Source: Tubulanus polymorphus (lineage: Eukaryota > Nemertea > Palaeonemertea > Tubulaniformes > Tubulanidae). From it: a stretch of DNA of 64,000 bases. This document shows positions 1 through 64,000 of the stretch, piece after piece (position 1 is the first letter of the stretch; every line of letters starts with the position of its first letter). Position numbers and translations under genes: made by a program. The notes beneath the pieces are model-generated. The model ran no database searches and was not told where the DNA came from. It saw only the letters and a list, made by a program, of their open reading frames with translations. The stretch is taken from contig NC_134028.1 in NCBI RefSeq assembly GCF_964204645.1, forward strand, positions 18,574,153 through 18,638,152, written 5' to 3'.

Positions 1-218
1 AGTATTTAAATACGTTGGAGAAAATTGAAATTGATATTTGTAACTATTCTCAAGAAGGTGATATTTTGATATTAGGAGACCTAAATGCTAACATTAATTG
101 TAACGACCTCGACTATATAATTGCGGATGATGAGGAGAATTGGAAATCCAACATCCCCCTGCTCTGTATATATACCCCCGTTTTTAATCTTAATCTCACA
201 CCTGACGATGATCTCTAG
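1..218 (+). pseudogene. LINE endonuclease domain fragment
   Basis: The frame contains ILILGDLNAN, the GDLNA motif of the endonuclease/exonuclease/phosphatase domain that non-LTR retrotransposons use to nick target DNA. Only the middle of the domain is present. The frame enters from beyond the left edge and stops at 218, and the downstream linker lies in other frames, so this is a 5' piece of a broken LINE continuing at 532. Confidence 0.6.
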
Positions 219-531
219 GGTGAGATCGAAACGTCGTGTCTTTTATATATTTTTGATTGAATAAATAAATTCTGGTTTTTAAATTCTTTTAATCTGTAAA
301 TAGTGGGATTTTATCTTATTATCCGTTCACCACGTTTGAGTGTGGTTATCGTTCTATCCCCCTCCTGCCTTCATATAGGCCTATATGCAACTCTGTTCTA
401 TTAAAATGGAATTCCACAAAAGATGTCCCCACGGATGCTCACGGAAACCAAGTGCTGGACCATTCTGGCCCACAACAGCTATACGGACAAGGAAGGGGTA
501 GAAAATATGACCAAAGAAATGGTGGAGGTTT

Positions 532-1215
532 TTGGCTAAGTTTAAGACACCTTGGGTGTGTCGGAAGTGGACCAACACCTCAAATGAATATAACTTCAAA
601 CATAAACCTCGGTTCAATGATAGATGTAAGACAATGAAAAGAACCCTGACTAAACTGGCTAGTCACATCTCGAAGGAACCTCAAAATAAGAGTTTAATTG
701 CCCAATATTATTTACTTAAAAAAGATTATAAGAAATCATTGAAAAAGGCTAATAGAGAATATAGAAACACTATTTTTGATAGCCTTAGTAAACTAGAGGG
801 TAAAAACCCCAAAGCGTTTTGGGATATAATTAATAACTCAAGAATGGGGATTCCATGTCTAAAGCTAATAACGTATCCCCGTACGAATGGTTCACTAATT
901 TCAAAAAAATTTTTTCATCTTCTTACCCAGATCTTGATAATTTGCCCGGAAAGACAAACTTCACGTGCCTGGACAATGGTGAGTTTACGTCCGAGGAAGT
1001 GCAAAAAGCCATTAATACATTAAAAAATGGTACTAGCGCCGGTTTGGATGGTTTACGGAATGAAATGTTAAAAGGCATAAACGACATAGTGTTAAAATGT
1101 TTAGTAAAGCTATTCAATCTGATTTATATGTAATGGTACCTACCCTAATGATTGGAGGAACTGTGTCGTAAAACCCATATTTAAGGCTGGTAGCCCCAGT
1201 GACTTAGGAAGCGTC
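532..1215 (+). pseudogene. LINE linker and start of reverse transcriptase, broken
   Basis: The first frame (532-1023) has the basic stretch typical between endonuclease and reverse transcriptase of CR1/Jockey-like LINEs, ending in KNPKAFWDIINNSRMG. A second, overlapping frame (855-1133) continues with INTLKNGTSAGLDGLRNEML, the first conserved block of the reverse transcriptase. After an in-frame stop near 1133, a KPIFKAGSPSD-like piece is still visible around 1165-1200. The YADD-type catalytic core is absent. Frame changes and a large deletion make it non-functional. Confidence 0.65.
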
Positions 1216-1262
1216 ATAGACACTATTGTAAGTACCAGAGGGGGAATCCCCTTTTAACCAAA

Positions 1263-1740
1263 ATGGCGGAAATTCCGTCTGCTGCGCGCGATTTTGAATT
1301 TGGATATTCCGGAGTGAATGAGTTAAGATATAATCTCTCCCAACGCCTAGATTCTTTCACCAGTTTTAATGATCTTGATGATGGGTGTAAAAGCGTCCTT
1401 CTGGTCAGCTCAGAAGAAACTGACATCCTGATACCTTCAATTCAATATGTCGGTGATTGTTTTAGGGCCAGGGTTACCATTAATAATAATGTTTTATTAA
1501 TTAATAACCTAGTAATCTCTTGTGTAGCCAGTCTTAGCCAGACTGAACCTGTACAGAACTCACTGTTTTCAAAAGCTTTGCATTTGATGTTTTAATGCAC
1601 GTTATATTTTATGTAGGCCTATCAATCTCCTAAAATGAAAATTTCATTCTGTCTGTCCACTTTATTGTTACTAAACCAATGGTGATGTTAAATTACTAAG
1701 GATCAATAAAGTTAATTTGTATTTCTATTTCTATTTGTAA
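1263..1740 (+). pseudogene. Probable LINE ORF2 carboxy end and 3' tail
   Basis: A 110-residue frame (1263-1595) directly after the broken reverse transcriptase ends with a FNDLDDGCKSVLL...CFRAR pattern resembling the extreme C-terminus of CR1-like ORF2 proteins. It is followed by an AATAAA-like signal near 1703 and a short TTTCTA-repeat tail at about 1714-1735, as LINE 3' ends often show. The joining of reverse transcriptase start and tail with the core missing suggests an internal deletion. The assignment of the protein fragment is tentative. Confidence 0.4.
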
Positions 1741-2190
1741 TGGCCTACAAGCCATTTGGCAAATTACTATTGATAAAGATGTAGAATGGCTTCCTGTGAT
1801 TATATAATGAGCTCTATTTGAACGTTGAAATGTTATAGCCCTATCGCATTGAAAATCATTAGAAGATGTTTTGTAATAGTAAAGGATATATGATTATATC
1901 AGAAGCGGCAGGCATAAATAGAAATGATAAGTAAATCGGATTATTCGGTCAAAATGGCGGATGTATACACGATACAGGTTTCTTGAGATTAGCAATTTAT
2001 AATAGCATAGGCCTAGCTGTCATATACGGCTCCGCGTTCTCTGATGGCATGTGTAGGCAGGGTCTTAGCCAGCACCCGTCCTACCCCTCATTTACGACGG
2101 GGAGAAAATGAAAAACATAAATTGACGGGACGGGAAAATTTCAGTCTAGACGGGTCAGAATGTAAAGCTTTTCTTAAATATGACGGGCTG
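1741..2190. other. Intergenic, no gene seen
   Basis: AT-rich sequence with no coding frame I could support. A G-rich segment near 2080-2160 repeats 'gacggg' several times and lies just upstream of the decayed hAT-type gene; it may be that gene's leader. Confidence 0.4.
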
Positions 2191-2194
2191 GAAT

Positions 2195-4730
2195 ATTAGA
2201 ATAAAGAATGCATCTTCCAGGAAAAAGTCTCTTCTCGACCACTGCCAGTCTGTGGATCATCGTCACGCAGTTGAGATGAACGACCCTAATCAGCAGAAGT
2301 TCGTTGATGACTCAAAAGAATAACACAGCCGGTATATCATTTAAATGCAGCTGTTGCTGGTTTGAAAACTGTGTATTTCTGCGTAATGAATGAATTGCCA
2401 AATAGTAAGTTTAAGCCTCTACAATCATGGGGACGCAACATGGGCATAAAAGAACTCCATGACCTACGAAAAGGACGAAATGCTTCTCACAATTCTCCTG
2501 AAACATTTAACGAGGTGAATAGACATTTTTTTTAATATCGCATTCTAAAGAACTTCAAAATCATACAAACATTTTAATTCAATATGATATGTATTCTCCA
2601 CTGGTCGGTATGTTTGACATTAATTAACTTTCAGATGTTACACTGCTTGAGTGATGTCCTCGATGATTAATTAAAAGAAATCCTGAAAAAATCACCCTTC
2701 CTAGGAATTGGCATGGATGAAAGTACTGACAGGTCATCCGAGCAACATTCAGTCATCATCATTCGGTATGTATTAATTCTCTTCAGTTCAGTAGTGATAA
2801 CTATATCTAGTCACAGCACAATGAAAACTTGTGAAAAATATTTTTTTCAGATACATAAATCCAGATTCAGCATATGTCGTTACAACTTATCTGAAAATGA
2901 AAGAATTAAAAGATGGTTCAGCATCAAGTATATACAATACATTACTATCAGTTTTGGGGGATTATGGTTTAAACCCAACGTCTATAATTGGCTTTGGCTT
3001 GGATGGAGCCAGTGTATTCACTGGTCGAGAAAATGGCGTTGCGAAAAAACTATACAATGATAATCCATTTGCAATCCCTGTACCACAGATTACACCTTGC
3101 CATCAGTCAAGTGTGCAAGAATATTCGAGATATGAAGGTAAATTAGTCATTCAAAATTCTTCTTTCAACTAAAAGATACATGTATTAACATAACTTGTCT
3201 TATAATTGCAGGTTTTAACCACCATGGTATCTACAATTTATACCTTCATCCAGCTATCCCCGAGAAGACTGGTCATGTTTAAGGACATGGCAGAACTTTT
3301 GGAAGTTGATTCATTGAAATTCAAAAAACTGTTTGAAATCAGATGGCTCTCACTTGGTGAATGTCTGGGATCAATTATTCGTAATTATGAACCACTCACT
3401 TTGCTTGTGTCCCAAGAAGCTGGAGAAGGCGATGCAACAGCAACTGGGCTCTATCAACAGTTGACATCATACAAGTACCTTGCACTTCTTCATATGGTGG
3501 CTGATGTAACAAATGCGTTGAATCACCTCTCAAAAATCTTTCAGTACAGGGACGTTTCATTCAGTGCAGTGAAATCAGCTGTAAGCAAAAATTTATAACC
3601 TGTTTATATCCATTTGTTCTAACATATAGGCCTATGACTAAAAGTTTTTTTAGACATTGTTTTTTTTTAAATATATTTTGATTTGTTTTATTACGGAATT
3701 CTCTTAAGCTCGAAGACTGTAAATCTTCAATACGAGATATGATTGACCACAATGGGGATAATCTGACTGAGTTCCAGGAAAGTTTTGACCTCAATGGACA
3801 ATATAAGGGCAATAATATTACAACAGCAGCACCAGGTCGGAGAGCAGCTGGTGGTGATGCAGCTGAAGGAAACCAAATTGCCCAGTTTAGGAGATTGAGA
3901 GCTACTGTTCTCAACAGTCTCTTAGACAATCTAGAACAGCGATTTCCAGCCATTGATTTGATTGATGCAATGCAGGTAGGCCTTACCAAGATGATTTTTA
4001 CAGTTACAATGAACATATATTTGTGTATAATCATTGTGTTGTTTACCTGAAATTTCTTTTAGATCTTTGATTGTAAATCACTGCCTGAAGATAACCTGCT
4101 GCAATGGGGTGTTGCCCACTTGGCTACTCTATTACGTCACTTTGGAGAGGAGAAAGTGGTTGATAACAGAGTATTTCCCCCATTAGTAGATGCTGAGGTA
4201 GGCTTTTCGTATTAGGGCTGGTACTGCACTCATTCCTTTGCAAACTTGTAATTTATTCATCTACTCATTGTAGATGTGTCGTCAAGAATTCCTGATGTTC
4301 AAACGTGTAATGGTGCGGCACAGCCTTGTTGATGAACAACAACATCGCAGAAGGAGACCTCTTGAACTATTCAAGGTCCTTTTTGAGAATCATGAGCACA
4401 GAGAGCTGTTTCAAGGTACCTTACTTCATAAATTACATTAACCAAAACAAAACCGATTTTCTAAATGTTCTCAGAACCGAACTAAAATCATTTTCAGGGA
4501 TGTACAAGCTATTTTCCTTTTGCTGCTTGGTAATGATGGGCAATGCTGAAGCCGAGAGGGCGTTTTCTGTTCAAAACAGAGTCAAGACAAACCTGAGAAA
4601 CCGCCTAAGTATAATTCAGCTAGATCGCCTTATTCGAGTGATATATGCAGACCCCACGCAGGGGCGTAGGAACGTCTCGGGCCTACGCCGCTCCGTGTCA
4701 ATACAGTATCATCATAGCTACATTTATTAG
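2195..4730 (+). pseudogene. hAT-type transposase-derived gene (ZNF862/C17orf113-like), eight exons, decayed
   Basis: Visible exons are about 2195-2514, 2635-2765, 2851-3137, 3212-3580, 3709-3975, 4063-4197, 4274-4415 and 4498-4730, all with GT-AG borders; apart from the lesions below, junction phases agree. Landmarks are GIGMDESTDRSS and GFGLDGASVFTGRENGVAKK (hAT/RNase H-like core), FEIRWLSLGE, and the C-terminal dimerisation signature AEAERAFSVQNR. The family is known from vertebrate ZNF862-type proteins domesticated from hAT transposases. Lesions are a 1-base shift near 2320, an in-frame TAA at 2668 and an extra base near 3085. The C-terminus runs into unrelated sequence. It could be a dead transposon copy or a dead domesticated gene; no terminal repeats were recognised. 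Confidence 0.75.
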
Positions 4731-4819
4731 TTGGGCCCCCCTAAATTTGGCTCTAGATCCTCCCCTGGATCGTCACAATTTTTGAACCAGGCGCCATATT
4801 GGATGGGTCGATCTGAACA
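4731..4819. other. Spacer before foldback
   Basis: Short sequence with no coding potential. It begins after a CAGGGGCGTAGG segment (4659) that resembles hAT MITE termini, but no matching end was confirmed. Confidence 0.25.
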
Positions 4820-5751
4820 CAGGGGCTTGTAAACTGGCTTGGATTTTACTTCCGTGTTGTTGATAATCTCGCGAGAATGGCGCTAAATTTAAACTGCAAA
4901 TAAATTCAAAATATCACAGAAATACCTCTTGTTGATTGATGTTGTTTATTTATCCACTATAGAGTTTCGATAAACAATTGGCTGTTAAGGATCAGTATCA
5001 GCGGGCGCGACACCTTACTATATTAAAATAACAAGGGATGAAACGGCTTCGCTTTTGCCTGTGACCGTATTGATGCGGCGGAAACCACTGGGCATGCGCG
5101 GCAACTTCCGAGCGCAAGTGAGCTGTCAATCAAACAACACATTATAGTTTTTCTACATCAATTAAAAAATTGATAATTTCCTTAGAAGTGTGATTGCCTT
5201 GGCTTGACATAGGTTTTTGAGAAGAATCAATTGATCTTGAACTGATCTTAACCTTTCGGAAAGTTGCCGCGCATGCGCAGTGGTTTCCGCCGCATCAATA
5301 CGGTCACAGGCAAAAGCGAAGCCGTTTCATCCCTTGTTATTTTAATATAGTAAGGTGTCGCGCCCGCTGATACTGATCCTTAACAGCCAATTGTTTATCG
5401 AAACTCTATAGTGGATAAATAAACAACATCAACAAGAGGTATTTCTGTGATATTTTGAATTTATTCATCAGAATGTCACGTGACTGTCCCAACTTTCTGG
5501 CTGAAAATTTAAGTACAGCGGAGGCCTGGCGTTTCATCCCTTGTGATTTTATATAGTAAAGCGTGACGACCGTCTGATAATGATTCTTAACGACCAATTG
5601 TTTATCAGAACTTTATAGCGGATAAATAAACAATATAAACACAAGGTATTTCCGTGATATTTTGAATTTATTCGCGGTTCATATTTAGCGCCATTCTCGC
5701 GAGATTATCAACAACCCGGAAATAAAATCCAAGCCCATCGCCAAACCCCTG
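4820..5751. repeat. Foldback (inverted repeat) element with three related arms
   Basis: The segment 4899-5111 reappears as its reverse complement at 5257-5468 with few differences. A third, more diverged reverse-complement copy lies at about 5530-5751 and matches 4820-5040, including the GCGAGAATGGCGCTAA segment. The outer ends read CAGGGG and CCCCTG. There is no coding frame. It is a MITE- or foldback-type element that could form a long hairpin; it may have arisen by nested insertion of two copies. I found no clear target-site duplication. Confidence 0.7.
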
Positions 5752-5756
5752 TGGCC

Positions 5757-5852
5757 TAGATCATCCAGTAGGCCTATCCCTGGTCCTTATATAGGCCTAC
5801 ATAAAAAGTTCTTTTTATATATATAGGACCAGGGATACTGGATGATCTAAGC
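5757..5852. repeat. Short inverted repeat around TAGGCCTA-rich loop
   Basis: AGATCATCCAGTA and TCCCTGGTCC at 5757-5793 are mirrored by GGACCAGGGA and TACTGGATGATCT at 5824-5852, giving an imperfect hairpin beside the larger foldback. It is probably a small MITE. Confidence 0.5.
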
Positions 5853-6631
5853 TACAGTTCACCCCCAAACTTATGATACGAGCCCCTGTGAATTCAACAT
5901 TAGCTTATCCCAGAAATTCTAACCCTTTTTTCGCAGCAGGCGTCAAATAATTTATTAAAATTATTTTCTTGTTACTTACTATTCATACATCGGCAAGGCG
6001 AATCCTTCGAATATGATATCCTCACAATACGTCAGATACGATGAAACATTACTTCAAAGGCTATATATTCCTTCGAGTGTCAGAATTACAAAAAAAAACA
6101 AATCCAGAGCGTCAGACGCTCAAAATAGGATTGATGTCTGTCTGCAGAGTTTCCAGAACCTGTCATGTCAGGTCCCGAAAAAACCCAAACTCATGACAAT
6201 ATTTGACGAAACGGCGAAATATCTAGGCATGTGCTAGACGAATGGAAGAACATTTTGAGTTGAATGAATATTCTGACCCGTCGTTAATAGCGAAAATGAT
6301 TCAACAATAACGATAAGGAAAATGTTGTGACAAATAATTCATTTGAAAGGTTGATTTATAAGAAGAAAATATTTATGTGTAAACTATGACTTATTTCTGT
6401 ATTAAAGGGAAAAGATAAGTTTCAGGCATAGATGAATTGATTAATGTAGAACTAAGAGCACATTATAAGAGCATTTTTTCGCTAGATGAATCGAGGTCTT
6501 GATATTTCGTTTCCGCAATAAGACACTGAAAATTATCTGCTCACTATCACAGTTCGGCAGACTGATTTTATTGAGACTGATTTTAAATCAACTCATCAAT
6601 TTAAAGCATGAAGTTTTTTTTCTATCTATAT
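5853..6631. other. Unassigned sequence with one small reading frame
   Basis: A 74-residue frame at 6013-6237 has no recognised domain. Its stretch at about 6137-6176 (TCTGCAGAGTTTCC followed by a CCTGTCATGTCAGG dyad) recurs in reverse complement near 23,800-23,850, so this is probably repeat-derived rather than a gene. The remainder is AT-rich with nothing recognisable. Confidence 0.3.
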
Positions 6632-6743
6632 CAGTTTTAATGCAGACCTGTAGCCACAGGTCCCGAGAAGCTCTGTAAAATGGCGCGAGCTGCCGTGTGA
6701 GGTCTTGCTTCATAATTATTGTTTTATAGTAACTTAAGATTAA
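6632..6743 (+). repeat. Partial ~190-bp satellite monomer left of the Gypsy insertion
   Basis: This matches the repeating unit at 21,885-23,232, including ATGGCGCGAGCTGCCGTG and the GACCTG...CAGGTC dyad. It stops exactly at the Gypsy 5' LTR in the sequence AGATTAA; the array resumes with TTAACTATAT at 21,885. The retrotransposon therefore landed inside the satellite. Confidence 0.8.
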
Positions 6744-6935
6744 TGTGATGGAATATGTCCATCAGTCGTTTTCTATGTTGTAACTGGAGGGTGCTGCCCT
6801 CTCTCTCGAAAATACAGAACAATAGGTGATTGTGTTAATATCTTTTGTCCGCCTTTTTACTGGTTTTTGGGCTCTCAGAGTCGATATTTGGAGGAAACTT
6901 CTACTGTGGAACAGGCAGAATAGGACCTCGTTACA
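6744..6935 (+). repeat. Gypsy 5' LTR
   Basis: 192 bp beginning TGTGATGGAATATG and ending CGTTACA, matching 21,693-21,884 base for base by eye. It would supply the promoter of the element. Confidence 0.92.
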
Positions 6936-6937
6936 TC

Positions 6938-6955
6938 TGGTGGCAGCGTAGTGGG
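6938..6955 (+). promoter_or_regulatory. Candidate primer-binding site
   Basis: TGGTGGCAGCGTAG begins two bases after the 5' LTR. TGG at the start fits pairing with a tRNA 3' CCA end. The second Gypsy element in this window has the very similar TGGTGGCAGCGG at the same place. The tRNA was not identified. Confidence 0.6.
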
Positions 6956-7178
6956 ATTTGATTGTGAAAAAACCAGTTGAAATTGAGTTGAAGCGGTGAA
7001 CACGTTTTTCTCCGTTTAGTCTGTGTAAATTACTGTTACTTTTTGTGTGTACTTAACGTATTTTTTTTACCTACTTCGTAATTCCTAGTACATATTTAGT
7101 ATTTTTAAGTGCCTGTTTCCCCTACATTTATTTGCGGTCCTGTATTTTCTGTGTCATTTATATAAAAGAATAGTAATT

Positions 7179-7233
7179 ATGTCGGATGTTGAGAATGATG
7201 TGTGTGAGCCCTTGGCCTTATCTAGGCCTATGT
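7179..7233 (+). CDS. gag: First codons of Gypsy gag, cut off by transposon insertion
   Basis: An ATG at 7179 opens a frame that reaches the copy of CCTATGT at 7227-7233, where the nested transposon begins. The second copy of CCTATGT at 14,430-14,436 continues in the same reading frame into the long gag ORF. This is therefore the displaced start of gag. The ATG at 14,433 is internal to the original protein. Confidence 0.75.
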
Positions 7234-7666
7234 TAGGGATTTCAGGTTGAAAATTTCTATGTGTCCTATGTGTCTTTCTAATAGCTTAAAATGAAGAAGG
7301 GGATAGCATAAGCATACAGCACTTTACAGAATCGAAATTGGTCAAGCGGTTCAAAAGTTATAAGCAATCTAAGGGTGGAAATTTGGGGTATTTTTGTCAT
7401 TCGATTGCAGGGCTGCCAACCCTCCCGAATTATTCGGAATCCTCCCGATTTGCGTGAAGAAATTCCGACGATACGATCGGGTATACAAAATTCCGATTTT
7501 TTTTCCTTTTTCGGCGATGTCCAATTTTCCACCCGCCAGCGCGTTGTAACACAATATGATGACTTGGTAGAACAGAATTGAATAGGTGGGGAATATATAT
7601 GCACGCGCGCGGCGGATGAGTGCGTCGCTATATATACTGTGTACGTGGGTCAGGCGATAAACAGCG

Positions 7667-8309
<643 letters not shown>

Positions 8310-8845
8310 AGAGTAACTGTGTTATTGATTTTATCTACGCATGGCGCACGATTATTTCGTAGTAGGAGAGCAGCTTCTTAATTTGTTTCAAGAATCAAAA
8401 TAAAGTTCATTCGTTTTAAAATACGTTGTTTTAAATCATTCTTGTGAAAATATTATGACATGTGGCAAAATGTGATTGTTATTGTCAAATTGCTCTGCAT
8501 CGTTTCGGAGAAGAATTGGTTTACTGCGGTAATTAGCTCGTTTTCGCAACGCGATGAGCATTCGAAGATCCGGGTTAGATTTCAACGTGTGGACTCGTTA
8601 TTTGTGGTTGAATTGTTTCGGTAAGCAATTGCTTTGTTAGTTTGAACCTTAATGTTGTCACTCTTGTATTAGTTTGATTTAAAAAGATAATTTAAGATGC
8701 TTTTGAGCAGTGCATCTCAAAGTAAACTTTTAGTTCGCATATTTGGCAGATGGCAGCACCATCGAGTTGCATGTAGATTTAGAGACTTTTTACTGTTTGT
8801 ATCTTTCAGTTCTGTACGTGGAATTAATGCTGGAAATTAACAGAA

Positions 8846-11718
8846 ATGGATTTATTTACTGTCACTGAAACAGGATCTGAAGTTGAAGACGAAGAACCTT
8901 TTCCCTCCGATGTTGGTGATGACACCAATGACGATCGTGAGCCTCCTCCGAAAAAAACCAAAGAAAATGAATCTAGTAAAACGAAGCAGAGGTTTAAGAA
9001 CGAATATTCTCAGAAATATTCTTTTATTAAACCTAGTTCGCTAGGCCGTTATTACGCATACTGTGATAGATGTGGTTCGCATATCAACATATCGCATGGT
9101 GGCCTTAATGATATAGAAAAAAAACATTTTTCCACAACTAAACACAAGTCAGCAGCTAATGTAGAAAAAATCTCGAAGTTTTTTAGTACTTCGCAGGAGA
9201 AAGAAAGTTTGATCAAGGCTGAGACATTATTCACAGTCTTTGTGGTTATGAACAGTTTACCTCTCGCAGTTTCCGATAAGGCTGGGCAACTATTCAGAGA
9301 TATGTTCCCTGGCCATCCGAATGCTACGAATTATAAATGCGGTCGCACCAAAACAACTCATATTGTGAATGCGGTTGCGACTGATATCGTGTCATCTACT
9401 GTATCGAGATTGAAATCATCTCCCTTTGTTCTTGGTGTAGATGGTTCTACGTACAAACAAGAGACATATTATCCAATCGTTGTGAGATATGTGGATGAAC
9501 AGTTAGAAACAAAATTGGACCTGTTAGCTAACCCAATATGGAATCAGTCGCACACAGGAGAGGCAATATTTAATATAATCAAAGCAGAATTAGAAGTGAA
9601 CGCTATACCATGGGAGAATCTACTTTCGCTTGTGTGTGATAACACAAATAGCAATGTTGGAAGACACAAGGGTGTAATAAAATATGTTAGAGATCACCAA
9701 AAAGAGGTACACCTCGCTGGATGCGTTAATCATTTGCTCCATTTAGCATTGAAGAAAGGCCTGAATACAGCCATTAAGGTAACTAAGATTTTACTTTTGA
9801 TTTCATTTTCAATATGTAGTAATTTCACCATCTTCTAATTTTCATCAACTCAGAAACTCAGATAGGATAGCCTTATTCGTTCAGCTTACACGTGCTGCCT
9901 TATGGTTTACACATAATCAAATGACATAAACTCAATAAAGTTAAAGTTCTAGAAACTTGTAGTTGCTATTCTGCTGTACCATTGTTATACTTTCATCGTT
10001 TGAAATCGGTGCGCATATCTTTTGTTTACAGCCTTTATTTGACTTTGATGATCTATTACGCCAGCTGCATTGGTATGTAACCAAAACGAGTAAAAGATCT
10101 GCAAGTTTTCAAACCATCCAGAAGGAATGCGGCCTGCCAGATCATACGATACTGAAGCATGTGGCTACACGCTGGCTCAGTATGGGCCCAGCCCTTAGCA
10201 GGATGCTGGAACAATGGGAAGCGCTGAGGAGATATTTTGCGAAAGAGATAGGCCATGATACTGATGGAGATGATGATCAAGAGTTTCTCGACGATTTTGA
10301 TGATGGCCCTGTCACCGCAGGAGCGATAAAAACTAAATTACACAAGTTTTTCCAGAGACGCACATCAAAACTATACACTGCATTTCTGATTAAAGCGATC
10401 TCGGTAAGCATTATATCACCAAGTCATAACCCTAAATAATTAGGATTATAAACTTTTTTGTGTTTTATAGGGTCTTTCTTACTGATAAAAGATTTTATTT
10501 CACAAGCTCTTATGATTTCTTTTTTTACAGGTGTTTGAGAGCACAAATGGATACCTTGAAACTGAAAGTGCATTGGTTCACAAAGTGAAACGAATTTTGG
10601 AGCGACTTATGTACAGACTACTTCTCTGTATATGCAAGCCAGCAGCATTTAACCAGGGTTGTACACCTTACTCAATCGATTTCACCTCAAGGTATTTTTC
10701 ATCCATCCAGTGTCATTGTAATTCCTTTGTAAGTGAATAAATTTTTTTCACTGGAGTAGATTCTTTTAGGCCTACATAAAGAAATGTAGTGAGTTTCATT
10801 TGCATTACACTACTTCTTCTGCTGTTAACTATTATTAATGCTGTCTGATGTAACTTTTATTCAGCTCCTTGCATATGTATTTATGATAATTTTCTTTACC
10901 CCTAGGTATAATATAAAAGACAAAAAAGACCTGTTCATAGGGGATGAGGCTCGGAAATTGGTGGAAACAGTCACTGACGAAACCAAGAAGAAATTCTATC
11001 AGGATGTTGTGAAGTTTTATTCAGCTGCCTGCACCTACCTGAAGGAGAAGGTGAATCCAAAAGACCAGCCTCTTTGGAGTCATGCTGAGGTAAAATATTC
11101 ATTGAATTTGAGAACTCAAAAGAGTATTTATTCTTTCGTAATTGTATTGTTTCATAGACTTATCAACTTTTGTGTAACGATTGATAATAATAATTTTTGT
11201 AGGTAGCTGATCCACTGATGCGTAAGGTTAGATCATTCCAGTCAGTGATATACTTCATGGACAGATTCCCTGTAATTCTTGGAGATATTGTTTTTAGAGA
11301 TGACTTGGAAATCGAATATGCTGACTTCCAAACTTTGCATGATGATGATTTTCCATCTGGTTTCCATAGTCCACCAGCAAGGGCCGATGAAAAATCAAAA
11401 GAAGTGACTGTTGAGACACAATGGAAAATCATACATAAGATGTTGGATGATGTTGGGTCGATACGTTTCAGATTGCTGCCAAGGGTGATGTGTCATATAT
11501 TGCTTGTACCAGTCAGTAATGCTGGCTGCGAAAGAATTTTTAGTTTCGTAAGGAAGAACCGTACGGATTCAAGAGCAGCTTTGGGTCAGAAGACCTTGCA
11601 GTCACTGATGGTTATGAAAACATCCACACAATGCAAAGACTTTCAACCATCCTCAGATTTGCTTAAGAAAGTGAAAAGTGCGACATATAATGCTTTGAAT
11701 AATATTGATACAAACTAG
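8846..11718 (+). CDS. hAT transposase, five exons, intact
   Basis: Exons are 8846-9778, 10,032-10,403, 10,531-10,691, 10,906-11,089 and 11,203-11,718, all GT-AG with matching phases, giving 721 codons. An acidic N-terminus is followed by a BED-like C..C..H..H segment (CDRCGSHINISHGG...HFSTTKH, about residues 72-98). Next come the RNase H-like core with GVDGSTYK (near 198) and CDNTNSNVGRHKG (near 265), CVNHLLHLAL, ATRWLS, and the C-terminal dimerisation motif NAGCERIFSFVRKNR (near 655). hAT transposases cut and paste the element in the nucleus; the conserved acidic residues are D, D and the E of this last motif. It lies centrally between the terminal repeats. The start is the first ATG of the acidic region. 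Confidence 0.88.
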
Positions 11719-12507
11719 ACAATCTGAATGGTGACTATGTCTCTGGTCTATACTGACTGACTCTTGTCTCTGAAAAAAATGTGAAAATCTCAAATTAGTA
11801 GAGTTATCAGTATTCTGGAGTTAAATCTAAATTAGATTTCAATAATAATAGTTGATTTGAATATTTTTTTATTTTAGCAAGATGAAAACAGAGTTGAAAT
11901 TTGACCCATGACTGTAGTTGTATTTAAGTTAGGCAATCTATGTACAGTATGCCAGGACAGTATTTCCATTTTAAGGGTTTATATTGCAATCTGTCACATG
12001 ACAGCTGTATAGTGTTATGTAATTCGTTTGACAATTTATGCCAGTTTAATGTTCTTATTTTTAGTCTATTGTATATTTTTGATAAACACTGTTGATTTTT
12101 ATCTTTCATAAAATAATAAAGAAAAAATACATTCTGTTGAATTTGCTGATTTTTTATTTTGCTAATAGATAATTTCATCTTTCATAAAATAATAAAGAAA
12201 AAATACATTCTGCAGAACTTGCTTATTGGTTTACCTTTGTTAGCGATATGAAGTTGGCATTGAGCCAATTCATGTAAAATCGCGGTACGTTTTTTTATGT
12301 GAGCATTTGTTTCATTGGTTCTCGGCTTAAACGATGTATAATCGATGCGATTGAAGACATGGCGAACCTCCTAATTGAAAGCAAAATATTCCTACTTGGA
12401 AAAGTCACAATTTCTTCGGTTTCGATATATTCCTATTGAAACCTTCAATATTCCTAATTAATCTGCCATTCATCCCTAAATGGAATTTTGAAAGGTTGGC
12501 AGCCCTG

Positions 12508-14429
12508 CGATTGCGCAATACACTTTAGTTCATTTCCAATGAAAGTAACAGACAGGAAGTGTCTAGGTTTTGCTGCTTTTTAGCCAGATAAAGGAATTAA
12601 ATTTAACATTAAAACCAATATAACTCCGAGAATTTTTATCTGTTTAAAACCAAACTTGGTCAGTATGTTGTCTATACAAAGTTTGTTTAGATTCATGTAA
12701 GTAATTGCACAAATACGTAAATTAGGCTAATTTGCATACTAATTATCTAATTAATACCCACTTCTATAACCATTAACACGCAATACTATAGTTTATTTCT
12801 CAAGATAAATGATACTTAAGACATGGAATATCAATTTTGAGATAATATACCGAAGATATCGTGCATCAGGGTGATACCGATTACCACGGTAACCATAAGG
12901 TAAGTATCAAGGCGGCCATCTTGAATCTAATTAACTACATCTTTAATGTATTTAGTTGATTCGATATGGCCTTATAGACCTTTATTATTTGAAATAACTA
13001 ATCTTAGTGGATAAGTTCAATGTTTTAAAGCCTTCTGAAATAAAAGATACTAATAATATCATTATATTTCAGATACTCACTTGCCGCAGAAGAATAGGAT
13101 AAAGCGTTGAAGAGATCTACGTACTACATGGTTTTCCGAAATTAAATCAAATTGAAATGAATGGAAAAGCCTTTGTTTTTCTTTAGATATCCCTAGGCCC
13201 TAACAGATTTACCCATGAAATATCTATATCATGATATCTCAAATTGAGGCTCGAGGAATGGCGGCCATCTTGTTTTGCGTCGATATTTTATCGGAAAGTC
13301 AATTTTAAAAAAGTATGTCATGTTTGGTATCTAATTAAAGGTCTCCTTCTAGGCAAGTCATTCGAATGAAAAAGAAAATTAATAATATAATCCTCTAGAA
13401 TCTATTTGATTAACCACTGGTTGGTGGGTATTTTAGGCCTAGCAGCGGCAGTTATTTAGCGAAAGGGTCGACAATTGGAATTGAAAAACCATGAACAAAT
13501 GAATAACAACTGCTTTTCAGAGGGATATCCTAGTATTCAAGATGAGATGGTTACCTAAAGGTGAAGCAGATAGGAAAAATAAAATTTCTTTTTAGCAAAA
13601 AGTGAGCTAAAATTTAGACAAAACTTGGATTCTTGTGCAAAATACACAAAGTTTTTAAATTGGGTAGGCCTAACCATTATTCGTCTTATATATTGCCGAT
13701 TTCGTAATAAAGTATGAGTTTATTGAGTGAAAGTGACGTTTTACTTGTTAAATTGACATTTAGAGTGGTAAAAATGAACCAGGAAGTGTTTTGATTGATC
13801 AGCTGGCAGCCGGTGTGAGCCGGCAGTGACCCGGATGTAAACAATTTGAAGCGCCTTGCCGACTTTAGGTCAAAATCCGCGAAAGACTACTAAATCAATC
13901 TTAAAAGTAATAATTGAAAACAATATATAAAGTATCTTATTTTATCATGTAGTAGAGTGCAAGTTGTTAAAATTATTAATTTTAGCGTATGAGCACTTAG
14001 AATTATGTTTACGACTTTTTCCGAGTGATACAGGGCCTACCAAAACTTGCACGCACCGACATGCTCTACTTGAAACATGTTCTTAAAATATTCTGAGGTC
14101 AAATATCCAGCCAATCAGCAGCCGGCTCGCGGATTTGACCCAAAAAATTGCTTGCGTTTTTCACGTGTTTTAAAATGCATGAACAAACATGGCCGCCATC
14201 TTGTTTCCTAGAAATGAGCCAACGCGCGCCGAACTACGACTTATTGCTCCGTAACTAGGCAAGATACACTCATGAAATTTACACCACAACAAATAACCGG
14301 TAAATTGAGTATACTGAGCAAGTTTGGCTTCAATCGGATATAGAATACGTTTTTTATGAGCGATTGAAAATTTGAAGCGTGGAAAACGCTAATTATGACA
14401 CATTTTGATCACGTGACCTGAAATCCCTA
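12508..14429. other. Non-coding right half of the 2.1-kb transposon
   Basis: No supported coding frame. Several short 'ggcggccatcttg' segments (near 12,911, 13,258 and 14,190) recur, a motif often seen in transposon ends. The segment ends in the terminal inverted repeat at 14,416-14,429. Confidence 0.5.
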
Positions 14430-15500
14430 CCTATGTCACCAACGGCCGGAGCTGCACATCATGACCTCCTGGTTAGTGGGGAGGGTAACCTCTCGTTAAA
14501 ACCAAAACGTGGCCGTCCAACGAAGACAAAAGCCGAAAATTTGAAAACATCTGAGGATTCCATCCTCCAGCGACTGACTGAAGTGATGGAGAGGGTCGTG
14601 ACGAGAGATGCACCCACCCCGAAAATGCACAATATTCTGGCACCCAAGCCCTATACCATGGGACACAATTTCCGCGTTTGGCTCGAAAGGTTTGACGCGT
14701 TCGCTGACCTGGCCCAGATTAGTTCTCGCATCAACGGGGGCGAACAGCGTAAATCACACCTGATGATGCGACTTGACCATGAGGCATACCAGGCTGTCTC
14801 GAACCTACGTCTCGACTCGAGCCTGTCGTATAATGATTTCTGTCGGCGGCTATCATCCCGTTTCCAACAAACAAAGACTGTGGATGACTTTAAGATGTTG
14901 TTGAAAGGGAGGGACCAAAAGACAACTGAATCTGTGGAACGCTATGCCGACGAGGTAGCAGAGCTGGCAAGGAACGCATACCCTGGCATTGCCTTCGAGC
15001 TGCAGGATGAATTGGCCAAAGACCAATTCCTTAAAGGTAATAGCCTACCCGTCTCAGCGAAGCAGTCAATGTATGCGGCCCAGCCAAGTTCGTTGGCTGC
15101 AGCAGTCGCTCAAGCACGGACTCTGGAAACAGCGAGACGGTTGACTGAGGGCACGACTCATAAACAAAAAGTATCCGTTAACCAGACCCAGCTCGACTCG
15201 ACTAGCTCAGCCATAACCAAACAACTCGACGAATTGAAGTCGATGATGGGAACGCTGATGACTCGAGTAGGCCATTTGGAAGCAGTTGTCTCTGGTAATG
15301 GCAATCGTCGACCACCCGCCGATGACAAATGTTGGCGTTGCAGGGATGCAGACCACCCCAAAAACTTGTGCCCACAAGTTAAATGCTATAATTGCGGGGG
15401 GAGTGGTCACTATTCAAGTAACTGCCACCTACCTAAGGGAAACCAGGGAAACGAGAAGCAGGGTTTTCAGGGGGGCAGTGGAAACCCCATCAGGAAATAG
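14430..15500 (+). CDS. gag: Gypsy gag polyprotein (main part)
   Basis: About 355 residues from the internal ATG at 14,433. A central capsid-like region (YTMGHNFRVWLERFDAFADL ... DDFKMLLKGRDQ) resembles retrotransposon gag. Two zinc knuckles follow near residues 300-330: CWRCRDADHPKNLC and CYNCGGSGHYSSNC. Gag assembles the virus-like particle and its knuckles bind RNA. The first codons lie at 7179-7233 beyond the inserted transposon. A slippery heptamer near the end (15,461) would pass ribosomes into pol. Confidence 0.88.
   Translation, partial: PMSPTAGAAHHDLLVSGEGNLSLKPKRGRPTKTKAENLKTSEDSILQRLTEVMERVVTRDAPTPKMHNILAPKPYTMGHNFRVWLERFDAFADLAQISSRINGGEQRKSHLMMRLDHEAYQAVSNLRLDSSLSYNDFCRRLSSRFQQTKTVDDFKMLLKGRDQKTTESVERYADEVAELARNAYPGIAFELQDELAKDQFLKGNSLPVSAKQSMYAAQPSSLAAAVAQARTLETARRLTEGTTHKQKVSVNQTQLDSTSSAITKQLDELKSMMGTLMTRVGHLEAVVSGNGNRRPPADDKCWRCRDADHPKNLCPQVKCYNCGGSGHYSSNCHLPKGNQGNEKQGFQGGSGNPIRK
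15461..15467 (+). promoter_or_regulatory. Probable -1 ribosomal frameshift site between gag and pol
   Basis: G GGT TTT, read in the gag frame, is an X XXY YYZ slippery heptamer. A -1 shift here enters the pol frame, which stays open from this point past the gag stop at 15,500 to the first pol ATG at 15,551 and onward. This gives a natural gag-pol fusion without needing a separate start. A downstream stimulatory structure was not examined. Confidence 0.6.
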
Positions 15501-18500
15501 TCCCCCCTGTACCGCTGTATATACCCCCGGCAAGACGTAGGAAAAATCGGATGAATACGGCAAATGGTCTAACGTGCGATGCAAGTAGAGATGCACCTAT
15601 TGATGGTTACCATCATACTAGCCCCACCACCGTGAGACCATCAAACCATATTCAAATGATATCGAGACCATCAAACCATATTCAAACGACACCTCAAGAT
15701 GGATATGTGGTTGCTGGCCCGGCATGTGATTCTAGTGGAGATACACCTACTGATGGTCTGCATCCTACTAGAACCATCACTGTTAGACCACCACAACATA
15801 CCCAAAGTATAGAAGAAAATCGACGTGACCCTTCGGAGAACAGTGAGGCTCCCAGTCCGGCTACGGAAAACACTTGTCACAAGTTGCGCGACACCAAGGT
15901 TCAAACAACAGGGACAGAACCAGCCCAGACGAGCTTAGTTACAAACATCGGAACAGTGAGGCTCCACGCCTCGGGCCTTTTCTGTGATGCCGTAGTAAAT
16001 GACCATTTGAAAGCGGTGGTACTCCTGGACACTGGTGCCTCCTGCACAATCATTAGAGGTTCGGTATGGGACTCTAGCAGCCCGACTGGTGAAGCCGCTG
16101 CACTGAGGCCAATCGAAGGAATCGTGACAACGGCTACCGGTCAGCCAATGGAGTTACGTGGATTAGCTGATGTATGTCTGAGAGTTGGAACTGAAGAATT
16201 TCATGTCCCCATGATCGTCAGTGAGGATTTGGCACAAGACTGCTTGCTTGGAAGTGATTTCTTCGAGAAATATGGCTGCAACATAGATTACCGTAACAAA
16301 GTGCTCCGCTTCGGAAGCCTCAGCGAGGTGCCTGTCCGCCAGAGCCCCAAACGCGCGAGCGCTTGCAGGGTGTTCATCAGTAAGAGCCAAATCATTCCAG
16401 CTGGATCCGAGGTGGTGGTAAATGGATACATGAAACGGAGTTATGCTCATAATAATTCGACCTCAGGGATGATCAGCAGCTGTGGACGGAATAATTTTTG
16501 CACTGGGAAAACACTGGTGGTACCGGAGGCAAACCAGATACCGGTTCGGCTGGCTAACTTCTCGGATGAGGCTTGTAGAGTCGACAGGGGCCAGACTATT
16601 GGTCTATTCTGCCCCCTACAGTCAGTTGACATCATGACTGTCGACGACCATGCTCAAAACCCGTCAACTCCAAAAATCCAGCTGCAGGGTGGTGACAATA
16701 CTGAATTCAAGGACCTCTTGAGAGAATTGAAAATCGACCAGCTTGAAATCCCCACTGACATGAAAACACAGCTTGTTGACATCATACGGGAGCTAAAGTC
16801 AGTATTCTCGATGGGAGACTTTGACATTGGTCGAACAGATTCGCTTGAATTCGAGATTGACACCGGTGACCACCCACCGATAAAACAACATCCCCGTCGG
16901 CTACCCCCCGGTAGGAGAGCTTTTGTTGAGGGGACGACCAAGGAGCTTTTAGAACACGACTTGATCCGGCCATCCACCAGCCCGTGGTCAAGCCCAATAG
17001 TTCTAGCGAAAAAGGCCGATGGTTCCCTGCGTCTATGCTGCGATTACCGCCGACTCAATGACGCAACAGTCAAAGACGCTCACCCATTAGGTCGAATAGA
17101 CAGTACCCTAGAGGCTTTATCGGGCGCAACCTGGTTCTCGTCCCTCGATTTAACTAGCGAATACTGGCAGGTCCCAATAAAGGAATCAGACAAACATAAG
17201 ACCGCATTCACGACTGAAAACCATCTATTTGAGTGGAATGTCATGCCGTTTGGAGTCTGTAATGCCCCGGCGTCATTCAGCAGACTGATGGCAATGGTAC
17301 TGGATGATGTTGCATGGAAAACATGCCTTATCTACCTGGATGATGTAGTGGTGTTTAGTCATGATCTACCAACCCATCTGACGCGATTACAAGAGGTATT
17401 TCGTTGCTTTCAGAAAGCCGGTCTCAAGCTAAAACCGAGGAAGTGCTCGCTTTTCCAGCGGCGCCTCAAGTTTTTGGGGCATGTAGTAAGCGAGGCCGGT
17501 GTCGAAACCGACGGTGCCAAATGCGATAGAGTCAGGGATTGGCCGACCCCAACGTCAGTTACCGAACTGCGTAGTTTCCTTGGTCTTGTGACATATTACT
17601 CGCAATTCATCAAGGATTTCGCCGACTTGACAGCCTCGCTACACCGCCTTACGAGGAAAAATAAACCATTCGTCTGGACATTCAAGCAACAACTAGCGTT
17701 TGACGGACTGAAAGAAAAGCTGACCAGCTCCCCTATCCTGGCATTCCCAGATTTCTCGGAGGGTGCTGGAGAGTTCATTTTGGACTGTGACGCCTCTAAC
17801 TGGGCTATCGGAGGGGTGCTGTCACAACTACAACACGATGGTTCTGAGAGAGTGATCGAGTACAGTAGCCGCACGCTGAAAGGTGGAGAGGAGAACTATT
17901 GTGCCACCAGGCGCGGAATGTTGGCCTTGGTTGACATGATTGATCACTTCCGCCACCATTTACTAGGCAGGAAATTCAAAGTTCGCACAGACCACGCAGC
18001 ACTCAAGTGGCTACAAACCTTCAAAAACCCTGAGGGCCAAGTGGCTCGGTGGCTTGAACGCCTGTCGGAATATGATTTCGTGATCGAACATCGAGCTGGA
18101 AGCAAACATTTGAACGCAGACGCCCTGTCTCGCATCCCTAAGAGACAGAGGAAACATGGGGACTGCCCAACTTGTGGTGACACTGGTCCATCTATATACC
18201 AGGTGACTGCAAAACATCAGGGCGATTTGACAGCGCACTCCACTGGCTTGTCCAGGAACAAAATAATCGAGGCGCAAGTAAATGACCCAGAAATATCAGA
18301 AATTAGGGAGTTCTTGGCCGGAGATGGGGTCAAGGACAAGAAACGGCTACAACGGTGTGGTAGAACAGCGAGGAGCCTCTATAGTCTGGTTGAGCGTCTA
18401 GAGCTTTTAGATGGCATTCTTGCGCTTAAACCACTTCCGGGGGCTACCTCAACGAGACACCGAGTGGTACTACCCATTTCACTGACTGATGGAACCATAG

Positions 18501-20097
18501 GAGTCATACATCAGGGATTTGCCGGGAAACATCTCGGTACCAAAAAGACAGAGTGCAAAATTAGGGAAAGATTCTGGGTATTAGGCCTCTCAGCTAGGGT
18601 CAGGGATTTTGTTCGGGGCTGCAAAACTTGCCAAGAGTGCAAGTCCCCGTCCAAACTACCAAAAGCCCCAATGATGTCTACACCGGTACGGCGACGCTTC
18701 CAGCGTGTACATATAGACATCGTGGGCCCATTACCGAGAACCCGCCGCGGCAATGTCTACATTCTAGTGGCTCAAGATGCATTCACTAAGTGGCCCGAAG
18801 CATGGCCAATTCGCACGGAAAAGGCCTCCGTGGTGGCACGTGCCCTTGTGAACGAGTGGGTCACCCGTTACGGCTGCCCTGAATCCATCCACTCGGACAA
18901 AGGCACGAACTTCGAGTCGAAAGTTTTCATGGAGATGTGTAGGATCTTGGCTATTGAAAAGACCAGAACCACTGCCTACCATCCTATGGGCAATGGGCAG
19001 GTGGAAAATTTCAATAAGTCCCTGAAGGCCATGCTGACTACAGCCGTCAATGAGTGTGGAACAAACTGGGACGAGGAACTACCAGCGTGTTTGATGGCAT
19101 TTCGTTCAAGCGTCCAGCACTCCACTCTTGAAACGCCGTTCTACTTGATGTACGCCGAGGAAATGTCACTACCAATCGACATCAGCGTAGGCTTGCCCGA
19201 GGACCACCAACCAAGGACTAAGTATGGCATGGACCTCTCTGACCGCCTCACGTCAAGTCACACAACATTGTTCGTGATCGACTAGTGATGGCACAAAGGC
19301 GTCAGAAAATGGACTATGACCGTTTCGCAAAACGCGGGGGTTACAAGGTCGGGGATCGCGTGTGGCTGATGAGCCATTTCTTGAAGAAGGACGAGGCATC
19401 TAAGTTCCACCGGAAATGGAAAGGGCCTTACGTCGTGACCGAGAGACTATCGGAGGTGAATTACAGGGTTGTCCTGGAACCAGGCGCCGATCCGAGGGCG
19501 GTGAAGAGAAAGCGGGTTGTGCACTTCAATGATATGAAACCGTGCTTCCTGTCTAGTGAGGCCGTGACCATAGGTCATAAAAAACCTAGACAGGAACCGG
19601 TTAAAACGACCGATCCCGAGGAGCAACCAACCCTCAATGACGACGAGGGGGAGGAAGATGAAGACTGTGTCTGGACACGGTCACACCCCGAGACAACGGC
19701 AGTTATTCAAGAACCTCTTGTAACAAACCCTACCCAAAACCATCGCGAGCCTCCTACTCAAAACCGCTCCAAGCCTGGGCCTTTGAACATTACAAACACT
19801 GAGGGGCACAGAAGACTCAGGCCCAGAGTAGGGATCAGGCGCCCTAGTCGGTTCGTAAACTCATGTACAGTCAAGAACGATGATTCGCTAGCCAACCAAA
19901 ATAGGGCCTCAGACCCTTTGGTGGATCCAAACACACTTATAGGACCTCCAGTCGCCTCGGACAAGATTGAGCAGAACAACATTTTTGATATAGAACTGAT
20001 CCAAAATTGCCAGAAATGTCGCGAAGTTCGGTCCCGGATTAACATGAGGAAAGGCTACTGGTTAGAAATGGGCCGGTACCTTAAATCAAAGGGTTAA
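15464..20097 (+). pseudogene. pol: Gypsy pol polyprotein, one frameshift
   Basis: The frame runs to 19,285 and, after a shift, to 20,097. Counting from the ATG at 15,551: aspartic protease LLDTGASCTII (near 157), reverse transcriptase with SSLDLTSEYWQ (near 529) and YLDDVVVFS (near 593), RNase H with FILDCDASNWAIGG (near 740), and integrase with an H2C2 zinc-binding segment (near 980-1030). The catalytic triad follows in HIDIVGPLP, HSDKGTNFES and GNGQVENFNK. The second frame carries the chromo-like integrase C-terminus (FHRKWKGPYVVTERLSEVNY). A two-base excess in a CA run near 19,262 causes the break at 19,285. A long hydrophilic tail follows the integrase. Confidence 0.92.
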
Positions 20098-20343
20098 ATC
20101 CTATATATATATTTAGTACCCTTGTATATAACCCTGTATATATATTTACTTAGTTTTAGTAGACAGTTTATTATCATTTGTAACTGGTGGTGACTAGGAT
20201 TTCAGACCCCTTGCACCTCCTGATGGTATGCTTGGGACCACCCACCTTGCATGATTCGGGTGGTATCTGAATGAACGGAATCTCCGCCATTTAGTCTTGT
20301 CGTTGCAGCCAACTCATGTTTTGAACTATTTATCGTTTCTAGC

Positions 20344-21177
20344 ATGGACTGTATCGAGTTAGACCAGTTATCTAGCCTCCACGAGGCGACACAGACCCTT
20401 AAACGGCAGGTCTCGAAAGAAGTCTGTTCCACCCTTCACAGACAGGACAAGACCCTCAGCGAATTGAGAGCCAAGATGGGCAGACTTTATAACTCTGCCG
20501 TAGAACAGTCGTTTGTGGAGGATCCTGGTCGCATAGTAACCGGTGCGGTAGTAACCGGTCTCAAGACGACAAAGACCCGACGTTTTCGGCCGAAGATGAG
20601 CACAGCTGCATTTGAGTACATCAGCCAGGAACTAGTGAACGCCCTGGCCGAATGTGGTGGTGACTCCTCGTACATCTGGTCGAAACTTGGAGACTTGAAA
20701 CAGAGGGCAGTTGAGGACTTACCAATCGTGTTGCTGGGAGACTCGATGTTTACGGGGCTAAAGGCCAGCGGCGGTTTGATTCCAATTTGCCACCCTGGTG
20801 AACGACTCGGTGATTTGTTGGAGTACCTCCCACATGTATCCTTTAGGGCAAGAGCGATTGTGGTCACGCATGGTATGAACCATGCCGGCGATTATGGCAG
20901 GACGACAGAGGAGTTGGCGGAAGTTTTGGCGCTACTCAAGGGCAAGCACCCTTCTGTTCCCCTTTTCCACCTACAGACCCCTGTCCCTCCTTGCTGGCGT
21001 GGTGACCACAATCGGGTAAACAACATCAACCGGGTTAACGTCTTCGCCCTCCGTGCCGGGTTCCAACAGGCCGACCATCCAGATATCCCGGATTCTGATT
21101 TTGTGGGGATCCACTACAAAAAGTCGGCCATGCACTATGTCTGTCGGGAAATAATCCGTGTGGTAGATCGCGCCTGA
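20344..21177 (+). CDS. SGNH/GDSL-hydrolase-like ORF3 of the Gypsy element
   Basis: 277 residues in the position where env would lie, between pol and the polypurine tract. The first ~55 residues look coiled-coil. A hydrolase-like fold begins at PIVLLGDSMFTG (GDS, nucleophile Ser near 134) and contains VVTHGMNHAGD (block III Asn near 179) and DFVGIHYKK (block V Asp/His, near 252-257), followed by a short helix to the C-terminus. These are the S, G/N, N and H signatures of SGNH hydrolases, which cleave esters. Related esterase domains are known in ORF1 of CR1-type LINEs. No signal peptide or membrane segment is seen, so it is not an envelope protein. Its role in the element is unknown. Confidence 0.72.
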   Translation: MDCIELDQLSSLHEATQTLKRQVSKEVCSTLHRQDKTLSELRAKMGRLYNSAVEQSFVEDPGRIVTGAVVTGLKTTKTRRFRPKMSTAAFEYISQELVNALAECGGDSSYIWSKLGDLKQRAVEDLPIVLLGDSMFTGLKASGGLIPICHPGERLGDLLEYLPHVSFRARAIVVTHGMNHAGDYGRTTEELAEVLALLKGKHPSVPLFHLQTPVPPCWRGDHNRVNNINRVNVFALRAGFQQADHPDIPDSDFVGIHYKKSAMHYVCREIIRVVDRA

Positions 21178-21692
21178 ATGTGTTTCCTTCGGTACCTAAC
21201 GATGGTTCACCTGGAGTCGCTTATTCTTTGTAATGTTAGTGACAAAAAGCCATTCAGTCCAAATACTACCACACGTGACCCCCCAGATGTAGCACACCCC
21301 ATTGCGTACAGTTTCTTTCCGTTTTCTTTTGATTGTATTTTTCAGCTTCCCAGGACGAGGAACAGTGGCAGAGGGGCAAGCCAAGTGCAGTGTCCATTGG
21401 CCGTATCTACCTTTTGATGGTATAGATATTTTTGGTTAGACACTACGCTTAGGTGCGCCCCGAAAACAAACCACAAACCATTAGTGGAGATCGAAAGCTG
21501 CATGTATTATCATCACTGAGATGCAACCCTAATGCGAAACAACGACTACGCCATGTTAGATGTCTACTGTATCCAGAGCCGAGAAGTTTGGAGCTTAATA
21601 TACTATAATAAGGACTATAATTTAATTTGTGTAGATATTTTGACTATATATTCCTGTTCAAATAGGAGTTTGAACAAGTTGAAGGGGGGTGG
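21178..21692 (+). other. Gypsy 3' untranslated region with polypurine tract
   Basis: No supported ORF after the SGNH gene. AAGGGGGGTGG at 21,682-21,692 abuts the 3' LTR and is a good polypurine tract for plus-strand priming. Confidence 0.7.
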
Positions 21693-21884
21693 TGTGATGG
21701 AATATGTCCATCAGTCGTTTTCTATGTTGTAACTGGAGGGTGCTGCCCTCTCTCTCGAAAATACAGAACAATAGGTGATTGTGTTAATATCTTTTGTCCG
21801 CCTTTTTACTGGTTTTTGGGCTCTCAGAGTCGATATTTGGAGGAAACTTCTACTGTGGAACAGGCAGAATAGGACCTCGTTACA
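21693..21884 (+). repeat. Gypsy 3' LTR
   Basis: 192 bp, same as 6744-6935, followed by TTAA. Confidence 0.92.
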
Positions 21885-23232
21885 TTAACTATATATTAAC
21901 TATATTCGTGGTTAGCAATCTATATTATACTCATTACTATAAAGATACCATAAAAAAGGAAGTTTTTTCCATTTCACCAGTTTTGATGCAGACCTGTCAC
22001 CTCAGGTCCCGAGAAGCTCTGCAAAATGGCGCGAGCTGCCGTGTGAGGTCTCGCTTCATAATTATTGTTTTATAGTAACTTAAGATTAACTATATCCATG
22101 GTTAGCAATCTATATTATATTCATTACTATAAAGATACCATAAAAGTTAATGTTTTCCTTCATTTCATCAGTTTTAATGCAGACCTGTCACCACGGGTCT
22201 CGAGAAGCTCTGCAAAATGGCGCGAGCTGCCGTGTGAGATCTCGCTTCAAAATTATTGTTTTATAGTAACTTAAGATTAACTATATCCATGGTTAGCAAT
22301 CTTTATTATATTCATTACTATAAAGAGACCATAAAAAATAAAGTTTTCCTTCATTTCATCAGTTTTAATGCAGACCTGTCACCACAGGTCCCGAGGAGCT
22401 CTGCAAAATGGCGCGAGCTGCCGTGTGAGGTCTCGCTTCAAAATTATGGTTTTATGGTAACTGAAGATTAACTCTATCTATGGTTAGCAATTTATATTAT
22501 ACTCATTACTATATAGAGGTTATAAAAAGTAAAGTTTTTTCCATTTCATCAGTTTTAGTGCAGACCTGTCACCACAGGTCCCCAGAAGCTCTGCAAAATG
22601 GCGCGAGCTGTTGTGTGAGGTCCGCTTCATAATTATTGTTTTATAGTAACTTAAGATTAATTCTATCCATGGTTAGCAATTTATATTATACTCTTTACTA
22701 TAAAGAGACCATAAAAAGTTGTTTTCCTTCATTTCATCAGTTTTAATGCAGACCTGTCACCACAGGTCTCGAGAAGCTCTCTACAAAATGGCGCGCGTTG
22801 CCGTGTGAGGTCTCGCTTCAAAATTATTGTTTTATAATTACTTAAGATTAACTATATCCATGGTTAGCAATCTATATTATATTCATTGGTTAGCAATCTA
22901 TATTATATTCATTACTATAAAGAGACCATAAAAATTAAAGTTTTCCTTCATTTCATTAGTTTTAATGCAGACCTGTCACCACAGGTCCCGATCAGAAGCT
23001 CTGCAAAATGACGCGCGTTGCAGTGTGAGGTCTCGCTTCAAAATTATTGTTTTATAGTATTTCAAGATTTAATCTATCTATGGTAAGCATACAATTTTAC
23101 ATTCACCATTAGAAAGAGATCATAAAAAGTTCAGGTTTTTCTATTTCATCAGTTTTCAAGCAGACCTGTCACCACAGGTCCCGAAGCTCTGCAAAATGGC
23201 GCGAGCTGCCGTGTGAGGTCTCACTAATTAAT
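21885..23232 (+). repeat. Tandem satellite, ~190-bp monomers, about seven copies
   Basis: Monomers recur at about 21,990, 22,181, 22,374, 22,564, 22,751, 22,970 and 23,164. Spacing is 187-194 bp apart from one 219-bp unit that contains an internal duplication of GGTTAGCAATCTATATTAT. Each has a GACCTGTCACC-ACAGGTC dyad, an ATGGCGCGAGCTGCCGTG block and an AT-rich spacer. The small open frames across them are accidental. Confidence 0.9.
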
Positions 23233-24539
23233 CAGTGTTATGTCTAATTTATCCTATGTCAACTTATAAGCTTGGACTGAAATGTTTTTAAATTGCATGT
23301 GCACCTGGTGAATTAATTATATTGCGAGTAATTAATAATAATATGTAAATATATAGGGCCTAATCATAATGAGTATAATCATTGTTATTAATACTGATTA
23401 TGAGTACATAAGGCACTACTGGTATCATTGCCTGATCTTGATATTTTCATGTTTCATGTTACAAAAAAATAAATAAATTGTAAACAATTCTTTCAATGTT
23501 CTCAAATCATTCACCATCATTGCATCTTTATTATATACAAGGCGATATAGTTCAACAACTTTTTATAAACGGACAAACATAAATTCTTAAATAAATTCAT
23601 AACACATAATAGTTTGTTTTTTGTTTTTGAATAATATATTCAGAAAGCACTAAGATATGTTCTTTTTGTTTCTTATCGGCTATCATTTGTTCTAAATCCG
23701 CGCCTATCATATCTTCTAATCGCCTATCATCGGTTCAGTCATAACGATTTTCATTTTAGCGAATCGACCTGTCACCTGAGGTCCCACCTGTCATGTCAGG
23801 TCTTGGGCCCTGACATGACAGGTTCTGGAAACTCTGCAGACAGACCTAAATGGTGCGAAGAGCAAGACTGGTTGCGGTGGCAGCACATGACGGCTTCACC
23901 CAGTCCAGTAGTGTGGTTATTCTGCGGATTTTCCAGAACCTGCCCTGAGAGACCACCTAGCTTCTCAGGACAGGAACCTGCCCTGAGAGGCCAAGCGTTT
24001 GAATCAATAGAAAATGAAAACCCATTCAACAGATTGAGCTGAAACGGTGGCAAGTCAAGGTGATCGGGATAGTTCGTATTCAAACTAAATACAAGTTTTC
24101 GATCATAAAATTGAAGACTACGCTGTATTCTATAGAAATGAATTAAGAATTACAAATGCTTTAAATCATATTAAGCTAAAACAGTTAAAAAGTCAAGATG
24201 ATAGGGAAACGGGTTTCATGCGGAATGCCCGTATACAAGTAAAATCAATAATATATGTATTTTTGCTGAAATATATAAGAAAATAGAATTAAAATTGATA
24301 TTTTTTCAGAAACAAATTAAGAAATACAAATATTTTTCTCTGTGGGAACATTTTCATCAAAAATTTCATCTATAACTAATAGGCCTATCTGAAAAAGAAA
24401 AATCACAATTATTCTCAGGAATAAGATTTTGCTGCTATACTTATATAAGGCTTAAATGGGACAGCCAAAAGGATATTTCCGCGTTGTTATTTAATATAAT
24501 CAACTTTACGAAACTCTCAAAGAAGACAAATATTGTAAT
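23233..24539. other. Non-coding, with a compact inverted repeat at 23,783-23,820
   Basis: ACCTGTCATGTCAGG and its complement CCTGACATGACAGGT face each other around a short spacer. CCTGCCCTGAGAG units follow at about 23,938 and 23,988, related to the satellite at 27,618. The rest is AT-rich without coding frames. Confidence 0.5.
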
Positions 24540-24953
24540 GCAGTAGCTATAACGCCCTGTAATGCTATGTGAAACCCTAGTAACTAAAAGTGAAATATGT
24601 GTAACGCTATGTAACACCCTATAACAAGGGTGTAACAGGCTGTAACGCCCTGTAACGCTATATGAAACCCTAGAAACTAAGGGTGAAATATGTGTAACGC
24701 TTTGTAACACCCTATAACAAGGAACCAGGATGTAACACCCTGTAACGCTATATGAAACCCTAGAAACTAAAAGTGAAATATGTGCAACGCTTTGTAACAC
24801 CCTGTAACAAGGGTGTAACCGGCTGTAACACCCTGTAACGCTATATGAAACCCTAGAAACTAAAAGTGAAATATTTGTAACGCTTTGTAACACCCTGTAA
24901 CAAGGGTGTAACAGGCTGTAACACCTTGTAACGCTATATGAAACCCTGAGAGA
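24540..24953 (+). repeat. Tandem repeat, ~92-97-bp units
   Basis: About four and a half copies of a unit containing CTATATGAAACCCTAG, AAGTGAAATATGTG and several TGTAACACCCTGTAAC segments; unit starts are near 24,551, 24,650, 24,742, 24,834 and 24,930. The repeat makes an open frame on the minus strand (24,441-24,893) that is not a gene. The array stops where the Copia fragment begins. Confidence 0.85.
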
Positions 24954-26978
24954 TCACTATCTGTCCAAAGGTAAGTCGAAGATAATTAGTTTGTATCACG
25001 AGCTAACCTCGCTGAAGAAAAGTATCGATGAAAATTTAACCGATTACGTTTTACGGACAGAAACTGCTGCGGCATCTCTTAAATCGGCCGAAGAGAATAT
25101 CAGCGATAGCTTGCTGGTGGCGATGATAATTAAAGGCTTGCCCGTAGAATTCAAACCGTTCTGTACCGCCATCAATCAAAGAGAAAAGACCGTGTCTTTT
25201 ACCGACTTCAATGTCGCATTGCGTAATTACGAAGAGACCAATAAGTCCCAATCGGACAATTTTGAAGAAGATCGTGTTTTGAGAGTTAACTCAGCGCATC
25301 GTTCATCCCGCGATCGCGTAAGACCTGGGAATAGCCAATCGTTGGTGTGTTTCCGATGCAATAAACCAGGACACATCGCGGCGAACTGTAAAGAAAATTC
25401 GCGTAGGGAAAATTCGCGTTGGTGTGTAAATTGTAAATGTAGAACGCATGACACTAAATACTGCCGTAAAACTCGCGATAAAGTGAAACTTGCCGACTCC
25501 GACACCGTTAATGACGGAGACAACTTCTACTTCAGAATAACCGTTGATTCTGCCAGCTCCGTACACAACGTTAATAGTTTGTTGGTGGATTGTGGGGCAA
25601 CGAGCCACATAATAAATGACGAATCAAAATTTGTGTCGTTTGATAAAAGTTTCAACGCTGATGATCATTTCATTGAGCTTGCAGATGGATCGCGAATGAA
25701 AAATGTGGCGCTTAAAAGAGGAGACCCAAGGGTGCAGCTTACCGACTCAATGGGTAGAATATGTAATGTTGTGTTAAGAAATGTTTTATATATTCCTACA
25801 TTTAAGCAAAACATCTTCTCAGTTCAGGCGGCCATTGAGAATGGTGCACATTTACAGTTTAAATCTAATTCTGGTAGCCTTTCAGCTTCTAATGGTACTG
25901 TATTTAATTTTACGAGACGTGGTCGATTGTACTATATGTATGCTTGTAATACTATTTCCTCTGATCAGAATGAACACAGTTTACTTGTGTGGCATAGAAT
26001 TTTGGGTCACTGCAATGTTCAGGATATACTCAAATTGCAAACAGCTGTAACGGGTATGAAAATCTCAGGTTCTGGGAAAGATGTAACGTGTAAAGATTGT
26101 ATTCTAGGTAAAATGACCCAAAATAGAAGTAGGGAACCAGACGAACGAGCTAAAGCCCCATTTCAGATTGGTCCATTGTGACTTAGCGGGTCCCATTCAC
26201 CCTCCAGCTATAGACGGGTATAGATATGCACTTGTCTGTGTTGACGATTACTCAAACATATTGCCAGTATACTGCATTAAACAAAAGAGTGTGACGCGTT
26301 ACAGGCCTTTAAGACCTTTCTGGCTGATATATCACCATATGGTAAGCTTGGCGTGGTGAAAAGTGTTCGTTCAGACAATGGTGGTGAATTTATTTCAAAA
26401 GATTTTGAATCGTTCCTTATTGAAAACAAAATCAGGCATGAAAAATCCTCGCCACATTCGCCTCACCAGAATGGAACAACAGAAAGGGCGTGGCGGTCGT
26501 TATTTAAGATGGCACGCTGCTTATTGTTGGAATCTCGTTTACCCAAGCAATTGTGGTCTTACGCAGTCCTGGCATCGTGTTATATCCTAAATCGTTGTTT
26601 GAATAAACGATTGAATAAAACACCCTACGAGGTGCTTACAGGTCGAAAACCTAACCTTAGCCATACCGGTATGCACATTTTTGGTTGTACATGCTATGCG
26701 TACCTGCAGGATAAAAGCAAACTTGATGCAAGATGTGATCAGGCTATATTTATTGGGTATGACCGATCGAGTCCGGCGTATTTAGTTTATTTTGACGGAA
26801 ATGTCAAAAAGGTAAGGCGTGTAAAGTTTGACGATAGAGTAGATATTATGCCAACCGATTTTATAGAAGATATACCCATACAGAATGAGAAAGGGGATCA
26901 AAACTCAAACGGTCAGATCGAGAGTGTACCTAACACACCAAACATAGATAACACCCCAGTTAAGACTGAAAAATCATG
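24944..26978 (+). pseudogene. Ty1/Copia gag-pol fragment, truncated at both ends
   Basis: The order of domains is Copia-like: gag helix (YHELTSLKKSIDENLTDYVL), zinc knuckle CFRCNKPGHIAANC, protease LLVDCGATSHI, gag-pre-integrase HSLLVWHRILGHCN with TCKDCILGKM, then integrase with HCDLAG, SVRSDNGGEF and HQNGTTERAWR. The frame breaks near 26,170 and again near 26,350. The fragment ends at about 26,978 in a CCTGCCCTGAGAGG repeat, before reverse transcriptase and RNase H. No LTRs were found. It cannot move by itself. Confidence 0.88.
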
Positions 26979-26987
26979 GAACCTGCC

Positions 26988-27617
26988 CTGAGAGGCCCAG
27001 TGGCGTGATTAAGCAGTATAAATGGAAAACTCGGCTATGATTCTGATGAAACGGCGAACTATCTCGCCGATGTTTGAGGTGCACCTTGTCGAATATCATG
27101 AAATTAAATGGATTAATACATCGACACTTAACAAATAGAACGAAAGTAATATTTTGATTAAAATTCATTCACGATAAGAAATGTATTTTCAAAAAATCAT
27201 GTAGTCTGTTTACCGACGACGGAAAGTATAAATGGTGATTATATTAATTTCAAAGCATATAATCTAATCATTCAGATAAACAATTTGTGTCGTCGGCTTA
27301 AATCATATCGGTGCGTTTAAATACACTGTATATTCTAATTCAACTGTGAATTTTTCCGGGGTTTCTACTGCTTTCGCAGAAACTCTGTTGTAATTCTGCT
27401 ATTATATTATTCTTTATATTATATTTTTCTTCTCCGGGGTAGAGGTTGGTTGATCGGTTTCATATTATTTTTTCGTTAGGCTAATTACCTGAGTGCTGCC
27501 CAACTTAAATCAGTTTTAATGTTTATCTAGTGTCAATGGCATTATTATAGTTGCCACATGCAATAAGGCATATGCAATTGAATCTTATCTGATCAGCCCT
27601 GCGGGTGTAATTATATA
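26988..27617. other. AT-rich spacer, no gene seen
   Basis: Nothing coding. A stretch near 27,040-27,075 resembles the end of the small frame at 6200-6237 (ACGGCGAA followed by TATCT), suggesting shared repeat ancestry. Confidence 0.35.
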
Positions 27618-28633
27618 CCTAGTCTACTGTCGTCCAACCTGCCCTGCGAGGCCAGTTTTATTCTGCAGATATCACCTGCCCTGAGAGGCCAGTTTAATTC
27701 TGCAGAAATCAACCTGCCCTGAGAGGCCAGTTGAACTGCTGCAGTTTGACTTCCGATATCAACCTGCCCTGAGAGGCCAGTTGAACTGCTGCAGTTTGAC
27801 TTCGAATATCAACCTACCCTGAGGGGGCCAGTTTCATTCTGCAGAAATCAACCTGCCCTGAGAGGACAGTTGAACTGCTGCAGTTTGACTTCCGATATCA
27901 ACCTGCCCTGAGAGGCCAGTTGAACTGCTGCAGTTTGACTTCGAATATCAACCTACCCTGAGGGGGCCAGTTTCATTCTGCAGAAATCAACCTGCCCTGA
28001 GAGGCCAGTTGAACTGCTGCAGTTTGACTTCCGATATCAACCTGCCCTGGGAGGCCAGTTAAACTTCTGCAGATATCACCTGCCCTGAGAGGCCAGTTTC
28101 ATTCTGCAGAAATCAACCTGCCCTGAGAGGCCAGTTGAACTGCTGCAGTTTGACTTCCGATATCAACCTGCCCTGAAAGGCCAGTTGAACTGCTGCAGTT
28201 TGACTTCCAATATCAACCTGCCCTGAGAGGCCAGTTTCATTGCTGCGGTTTGAGTTCTGATCAACCTGCCCTGAGAGGCCAGTTTCATTGCTGCGGTTTG
28301 AGTTCTGATCAACCTGCCCTGAGAGGCCAATTCATTTGCTGCAGTTTGACTTCCGATATCAACCTGCCCTGAGGGGCCAGTTTCATTCTGCAGAAATCAA
28401 CCAGCCCCGAGAGGTCAGTTCAACTGCTGCCGTTTGACTTCCAATATCAACCTGCACTGAGAGGCCAGTTAAACTTCTGCAGATATCAACCTACCCTGAG
28501 AGGCCAGTTTCATTGCTGCAGTTTGACTTCTGATATCAACCTGCCCTGAGAGGCCAGTTCAACTGCTGCACTTTGACTTCGATATCAACCTGCCCTGAGA
28601 GGCCAGTTCAACTGCTGCAGTTTGACTTCGAAT
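27618..28633 (+). repeat. Satellite of alternating 50-bp and 38-bp units
   Basis: More than twenty copies of a core ACCTGCCCTGAGAGGCCAGT. It is followed either by TGAACTGCTGCAGTTTGACT (50-bp unit) or by TTCATTCTGCAGAAATC (38-bp unit). The array is broken at 28,634 by the outer mobile element, and a single AACCTGCCCTGA resumes at 52,737. Units differ by single bases. Confidence 0.92.
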
Positions 28634-29703
28634 GTAGGTAAAATTCTCCCCGGTAAAAATCCCCCCAGTAAAAATCCCCCCAGTTCAGTTTTCTATCAAA
28701 TTTAAGTAAAAAACCTAAATGAAAACCGATAATACTTTTTTACAATAATACTCAGATAATACATAGATAGGTACACAGATATTTTGCTATTACTTTTAAC
28801 TTAGATTTCTTCATAGAAATTTTCAGAAATACGATAATATCATTTTCATTTTTACTAGCTAAAAGTCACAGAATAATGTCATTTTTATGCACGTAGCTTG
28901 GTCAAAGCAGGGAAGTGTGATGAGATGGAATACGGACGCTTTTAATTGCCGGATGTAGGCTATTCAATTCAGCCCGTACATCAAAGGTTACCGCAACAGC
29001 AGTAAGTTTGCAAAAGGTTGAAAGCCTGTTTTGGTCGATGGCGAGTGACGTCACTAGTACAAATTCCGAGCGGTTCGAATCCCACAATACGCCAAAATCA
29101 CTACGGCCGCTCTGAGCGCACATCGCATTTCAACGTTGCCGTTTAATAATTGTAAAATAACTAATACTAGTTTTATAAGGGTTAGAAGTACATTATATTT
29201 ACTGCTAGTGTATGTATATATCATGTGCGGTTGCGAGAAATCCCTGCCCTGGTTAAACATGAGTCCACTAAACCTTTAAATTTTAAGTTGTTTAATGAAT
29301 CTATTGTTTTAAATTGTTAAAACTGCAAACTATGGTTGTCGAAGATGCACCTTCTTCACATCCTTTGAAATCCTGGATAGCATCGCTGTCGGCAAAAGCC
29401 TTCAGGTCTGTCTTCAACGGCACATCGCTTTGGAACAAGCGACTACTGTGTTATCAAATCTGAACTAGGTAAAAACATGTTCCCCAAAAATAAAGACAAG
29501 TAAACGGATTAATTTGAGGTTTGAATGTTTTTGTTTATTCGTTGGTTCAAATCGAACCCTCGTCATCCCTGATCTCCATAAATCTAGGAAAAATATTCGC
29601 ACACTTAAAACAATAAAATACGAGCAATAAGCAATAACATCAGACCGGAGTAAGTAACTTTACTTAATTCACAGATACAATCCTACACAAAAAAATAGCT
29701 ATT

Positions 29704-29945
29704 CAGTGGCGGATCCACCCCTTTATTTTTACCGATGTAGCCGCAAATCTATGCGTTACTGAGTAAAAACCGAATGAAATCTTTCTATTAAGTAATGCTC
29801 AGAATGCACCTGCTTGCATCTATTTTTCCAAAATTTTTTTAGGGAGGGTCTTCGCGTTATCGGTGCTTGTTCTGGAATGGCTTATAGCCATCTGTTGTTG
29901 CTTTCATTTGCCCCCCCCCCCTTCAAAATGCTGGATCCGCCCCTG
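29704..29945. repeat. Possible MITE inside the MULE-like element
   Basis: CAGTGGCGGATCCA at 29,704 and TGGATCCGCCCCTG near 29,932-29,945 form imperfect terminal inverted repeats typical of hAT-type MITEs. A run of C at about 29,910 lies within. The 8-bp flanks do not match. Confidence 0.45.
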
Positions 29946-30059
29946 AGTGCAGACAAAATGATCGACAAAGACATACAGAACTCTAAAACAAGTTAACAAT
30001 TTAAGCAACGATAGACAAAACAGATAGCTGATTACTTTACAAACCTGTTGTCAGAACCT

Positions 30060-30990
30060 TAATTAGTTTTACATGTACATACAGAGGACTGTTAACAATT
30101 CAACCAATGAAATTGCGATAGAGATACAGAACATACAGCTTTAACAGTAAACAATGCAACCAATGAACTGCGATTAACTAAGACCTACGAGCAATTATCA
30201 AGTTTGATAATTGCTCGTAGCTAAGACATACAGGACAAACAGGACTAACTTAATTGCGATAGACATACAGGACATACAGAATTAACAGCAGACAATTCAA
30301 CCAACGAATTGCGATTAACTAAGACATACAGGACTAAACCACAGGACAAACAGGACTAACAGTAGACAATTCAACCAATGAATTGCGATTAACTAAGACA
30401 TACAGGACATACAGGACTAACTTAATTGCGATAGACATACAGAATATACAGGACTAACAGTAAACAATGCAACCAATGAATTGCGATTAACTAAGACATA
30501 CAGGACTAACTTAATTGCGATAGACATACAGAATATACAGGACTAACAGTAAACAATGCAACCAATGAATTGCGATTAACTAAGACATACAGGACTAACT
30601 TAAATGCGATAGACATACATAATATACAGGACGAACAGTAAACAATGCAACCAATAAATTGCGATTAACTAAGACATACAGGACTAACTTAATTGCGATA
30701 GACATACAGAATATACAGGACTAACAGTAAACAATGCAACCAATGAATTGCGATTAACTAAGACATACAGGACATACAGGACTAACAGTAGACAATTCAA
30801 CCAATGAATTGCGATTAACTAAGACATACAGGACATACAGGACTAACTTGATTGCGATAGACATACAGGACTAACAGTAAACAATGCAACCAATGAATTG
30901 CGATCGCGATCACAAAGACATACAGTCAGGACAAACAGGAATAAACCACAGTAAATTGCGATAAAAAAGACATACAGGACTAACTGCAGT
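30060..30990 (+). repeat. Tandem array of ~89-bp units
   Basis: Units contain GACATACAGGACTAACTTAA, ATTGCGATAGACATACAG and AACAATGCAACCAATGAATT; successive copies near 30,462 and 30,551 are 89 bp apart. Some units lack a half, so lengths vary. At 30,185-30,220 a perfect hairpin has 17-base arms (CTACGAGCAATTATCAA, two-base loop, complement). It lies in the 3' flank of the transposase gene. Confidence 0.88.
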
Positions 30991-30999
30991 AAATATATA

Positions 31000-31937
31000 G
31001 GGCCTTAGGAATGCAAAATACATTCATTTTGTCGAATTTAAACATTCCACAACTTAATTCATTATGTCATTTCCAGTTTTCAAAGGGAATTTTCTTAACT
31101 TCAGATGCCTCGAGGACATAAACATATAGAAAGATCTGTCCCAAAAAAAAATGTCAAGTGTCTTTCTTAGTGCAATGGGCCCTGGTTTCCACGTTTATAT
31201 ATCACATATAAAATTCTACAGAAACAATCAATGAATAAGTGAAAATTTACGAATAAGAAACAAGACATTCAAGCAGTTGAGTAAGTTAAAATGGGACCAA
31301 TCTATATATATTATATATGGATTATACAATTTAATTAGGGACAGCCTTGAACCGAGGTTGATGTGTCCATACACTCTCCTCATACACTCTCTGAACATGC
31401 ATGTATGTATACTGCTGCCAATTGATGATAAGTCAAGGATGTTGAAGTTCTAGACATGGTCAGAATCATCCAGAGACATCGGCACGCATCACAATAACTG
31501 ATGATTTTGCAGTAACCTGTAACATAAAAAATCAAGCGGTAATCTATTCACAAAATATATTTTCCTGAAAGAAAAAACCTGAAATAGAGCACTATAAACA
31601 CCAGTGCATATACATTGCTTCTTAACCTTATATATAATCGAGTAAATATATAGGTGACTAAGTGACGGTCATTATAGGCTTCTACGTTCACCATGGGAAA
31701 TGAAAATATTTCTAACGTCAGGGATTCATTCGAAACCCGATCAATAATATTCAATACAAACTATTTAGGAAATTGGGTCACAATGAAAACAAAACCACCT
31801 GATATGTTCAGGAGGAGCCTCATTGATTGGAGCACATTTCCAATGACAATTATCTATGGCAATTATCACATTCAATTGAGAATGTGGACTTTTTCTTAGG
31901 ATTAGCATTGCAGTTTTTGTGGCAGACAGGGCAGGTT
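31000..31937. other. 3' flank of the giant gene, no other gene seen
   Basis: AT-rich; short frames at 31,548-31,754 and 31,693-31,899 have no recognisable features. Confidence 0.4.
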
Positions 31938-32252
31938 TCAGCAACTAACTGAGAAGGGGTTTTTGAAGGGGTTTTTTTCAACTGTTGATGACAAAAGATA
32001 ATCTAGTTTCAATTTTGCTAGGTTTTGGAGGCCTGCATTTCCAGGTTGATCTATAAGAATTTCTAATTCTTTTTCAGAATTGGAATTATTGATTTCTGTA
32101 ATAGGAGAACTGTTGAGATAATCATCTTTATTATTATAATCGATTACAATAGATTTTTTCTTATGATGATAATGTTCAATACGAATGTGCTTTTGAAGGA
32201 ATGTTTCACTTGCATATGAATTAATAAACCCCATCTGCTCAACAAATAGCAC
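31938..32252 (-). CDS. C-terminal C2H2-like tail
   Basis: The frame continues from the previous one after a shift near 32,245. It includes SYASETFLQKHIRIEHYHH, the second half of a C2H2 finger whose cysteines (SCAIC) end the preceding frame. An acidic tail follows and ends with a stop at 31,938. Confidence 0.55.
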   Translation of the reverse strand: MLFVEQMGFINSYASETFLQKHIRIEHYHHKKKSIVIDYNNKDDYLNSSPITEINNSNSEKELEILIDQPGNAGLQNLAKLKLDYLLSSTVEKNPFKNPFSVSC

Positions 32253-33822
32253 ATGAGATAGGTTTCAAAGATGAATGAGAAGTGGATATGTGCTTATCTA
32301 GTTCCCTGCGACTTGAACAAAGATATGGAGGATTTATTTTGTCTTTAATACAAAAGGAACAGACAATACTTTTTCCAAATAAAACAGACTTCGAGTCATT
32401 TTTAACAACTGGTATTGACTTAATATCTTTTGGTTTGGTATCTTTTGATTTTTTCGGTAAGGATGATTTATTCTGACTTAAAATATCTGCTGAAAATTCG
32501 ATATCATTGCCAGGATCTGGATCAGTGGAGTCTATGGTTTCAATTTCTGATATTTTAGCTTTTTTACCTAGTTTGATAGCAGCATTTTCAACCATAGCAG
32601 AAAAGGATACACCTCTGTTAGCAGGTCTAATTATCTTTCGCCCTCCGTGTCTTGCATTCTCAGCATCTTTAGGCATTGTAACCTTAAGGCAGTAAGGGTC
32701 TATCACTTCAAGTTCAGGAAGGTTTATGGAAACCTGATTGTCCTTGATTGGACCCTCGGCACGCCTATGAGCCATATTGTGAGGTTGTCGTTTGGCAGGT
32801 CGTCCGCTTATTAACTTATATCCACAGTGGCTTTCATTATGTAAAATACTTAGAATGTGCCCTTTCCTAGCAGCATTGATATCATTCGAGCTAGCAATGT
32901 GGGAATGATCTTTTAACTTATCAATGAGGGTAGATGAAACAGAACTATTTTGTCGAGTAAAATTGTAAGTTGGCAGAGGCTCCACAATGTGGAATTTATA
33001 TGCATCAATTAAAGCCTTCGTTGAGGTTATATTGTTTTTTTGGGCAAAACAGGCAAAAAGATGTTTGCAAAAATATGGTTGTCCAATCATTATAAAAGCT
33101 TCACAAGTACATATACCTAGTTTCAAATTGATTAAATGGCAATTACAATCTACGTATGAAAGACAATTTTCAGGAACGATTGTAATAACGTAATTGAATA
33201 AGATACGACTGGATATTGAATCTAAATTTCCTATGTACCTTCGGCATTTTTTTGAAATGTCATATGAATGTTCCTCGGATATTGATACTTTATCGGGGAA
33301 TCTTTCTTCTAAAACATCAAGCTGATTGAATGTATATTGAGTATCACCATTGAAAAAATTATCATTATCTTCTAACCTATTTAAGTTCTTTCGTGAAGAA
33401 CTCTTCACAACAAACCAACTAGTTTCTTCATCATATTTAAAAATCTCATTATTCTGTAATAAATCAAAGGCTCTTTTGCAACACATCTTTTCAAGGTGAC
33501 GTATATTCTTAACTCGTTGGTCAAGTTGCTTAAATTGGAGATTGTTCATATTTGTCGCTTTTATCTCATCATTAAAAACATTTTCAAACAGTAATCGTAT
33601 AAAAGATGATATCAGTTTATTTAGGTGTCCACTTAAGTAGACATCATCTATTTGTTTGAATTTGCGCTCAGTAATATTATCAGTTAATAGCAAAGGGTTA
33701 TTTCTGTGAGATTGGTCTGACTGATAAATTGATTCAGCATTGAATGCATCAGACCAAATTTGGGAATTAAACCAATTCTTCTTAAGGTAATCAATAAATA
33801 ATGTTTTTGTATCTTGCGACAT
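32239..33822 (-). CDS. Transposase C-terminal half with SWIM zinc finger
   Basis: 527 residues. The SWIM signature C-x-C-x(n)-C-x-H is ICTCEAFIMIGQPYFCKHL (Cys 238, 240, 252, His 254), the finger typical of MULE transposases. A C2H2-like segment SIVCSFCIKDK...HISTSH lies near the C-terminus. Between them are basic, Lys/Asp-rich linkers and RPAKRQPHNMAHRRAEG, which may be nuclear-localising. It follows the catalytic region after a one-base shift. Confidence 0.72.
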   Translation of the reverse strand: MSQDTKTLFIDYLKKNWFNSQIWSDAFNAESIYQSDQSHRNNPLLLTDNITERKFKQIDDVYLSGHLNKLISSFIRLLFENVFNDEIKATNMNNLQFKQLDQRVKNIRHLEKMCCKRAFDLLQNNEIFKYDEETSWFVVKSSSRKNLNRLEDNDNFFNGDTQYTFNQLDVLEERFPDKVSISEEHSYDISKKCRRYIGNLDSISSRILFNYVITIVPENCLSYVDCNCHLINLKLGICTCEAFIMIGQPYFCKHLFACFAQKNNITSTKALIDAYKFHIVEPLPTYNFTRQNSSVSSTLIDKLKDHSHIASSNDINAARKGHILSILHNESHCGYKLISGRPAKRQPHNMAHRRAEGPIKDNQVSINLPELEVIDPYCLKVTMPKDAENARHGGRKIIRPANRGVSFSAMVENAAIKLGKKAKISEIETIDSTDPDPGNDIEFSADILSQNKSSLPKKSKDTKPKDIKSIPVVKNDSKSVLFGKSIVCSFCIKDKINPPYLCSSRRELDKHISTSHSSLKPISCAIC

Positions 33823-33827
33823 AAGGT

Positions 33828-34877
33828 CTAAAGAAATATCATTCTCAATAAAACTATAAATGAATTGGCTATATCAGTTCTAGAGGAAGCATCCCATGAT
33901 CTCATAGTGCATTTGAAACCAGTTTCTAGAGGCTTGCAAAATAAGCGAAGTTCTTGATTTTCATTCATGAAGCGACGAATACACTGCAGGACATGAAAAT
34001 TACATAGTACTGATTTAAGATTATTGTCAGATGCTCCTTGCTTTAAACTTGCATCTTTATCATGTTGTACAAAAGGACAAAATCTAGATGTCGATGAACA
34101 TGGCTTGATTCTGAAAAAACCATTGCCATCATTAAATATATAGAATTCAGATGGATGATTACATTTTTCGTCTTTACATGGTGTATTGGCTAGAACTAAC
34201 TGGATGGTAGTTGCATGAGTAGCCCCCCCTTCATCACTACTAATTGATGCAGCAGCAATACGTCCTTCATTTTTGTTGTCTGCAAAAGTTACAAATGAAG
34301 TTTTGAATTTCCACGAATTGAAATCATGTTTCACGTCAATACCAATGACAGATTGTCCAAAGTTGGATAAATGTTCCACAGAACGAGGATCAGAGAGAAT
34401 AATGTGATAATTACGTTTGAGTGTGGCATCCCCTCGTTGAAATAAAAGGACAGATTCATAGTTACCCTCTAATAATTTTTCAGTATTTCTCCAATCAGAA
34501 CTTAGAATAGGTATTTCGTCTTGAGATTTCATATGTAATTTTATCGAAGATTTATCAATATATTTCAATCTATTTGAAATTTGATCTAGGGTATGGTCAT
34601 GACCGGCGCCATCATTTACATTTGATACATGAAGGTTATTGTGAGCATTGGTGGCAGAAAGAACCTTCATTGCTGTGGCATTCATCATGACTCTATTTTC
34701 ATCCCATCTATCTCTAGTAGATAAATTAGGTCGCTTTTTAATTTGTAAAGGAATATTTTCATGATATTGACCATTAAGTGGTTTGCTGAAGATTCTCCAC
34801 TTGGATAAATCAGTACTAAATAATACAAGTTTCGTTGCCCAATAACACATAAAATGAGGGTGAATTTTTTGGCTCAA
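33828..34877 (-). CDS. MULE transposase catalytic region
   Basis: Residues about 176-205 of this frame read SVIGIDVKHDF...FVTFADNKNEGR, the first catalytic Asp block of MULE transposases. HDKDASLK (near 272) matches the second Asp block. LCNFHVLQCIRR (291-302) is the C/H-x-H-V motif placed after it in the family. The third acidic residue should lie further on, near or beyond the frame break at 33,830. The preceding part (KRPNLSTRDRWDENR) is unassigned. MULE transposases excise and reinsert the element. Confidence 0.75.
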   Translation of the reverse strand: MSQKIHPHFMCYWATKLVLFSTDLSKWRIFSKPLNGQYHENIPLQIKKRPNLSTRDRWDENRVMMNATAMKVLSATNAHNNLHVSNVNDGAGHDHTLDQISNRLKYIDKSSIKLHMKSQDEIPILSSDWRNTEKLLEGNYESVLLFQRGDATLKRNYHIILSDPRSVEHLSNFGQSVIGIDVKHDFNSWKFKTSFVTFADNKNEGRIAAASISSDEGGATHATTIQLVLANTPCKDEKCNHPSEFYIFNDGNGFFRIKPCSSTSRFCPFVQHDKDASLKQGASDNNLKSVLCNFHVLQCIRRFMNENQELRLFCKPLETGFKCTMRSWDASSRTDIANSFIVLLRMIFL

Positions 34878-35076
34878 ACTGCTGCCTTAACTTCGCAGGA
34901 CGATCACGTTTATTCTTCAGCTTATAGTTGTAACAGTTGGAACAAAATGTTTCACCATCAGCATTTTTCCTCCATTTGTTAGACATGGTAATGGAGCAAT
35001 GAATACATTGTTTATCATTTAAAACAACGTCAATTTGACATGAGGGACAATTAGTGATGTTACTGGACACATTCAA
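34816..35076 (-). CDS. GATA-like zinc finger
   Basis: CIHCSITMSNKWRKNADGET followed by FCSNCYNYKLKNKRDRP has the C-x2-C-x17-C-x2-C spacing, the WR pair and the basic tail of GATA-type fingers. A second CPSC lies upstream. It likely helps DNA binding of the transposase. A frameshift near 34,870 separates it from the next segment. Confidence 0.65.
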   Translation of the reverse strand: MNVSSNITNCPSCQIDVVLNDKQCIHCSITMSNKWRKNADGETFCSNCYNYKLKNKRDRPAKLRQQFEPKNSPSFYVLLGNETCII

Positions 35077-35104
35077 CTTTGAAAGATAATATCCACATGA
35101 TGAT

Positions 35105-36275
35105 TTATATTGAAGACTTTGACGAACATTTTATGAGCATTTCTGCAGCCACAAATTGAGAAGTATCCTCAACAATTGGCTCAATAAATTCAAATTTATT
35201 ATCTAATCTATGGGTTTCCCAATTCTTTTTTAATGTTAAGGAAGCTTTCATCGTTGTCAGGTTACCAACAAATGAAGGCCGCACATTCTTATGCAGACGA
35301 ACTGTTTTTGTTAAATCAAAAGGGAATCTATCGAAATAATATTTTGTGTCAGCACCAGTCATTACTTCCCCATTTTCAACCCATTCATCACTAAGTGGAT
35401 TCTGGTTGTTGAGGTATTTCTTGATAGTGTCAATGGCTACCTGGTCATTTGTACCTTGGTCTGTACAATGAAAACTTTTATACTTCGTCTTACTGTCAGT
35501 TGAATGAAAAGCTACTTCAAGATAATGCTTTCCTCTCCTGATGCGATGGGAGATAGTAGTTTTAGAACCATTAATATGGGAAGTTAATGGTTCAGCTGAA
35601 TTTATAGTTAATGAGGATTGAGGATTCAAAATTGAGGATGTAGATTCAGGTGTAGATTCATTATTCGAAATTGGTGTAGATTCAGGTGTAGATTTAATAG
35701 TCAAAATTGGTGCAGATTCACTATTCGAAATTGGTGTTGATTCGTGTTGATTCATTAGTCAAAATTGGTGCAGATTCACTATTCGAAATTGGTGTTGATT
35801 CAGGTGTTGATTCATTAGTCAAAATTGCTGCAGATTCATTATTCGAAATTGGTGTAGATTCAGGTGTTGATTCATTATTCAAAATTGGTGTAGATTTAGA
35901 TTTGGCTGTAGTTAAGACTGATTTGCTTTTTTTATGGGCAATATGAGAGTCTGACATCTTTAATTCAGAACTAGCTAGTGTATTATTTGACTCAGTTGAT
36001 CGTTTATGTCTCTGTCTGCGAGATAATCGTGATATCTTAGAGAAAGTAGTACTATTAGCAGCAGGTTGAGATGACTTTGAGAAGAGTTGAGTAATATCAA
36101 TTAGATGTTTCATAATCCAATTAATCAATATCAATCTAACAAAATCAGAATAGTTAGAAATGTTCTTAAGATAAGATAATTCATTGGGAGATGAAAATAC
36201 ACTTGAAATATCCTTTTCATAATAGGTTGCAATGCAAGCACCAATTAATGTAGCAGGCCACAGACAGATGAACAT
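35105..36275 (-). CDS. Helical tail of the peptidase, Ser/Thr/Glu repeat, and unknown domain
   Basis: The first part (PATLIGACIATYYEKDISSV) continues the peptidase after a frameshift. A basic patch SRRQRHKRS resembles a nuclear localisation signal. Then a low-complexity array repeats ESTPESTPISNNES-like units (DNA about 35,640-35,900). The last ~150 residues (RIRRGKHYLEVAFHSTDS ... FDLTKTVRLHKNVRPSFVG) form an unrecognised domain. A frame break lies inside the repeat near 35,745, where slippage is easy. Confidence 0.55.
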
Positions 36276-37464
36276 GATTGGAGTGGGTAATAACTAGTAC
36301 AATTATTACTACATACATGCACTGAATTTTCAGTAACAAAATGAGGATCATGGAGGTGGATATAAACAGGATCAGGGCAATTCAAACCTTTCAAAACAGA
36401 TCTTAAATGATTTTTAAATTCCCTAGGACAATCCCATGCTAGTGTATCAGCATAACACAGTTTGTTACTTTTTGGGTAAAAAACTGCTAGTGCATAATGA
36501 TTGGCAACAACATGTCCATAAGAATTTAGAAATACGAAATCATTTTGGGTGCCAACATGCAGGAAAAAAATTAGTTTATCACAACTTATGAGTGGATTAG
36601 GACCGAATCTTTTATATAAATTTGAAACATATTCCTTAGCATCAAATGTAAGTGGCATCATAAATGCATGAATATTACAGTACTGTTCATTTATCATAGA
36701 TGCAAAAGCATTTAACACAGATCCTTCAAACCATTTTTGATTAGTCATCGTCTGAAGTTCTGATACAGATACGCTATTATTATTACCAACAGGAAATTGT
36801 TGAGAGGGTTTTAAGGAAAAGAGCATATTTGAAAATGCTTGAATCTGTTCCCAATCGACTGAATCAGTGGGGCTTAAAGGCTTACTATTTACCCAAAGAT
36901 TCATGGCAAAAAAGAATTTGTTGTTTGGTTTTAGCATAATGTAAGAAAAGAAACCTATTAATCTGATCAATAGAATAGCAGCCGGTATCGAGTATCACAT
37001 GGATATTAATGGAAGGGTCACGGACAATCCTTGACTGCATCTGTGCTTTTATGTCCTCCAACTGATTTTTGTGGGGCATAGTGGGGGCATCATCAGCCAA
37101 ATGACATGAATTAGACATGTCACAAATTCTGAATGACGTGACCTTTGATGGCATAACAGGAGGAATTTTCAAAAACTGATAGTCATTGAGGCACATTTCT
37201 GTTGGATTGTAACTAAAATTTCTTCTACATACATGTTCATCATCAGAATCATTCTCATCACTATCATCAATTATGATTGGTTCGATACCTCCACCACCTG
37301 TGTTACTTAGCCGTTTTTTGTTTTCCATCCAGCTATCTTCCTGCATCTTTAATCTTTCTATCCTTTCTTTCGAACTATCTTCCTGCATCTTTTCTGCTTC
37401 CTCTATCGTTCCTTCCGAGAAATTGTCACAAGCCGCGTCCTTTCCTTCTTCCTCCATTGTCCGC
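36245..37464 (-). CDS. Acidic region and Ulp1/C48-type cysteine peptidase domain
   Basis: It starts after an acceptor at 37,465 with a charged, repeated stretch (KMQEDSSKERIERLKMQEDS), then an acidic patch. A one-base shift near 36,960 leads to LWVNSKPLSPTDSVDWEQ and NQKWFEGSVLNAFASMI, then ANHYALAVFYPKSNKLCYAD (catalytic His and Asp) and a final QSCSSVCG (catalytic Cys with its oxyanion-side Gln/Ser). Spacing His to Asp to Cys fits Ulp1/SENP-like SUMO peptidases. Ulp1-like domains are known companions of transposases in plant KI-MULEs and other large elements. Another shift follows at about 36,255. Confidence 0.72.
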
Positions 37465-37626
37465 CTGAAATACGCATTATCAACTCACTCTTTTTTAGAC
37501 ATATCAATAGATAGAGTATGAAATTACCCATATAGGCCTAACATAAAACATGGGTATCTCTGAGTCATTTGCATTAAGTCATTTGGATTTGTAGGTAATA
37601 AAATAATTGAATTATGTTGTACTTAC

Positions 37627-38573
37627 ATTTCAGTATGGTTTAAACTAACGTGGTCTAGAAGATCTTTCCAATTGGTGAATTCAACTCCGCAAAAACATGT
37701 CGAGTCAGCAGGATCCGTCTGTGGATGAATAACCTAATGTGGAAGAGCACATTAATCTGTTTTTGCTTCAACATCTAAGCAAAAATAACAAAAATAAACC
37801 CGCGTCTCGCAGAAAGGGCATCAAACTTACATGTTCCACTGACTTCCTTTTTCTGTTAAATCTTTTAGTATTGTGACAACTTCTATTGTAGCATCCCTGA
37901 ATATGAAAACAAAGCTTTACAGCATTAGTCATACCAATACCAATGAATTTCTATAATTTCATTTCGAGAAACATATTACTCACGTTCTTAGTCTGATAAA
38001 AAGGAGTTAATAATTTAGGCTTTAAACAAATAGCAACACCAGCCACATCAATTTTAGTCATGTACTGGAAAAAAAGACAGATTTGTGCATGCACAGCCTT
38101 TAGGTAATTGTGAAATAAAAGTGACCAAACTAATATTAAATCATAAGTTCTTGAGATGATATGTACCTGGTCGAATGTGAAAAAGGCGCTTTGATCTTCA
38201 CAACAGAATTGTTTCCTTGTATGATGCGCAACTGCTATACTGGATTGAAGGATACAAAAAACTGTTAAAATGTATCTAACTTTATAAAGATAAATCACTT
38301 ACAAATCACACTTAGGAAAACAACTTTACCACTATTGTTGAATCATCCCATGCTCTTGCTTGATCATTCTTCAATTTGTTTTTCGCTATCAGCTATCAAT
38401 ATGATTCATTAATTCAATGCAAGGATTTTGAATAAAGTGGTTTCGTATTCAAGTTATAAAAACCAATTGCAAATCATTCATTAGGATATCAATGCTAAAT
38501 GATTACCTTTCGTCGATGGACTGCTCTACTTCTTTGCATCTTTTCAATCTCATATGGAAAGTATTGAGGGCAC
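37627..38573 (-). CDS. Linker exons with Cys-rich and C2H2 zinc-finger segments
   Basis: Six small exons. 38,507-38,573 and 38,330-38,392 encode a basic region (EKMQRSRAVHRRK, LIAKNKLKNDQARAWDDS). 38,167-38,239 encodes RKQFCCEDQSAFFTFDQ but needs a phase not offered by the preceding exon, which suggests a one-base error there. 37,984-38,064 encodes MTKIDVAGVAICLKPKLL. 37,831-37,896 encodes GCYNRSCHNTKRFNRKRK. 37,627-37,718 encodes a finger, CFCGVEFTNWKDLLDHVSLNH. The last exon ends in phase 2 and joins the acidic segment at 37,464 in frame. Confidence 0.6.
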
Positions 38574-38667
38574 CTGATTAAGAATCATTCATTATTTCCA
38601 GTACAATCATTAAATTTATGTAGTTTGTTTACCTGGTAATTGGATAAAATAATGCAATTCTACGTAC

Positions 38668-39412
38668 ATTTCATCTTCATTTTTCAATAGCAGTAGTTCC
38701 ATTATCCTGTTATTTATGAACTGATTTCCCTTACGGCTGGGGTGTAACAAGTCAGTCCTAGATCACAAAATTTAAAAAAAAAACAAGTCAGTTTAAATCG
38801 CGAAAAAATGCAAATAAGCTACTGGGCTTATTAAAATTAAACGATTACTTACGGTGAAAGGAGATCTCTTGAGAAGTGAAAATCAACGAACTTTACACCA
38901 AGTGTAAAGCATTCGCGGTGCAGCATTTCATTGTAATGAAATATCTTTGTGTCAGCATCGAAACTTTAAAAAAGAAAGAAATTTAAAAATCATTACATCG
39001 ATCATAAATATAGTACTTCAAGAAAAATCTATTCTTGATACTTACTCATCACATCGAGGAAAAAGAGCTGGTACAATGATGGTCCCAGTACATTTATAGA
39101 GCAACAATCGAATTAATTCAACGTGTCTTCGCAGAACAATCTCAAGCGGGACATCACGCGTCATATTATTTGTTCCAACATGGACGATTAGTTGTTCCAC
39201 ATTCAGCATCTTCACCTTTTTCAATTCTGTAATATACAACTAATCAGTAACCCAATGAAAATGAACAATATAAATCAGTACTGAACCGAGAAATTACCTT
39301 CCATCAATGTTACAATGGTTCCTCCGGGGCACACAATCCTTGTCCATTCAAATAAGCCTACACCATCTATCCCAGCATACTTTAAAATGCTGTCTGCTAC
39401 GAGACCAATACG
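38668..39412 (-). CDS. SGNH-hydrolase-like domain, four exons
   Basis: Exon 1 (39,298-39,412) has IGLVADSILKYAGIDG with the block I serine as ADS, and VCPGGTIVTLM. Exon 2 (39,046-39,226) has LIVHVGTNNMTRD, the block III GTNN. Exon 3 (38,853-38,963) has KFVDFHFSRDLL. Exon 4 (38,668-38,757) has DLLHPSRKGNQF, the block V D-x-x-H. All junction phases agree. This spacing and motif set is that of SGNH/GDSL-type hydrolase domains often predicted in invertebrate transposon proteins. Serine, asparagine, aspartate and histidine are all present, so activity is plausible. It is spliced in frame to the basic segment that follows. Confidence 0.75.
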
Positions 39413-41057
39413 CTACAAAAAAGATTATTTGTCAGTCTCAGGCCAATATCACAGGGAGGTGTGAGAGAGCACACTGGTTACTGTAAGACCCTACTATACG
39501 CAAAAGAAGTGACACATATATGTATATCAATGTGATAGAATTGATTGAAAAAATTGTGCATAATAGTAGCTAGTGCCCAAAAATAGAACACAGTGTTATT
39601 GAAGTGAAAATTTCTAAAATCCTCTGAAGCGGTGCTTATTTGGTAGCTACATGGGTATTCTAATTGAATAAGCATAAAGATAAGCGTGCACACACAGTAG
39701 CCTATGCATAAACAAAGGCCAGTTTCACCTTCACCTAAAAGTCCTGCAGTGTGAAGACTAACTTGTTCACCTAAACCACCTCTACCAGCTGTGGAAGGCC
39801 TAACATCAGGCACTAAATTAAAAAGATTCCTCTTAATCAAATTATCTATAAACATCCTCTTAATTGCAGGCAGACTGATTCAGGGAGGGGTGCAGCCCAA
39901 AATAGGGCATACGTATCAGTATCATATATAATTAAAAATCAAAAGGGCACCAGATCATCAGAAAACATAATACCTATATTTTGGAAGTAGGCCTACAGAG
40001 AACATGTTTTGGAATATAAGCTTTTTAAAAATACTTGTTGATATTTTTCATTTTCCCTTTAAATTTCAGTGCAACTTAAAAATTTTAAGGGGTGTACACC
40101 CCTGTATACTCTCCTGATCTGCCCCTGAATTGCCACTTAACAAAATTTCTCAGCTTAATTGTTGGCTAACTAGCTCAGTGAAACTGGGACCAGACCTAAT
40201 GCATACACCCTCAGTGGCCAGGGCCAGGATTGAACAGTTAGGCTATATAAATAAAGGAATGAAAAGTACTTGAAATTGGTTAGGCTATCTATCTGCAACA
40301 AGAAATACATTTTCATTGACTCTGAATACAGGGAACTACCATTCTGTTTCGAGGCCTTAAAATTTATTGTTTATTTTTTGTTGCTGGATTTGGAATGGTT
40401 GTTGGAATATTTAAGGCCTAGTAGGTGGTGACTGTGTACGGGCAACATAGGCCTATACCCAGTGACATGGCAATGGCATGCCACTGGGTACCCACTACTG
40501 CACTATAGTATACTGCCTACGGCTACTGCGACTGGTGGTTCGGTTGGCAGAAATTACTTGTTAACATTGGGAGGGGGGAGTAAGCGTGGATGAAGACAAA
40601 TTAGCCGAGTAAGTAGCAAGTAAAGTAGTGGCAGTACAGTAGGCCTAGCGACAATGTGAGTGTGGTGGTAACGTGGCCGTGGTGGCAATAACAAGACTCC
40701 AAAACTGGCAAAAGCCAAAATTAAAAAGCCCTGCCGCCGCGCGGTCGCGACGCCTGCACCACCGTGCACGATGTCGATGGCGGTTCACCAGTGTTACCCA
40801 GTGAGTTTTTTATAAACTTGCAATCTACCTCTTTTTTCAAACCAATATTCCCACCAACTGGTCCGGAGACAAGCTTAACACGTTCGGAAAACATGATTCA
40901 CAATCTTTTAATCAACAGCCAGCAAGACTACACTTGACAGCAAATTCAAATTCAGCGGTTAACCGTTAATAGTGAGTTGTTTAGCTTTGGGAGTTACAAA
41001 AAGGCGATCTTGATGACGTCACTAGCCATCGACCAAAACAGGCTTTCAACCTTTTGC
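39413..41057 (-). other. 5' region of the giant gene
   Basis: A frame at 39,478-39,855 begins with a plausible coding stretch (NLVPDVRPSTAGRGGLGEQV) and could be an upstream exon, but no donor with the right phase was found. The segment 39,870-40,134 has MITE-like ends (TTCAGGGAGGGG and CCCCTGAATTG). The promoter should lie between here and the terminal repeat at 41,014-41,057. TGACGTCA inside both terminal repeats is a CRE-type palindrome. Confidence 0.35.
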
Positions 41058-41663
41058 AGTAAGCTACGCTTATCGAGTGTGTGTTACCAGCTGAACACCA
41101 GTCAACATCAACTTTGATTCGGTCGCAGAACAACCCGCAATAGTTTTAGCCCGATAAATGTTCTGCGATCGATACTACGCATGCGCACTGCAGTTCATTG
41201 AACAACGTGGAAGTGGCTGTGTATACACATATTTTTCTTTAGAAAATCGGTTGAAATTCAACAATTTCTCGTAAAAATTGTCCAAAAAGGTATGTATTTT
41301 TATTCTTCTATATCTCCGAAACCCTGTATCGGAACATTAAGTATTTATATTGTGATTAAAGTCTGTTTTTATGTGTTTAACATATGTTTTTGCCAGTTCG
41401 TTCCGATTCCGGGTTTAGCGTTTTTTGGGCCTTGAAGAAATATTTCGGCCCAGACTCGCGCAGCTTTCGTTTCTGACGTCATGTTGCTACGTTACGACAC
41501 AAACATATACACGAAGTATGATCTTTAAAATGTGTATTTACTACATAATAATGTTACTTAATAACGCTTACATTAGGCCTACAAATTATTGTCCCCCATA
41601 TAAACCAAGTTGCCTAAATAGCATCAGCAATCTCATTTAATTAACCTTTTCTTGTTTTTAGTC

Positions 41664-41804
41664 ATGGATCTTTGTCGATTGTGTGGAAAAAATGCGAAAC
41701 CTCCGGATCGTCGTTCTATCGATAAAAATAATTTCAAAAGCCATGTGAAGGAGTTGTTCAACATTGATTTTGATGATGATACTGAACAGTACCCGATATA
41801 TATC
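41664..41804 (+). CDS. Small CxxC zinc-binding gene, first part, split by Gypsy insertion
   Basis: The ATG at 41,664 follows a likely 5' UTR intron (donor GTATGT near 41,290, acceptor TTTTTAG at 41,661). The protein starts MDLCRLCGKNAKPPDRRS and ends at PIYI, where a Gypsy LTR starts. Reading resumes at 51,223 with CNMCRVKLQK and a stop at 51,255, in frame, giving 57 residues with CRLC and CNMC as the likely metal ligands. The TATC duplication lies at the break. The two-CxxC layout resembles N-terminal fingers of some transposase or DNA-binding proteins. It is probably a gene of the outer element. Confidence 0.6.
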
Positions 41805-43288
41805 TGTAGCGGCACGGGGTCGACAGTATATACGGCATTAAATCTTGGTAGCGAGAGCAGGTAAGTCCAGAATAGGTCCGCTACAGGTGGGTACGCCTAG
41901 GTCGATTCTGCCCCTGGAGAGGACAGAATAAGGGGTCAATGACCGCCCTAGGACAATCGTCGAAAAATACTATGCGATTTGCTAACTCGTGAGATTCGAT
42001 TCGGTTTCCCCGCCTAAACATAACTCTGACCAGTACAGTCGGTCGAATTTCTCAAGAACCACAGCCGGAAGTCACCACTTTCGTTACGTCGGCCATTCGT
42101 AATCGAATCGACTCCGACCGTAAATTCGAGAGAAACTAAAAATAGGCGATCGGTTTCTTCGACTATAAAATTCAAGTGCAGTCTGAATTTTATTCCGGTT
42201 TCCATAAGCTCTACCGAATCCCACTGAATCTCGCGACAGTCATAGGCAAATAAGGCAATCGCATTACTAGAATATCATGCTCGAATATATATACTCCGAA
42301 AAATCGAACGCATAATCAAAAGAAGTAACAATTCATAGTTAAAAATGACATGTATGTATATTTATTGATTTATTCAGGTCGAGAATCGTGGCGAAATGAA
42401 CAGGCTATTAGGATTTGACTAGGCCTCGGACCTCCGAGCGATCTCGGGTCGAGAGGCGGCAAGGGCGATTATCCGACTTCGAGAGAAACCCGCGTTGTCA
42501 AGACAACGCAGATTACCCGGGTCATGATTCGAGAGAATTCGCTCGAAGCTCAGGCAATGAAAGTCTTCGAGCGAGAAAAGGTAGAGACTAATAATCGAGG
42601 CGAGTCCACTCGAAGTCGAATAAACGTAATTCATACGGGATAAAAGGCTATGATGTTCTTCCATTGCAGTGATCCTTGGTCGGATTCTCCTTTGATTTCG
42701 GGTTCAGACGAAGTATTCGAGCGGGGCCGGAGCCCTGTCCGAGGGACGTGGTTTGAAATGACTTATCGCATCATTCCGGGGTCAATACAGACCTGAATAA
42801 GGCAATTAGACTGTGCGTCTGGCGATTTTTAAGAGATCGATTATTCAGCGAGCGATTACAAGCTCTCTCAACGTGTCTCAAACACGGAATGTCAGAAATG
42901 CGGTTCTGACCGCTCTTAAATAGGCCGCCTTCTACGCTGATTGGCGAATAGCCAAATTACTGCGCGATAAAAAATGCCGGCGCACGCGGCTTTTGGTAGG
43001 CGTACATGACTGGAATTTTCGATGAACTATCTTGAAATCAATCCTCGTTTGGATATTTGCTATTAAAAGAGCGGAAACCCTTCACGGAAAAGACTTGGCA
43101 ATATCCCAGGTAAAAGGAACTATTCCGTAAAACGGCCGTCTACGATGAGGTGATACGGCACTTCCGGATTTCAATGATTTTGAATAGTGCGGCTCTGAAT
43201 TGGCGAGTTTTCCTCAAAAGACGGATATAATGCTATCGCGGACTGGTCATCAGGTCTGAAAGTTGGTTCCATAGTCAATCTCGCCACA
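41805..43288 (-). repeat. 3' LTR of the minus-strand Gypsy element
   Basis: On the plus strand it reads TGTAGCGGCACGG...CTCGCCACA. It matches the right LTR apart from scattered substitutions, for example near 42,356 and 43,252. A purine-rich tract (complement of 43,289-43,304) lies just outside as the likely second-strand primer. Confidence 0.92.
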
Positions 43289-43568
43289 ATACACCCACCC
43301 CAGACTCTTGTATGTCCTCATACAAGGAAGCATAACGCAGTCGTACCGGAAGAATAGACACGGTAAATCGAATATTTCTGTGAAAGCGAGAAACTGGTGA
43401 CGGTGTCTTCGACTAAAAGATATTACTACATACAATGTATATAATAATAGCAACATTCAATAAACTATATTCTGTATAATAATAAAACATCTAAAACATC
43501 TTAATTACTTCTTTGTACAGATTGCACTATCATTTAAATTTAATGGTGTTCGCGAGGCGGCGGACGAA

Positions 43569-44645
43569 TTACTGATTTTTAAGTAGAGCGCAGAGTTTAA
43601 GTTGATAAAATTCACAGTAGACACACTGGTACTCTGAGCCTGCGTAGCCGAACAAGATCATATCGCCGTGTCGATGCAATTCTTTCCATGGTCGTTCTTC
43701 TGTTATCTTTCGATCTTCTTTGGTTTGCGTCGAACCGTCTCTCATATCGCTGTTTTGTTTAATCAGAGTAGAACTGATTTTTCTAAGCGGCATTGTCGGT
43801 ATTTCATCGTTGGTGAAGGCACATGATTCGATTGATAATTCGGTTTCTGTTGCACTCGACGATGATCCGTTGATCTCGGGTAGCTTTACACACGGAATGA
43901 TCGGTTTCTCCGCGGCGAATGATTTCAACTCGGGCACACATGATGACTTAATATCGGCTTCGAGCAGCGGTTCGGTTGTTTGCTTGTCTTCTATTTTTGA
44001 CGCAGCAGACGTTTTTCTTTTAACGGAAATTATCCGCGCGGAACCATCCGGACGCGTCACTGTCGTTTTAGACAGTAACTGCAGCGGGCTTGGAGGCATT
44101 TCTTTCCTAATTTCCTCTAAAATTCTATGGAGATCGTCGTTCGTTGGAAATGAAGTTGTTTTATAATGTGGACTCTTTGGCGTCGGTATTTCCTTGGTAA
44201 TTGTGGGAGTTGCGAGTGGGTTTTCTTCCTTAATTACCGTCGGTGTCTTCTGCCTTATGCCGGTTGGAACCTTGTTCTCTTTTCCCGATTTCCTTTCAGT
44301 TGGATGAAGGATCGGGGTCTCCGGGCGACTTAAGCACTGGATCTCCGGAGGGTCAAATTCAAATTCATCATCGTCGTCTATCGCGACGAGTTTCACTTTT
44401 TCGATGATGGATCTGGTATCTTCCGAATGTCTTCTGTGTGTTTTTCTAGCATGTTGTCGAATCAGGTCTCGACGTCCGTTCTTGTAACTGCAGAGTTTGC
44501 ATCGATATTCATATCCCTGATGCGGCTTACTCTGACATTTTAAATCATGCGCCTCGAGGTTCCTCATCGACGCGAAATCTTTCTTACAGTGGACACATAA
44601 AAATGGCGTTGTCCCGTGCAATCTGAAATGTATAATCATTTTCAA
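43569..44645 (-). CDS. C2H2 zinc-finger third ORF of the Gypsy element
   Basis: 358 residues starting directly after the pol stop, in the env position. FLCVHCKKDFASMRNLEAHD and YRCKLCSYKNGRRDLIRQHA are consecutive zinc fingers joined by a short linker. A long Ser/Thr/Pro/Glu-rich middle follows, then YQCVYCEFYQ near the end, an incomplete third finger. A TTTCAG acceptor precedes LHGTTPFLC, so the ORF may be made from a spliced RNA. No signal peptide or transmembrane segment is present. It looks like a captured DNA- or RNA-binding gene; its function is unknown. Confidence 0.65.
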   Translation of the reverse strand: MKMIIHFRLHGTTPFLCVHCKKDFASMRNLEAHDLKCQSKPHQGYEYRCKLCSYKNGRRDLIRQHARKTHRRHSEDTRSIIEKVKLVAIDDDDEFEFDPPEIQCLSRPETPILHPTERKSGKENKVPTGIRQKTPTVIKEENPLATPTITKEIPTPKSPHYKTTSFPTNDDLHRILEEIRKEMPPSPLQLLSKTTVTRPDGSARIISVKRKTSAASKIEDKQTTEPLLEADIKSSCVPELKSFAAEKPIIPCVKLPEINGSSSSATETELSIESCAFTNDEIPTMPLRKISSTLIKQNSDMRDGSTQTKEDRKITEERPWKELHRHGDMILFGYAGSEYQCVYCEFYQLKLCALLKNQ

Positions 44646-44647
44646 AG

Positions 44648-47600
44648 TTACAGAGCGAGTAGCCGTGGTGGTATAACTCTTCTCCCCGACCTGGTGTAAG
44701 TGGGTGGATCTGGACTGGGTTTCCGGAAGGCCAATTCAGCGAATTGCGGTCTTGTTTCATTTTCTCGCTCGTATAATTTAAGTCGGTCGAAATGCACTCG
44801 TTTAATTTTCTCATTTTTGTGTATCTCATACACTACGTCATTCACTTTACGTTTGACTGTCCAGGGACCTTCCCACGGATGGTATAACTTTGGTGACATT
44901 CCCCGAGGGCAAGCGGGGTTATGAAGCCAGACTAATGCTCCGACAGAAAATGCGACTCCGGAGGCTTTAGTCTCGTAGTTACGCTTCATTCTCCGAGTCC
45001 GAACAGTAGAATTGTGTCTTGCCAAATCGTGCGCTGCACGAATACGCTCTCTTAGTTCTACGGTGAACATATTTAAGCTACGAGAGCTTTCGTGAGGCGG
45101 GCCTTCATACATTAAGTCGATGGGTAGGCGAATCTCATGCCCGAACATCAGATAGTTCGGGGTGAATTTAGTCGAATCATGAACGGCCGATCGATAGGCC
45201 ATAGCGATGAACGGCAATTGTTCGTCCCAGTCAGAGTGATTTTGATTCACGAACATTGACAAGCTATTAAGTAGTGTCTTGTTCATTCGTTCGATCATGC
45301 CGTCGGATTGAGGTCTATAAGGGCAAGTTCTCGTCTTCTTAATTTCGAGAATCTTACATACCTCAGCCATGAGCTTAGACTCGAAGTTTGCCCCTTGATC
45401 GGTGTGCAATTCGAGGGGACACCCTAACTTACAGACGAAATGCTTTACGAACGCATCGGCGACAGTGAGCGCCTCTTGGTTCGGTATCGGAACGAATTCG
45501 ACGTATTTAGTGAAATAATCACCGATAACTAAAATATATGAATTACCATTATCGGTCTCAGGTAATGGGCTTATATGTCCATGGCGACTCTTTCGAGAGG
45601 TACACCTGAACTTGAGGGTCGTAGTTCAGCCCTAGTTTTTCGAGCTGGACTCTTTCGCGTTTGACATTCGCGGCAAGTGACGCACCAATCACGAACATCT
45701 CTGGCTATGTTAGTCCAGTAGAATCTATCGTGAATCTTATACAATGTTTTCTTGATACCGAAATGACCAGCTGTTTTTGTCGCGTGAAGTTGGTCGAATA
45801 CATCTCGGTGGTACGGTTTTGGTAATAACAAGAGCGTCGACGTAGGCAAACCCGAACGCTCTTTTCTAATATATAGAACACCGTTGATAAGATGGAGTTT
45901 ATCCCATCTAGCCCAAAGGAACTTTGTGGCTGAATTCTGCCCTGATACATTCTCCCAATTCGGCTTATCGTTACTCGGATTGAAATGGCGTATGATCCAC
46001 TCGAGGTCGGTGTCACGTTTTTGGGCTTGAGCAATAAAAGCGTCGTTCCAGTCTTCGCACGGCGAGAACTTTATGTGACATGCGCGTGCGATTTCAACCG
46101 CACCGGTCGCATTATATCGTCGCTCAGCCTTTTGACACTGCGAACATGACCGCCTCGACATTCCATCTGCGTTCGAGTGTAAGCGCCCTGGTCGATTTTC
46201 AATACGAAATGCGAAACCTCCGAGTGTAGTTAACCAACGGGCTAGTTGACCCTCCGGCTCTTTGAAAGACATAAGCCACCGGAGTGATCCATGATCAGTT
46301 CGGAGGAGGAATTCTCGTCCTCCGAGATAGTGTTTAAAAGCCTTGATGAAGTGTACCACGGCAAGTAACTCGCGTTTCGTGACGCAATAGTTTCTTTGAG
46401 CTTTTGAGAGAGCTTTACTAGCATACATGATTACGTGCTCTTTGTTATCGCCGTGTACTTGCGATAATACTGCACCGATGGATTCGTTACTCGCATCGGT
46501 ATCGAGAATGAATGAGAGTTTTGGGTCAGGATACGCGAGAATCGGAGCAGACACGAGCAGTCGCTTCAGAGCTTCGAAGGCGATCTGACAGTCGTTGTTC
46601 CACAAAAACTTCTTGCCTTTTTCGGTGAGTTTCTGAATTGGTCGGGCAATTTCAGCGTAACCTTTGACGAACGATCGATAATAGGATGAAAATCCTAGGA
46701 ATGACCTAGCTTCTTTGACACAGCCGGGAACCTTCCAACTAATGACTGCTTCGATCTTACTCGGATCGCATTTAATACCCTCTCCGGACACCAGGTGTCC
46801 TAAGAATGCAACCGAGGTCTGAAAGAAGTGGCATTTCCTAGGTTTCAGTTTGAGACCGGATTCTCGAAATCTCTGTAGGACCGTTTTTGATTTTTGATTG
46901 TATCATCTAAATCGGATCCGAACACAATAACGTCGTCAAGGTAGATTAGACAGGCTTCGAATTGAAGGCCGTTCAATACTCGTTCCATGAGACGCTGGAA
47001 CGTGGCTCCGGCGTTCTTGAGTCCGAAAGGCATTTTGACGAACTGGTATAACCCGTTATTCGGTATGGCGAAAGCCGTACGTTCTCTCGATTTCTCGTCC
47101 AACTTTATCTGCCAATAACCGCTAGCCATGTCTGCGGTGCAGAAATAGCGGGTACCAGTGAGCGAGCGCAGAGAATCATCGATGCGAGGAAGGGGAAAGG
47201 CGTCGATAGGACAGAGGCTATTGACTTTTCGTAGATCGACGCAGAACCTCTGACTGCCGTCTTTCTTGGTAACAAGTACGACTTGTGATACCCAACTCGA
47301 ACTAGAAGGTTCTATAATACCTTTTTCGAGCATCTCTTTAACTTGTTTATTTGCCTCGATTTGCTTGTCGTACGCCATTCTTCGGGGTCGATCACTGACC
47401 GGGGGTGACTCTCCAGTATTGACTACATGCTCTACCCCAGCGGCGGTACCGAGGTCGTAATCCGACTTCGCGAATACGTCCGCGAATTCACAAATCACGG
47501 CCTCGATTTTTCTTTGTTCGTCGGGTTCGAATCCCTTAGTACTTCTTTCGATCAGGTCTTTGACATGGTCTGGGATTTTGGGTTTACTAGAGTGGTCCGG

Positions 47601-48452
47601 CGACCGACTATTCGTGACGTTATTCACTCGGAGTCCGTTATCTGGACAGGCAATTTTGGAAATCGGAGATATCTTCCCGAGTGTGCAACCTCGAAAAACA
47701 GTTCTTGGTTGATCGGATAGATTGATTACTCGAATAGGGATAACCTCATTCTCCGTGTCTACGATCCCCTTAGCGGCCAAAATATGTTTTGATATAGTCT
47801 TCGAGACTGCCGGTTCCACGATAGCCCACTTCCCTAATGAAGGTGACTTTTCAGCAATACCGGGTAAAATTACTTCGCCCCCAGGCGGGATAGACACGTT
47901 TTTTAACGCCGCGACTTGGATGTCTTTATCCGGTGTCTTAATGGCACGTGTGTCAATGTACTGACGGCTTTTACTAACGACAGTACGACATTTCGGATAG
48001 ATCTGACAATCGAAATGCGACAAAAAATCCATGCCGAGAATACCGTCTTCGGTGATATCAGCTACGATCAGATCCCAAACTACTCTCTGGTCGAATATTT
48101 CAATCTTCGTCGTGATCTTACCGAGCACATTTAGATGACTATTATTAGCCGAAATTAGCTTCGACTGGCAAGGCAATAATCCCGGTCTTTCTTTAGACGG
48201 GATCTCATAATAACTACGAGAATTCAGTATGGAAGTGCAGCTTCCAGTATCAATAAGAAAATTTATAGGAACATCGCTGATCTCAGCGGTATATTGTAAT
48301 GAGTCCGAACTTCCGGATATAATTACCTTATTAACTTCTAATTCGACAGCATGCGAGAGATTTAGGGTTTTCTGAGCAGTCGATCGACCTCTCACTGCAT
48401 CGACTGCTGGGAGTTTCCCGCCGAACCGTTCGAACCTCGAAGTCGTGGGCAA
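44648..48452 (-). pseudogene. pol: Gypsy pol (protease, RT, RNase H, integrase), frameshifted
   Basis: Segments in order: 48,452-46,845 with protease FLIDTGSCTSILNS and reverse transcriptase CTADMASGYWQI and YLDDVIVFGS; 46,791-45,571 with RNase H FILDTDASNESIGAV and the integrase H2C2 finger (HFGIKKTLY ... CVTCRECQ); then about 45,570-44,648 with LHTDQGANFES, SDGMIERMNKTL and the C-terminal LYHPWEGPWTVKRKVNDVVY. Frame breaks lie near 46,870 and 45,578. All catalytic motifs are otherwise present. Confidence 0.9.
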
Positions 48453-49590
48453 TTCGACTTAAGTGCCCGAACTCTTTACAGTGGAAACATTGTACACGTG
48501 AATAATCTCTCTTTGGCCTTGCGTCAAAACGACTTCGTTCGTTAGGACGTTGCTGCGCTTGTAAAATGTTTTCGAATAACGAGAACATCTTCGAAAATTC
48601 GGACTTGATCTCGGCCCTGAACTGTTCGACTTCACTGCCGACTCGAGCGCCATCTTTGACTTCTCGTACGAACTTCTTAGTTAAGCCATCGCGTTCGTCT
48701 TCGAGACGACGATAGCCTTCCAATTCTACCGCCATAGAGACTAATTCATTCAGGGTTGTACATCTACTTTGATATAAAGCCATTCGAAGTTCTCGATCGT
48801 CTAGCGCATCGAGGAAATGTGTCTTTATTAAACGATCTAGCTGTTCGGGAGGCATATCAGGGTATGCGAGCAAAGCTTTGGCAGAGAGGTCTTGCGACAA
48901 TTCTCTGAGCGACTCCCCTCGTTTACGTCTTCGATTTCGTAATTCGGCTAAATACAGCTCGGCCTGTTGTCCAGGACCGAACTGACTTTCTAACGCATGG
49001 CAAAGTGTATCGAAATCGACTCTCTCGTCAGGTCGGAGAGTACAGGCTAGTTGGCGAGCTGACCCACGCAAGTGAGTGAATAAAAACTCGGCTTTCATAT
49101 AACCCGTCCATCCATTTATGCGAGCTATGGAATTGAGGCGGTAATATAATCGAGCCATGACTCGTTCCCAGAATAATATTCTGGTTCGACTCTCCCGAAC
49201 CCTCTCGGAGTTATAGGATTGGGTCTATACATCTCGAATTCTTGGCGAAAGATTCGAGGAGTATTCAAAAATGCGCCTTGGTCTTCGTGAACATCATCGG
49301 GTACACTTGAATCTTGCGGGACGTTTCGTGTCTTTCTCATCGTGGATCGTGGGTTTGAACGAGATATAGCTTCGTTCAAAGAGTGGAGTTCTCTCTATTA
49401 GGTCTCTTGAGGCATCGGGTTCAGCCCCCCTAAGTCTATTTTCCTCGGATAAAGGCAAAACAATAGAGTCGCCGCAGGCAAGTGAGCGTTCGCTCGATGG
49501 GTGGTCACTAGAGATTTTATCAGAGGCATTTCGACCGTCGGGGTTTTTCGTGGACAGGTCAAATTCGAGCGGATTGCTTCGAGTTTTCAT
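48331..49590 (-). pseudogene. gag: Gypsy gag, frameshifted
   Basis: Three overlapping frames: 49,590-49,294 (N-terminus), 49,379-49,125, and 49,158-48,331 with the capsid-like region (SQFGPGQQAELYLAELRNRR, DMPPEQLDRLIKTHFL) and the zinc knuckle start CFHCKEFGHLSR, whose last cysteine falls in another frame. At least three one-base shifts are needed to read it through. Confidence 0.8.
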
Positions 49591-49713
49591 TTTTAGCTTT
49601 CAGTTCCTGAATCGTGGACATAGAAATGCATGTAATATTCTTGTTGAATAAAATTCGACTTGTTACTTCAATTATGCGTTCAGACATGGAGTATTCGAGC
49701 AAAAAAAACGACG

Positions 49714-49731
49714 ATCCAACCGCTGCCACCA
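49714..49731 (-). promoter_or_regulatory. Candidate primer-binding site of the minus-strand Gypsy element
   Basis: On the minus strand TGGTGGCAGCGGTTGG lies three bases after the 5' LTR. It starts with TGG as expected for a tRNA primer. Confidence 0.65.
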
Positions 49732-49734
49732 ATT

Positions 49735-51218
49735 TGTAGCGGCACGGGGTCGACAGTATATACGGCATTAAATCTTGGTAGCGAGAGCAGGCAAGTCCAG
49801 AATAGGTCCGCTACAGGTGGGTACGCCTAGATCGATTCTGCCCCTGGAGAGGACAGAATAAGGGGTCAATGACCGCCCTAGGACAATCGTCGAAAAATAC
49901 TATGCGATTTGCTAACTCGTGAGATTCGATTCGGTTTCCCCGCCTAAACATAACTCTGACCAGTACAGTCGGTCGAATTTCTCAAGAACCACAGCCGGAA
50001 GTCACCACTTTCGTTACGTCGGCCATTCGTAATCGAATCGACTCCGACCGTAAATTCGAGAGAAACTAAAAATAGGCGATCGGTTTCTTCGACTATAAAA
50101 TTCAAGTGCAGTCTGAATTTTATTCCGGTTTCCATAAGCTCTACCGAATCCCACTGAATCTCGCGACAGTCATAGGCAAATAAGGCAATCGCATTACTAG
50201 AATATCATGCTCGAATATATATACTCCGAAAAATCGAACGCATAATCAAAAGAAGTAACAATTCATAGTTAAAAATGACATGTATGAATATTTATTGATT
50301 TATTCAGGTCGAGAATCGTGGCGAAATGAACAGGCTATTAGGATTTGACTAGGCCTCGGACCTCCGAGCGATCTCGGGTCGAGAGGCGGCAAGGGCGATT
50401 ATCCGACTTCGAGAGAAACCCGCGTTGTCAAGACAACGCAGATTACCCGGGTCATGATTCGAGAGAATTCGCTCGAAGCTCAGGCAATGAAAGTCTTCGA
50501 GCGAGAAAAGGTAGAGACTAATAATCGAGGCGAGTCCACTCGAAGTCGAATAAACGTAATTCATACGGGATAAAAGGCTATGATGTTCTTCCATTGCAGT
50601 GATCCTTGGTCGGATTCTCCTTTGATTTCGGGTTCAGACGAAGTATTCGAGCGGGGCCGGAGCCCTGTCCGAGGGACGTGGTTTGAAATGACTTATCGCA
50701 TCATTCCGGGATCAATACAGACCTGAATAAGGCAATTAGACTGTGCGTCTGGTGATTTTTAAGAGATCGATCATTCAGCGAGCGATTACAAGCTCTCTCA
50801 ACGTGTCTCAAACACGGAATGTCAGAAATGCGGTTCTGACCGCTCTTAAATAGGCCGCCTTCTACGCTGATTGGCTAATAGCCAAATTACTGCGCGATAA
50901 AAAATGCCGGCGCACGCGGCTTTGGGTAGGCGTACATGACTGGAATTTTCGATGAATTATCTTGAAATCAATTCTCGTTTGGATATTTGCTATTAAAAGA
51001 GCGGAAACCCTTCACGGAAAAGACTTGGCAATATCCCAGGTAAAAGGAACTATTCCGTAAAACGGCCGTCTACGATGAGGTGATACGGCACTTCCGGATT
51101 TCAATGATTTTGAATAGTGCGGCTCTGAATTGGCGAGTTTTCCTCAAAAGACGGATATAATGCTATCGCGGACTGGTCATCTGGTCTGAAGGTTGGTTCC
51201 ATGGTCAATCTCGCCACA
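49735..51218 (-). repeat. 5' LTR of the minus-strand Gypsy element
   Basis: 1,484 bp, partner of 41,805-43,288. It would contain the promoter reading leftward. Confidence 0.92.
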
Positions 51219-51222
51219 TATC

Positions 51223-51255
51223 TGTAATATGTGTCGTGTCAAATTACAAAAATAA
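51223..51255 (+). CDS. Second part of the split CxxC gene
   Basis: Starts right after the TATC duplication and encodes CNMCRVKLQK followed by TAA. It completes the second CxxC pair of the protein begun at 41,664. The stop lies only 8 bases from the stop of the convergent gene at 51,264. Confidence 0.55.
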   Translation, partial: CNMCRVKLQK

Positions 51256-51263
51256 CAAAAACG

Positions 51264-51887
51264 TTAAAAATTTTTGTTGAGAATTTTTGTAAACCACTGG
51301 TTAATTCCAAGTCTGGACGGCGACGTATTTGTAGTCAAAATTTTATCGATCGATTTTCCATAATGTACTGCTGCCATTCCATTTGAACTGAATTTAAATA
51401 CTCGATGGTTAATCACTTCAGTCATAGCCTTTTCCAAATATATAGTGTTCCTGCGAAAATGATAATAATGATTATTATTTTAACATGTACTTATCTGGAT
51501 TTTTTATATTATGTTTATATATTATTTTCTGTATTCGTTTATTATTTTATAACCTAAAAGGATTGTATTGATTATAAAAATAAATGTAAAAAATACCTGT
51601 ATGTGTGTTTTCTCGTGTTCAGATCGCAGTCTCTGGTCAGCTGAGCCTGAGAAGTACCTATATGAAAAAGAAAAGGAAAGAATAAAGTGCCTGCAATTAG
51701 GTGGAAACTATTCCAATATTTCATTGATTCAAAAGGAATAACACTCACTAGAATCGGCCGAATTAGTTGATCCTGATCCAGAGGATTCCCGTAATATTTC
51801 CGTATCGACCTGAACCAATTCGTCACTATCAAAGAATAGATCGTCAAAATCGTCATCATTTATAATTTCGTTGACAACCGTTGCCAT
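51264..51887 (-). CDS. Three-exon gene for a 128-residue protein of unknown function
   Basis: Exons 51,749-51,887, 51,597-51,657 and 51,264-51,450 have GT-AG borders and matching phases (139 + 61 + 187 = 387 bases, 128 codons plus stop). The N-terminus is acidic (NDDDFDDLFFDSDEL) with a Ser-rich patch. The last exon is mixed alpha/beta-looking (KAMTEVINHRVFKFSSNG, KILTTNTSPSRLGINQWFTK). I do not recognise the family. The C-terminal part has the look of a small DNA-binding or BEN-like fold, but this is a guess. It lies in the non-nested part of the outer element and converges on the CxxC gene. Confidence 0.6.
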
Positions 51888-52316
51888 TTTAATACAGCGG
51901 AAAGAACCGATATCACGATTGATAAAACACTATATCCGTCTGAAGCGATGTAGAGAGAATCCCACAATGATAACGAAAAAGTCCAAAAATGTTAGTAGTT
52001 TATTCAACGTTTCGTCTATGTCCTAATAGTCATCTTGAGAAATAATGAATACTACAGAAATTATGAGAGATATATACAATCCAGAGACAAAGAGACTGAT
52101 TCAAGTAATCAGAGATGATACTAACTAAAGGAAAATTAACGTAGAAACAGTTACACGCTAAAACAGATTAAAGAGAAGCAGTTAAGAGACAAACTAGGGG
52201 GCACTTAAATTTAAGATAATTGTGAATACAAGTTGATCGACTAAAATTGATGAGGGGAAATTAGGTGTTGAGTTTAACCAGTTTACAGAGGAATTTTTAT
52301 ATAAGTTTATTATGGG
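51888..52316. other. Likely shared upstream region, no gene seen
   Basis: AT-rich sequence between the start of the minus-strand 128-residue gene and a plus-strand frame; it could hold a divergent promoter. Confidence 0.3.
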
Positions 52317-52530
52317 ATGAAAACCGATATTCGGAAACAACTGAATTATTACGGAGATTCCCGATCTCGCTGGTTATCGCTTATCGGCGCGTTACGTAAC
52401 AAAGCGCTCGCCGACGAACCGTTATCGGCTTTAGGGCAATTACAACGCACTTTCGACAAGAGCTGCACAATAGCGTCCGTATTCCATCTCATCACACTTC
52501 CCTGGTCAAAGTCATTGATTATCCAAGGTA
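52317..52530 (+). CDS. Possible exon of an unrecognised gene
   Basis: An open frame of about 71 codons with a more balanced base composition than its surroundings (RSRWLSLIGALRNKALADEP, LGQLQRTFDKSC) ends at a good donor, AAG|GTAAAT. The frame continues past it only into the G-rich terminal repeat of the outer element. No downstream exon was found, so it may be a captured or truncated host exon. Confidence 0.3.
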
Positions 52531-52746
52531 AATATTGTGAAAAACAACACGGAAAATCTGAAATTTGTGAAAACTACTATAAGTTTTTCAACATAAGAAT
52601 ATTGAAGTATTTTGTTGATGATTGCTGTGAAATCAATTTGGGTGGATTTTTACGGGGGAGGGGGGATATTTACCGGATGGAATTTTACCGGGGGGATTTT
52701 TACCTGTTACCTTTGACCCCTGATAACTCTGATATCAACCTGCCCT

Positions 52747-53043
52747 GATACTAGTTATTGTTTCTATTTGCTAATTGCATTAAATAATATACTGAATATA
52801 TTCAATAAGAAAAAATACAATTGAATAAGCTAGTGTTGTTAAAGTAACTTATTGTTTTTCTAATGTTTTTCTAATATTTCTTATTAATATTAATATTAAA
52901 TTACTTTACATTTGACTAGAATAATACTAGAATTATAAAAGGTTACTTTAACAACACTAGCTTATTCAATTGTATTGTTTTTTTATTGAATCTATTCAAA
53001 ATATTATTTAATCCAATTAGCAAATAGAAACAATAACTAGTAT
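52747..53043. repeat. Palindromic MITE-like element
   Basis: ATACTAGTTATTGTTTCTAT at the left is mirrored by ATAGAAACAATAACTAGTAT at the right. Arms are about 105 bases around an 80-base AT-rich centre, with few mismatches (AAGCTAGTGTTGTTAAAGTAA is conserved in both). It directly follows the last satellite copy. Confidence 0.8.
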
Positions 53044-53221
53044 CAATTTAAAGAATTATATCATAATCTAGTGCTGTGTAAAGAATAAAAATATTCGCCT
53101 GATAGATTCATAGAATTACTATAAAAATGAGATATATATTTGAATATAATTTGTACCTTTCCCAGTGTTAAAATATAAGTTATATTAGTTAAAAATGTAT
53201 AATATGATAAATCTGTGAAGA

Positions 53222-53412
53222 TATAGGGTTTATTTCAAATAAGACCCCCTGCATCTTGATGTCTTTAGTACTTTTAGTACATAAAGAATAAATCTTTATA
53301 TTATTAGTAGTTGAAAAATCTAAGTACTAATAAAATGAATATTTATTCTTTATGTACTAAAAGTACTAAAACTACTGAAGACAATAAAGACATAAGGGGG
53401 TATTATTTGAAA
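53222..53412. repeat. Second palindrome
   Basis: TATTTCAAATAAGACCCCCT...TTTAGTACATAAAGAATAAA on the left is mirrored by TTTATTCTTTATGTACTAAA...AGGGGGTATTATTTGAAATA on the right, with arms near 73 bases. It contains no gene. Confidence 0.75.
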
Positions 53413-53529
53413 TATTATATATCTTAATTTGAATTATGTAATTTCTCAACCACTTAATGAAGATTCAATGTATTGTTCATTATTTGGGGCATTGGTCAAT
53501 AATTCAATGAATTTCTTTGCGCATAATAT

Positions 53530-53630
53530 GTATTTAATACATTAATACGTATTCAATACCATTAATACGTATTTAATACGTATTTATTACATTGATACGT
53601 ATTTAATACGTATTTAGTACATTGATACCT
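53530..53630. repeat. ATACGTAT-rich short repeats
   Basis: AATACGTATTTAATAC and variants recur about eight times, each unit itself palindromic (TACGTA). It is the left border of the Polinton-like coding region. Confidence 0.7.
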
Positions 53631-53699
53631 CAACCCCCCTTTTTCAATTAACTAAAATTTCAGTCAATATTTTATATTTCAACCAATTTAACAGTCGAT

Positions 53700-54064
53700 T
53701 TCTTATTTTGATTCATACAGTTTATCATCTAATTCATGAATATATTTATGAGTTTTTAAACTCTTTAAATCTTTATATCTTTTATTACATCAAATATCAA
53801 ATCAAATAACAATTAGACTGACTACTAATTCTTTATGCCGCTGAGAATTATATTTTTGCTTGTGCGTAATCAATTTTTTCACCTGATATTCTGTTATATT
53901 ATTTTTAATCATTTCTTTATCGAAAAATTCATTTGATATGTAAATATTTTCATCATTATGAATTAAAATTAGATGGCGTAATTGATTTCTAAAATATCTA
54001 GGATTAATGAAATCAATAGTATAATTCAGAATTATCTTTCAATAGTTCTAAACGCTTGCATTGC
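53700..54064 (-). pseudogene. C2H2-type remnant at the 3' end of the minus-strand Polinton-like gene
   Basis: On the minus strand a CNKRYKDLKSLKTHKYIHEL finger half is visible, resembling the finger style at the start of the polymerase gene (58,936). Frames upstream of it (NPRYFRNQLRHLILIHND) are broken by stops. Confidence 0.35.
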
Positions 54065-56083
54065 TCAATTTTCATATTGTTTCATTTTTCTTGAATAATC
54101 AGATTCTCTACGTTTATCACATACATTAATGAAATCATTAGAATTTATCTTCAAATATTCAGTATATTTTTTCATCAATTCAAAATCCATTTTATCAATT
54201 ATTTCAAAATGATTGTGTGTTATCTTCTTTACATGGAAAATAGGTTTTTCTAATTTTGATAAAATAAAGTGTTTATCAGGGCTATGAACACCTATTTTTA
54301 ACTTTTTGATAATGTTTTCTATCGAAGACAATTCAAAATAAATATTATCTAATACGTCTAATTGTAATGTTTTTATCAATAATTCTCTTAAATCAGTAGT
54401 AGTTTCATATAAGCCTTGATCTGTTAGAATATAACTGAAATAAAGATCTGTTATACATTTACATTGAGTTGAAAAACCTCTAATTTCAAAAATTGTAGTA
54501 TTTTCAATCCCGGATATTTTAGGAGTATATTCATTTAATTTTACTTCAGGAATTATTTCAAGTTTTTTAAATTCTGTCTCAAATAATTCATTATAAATAT
54601 CTAATTGTTGCTTTAATTCATTACAAATTTTATTTCTATTTTCATCGATATCTTCTTGTAATTGTTTAAGTTCTTTCATTTCTTCTAATCTTTTAAATTC
54701 ACTTTTAGATAATAATTTTAAATCAAAATCTTCTTCAATATCAAGTGCATCTAATTAATAAAACGGTTTAGATTTTATATTGTACCTCTTTTTTAAAGTT
54801 GTAAAACTAATTCCTGTTTCACGTAATTTAAATCTAAATATAAATTTATTCAATACTGTAAACATTGAATTAGTTGAAGATATAACAGTTGATCCTTTAG
54901 TTTTAATATATTTTTTTGCTTCAATAATGAATACTGATTTATCCTCATTTTGATTAATTGTGAGGTATAAACATGGGATATTCTTAATTGTAAACATTGA
55001 TAAAATGAGTAAAAAGGAGGACTTTTCGATATCTTTACTTACCCTAGATTTATATCCTATAAATTTTCTTGCTAATAAATCACCATAATAACAGAAATAA
55101 AAGCATTTTTCAATCAAATCATAAATACATACAGTCTGTTGAACCTCATCAAATAATGATTTAAGTTGTAAATACGCAGGTGAATAGTAAATATTTTTCT
55201 AAATACTTATTTTAAGTATTTTTTTTATTTTTTCCATCACTTTTAATCCTCTTTTAAATGAAATACTAGTTATTTCAATTCTAAACAATCCTGTTTCAAT
55301 TGATTTTTCAAATGATTCTTATAATCTTTCTTGATAGCAATTTATGTAACTCATTAAATTTGAACCGAAATTTATATTTACACCAGGAGATTTGAATTGA
55401 CATGCTGTTTTATTATAGATCTTTATTTTATCATCCTTATGTAATGCTGAAACACAACTATTGGAAAATTCTTTTAGATCTTTATATTTTCTATTTTCGA
55501 ACATTGATTTTATTTCATCTGAATTAAATGATCCTTTAAAATCTTGTGTAACATCTACATCTAATATATCGTAATTTTTTTCATTTAATAATTGTTCAAT
55601 ATTATCCATTTTCCGTATTAATTCATTTAAATTTTGATTGCATAATGAAATTTTAAATACTGCAATATAATCGGTTAATTTTAATTCTTGATTAATTCTA
55701 CTCAAGATCTATGATTTTGAATTATCATCATGAATTGTTAAAACACGTGTAATTTTTATAGCTAAGTTATCCAATATAATATTTCCTTGATTAAAACATT
55801 CTTTATTTTCATAATGTGTTATCTTTCTCTGATTAACGTTTAGAAAAGTTGTTATATTTTCTTTTATAATTTCTTTTTCTAACATGATTTTATAAAGCAT
55901 TATGTTATCGCAAAATATACCTGACGTTTCAATTAATTCATTATTTTCAGATTTATAATACTTATTTATATTTACTCCTGAAATATCAGCTAAATTATTG
56001 TTAACAGTTAAATAATACAATATTGAATTTATATATTTATTATTCATGTCTTTCGCGGGAACTTCAATTAATCTTGAGCACAT
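54065..56083 (-). pseudogene. Polinton/adintovirus-linked conserved protein, decayed
   Basis: Successive minus-strand frames (56,083-55,709, 55,705-55,319, about 55,318-55,200, 55,117-54,755 and 54,679-54,065) read as one protein of about 650 residues broken by stops and shifts. Recognisable blocks are ILDVDVTQDFKGSFN, KIYNKTACQFKSPGVNINFG, GLFRIEITS and YDLIEKCFYFCYYGDLLARK. I know this pattern from an unnamed family found beside DNA polymerase B in animal Polinton-like elements; the D-x-T-x-D-F block and charged surroundings suggest a DNA-acting role, but no function is established here. Base composition is strongly AT-rich like the polymerase. Confidence 0.5.
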
Positions 56084-56147
56084 TTATATATCAAATTTTT
56101 ATTAAAATAAGTTAAAAATTGAAAAAGAGTTAGAGTTCGCTGAAACT

Positions 56148-56237
56148 TTACGCTTTAAAATATTTTTTAACCTTTATTGGGGATTTATCTATATTGATTT
56201 TACATGTTGGACAGTAGTACTTTTTATTTGCTTCCAT
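56148..56237 (-). pseudogene. Inverted partial copy of the polymerase gene start
   Basis: The minus-strand ATG at 56,237 opens 29 codons beginning MEANKKYYCPTCKINIDKS, nearly the same as the polymerase N-terminus at 58,936, then diverges and stops. The upstream ~60 bases also match the polymerase leader. It marks the left arm of an inverted duplication. Confidence 0.75.
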
Positions 56238-56315
56238 TTTAATATCAAATTTTTTATTAAAATTGATTTTAGAAGTTATTCATTTATATTTTATTCATAT
56301 AATGAATATTTTAAG

Positions 56316-56465
56316 AGTAATAGGGATAATGGGCTCAGGTTAAAGGTTGAAGGGGCGAGTGAGTAAAAAATGAAAAATAAATTCGAGCGTGCGAGAATTT
56401 ATTTTTCCTTTTTTACGAGCTTGACCCTTCGTCCTTTGGCTTGAACCCCCATTATCCCTATTACT
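56316..56465. repeat. Palindrome P1 of the inverted duplication
   Basis: 150 bp starting AGTAATAGGGATAATGGG and ending CCCATTATCCCTATTACT, with GGCGAGTGAGTAAAAAATG in the left arm. It is related to P2 (58,484-58,672). Confidence 0.8.
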
Positions 56466-57638
56466 GACAGACATACAAGGTGATAATACAGGGAGGCAAG
56501 AAAATTTATGATAATACATTGAGTGATAGATATTATATGAACATTGAGCTAACGTTATATAAAACACTGTGAATTATTATTATTACGTTAATCGCAAGTA
56601 ACATAAGATTGAAAGTACAAGAAAAGAAAAGGCAGACCCAAGCATATACATTAAGATGGGTTGAGATGAATTTTTTGGAGGCAAATCTCGTTGACTAGTT
56701 GGGAAGATATATTTCACAGTCATTGTTGTTATACGAATTTAGAAAGAGGAATATTTCGTTATCGGAGAATTCAGAGAAAAGGGGAGCGAAATCAGATATT
56801 CGTTCGAAATATGGAAAACGGGTGGAGCAGAGTGTTTGACGAGGAAGTGATCTCATCCTCTATGGATGAGCTGAGGCACAGGGGTCATGTTCTACGTTCA
56901 GGAGCTATAGGAGGGCGCAGGGAGTGTCACTCGGCCTTTTTCTATTGTAACTGATTTCCCAGACATGGTAACCATTTGAGACCCTGGTCAAAATCGCTAA
57001 TTAAATACTGATCAGAACAGACAACTCCTGCAGCGCTGTGTCTGCACCGGTAGGCCTCCCGTACGCTTGGCGCCACGGGACGACGCTCGGGTTTCTCCGT
57101 CAGTGGGTCCGCTCGTCCTCTCTTGAAGGCGAGTATCATGCGGTACTTTACACAGCCATACTTTATATCTATTTAGTCTGATTTTGGCTTATAATGTTAT
57201 GTATTTAAAATAATGAAATGTCTTAATTTGTCATAGTTAATGTTATATCATAAACATATATTCCATATATTGTATCTATAAACTTAGTAACAGTTTTGTG
57301 TCAAACATTAATTAGCACCTGCAATTACTATAATCCCACAAACCTGTGTTGCTAATTGGTGTCGGACACTCAACAATTTAAGAGTAGTTATTCTCACATT
57401 ATATTAATGCCAACATGTCTAAACTGTGAGATAAATGTCTAGCAAGTATTGTTTATTTAGTAACTATGGCTAATTAACTATCAAACTCATGTCTCAGCTA
57501 GTTCTCAGCAGATGGGTATAGATACCCATGGAATGGAACTGCAGTCATTCTATTCTGCTGACAATATACTACATGAACGAGACCTCTGAGTTGCTCTTTA
57601 TTTAATTCAAGGACCGAGAAAACAACGGCATCATACTG
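56466..57638. other. Unassigned, possible LTR and leader of a retrotransposon fragment
   Basis: No supported gene. A sequence ATACTGGTGGAGAACTATGG near 57,630 resembles the LTR/primer-binding junction of Gypsy elements and precedes a gag fragment, so part of this segment may be a solo-type LTR, but no second copy exists in the window to prove it. Confidence 0.3.
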
Positions 57639-57639
57639 G

Positions 57640-58483
57640 TGGAGAACTATGGCTCGATGACCGGAAGAAATCCTATGAATCAGAATTATCGACAAACGCG
57701 AAGTTCCCCTATTCCGTCAACACTTCCGACGCAGGAACCTGTAGAAACAAGACCCAAGGGGCTGATAGTACAACCACCCGCACCAGACCAGCCTGATTGG
57801 GTGATGAACAACACCATGCCATGGGTAGAGTAGAAGCTTTTGACGGCCAGTCAGATGTTACGATGTGGTTACGTACATTCGAAACGTATTGTACGCTGAA
57901 CAATATTCCGAAAGAAAAAAGAATCAATTGATTCCTTTTTATCTCGAAGGGCCAGCGAAAACATGGTTTTATAACCTTGCTACGGCAGTGAGAGAGACAT
58001 ACGAGAATATCAAAGATAAATTGGTATTGCGGTTTAAAAAGCATTATTGGGATTCGCTTCATGATCTAAAACAAAAGGAGGCGGAGGCGACAGATAGTTA
58101 CATCCATTGGGTGGAGCAGGTGTCTGTAGGGGCACCCTCGGAGTTCGTCATCGACATGGCAATCAGAGGGCTAAAACCACATCTCCAGCTGCCAGCGAGG
58201 CTGAAAGATCATACATCTTTGGACGATTTAAGACGCCATATGGTGAATGTGAAACGAGCACCGTCAAATGGACCAGCAGTAGCAGCGGCTACAACTACAT
58301 CTGGGGAGTCTACGTTAATTTTGACGGCAATCAACAAATTGACGCAAGCCATACAGGCAAATTCGGATAATGGATTAAGGACAATGGACAGTATTATGTC
58401 GCAGGTACAGGAAAATACAGAGAATGTTCGAGCAGCAGTTGCAGCCGCAAACTATCAGCCGACACGTCGACATAACACCTATC
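57640..58483 (+). pseudogene. Retrotransposon gag fragment
   Basis: After a broken start with an in-frame TAG near 57,831, the frame at 57,865-58,488 has LIPFYLEGPAKTWFYNLATA and LVLRFKKHYWDSLHDLKQKE, the capsid-like region of Gypsy-type gag. IHWVEQVSVGAPSEFVIDMA and IRGLKPHLQ follow. It ends without a zinc knuckle at palindrome P2. It is a captured fragment with no pol. Confidence 0.7.
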
Positions 58484-58672
58484 AGTAATAGGGGTAATAG
58501 GCTTTCAGATCGAAGGTCGAAGGGTCGAGCTCGTAAAAAAATGAAAATAACAATAATTTACAGTTGAATTAGTCGCGCACACTCCTAATTCAACTGTAAA
58601 TTATTGTTATTTTCATTTTTTACTCACTCGCCCCTTCAACCTTTAACCTGAAAGCCTATTACCCCTATTACT
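58484..58672. repeat. Palindrome P2 of the inverted duplication
   Basis: 189 bp with nearly perfect arms: AGTAATAGGGGTAATAGG at the left mirrors CCTATTACCCCTATTACT at the right, and TACAGTTGAATTAG mirrors CTAATTCAACTGTA around a short GC-rich loop. A TA microsatellite (about 58,688-58,719) follows. Confidence 0.85.
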
Positions 58673-58681
58673 CTTAAAATA

Positions 58682-58722
<41 letters not shown>

Positions 58723-58935
58723 ATAATTTACATGAATAACATTTAAATTGACAGATTATTCAATATAAAAGTGTAAGCTCTTATAGAATAGATATATAGA
58801 TATATTTACAACATTATTTCAATATTTATATTTGTATGAGTTAGATTTTTAAACATTAAAAGTGAGATTGAAATAATACATGATATAAATCATTGAACTT
58901 TTAAAATCAATTTTAATAAAAAATTTAGTATTAAA

Positions 58936-61473
58936 ATGGAAGCAAATAAGTACTACTGCCCAACATGTAATATCAATATAGATAAATCCCAAAAAGCAAG
59001 GCACAATAAAACCAAAACACATTTAGAGAATAAATTGAAACTAGAATATAAAGATGATATATTAGAAACTAAATTAGATGAATTAAAGAATGAAAAAGAA
59101 ACATACAAATGTGATACATGTAATCAATCATTCAGTGATAAAAGATATTATAAAGAACATTTAAAACCTTAAAAGTCATATTAGAAATAAGAATAATGAT
59201 ATTTTAGGTGAAGATTATTTTGATGAAGATAATGATAAGAAACAGAAGACAATTAAAAGCATAAAAAATAAATTAAACAATAAAAGACCATACATGGAAG
59301 ATGTAAGAAATTATATTAATTCATTAGATAATAAAAAAGATATAGAGATAACCGAAGCATTTAAAAGTGATATTGACCCAGCAGCTATCGAGTTTAAATT
59401 TCATAAAGGAAAAACATTAGAAGAAAATAAAAAACATTTAGAAAATATGAAAGAAATAATAAAAATAATAACTGATGTTGAATATCCTAAAATAAGTATA
59501 TCTTCTAAAGTAAAGTTTATAAAATCTGAAGATAAACCAATATATAATATAAATTCTCATTCACAACATATTATTTCAAAACAACATATAGATGATAAAT
59601 TAGATAAATGTTATAATGAAGTAAAAACTAAAATAGAAGAGAAATATTTTGAAGGATCTGGTTTAATATTTGATGAAATAATATTTATGACTTTACATGT
59701 TTATAACACAAAATATAATAAGTTAACTAAATCGAAACCAATTGATGAAAATAATGTATCATATTATAAAGAACCAGATATTGAAGCATCGAGTTATATT
59801 AAACTACCATTTAAAACTAATGCTGTAATAAATGTACAAAATGAAGATGATAAATGTTTTCTATGGGCTATAATAAGTTGTTTACATCCTGCAACTTATA
59901 ATATTTGTAGATTAACTCATTATAAACCATTTGAAAATAATCATAAGATAGATAAGTACCCTGTTAGAATTAAAAATGGCCCAAAGATAGAAAGAGATAA
60001 TAATTTAAGAATAAATGTATTTGATTTAATCAAATTACCAAATACAAAAGGTAACAACATAAAACATTATACATTAGAACCTTTATGTCTATCAAAAGAT
60101 TATGATTCAAACGATGTTATAGATATATTATATTATGAGAATCATTATATGTGGATTAAACAAATAGATTTATTCTTTAGAACAGAAAGTGATCACCATA
60201 ATAAAATATATCTATGTAGAAAATGTTTACATAAATTCAGTAATGAAAGTACATTATTAAATCATAAACAATTATGTGAAAATCATGATTATTGTAAATT
60301 AGTTTTACCAAATGAAAAAGATAAAATATTAGAATTAAAAAAATATGATTACAAAAATAAAGTTCCATTTGTTATATATGGAGATTTTGAATCATTAAAT
60401 AAAGAATTAACTGATCAAGATAGAAAAGAAATATATTATAAAAGAAAGAAATTAAATTCTAATGAAAATGATTTTTCAGATGAATCACCAAAAACAAATA
60501 CTATTAAAATGATTCATCAATCAGCTGCAGCTTTCGGGTTATATATTAAATCTGATTATCAAGAACTAATTGAAAGTGAATATTATCATTATATAAATGA
60601 AAATGTTATCAATCATTTTTGTGACTTATTAATTGAATATGAAATAAGGTAAGACTTGTGAAAATATCAGAAATAGAAATGATATTGAGTTAGTTTGTAA
60701 TGGTAAAATGATAAGGCATTTACAATCATATCCTAAGTTCATTGGTAACAGAATATTTGATGAAAATTTAGCCGCAGTTAAAATGAGAAGAACTTTTATG
60801 AAATTTAATAAACCAATCTATGTTGGCGCTTCAGTTTTAGAATTATCAAAATTACTAATGTATGAATTCTATTATAATGTATTACAACCACTTTTTGGAG
60901 AAAAACATATAGAAATATTACATTTTGATTTGATTTTGATTGACGGATTCTTACATATTTAAGATAAAAACTGATAACATAACTGATGATTTAAAAACAT
61001 TAAAACAGCATTTTGATTTCAGTAACTATCCTAAAAATCATGAATTGTTTAGCAATGATAATAAAAAAGTTCCAGGGAAGTTTAAGGATGAATTAGGTGG
61101 TGAAGAAATGATAGAGTTCATAGGTATAAGATCTAAAATGTATTCATATAAAACTAAAGAACAGGAAGCTAAAAAGTTAAAAGGAATAACCAAAAGTGTA
61201 GTAGAAAAGAGTATTCATTTCAAAGATTACATCAATTGTATATTCAATGAAGAAGCTAGAAAACATAAGATGAGATGTTTAAGATCTGAAGATCATGAAA
61301 TGTTTATTGAAGAAATTGAAAAGATAAGTCTAAACCCATTTGATGATAAAAGATTTATTTTAGATGATGGAATTCATACAGTTGCTTATGGTTGTAATTT
61401 AGATGAATACTTAAAATTTAAAAGAGAAGAAACAAAAGAGAACGAGATAATGAAAAGAATTCTAACGTGTTAA
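58936..61473 (+). pseudogene. Polinton/adintovirus-like DNA polymerase B, internally deleted and frameshifted
   Basis: The N-terminus has two fingers, YYCPTCNINIDKSQKARHN and YKCDTCNQSFSDKRYYKEH, then a break near 59,165. The frame 59,294-60,652 carries FKTNAVINVQNEDDKCFLWA, a YLCRKCLHKFSNESTLLNHK finger and the exonuclease start PFVIYGDFESLN, motifs of the animal Polinton-type family B polymerase. After a stop at 60,652 the sequence jumps to the end of the palm (AAVKMRRTFMKFNKPIYVGA, 60,708-60,962) and the C-terminal region (60,940-61,473). The central polymerase motifs are absent, so several hundred residues are missing. The catalytic Asp motif near 60,930 is disrupted. It cannot be functional. 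Confidence 0.82.
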
Positions 61474-61502
61474 TCAAATTTTAATAAAAATATGTTATTA
61501 GA

Positions 61503-61857
61503 ATGGAGAGTAAACAAGCACACAGTGAGAACAACAAATCATTTCTAGATAGAATAAAAGATACTTCAAATGTCAAATCAGTAGATTTTAAATTTAAGAA
61601 GTTAAAAGAATTAACAATCCATAAGAAATATCTAATTACAGATATTGTTACAGTTACTAACAAATATGGAGATAAATTAGTTATACACTTAGAATATGAA
61701 GGATTAAAAGGAAATACATATTAATTCAGAACATATTTACCGGATAGATTTCATAGATTATCAAGTGAAGATCTAGAAGAATTATGTTCTGGTGATTTCT
61801 ATTTCGTATACAAAGGTAAGAATGAAAAGGGGCACCATGAAATAGATTTCGAATAAG
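61503..61857 (+). pseudogene. Small Polinton-associated protein with in-frame stop
   Basis: The frame starts at 61,503 (MESKQAHSENNKSFLDRIKD) and continues through ITDIVTVTNKYGDKLVIHLE to a stop at 61,722-61,724. The same frame then continues as TYLPDRFHRLSSEDLEELCS and FYFVYKGKNEKGHHEIDF to 61,857. Similar small proteins follow the polymerase in related elements. One TAA is the only lesion. The function is unknown. Confidence 0.5.
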
Positions 61858-61873
61858 AAAATATGTAAAATAA

Positions 61874-62050
61874 ATGGCGGAATTAAAAGAATACAGAATA
61901 TTTGTTGATTCTAGAAGACTTATGCTGGTGAATGACTGTAATGGTACTGTGATCCTCTGGTTATTGGTAAGAGACAACGTAACAAGACCTGGTTACTGTA
62001 TACTGACTGACTGGGAACATTTATTCGGAGCTTATATACAACAATTATGA
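61874..62050 (+). CDS. 58-codon hypothetical ORF
   Basis: MAELKEYRIFVDSRRLMLVN to a TGA at 62,048, 16 bases after the previous frame. I do not recognise it. Its composition is less AT-biased than the polymerase. It may be the last gene of the Polinton-like block or chance. Confidence 0.3.
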   Translation: MAELKEYRIFVDSRRLMLVNDCNGTVILWLLVRDNVTRPGYCILTDWEHLFGAYIQQL

Positions 62051-62149
62051 AAGAGAGGATTATTTTGACATTTGAATGGTTTTGAGTTTGAACAGTTTTG
62101 GTTGATTTGGTACCTGTAATATAATAGTATAGTACTGTAATATAAGCCT

Positions 62150-62368
62150 ATATACAATTCCCGACATTCTCCGGGGCGCAAAGAGTCTTAGATGATGATC
62201 CGTGATCTATTGAAGTCCAGCGTTACGTCATAACGATTATGACAATTATTGAATAAACGTACACATATCGATTTCACGATTATTTTACGACGAACGTATA
62301 TCACAACGGGTAATGATCGATTTCATTACGAAATTTCAGATCGAAATTTCACGACTTATGTATCACAA
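62150..62368 (-). repeat. Possible 3' LTR of the BEL element
   Basis: The segment lies immediately downstream of the BEL pol stop on the minus strand and contains TGTTAATTGTGATACAT at its start and an AATAAA-like signal. The partner LTR would lie beyond the right edge, so this cannot be confirmed here. Confidence 0.35.
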
Positions 62369-64000
62369 TTAACACGGCGACAACTCGTATAAATATACAC
62401 TACTCACTATCACTATTGCCCTCCGGGGCACAGAGTTTTCCTGTTCGTAGATTCGTAGTATTCGTTCCCGAGCGGTATCGGCAGCTTGTCTTCTGGGCCG
62501 AGTGTCCGAGCGCGACGAGTCACACGATTGACTATTAGTCGGTTGTAGTTCCTCCGGATATGAACAGGTAACTTCTAACGGCACTAATTTAGCTAGCGGC
62601 CTGTTCGTGATTCCGTTGGCGGTACGTAGAGAAGCTGATCGAGGGAACCCGTCTCTCCCATACTTAATATCAATAATAATTCCCATCTTCCACTTTACCC
62701 GGGGAGAATCATCACAAATATGTACCAAATCCCCTTTTTTAACCTTGATGTCATAATGACCAGAGGAGTTTGTAAAGCGTTCAAGGTATGTAAGGTATTC
62801 ATTACGCCATCTTGCCCATAATTGTTGGAAAACAAAACTCATGTGCTTCATGCGTGAGGTCAAACTTGCACTCGTCAGAAAGTCTGGATCAGATAAGTTA
62901 TCTGATTCAAGTTTAACATGGGGAAGGTTTCTAATACGACGACCGTGAATTAAATGTGCAGGAGTTATAGGTTCGGGGTCATCAAAATTTGATGACATGT
63001 AGGTAAGAGGTCGATCGTTGACGACTGCCTCGATTTCTGAAACGATTGTTATCAATTCAGTGCTAGAAACGCGTGCGCGACCTAAAACCTTCTTCAGACA
63101 AGTCTTAACGATGCCAACCAGCCGTTCCCAATACCCTCCCATCCAAGGGGCACGTTTGGGAATAAATGCCCACTCGACGTGCTCAATTGCCAGCTCATGT
63201 GTTAGAGAGGGAGAGGAAAGTAACGTTTTTATTTCTTTAGACGCGCATTCAAATGTCGAGGCGTTGTCAGACATCATTTTCTGCGGAGAGCCTCTGCGAC
63301 TCGCGAATCTTCTAAAAGTATGCATGAAAATTTCCACTGATAAACATGGAACAACCTCTAAATGCACAGCTCTGGTGACTGCGCAGGTAAAGAGGCAGAT
63401 GTACATTTTACCTGGTTCGTCTTTAACTGGAATTTCCCCAGTAAAGTCGACGCCGCAAATCGCGAAAGGTCGCATTTCGTTTACGCGTAGAGATGGTAAA
63501 GGTGGACTGCGTGGCGTCATGTACGACTTACCAATTACCTTTCTACAGATGATGCATTTTTGTATAATGGATTTAACGACTTGGCGCGCACGGGGCACCC
63601 AATACTTTTGACGCAATGTAGTCACCGTCTGTGTAACACCTACATGTTTGGAACGTTCATGGCTATCCCAAACGATAAGAGTAGTAAATTCATCGCGTGG
63701 TGGTAGTAACGCGGGAAAACGAGTCTCTGGAGCTAAATCACAATTATGTATACGCCCTGATGACCGTAAAACACGATTGTGGTCAAGGAATAACCGGAGC
63801 TGATTAATCATAGGTTTAGATCTAGTACTCGTTTTAGTTTCAATACATTCTATAATGTCATGATAATGAACCGACTGAGTCTGCTTCACTATTGCTAATT
63901 CAGCATCCTTGAGCTCAGACGCTGTAATCGGTTCCAGGTTTTTATTTCTCGATTTGAGACAAGAAACGAATCGTAATACGTAAGCCATGATGCGTAATAC
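62369..64000 (-). CDS. pol: BEL/Pao pol, integrase and C-terminal part (partial)
   Basis: 539 residues from the first internal ATG, with the frame open to the window edge, so the protease, RT and RNase H lie to the right outside the window. Visible are an H2C2 integrase finger (HERSKHVGVTQTV ... CIICRK), the catalytic blocks CGVDFTGEIPV, MMSDNASTFE and MGGYWERLVG, and the BEL-specific C-terminal domain (WRNEYLTYLERF, KKGDLVHICDDSPRVKWKMG). No stop or shift is seen in this part, so the copy may be intact. Confidence 0.9.
   Translation of the reverse strand, partial: VLRIMAYVLRFVSCLKSRNKNLEPITASELKDAELAIVKQTQSVHYHDIIECIETKTSTRSKPMINQLRLFLDHNRVLRSSGRIHNCDLAPETRFPALLPPRDEFTTLIVWDSHERSKHVGVTQTVTTLRQKYWVPRARQVVKSIIQKCIICRKVIGKSYMTPRSPPLPSLRVNEMRPFAICGVDFTGEIPVKDEPGKMYICLFTCAVTRAVHLEVVPCLSVEIFMHTFRRFASRRGSPQKMMSDNASTFECASKEIKTLLSSPSLTHELAIEHVEWAFIPKRAPWMGGYWERLVGIVKTCLKKVLGRARVSSTELITIVSEIEAVVNDRPLTYMSSNFDDPEPITPAHLIHGRRIRNLPHVKLESDNLSDPDFLTSASLTSRMKHMSFVFQQLWARWRNEYLTYLERFTNSSGHYDIKVKKGDLVHICDDSPRVKWKMGIIIDIKYGRDGFPRSASLRTANGITNRPLAKLVPLEVTCSYPEELQPTNSQSCDSSRSDTRPRRQAADTARERILRIYEQENSVPRRAIVIVSSVYLYELSPC

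Follow-up and report, generated by a model that had tools for sequence, protein, structure and literature searches.

The window, i.e., the whole stretch of 64,000 nucleotides of Tubulanus polymorphus DNA analyzed here, harbours a complete DNA transposon of 12,048 bp (29,010-41,057). The element is delimited by 44-bp inverted ends that are complementary at 43 of 44 positions, in agreement with the one mismatch counted in a previous sequence-only reading of this DNA, and an inverted-repeat search of the window returned the same termini (29,009-29,053 and 41,014-41,058, 98% complementary). The flanking 9-bp target-site duplication, likewise described as imperfect, agrees at 7 of 9 positions.

29001..29009, no strand: target-site duplication, left, AGTAAGTTT; 7/9 against the right one
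29010..29053, no strand: terminal inverted repeat (TIR), left (gene's 3' side); 43/44 complementary to the right end
41014..41057, no strand: terminal inverted repeat, right (gene's 5' side); pairs with the left end
41058..41066, no strand: target-site duplication, right, AGTAAGCTA; 7/9 against the left one

A 32-base motif of the ends occurs 65 times in the genome at up to three mismatches (34 forward, 31 reverse), compared to none for a reversed-pattern control, and is therefore beyond chance. As had been predicted, the inverted ends bound homologous copies; the 25 examined comprise the window copy and 24 others, a set that leaves out some paired ends (e.g., C4:12474101-12484858). Target duplications are perfect in 20 of the 25 copies; of the other five, the window copy agrees at 7/9 positions, s_C2d at 6/9, and C1a and s_C1b each at 3/9 in the alignment used, whereas C13 lies at a contig edge. 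An uninterrupted frame of 1,918 codons is retained in seven copies, and among these the frames differ by 0 to 8 in 5,754 bases, which therefore indicates recent movement; judged by the sequences of its near-identical copies, the element has recently been active. The window copy itself is decayed, with 98.4% ungapped identity to an intact copy and 11 indels in segment 31,938-37,464, nine of which are not multiples of three.

The gene occupies the minus strand and comprises ten upstream exons (A-J) and one big exon (K).

39298..39412, minus strand: exon A, SGNH block I (DS) and block II (G); intact-copy chain, residue alignment, window splice sites
39046..39226, minus strand: exon B, SGNH block III (GTNN); intact-copy chain, genome matches, window splice sites
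38853..38963, minus strand: exon C, SGNH; intact-copy chain and window splice sites
38668..38757, minus strand: exon D, SGNH block V (DLLH; catalytic Asp and His); intact-copy chain, residue alignment
38507..38573, minus strand: exon E; conserved in the diverged family L046 (57% identity, E 7e-7)
38330..38392, minus strand: exon F; intact-copy chain, not recovered in L046
38167..38239, minus strand: exon G, with a short frame-breaking deletion in the window copy (73 bases versus 81 intact); not recovered in L046
37984..38064, minus strand: exon H, its Met being the start of RefSeq isoform X2; intact-copy chain, RefSeq protein
37831..37896, minus strand: exon I; spliced in RefSeq P0001
37627..37733, minus strand: exon J, C-x-C...H...H zinc-finger-like; spliced in P0001, conserved in L046 (E 3.6e-9)
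31768..37464, minus strand: exon K, a single frame to the stop in intact copies, frameshifted in the window; copy comparison

In an intact copy the introns number ten, all of them GT-AG, as had been predicted for 37,464-39,412, and exons A-J join the big exon in phase to give 2,232 open codons; the window copy has GT-AG at the same splice sites. Exons A-J are present in all 12 copies of at least 9.7 kb (exon A of C8 aligned over 113 of 115 and exon G of the window over 66 of 81 positions). The minus-strand exon chain of the sequence-only reading thus holds for its spliced upper part, but 31,938-37,464 turned out to be a single exon broken by frameshifts in the window copy. The one junction reported as out of phase is consistent with the deletion in exon G, and in the intact copy the junctions are in phase. 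The region ahead of exon A was searched for a conserved exon that would start the coding sequence, and nothing convincing turned up.

The first four exons (A-D) encode an SGNH hydrolase with its catalytic residues. Spliced chains from all three families of elements analyzed match PF13472 (E 3.5e-9 to 5.5e-9, 37.2-37.9 bits at a cut-off of 32.9), in accordance with the SGNH blocks noted earlier, and the Ser, Gly, Asn, Asp and His of these blocks are invariant in 3/3 families. The closest solved structure is 4c1b, an ORF1-encoded LINE-type protein (E 1.4e-7). The SGNH esterase and its counterpart in LINE retrotransposons may derive from a common source.

The big-exon proteins of the diverged families are 38% (L046, 756 codons) and 44% (L044, 1,718 codons) identical to those of the window element's family. 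In L046 the Ulp1 frame is preceded by SGNH exons, and all three genomic matches to the SGNH of a third family lie upstream, and on the same strand, of that family's transposase, the match on C39 covering only residues 73-192 of 193. Strong exon-B matches across the genome fall within 8 kb of an element terminus in 21 of 25 cases, the other four being on C10, C3 and C9 (twice). A separate SGNH gene or element was considered as the main reading and rejected, because the SGNH exons reside within the inverted ends in 12/12 long copies and upstream in two further families.

The fusion of SGNH, Ulp1 and MULE parts in a single spliced gene, as originally proposed, is borne out insofar as these parts are in line and in phase in the intact copy, but one continuous polypeptide of SGNH and transposase is only likely, as judged from sequence: the protein model examined (RefSeq isoform X2 of LOC141914437) begins at the exon H Met and lacks the SGNH. 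Alternatively, the element might give rise to an SGNH and a Ulp1-transposase product through alternative promoters or splicing, the second starting in exon H, and the Ulp1-to-PHD part indeed forms one exon by itself. This alternative is somewhat unlikely, given that exons D to K are in phase at every GT-AG junction without a stop, a continuity that an independent SGNH gene would not require, and that the label "X2" implies at least one further isoform. Moreover, 8/8 boundaries tried in L046 agree, and the length differences are multiples of three in 8/8; the boundaries were picked by eye, so the AG/GT agreement is partly built in, the length multiples and the codon pattern less so. The L046 comparison missed exons F and G and picked up H and I only weakly. 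Protein searches returned no SGNH-transposase fusion from another genome, the last of them recovering P0001 only and missing P0002, which was in its own query; in P0002, the single distant relative that came up, neither SGNH nor PHD was matched.

Exon K encodes a Ulp1-like peptidase domain and, downstream of it, the transposase core and several fingers.

36081..36766, minus strand: Ulp1-like peptidase domain (His 36499, Asp 36448, Gln 36280, Cys 36262); profile matches to Ulp1 and SENP2
34921..35007, minus strand: GATA-like zinc finger; three-protein profile versus solved GATA chains
33643..34349, minus strand: transposase DDE core (Asp 34337, Asp 34061, C-x2-H 34004, Glu 33669); motif, invariant across three proteins
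33052..33117, minus strand: SWIM-type finger (CxC...CxH); motif, invariant across three proteins
32275..32361, minus strand: C2H2-type finger; motif by eye
31774..31933, minus strand: PHD finger, out of frame in the window copy; PF00628 and TAF3 PHD matches

The His-Asp-Cys arrangement formerly read as a Ulp1-type domain was found again together with a Gln; the residues follow in the order His, Asp, Gln, Cys with spacings of 17, 56 and 6 residues, and are invariant in four relatives. Profile matches to Ulp1/SENP2 structures have E values of 0.0026-0.03, the best of which, 1euv (E 0.0026), spans the His and Asp and ends before the Cys, and the Peptidase_C48 model had no match in Pfam searches of the element proteins. 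Structure predictions for the window frames with P0001 and P0002 reached a mean pLDDT of 39 (Ulp1-like) and 30 (DDE), too low to use.

As for the MULE core and SWIM finger, the motifs stand and are invariant in three proteins, but no MULE or SWIM model matched in Pfam searches of the element proteins, and hence both assignments are based on motifs. P0002 produced a sub-cut-off ZSWIM1-3 RNaseH-like match (E 0.047), and no integrase model matched at E up to 1 or 5. For the GATA-like finger, a three-protein profile matched GATA chains at E 3.3e-9 where the chain has two fingers, both of which were counted, and at 5.1e-5 where it has one; the Pfam GATA match remained below cut-off. In view of a viral origin, viral contigs were scanned with a three-protein profile, which gave 60 pattern matches, none confirmed. 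PF00628 (cut-off 24 bits) scored 22.6 bits in C2a (E 1.1e-4, below cut-off), 24.1 in P0001 (E 3.6e-5) and 28.5 in L044 (E 1.5e-6), and the PHD finger matched the TAF3 PHD at E 3.5e-9. The latter match does no more than suggest that the finger reads H3K4me3. The TAF3 PHD carries a cage Trp before its first Cys, a position without counterpart in the window element's family, and the Trp is present in L044.

A tandem array separates the 3' end of the gene from the left terminus.

30234..30983, no strand: minisatellite array with units of ~61, 74, 89 and 150 bp; TRF

Tandem arrays occupy the corresponding subterminal region of all 12 long copies, and arrays of other sequence are also found downstream of the gene in L044 and L045. 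The PHD finger, the minisatellite and the two further families are additions to the earlier account. According to the available portion of PMC6446971, Rehavkus elements belong to the Mutator superfamily, are known from arthropods and annelids and feature 9-bp duplications, TIRs of 26-400 bp, one gene, a PHD finger, and a minisatellite that precedes the 3' TIR; an extract of PMC10218199 describes a Tribolium Rehavkus of 9.5 kb with tandem arrays in its inverted termini. The consulted sections of both papers mention no SGNH or Ulp1-like domain for Rehavkus. The ribbon-worm element shares the 9-bp duplication, a TIR in that size range (44 bp), the PHD finger and a minisatellite at the same place, and the combination of PHD finger, minisatellite and 9-bp duplications therefore points to this published group. 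The sequence-only reading took no account of the PHD finger or the minisatellite, and its notion of an esterase-bearing animal relative of MULEs was upheld: a giant, MULE-related TIR transposon with SGNH and Ulp1-like domains in line. We favour, with a probability of roughly 0.78, a Rehavkus-type, Mutator-related cut-and-paste element with a single transcription unit running from SGNH through PHD, assigned by its described features.

The element might instead be a common animal MULE from outside Rehavkus, for example from a Phantom-like group, in which the PHD finger and minisatellite arose convergently. Some aphid Phantom elements have a minisatellite after the transposase ORF, and Rehavkus is listed without SWIM (both from PMC6446971, in the part available). 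Among the table rows shown in PMC6446971, though, only Rehavkus jointly fits PHD finger, 9-bp duplication and subterminal minisatellite, and we regard such convergence as unlikely.

Within the Rehavkus-type element, the SGNH exons could stem from a single capture and travel as a passenger that plays no part in transposition. MULEs take up host gene fragments (PMC6446971, available portion), and a passenger role is conceivable given that, by the title of a study cited in PMC7599744 and PMC6825717, a Helitron captured a platyfish SGNH hydrolase gene and made it mobile. Furthermore, six of the 25 copies (s_C2e, s_C4e, s_C6d, s_C1b, s_C4a, s_C2d) lack exons A-J and have spread nonetheless, as non-autonomous copies would. 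A passenger would decay, yet the SGNH and its catalytic residues are kept in three families whose big-exon proteins have diverged to the extent given above. In exons A-E of C2a and L046 (184 codons), codon positions 1, 2 and 3 differ by 0.32, 0.21 and 0.59, a strong third-position excess; as measured from the sequences of C2a and L046 only, the SGNH is under purifying selection, and a passenger is accordingly improbable. Likewise improbable is that the SGNH domain acts, like that of Oskar, as a scaffold that binds RNA or protein and has no enzymatic activity, since the sub-cut-off matches to OSK-domain PF17182 in 2/3 chains (E 2.8e-4 and 0.0042) and to Oskar structures (E ~0.01) are outscored by acylhydrolases in both profile and structure searches, and the Oskar domain, called catalytically inactive in the available text of PMC2848206, lost the Ser and His that are invariant here.

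The predicted protein of the Rehavkus-type element would comprise, from its N-terminus, the SGNH esterase, a small zinc finger, the Ulp1-like cysteine peptidase and the GATA-like finger with a further DNA-binding region, followed by the DDE transposase core and the SWIM, C2H2 and PHD fingers. The DDE core together with the GATA-like and SWIM fingers would bind and cut the ends, the subterminal minisatellite probably providing reiterated binding sites, and insertion would proceed with a 9-bp stagger, while the PHD finger may dock on histone H3 tails. At the donor or target, the Ulp1-like domain might free host factors that act in silencing or repair from SUMO or a related modifier. The SGNH domain keeps its catalytic residues, and its closest solved structure is a fish-LINE esterase that binds membranes; it probably works as an acetylesterase by which the long protein isoform is attached to membranes or lipids. 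Esterases of the SGNH type are found repeatedly in retroelements that are not related to one another (LINE ORF1, rotifer LTR elements and Terminons), and it has been suggested in print that RNA particles use them to bind lipids and membranes. A conserved SGNH domain in a cut-and-paste transposon, which needs no RNA particle, renders the question of the esterase's role testable from a second side, and the near-identical intact copies are possible study objects for a poorly known group of animal Mutators.

Several known systems share individual parts of this architecture. From hydra and lancelet, Mutator elements that carry Ulp1 have been published before (PMC2836005), and these as well as plant Kaonashi and Ulp1-carrying VANDALs (PMC13317346) have the Ulp1 peptidase in common with the element; the accessible parts of both sources mention no SGNH for any of them. 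Plant Kaonashi, KI-MULE and VANDAL elements are, in the descriptions available, non-TIR elements with Ulp1 as a separate gene, in contrast to the TIRs and the Ulp1-like domain within the transposase exon found here. Ginger1 likewise fuses its transposase to Ulp1 and in one family also to PHD, according to the available sections of PMC2836005, but possesses a Gypsy-integrase-type DDE core, whereas no integrase model matched in the ribbon-worm element; the words SGNH and esterase are absent from the text of that paper. The claim of an undescribed architecture therefore has to be narrowed to the SGNH part, since Ulp1 in animal Mutators is in print; no description of an SGNH esterase in a cut-and-paste transposon was found in the literature searched, which left out Repbase reports. 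Mobile-element esterases of the SGNH/GDSL type include that of the LINE ORF1 of ZfL2-1 (PMC3905857, in part), a LINE-type ORF1 protein, 4c1b, being the best PDB match here. In rotifers, both Terminons and LTR elements carry GDSL esterases, as far as these are covered by the sources at hand. All of these are retroelements, in contrast to the cut-and-paste DNA transposon of the ribbon worm. The platyfish Helitron (Tomaszkiewicz et al. 2014, known by its title in PMC7599744 and PMC6825717) likewise carries an SGNH hydrolase on a DNA transposon, but it is a rolling-circle element without TIR and, by title, captured a host gene not shown to be fused to the transposase. By its features, the element extends the Rehavkus-like elements to the nemertean Tubulanus polymorphus.

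The element at 29,010-41,057 of the window (C4:18,574,153-18,638,152 of a 268-Mb genome) is delimited by 44-bp inverted repeats, which are complementary at 43 of 44 positions and confirm the proposed termini: at up to three mismatches the end motif occurs 65 times in the genome, versus zero occurrences of a reversed control. From the end pairs found, we studied a subset of 25 two-ended copies (24 fetched plus the window copy). Perfect 9-bp target duplications border 20 of these, and a comparison of the 150-base flanks found no 25-base word in common between any two copies. Seven copies retain an uninterrupted 1,918-codon frame, and pairwise these frames differ by only 0 to 8 per 5,754 bases, from which we infer recent movement of the family. 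The copy in the window shows 98.4% ungapped identity to the intact copy C2a and, aligned to it, carries 11 indels in its big exon, nine of them frame-breaking; judged by its sequence, it is older than the intact copies.

Several copies depart from this layout. In a 4.8-kb non-autonomous subfamily (L034, L039, L040 and L041, i.e., s_C2e, s_C4e, s_C6d and s_C1b), the element ends enclose roughly 2.3 kb of unrelated DNA. Some segments of this DNA match dispersed repeats elsewhere at up to 99%, so that it appears to be a fragment of a different mobile element, either taken up or inserted. Four deletion derivatives (L029, L030, L031 and L032; s_C3a, s_C3b, s_C11 and s_C6c) have lost the Ulp1-like and DDE core parts but retain SGNH exons A-D together with the SWIM-to-PHD end. 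A 17.3-kb copy (L027-L028, C2:19705419-19722669) combines an intact big exon with about 5.5 kb of extra DNA near its 5' terminus.

In C2a, the big exon K is preceded by exons A-J. All junctions are GT-AG with matching phases, and the joined exons A-K yield 2,232 codons with zero stops; the corresponding splice sites of the window copy are also GT-AG. The RefSeq uncharacterized protein LOC141914437 isoform X2 (Tubulanus polymorphus) matches the large frame at 100% (rounded), agrees in splicing with exons H, I, J and K, and starts at a Met within exon H. The spliced gene of the sequence-only reading thus stands for its upstream exons, but the apparent exons at 31,938-37,484 are one broken frame, since the frame-breaking indels split the big exon in the window copy.

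The SGNH blocks noted previously are substantiated in three families: PF13472 is matched above its curated cut-off by the chain of exons A-D (E 5.5e-9) and by the chains of two other families (4.3e-9 and 3.5e-9), which are 59% and 25% identical to that of the first. Invariant in all three are Asp-Ser, Gly, GTNN and D-x-x-H, which we take to be blocks I, II, III and V, respectively; the Asp-Ser context is ADS or SDS in place of GDS. The best solved structure for the three-sequence profile is 4c1b, an ORF1-encoded protein (E 1.4e-7) and presumably the ZfL2-1 esterase of Schneider et al. Between C2a and the diverged second family (L046), codon positions 1, 2 and 3 of exons A-E differ by 0.32, 0.21 and 0.59, and 61 of 102 same-residue codons (Met and Trp left out) carry synonymous changes; this third-position excess and the synonymous changes indicate old purifying selection on the SGNH exons.

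Exons A-J are located inside the ends in all 12 copies of at least 9.7 kb. The L046 locus has SGNH exons A, B, C, D and E, and also J, arranged in order on the 5' side of the Ulp1 frame. The SGNH sequence of the third family has only three genomic matches (C7, C6 and C39), each on the same strand as, and upstream of, a member of that family's transposase; the C39 match is devoid of the first part, including blocks I and III. As counter-evidence to this linkage, 4 of 25 strong exon-B matches of the first family, a count leaving out the weaker matches at C7 (L046) and C4:9937148 (29%) and one partial match, have no terminus within 8 kb; they are probably relics.

The big exon, on the minus strand of the window, encodes the following features (residues of the frame):

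Ulp1-like domain: His 329, Asp 346, Gln 402 and Cys 408, all four invariant in four relatives
DDE core: Asp 1065, Asp 1157, CxxH 1176 and Glu 1288, by motif
SWIM finger: CxC...CxH, by motif
PHD finger: profile matches

For the proposed Ulp1-type domain, the residues are in order and the profile matches the structures of yeast Ulp1 (E 0.0026) and SENP2, but the best alignment stops before the Cys and no Pfam model matched this domain. The GATA-like finger matches GATA-1 and GATA-3 chains (E 3.3e-9 and 5.3e-9, two fingers counted) and a one-finger GATA chain (5.1e-5). A distant relative, P0002 (30% identity across 56% of the query), retains by alignment the zinc finger, Ulp1-like, GATA-like, DDE and SWIM parts; neither PHD nor SGNH was matched in it.

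In the diverged copy L046, a frame resembling by eye a LINE endonuclease follows the interrupted transposase frame. L048 (C8:14390000-14400000) comprises tandem frame copies about 1,916 bp apart, which by eye share the pre-DDE region, the GATA-like finger and a C2H2 finger, have no transposase and gave no Pfam match; they may represent a host gene that arose from an element of this kind.

The ends, duplications and DDE motif point to cut-and-paste transposition. The Ulp1-like domain would most likely strip SUMO or a kindred modifier; passages of the Ginger paper propose a role of Ulp1 in post-transposition repair (PMC2836005), and in plants Ulp1-bearing VANDAL genes are described in part of another report as countering silencing (PMC13317346). 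For the SGNH domain, the analogy with ZfL2-1 leads us to prefer a role in attachment to membranes or lipids, combined with esterase activity.

Ulp1 has already been published for animal Mutator elements (in passages of PMC2836005), SGNH/GDSL enzymes for retroelements (in excerpts of PMC3905857, among others), and a Helitron with a captured fish SGNH gene, by its title, in work cited in PMC7599744 and PMC6825717. The open-licence literature searched, which does not take in Repbase, yielded no Mutator-type or other TIR cut-and-paste transposon with an SGNH hydrolase; within this scope the SGNH hydrolase constitutes the new part.

Among the rows shown of a 2019 Mutator survey, Rehavkus alone combines 9-bp duplications, a PHD finger and a minisatellite before the 3' TIR (PMC6446971), and all three are present in the ribbon-worm element. 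In L044, the third-family representative (74 bp, 28 units), and in L045 (34 bp), the gene is likewise followed by tandem arrays of different sequence; L046 is outside this comparison, as its 3' gene end is not intact. Rehavkus has been moved into MuDR, according to a passage of PMC4455052. By its features, compared with the published description of Rehavkus, we file the element as Rehavkus-type.
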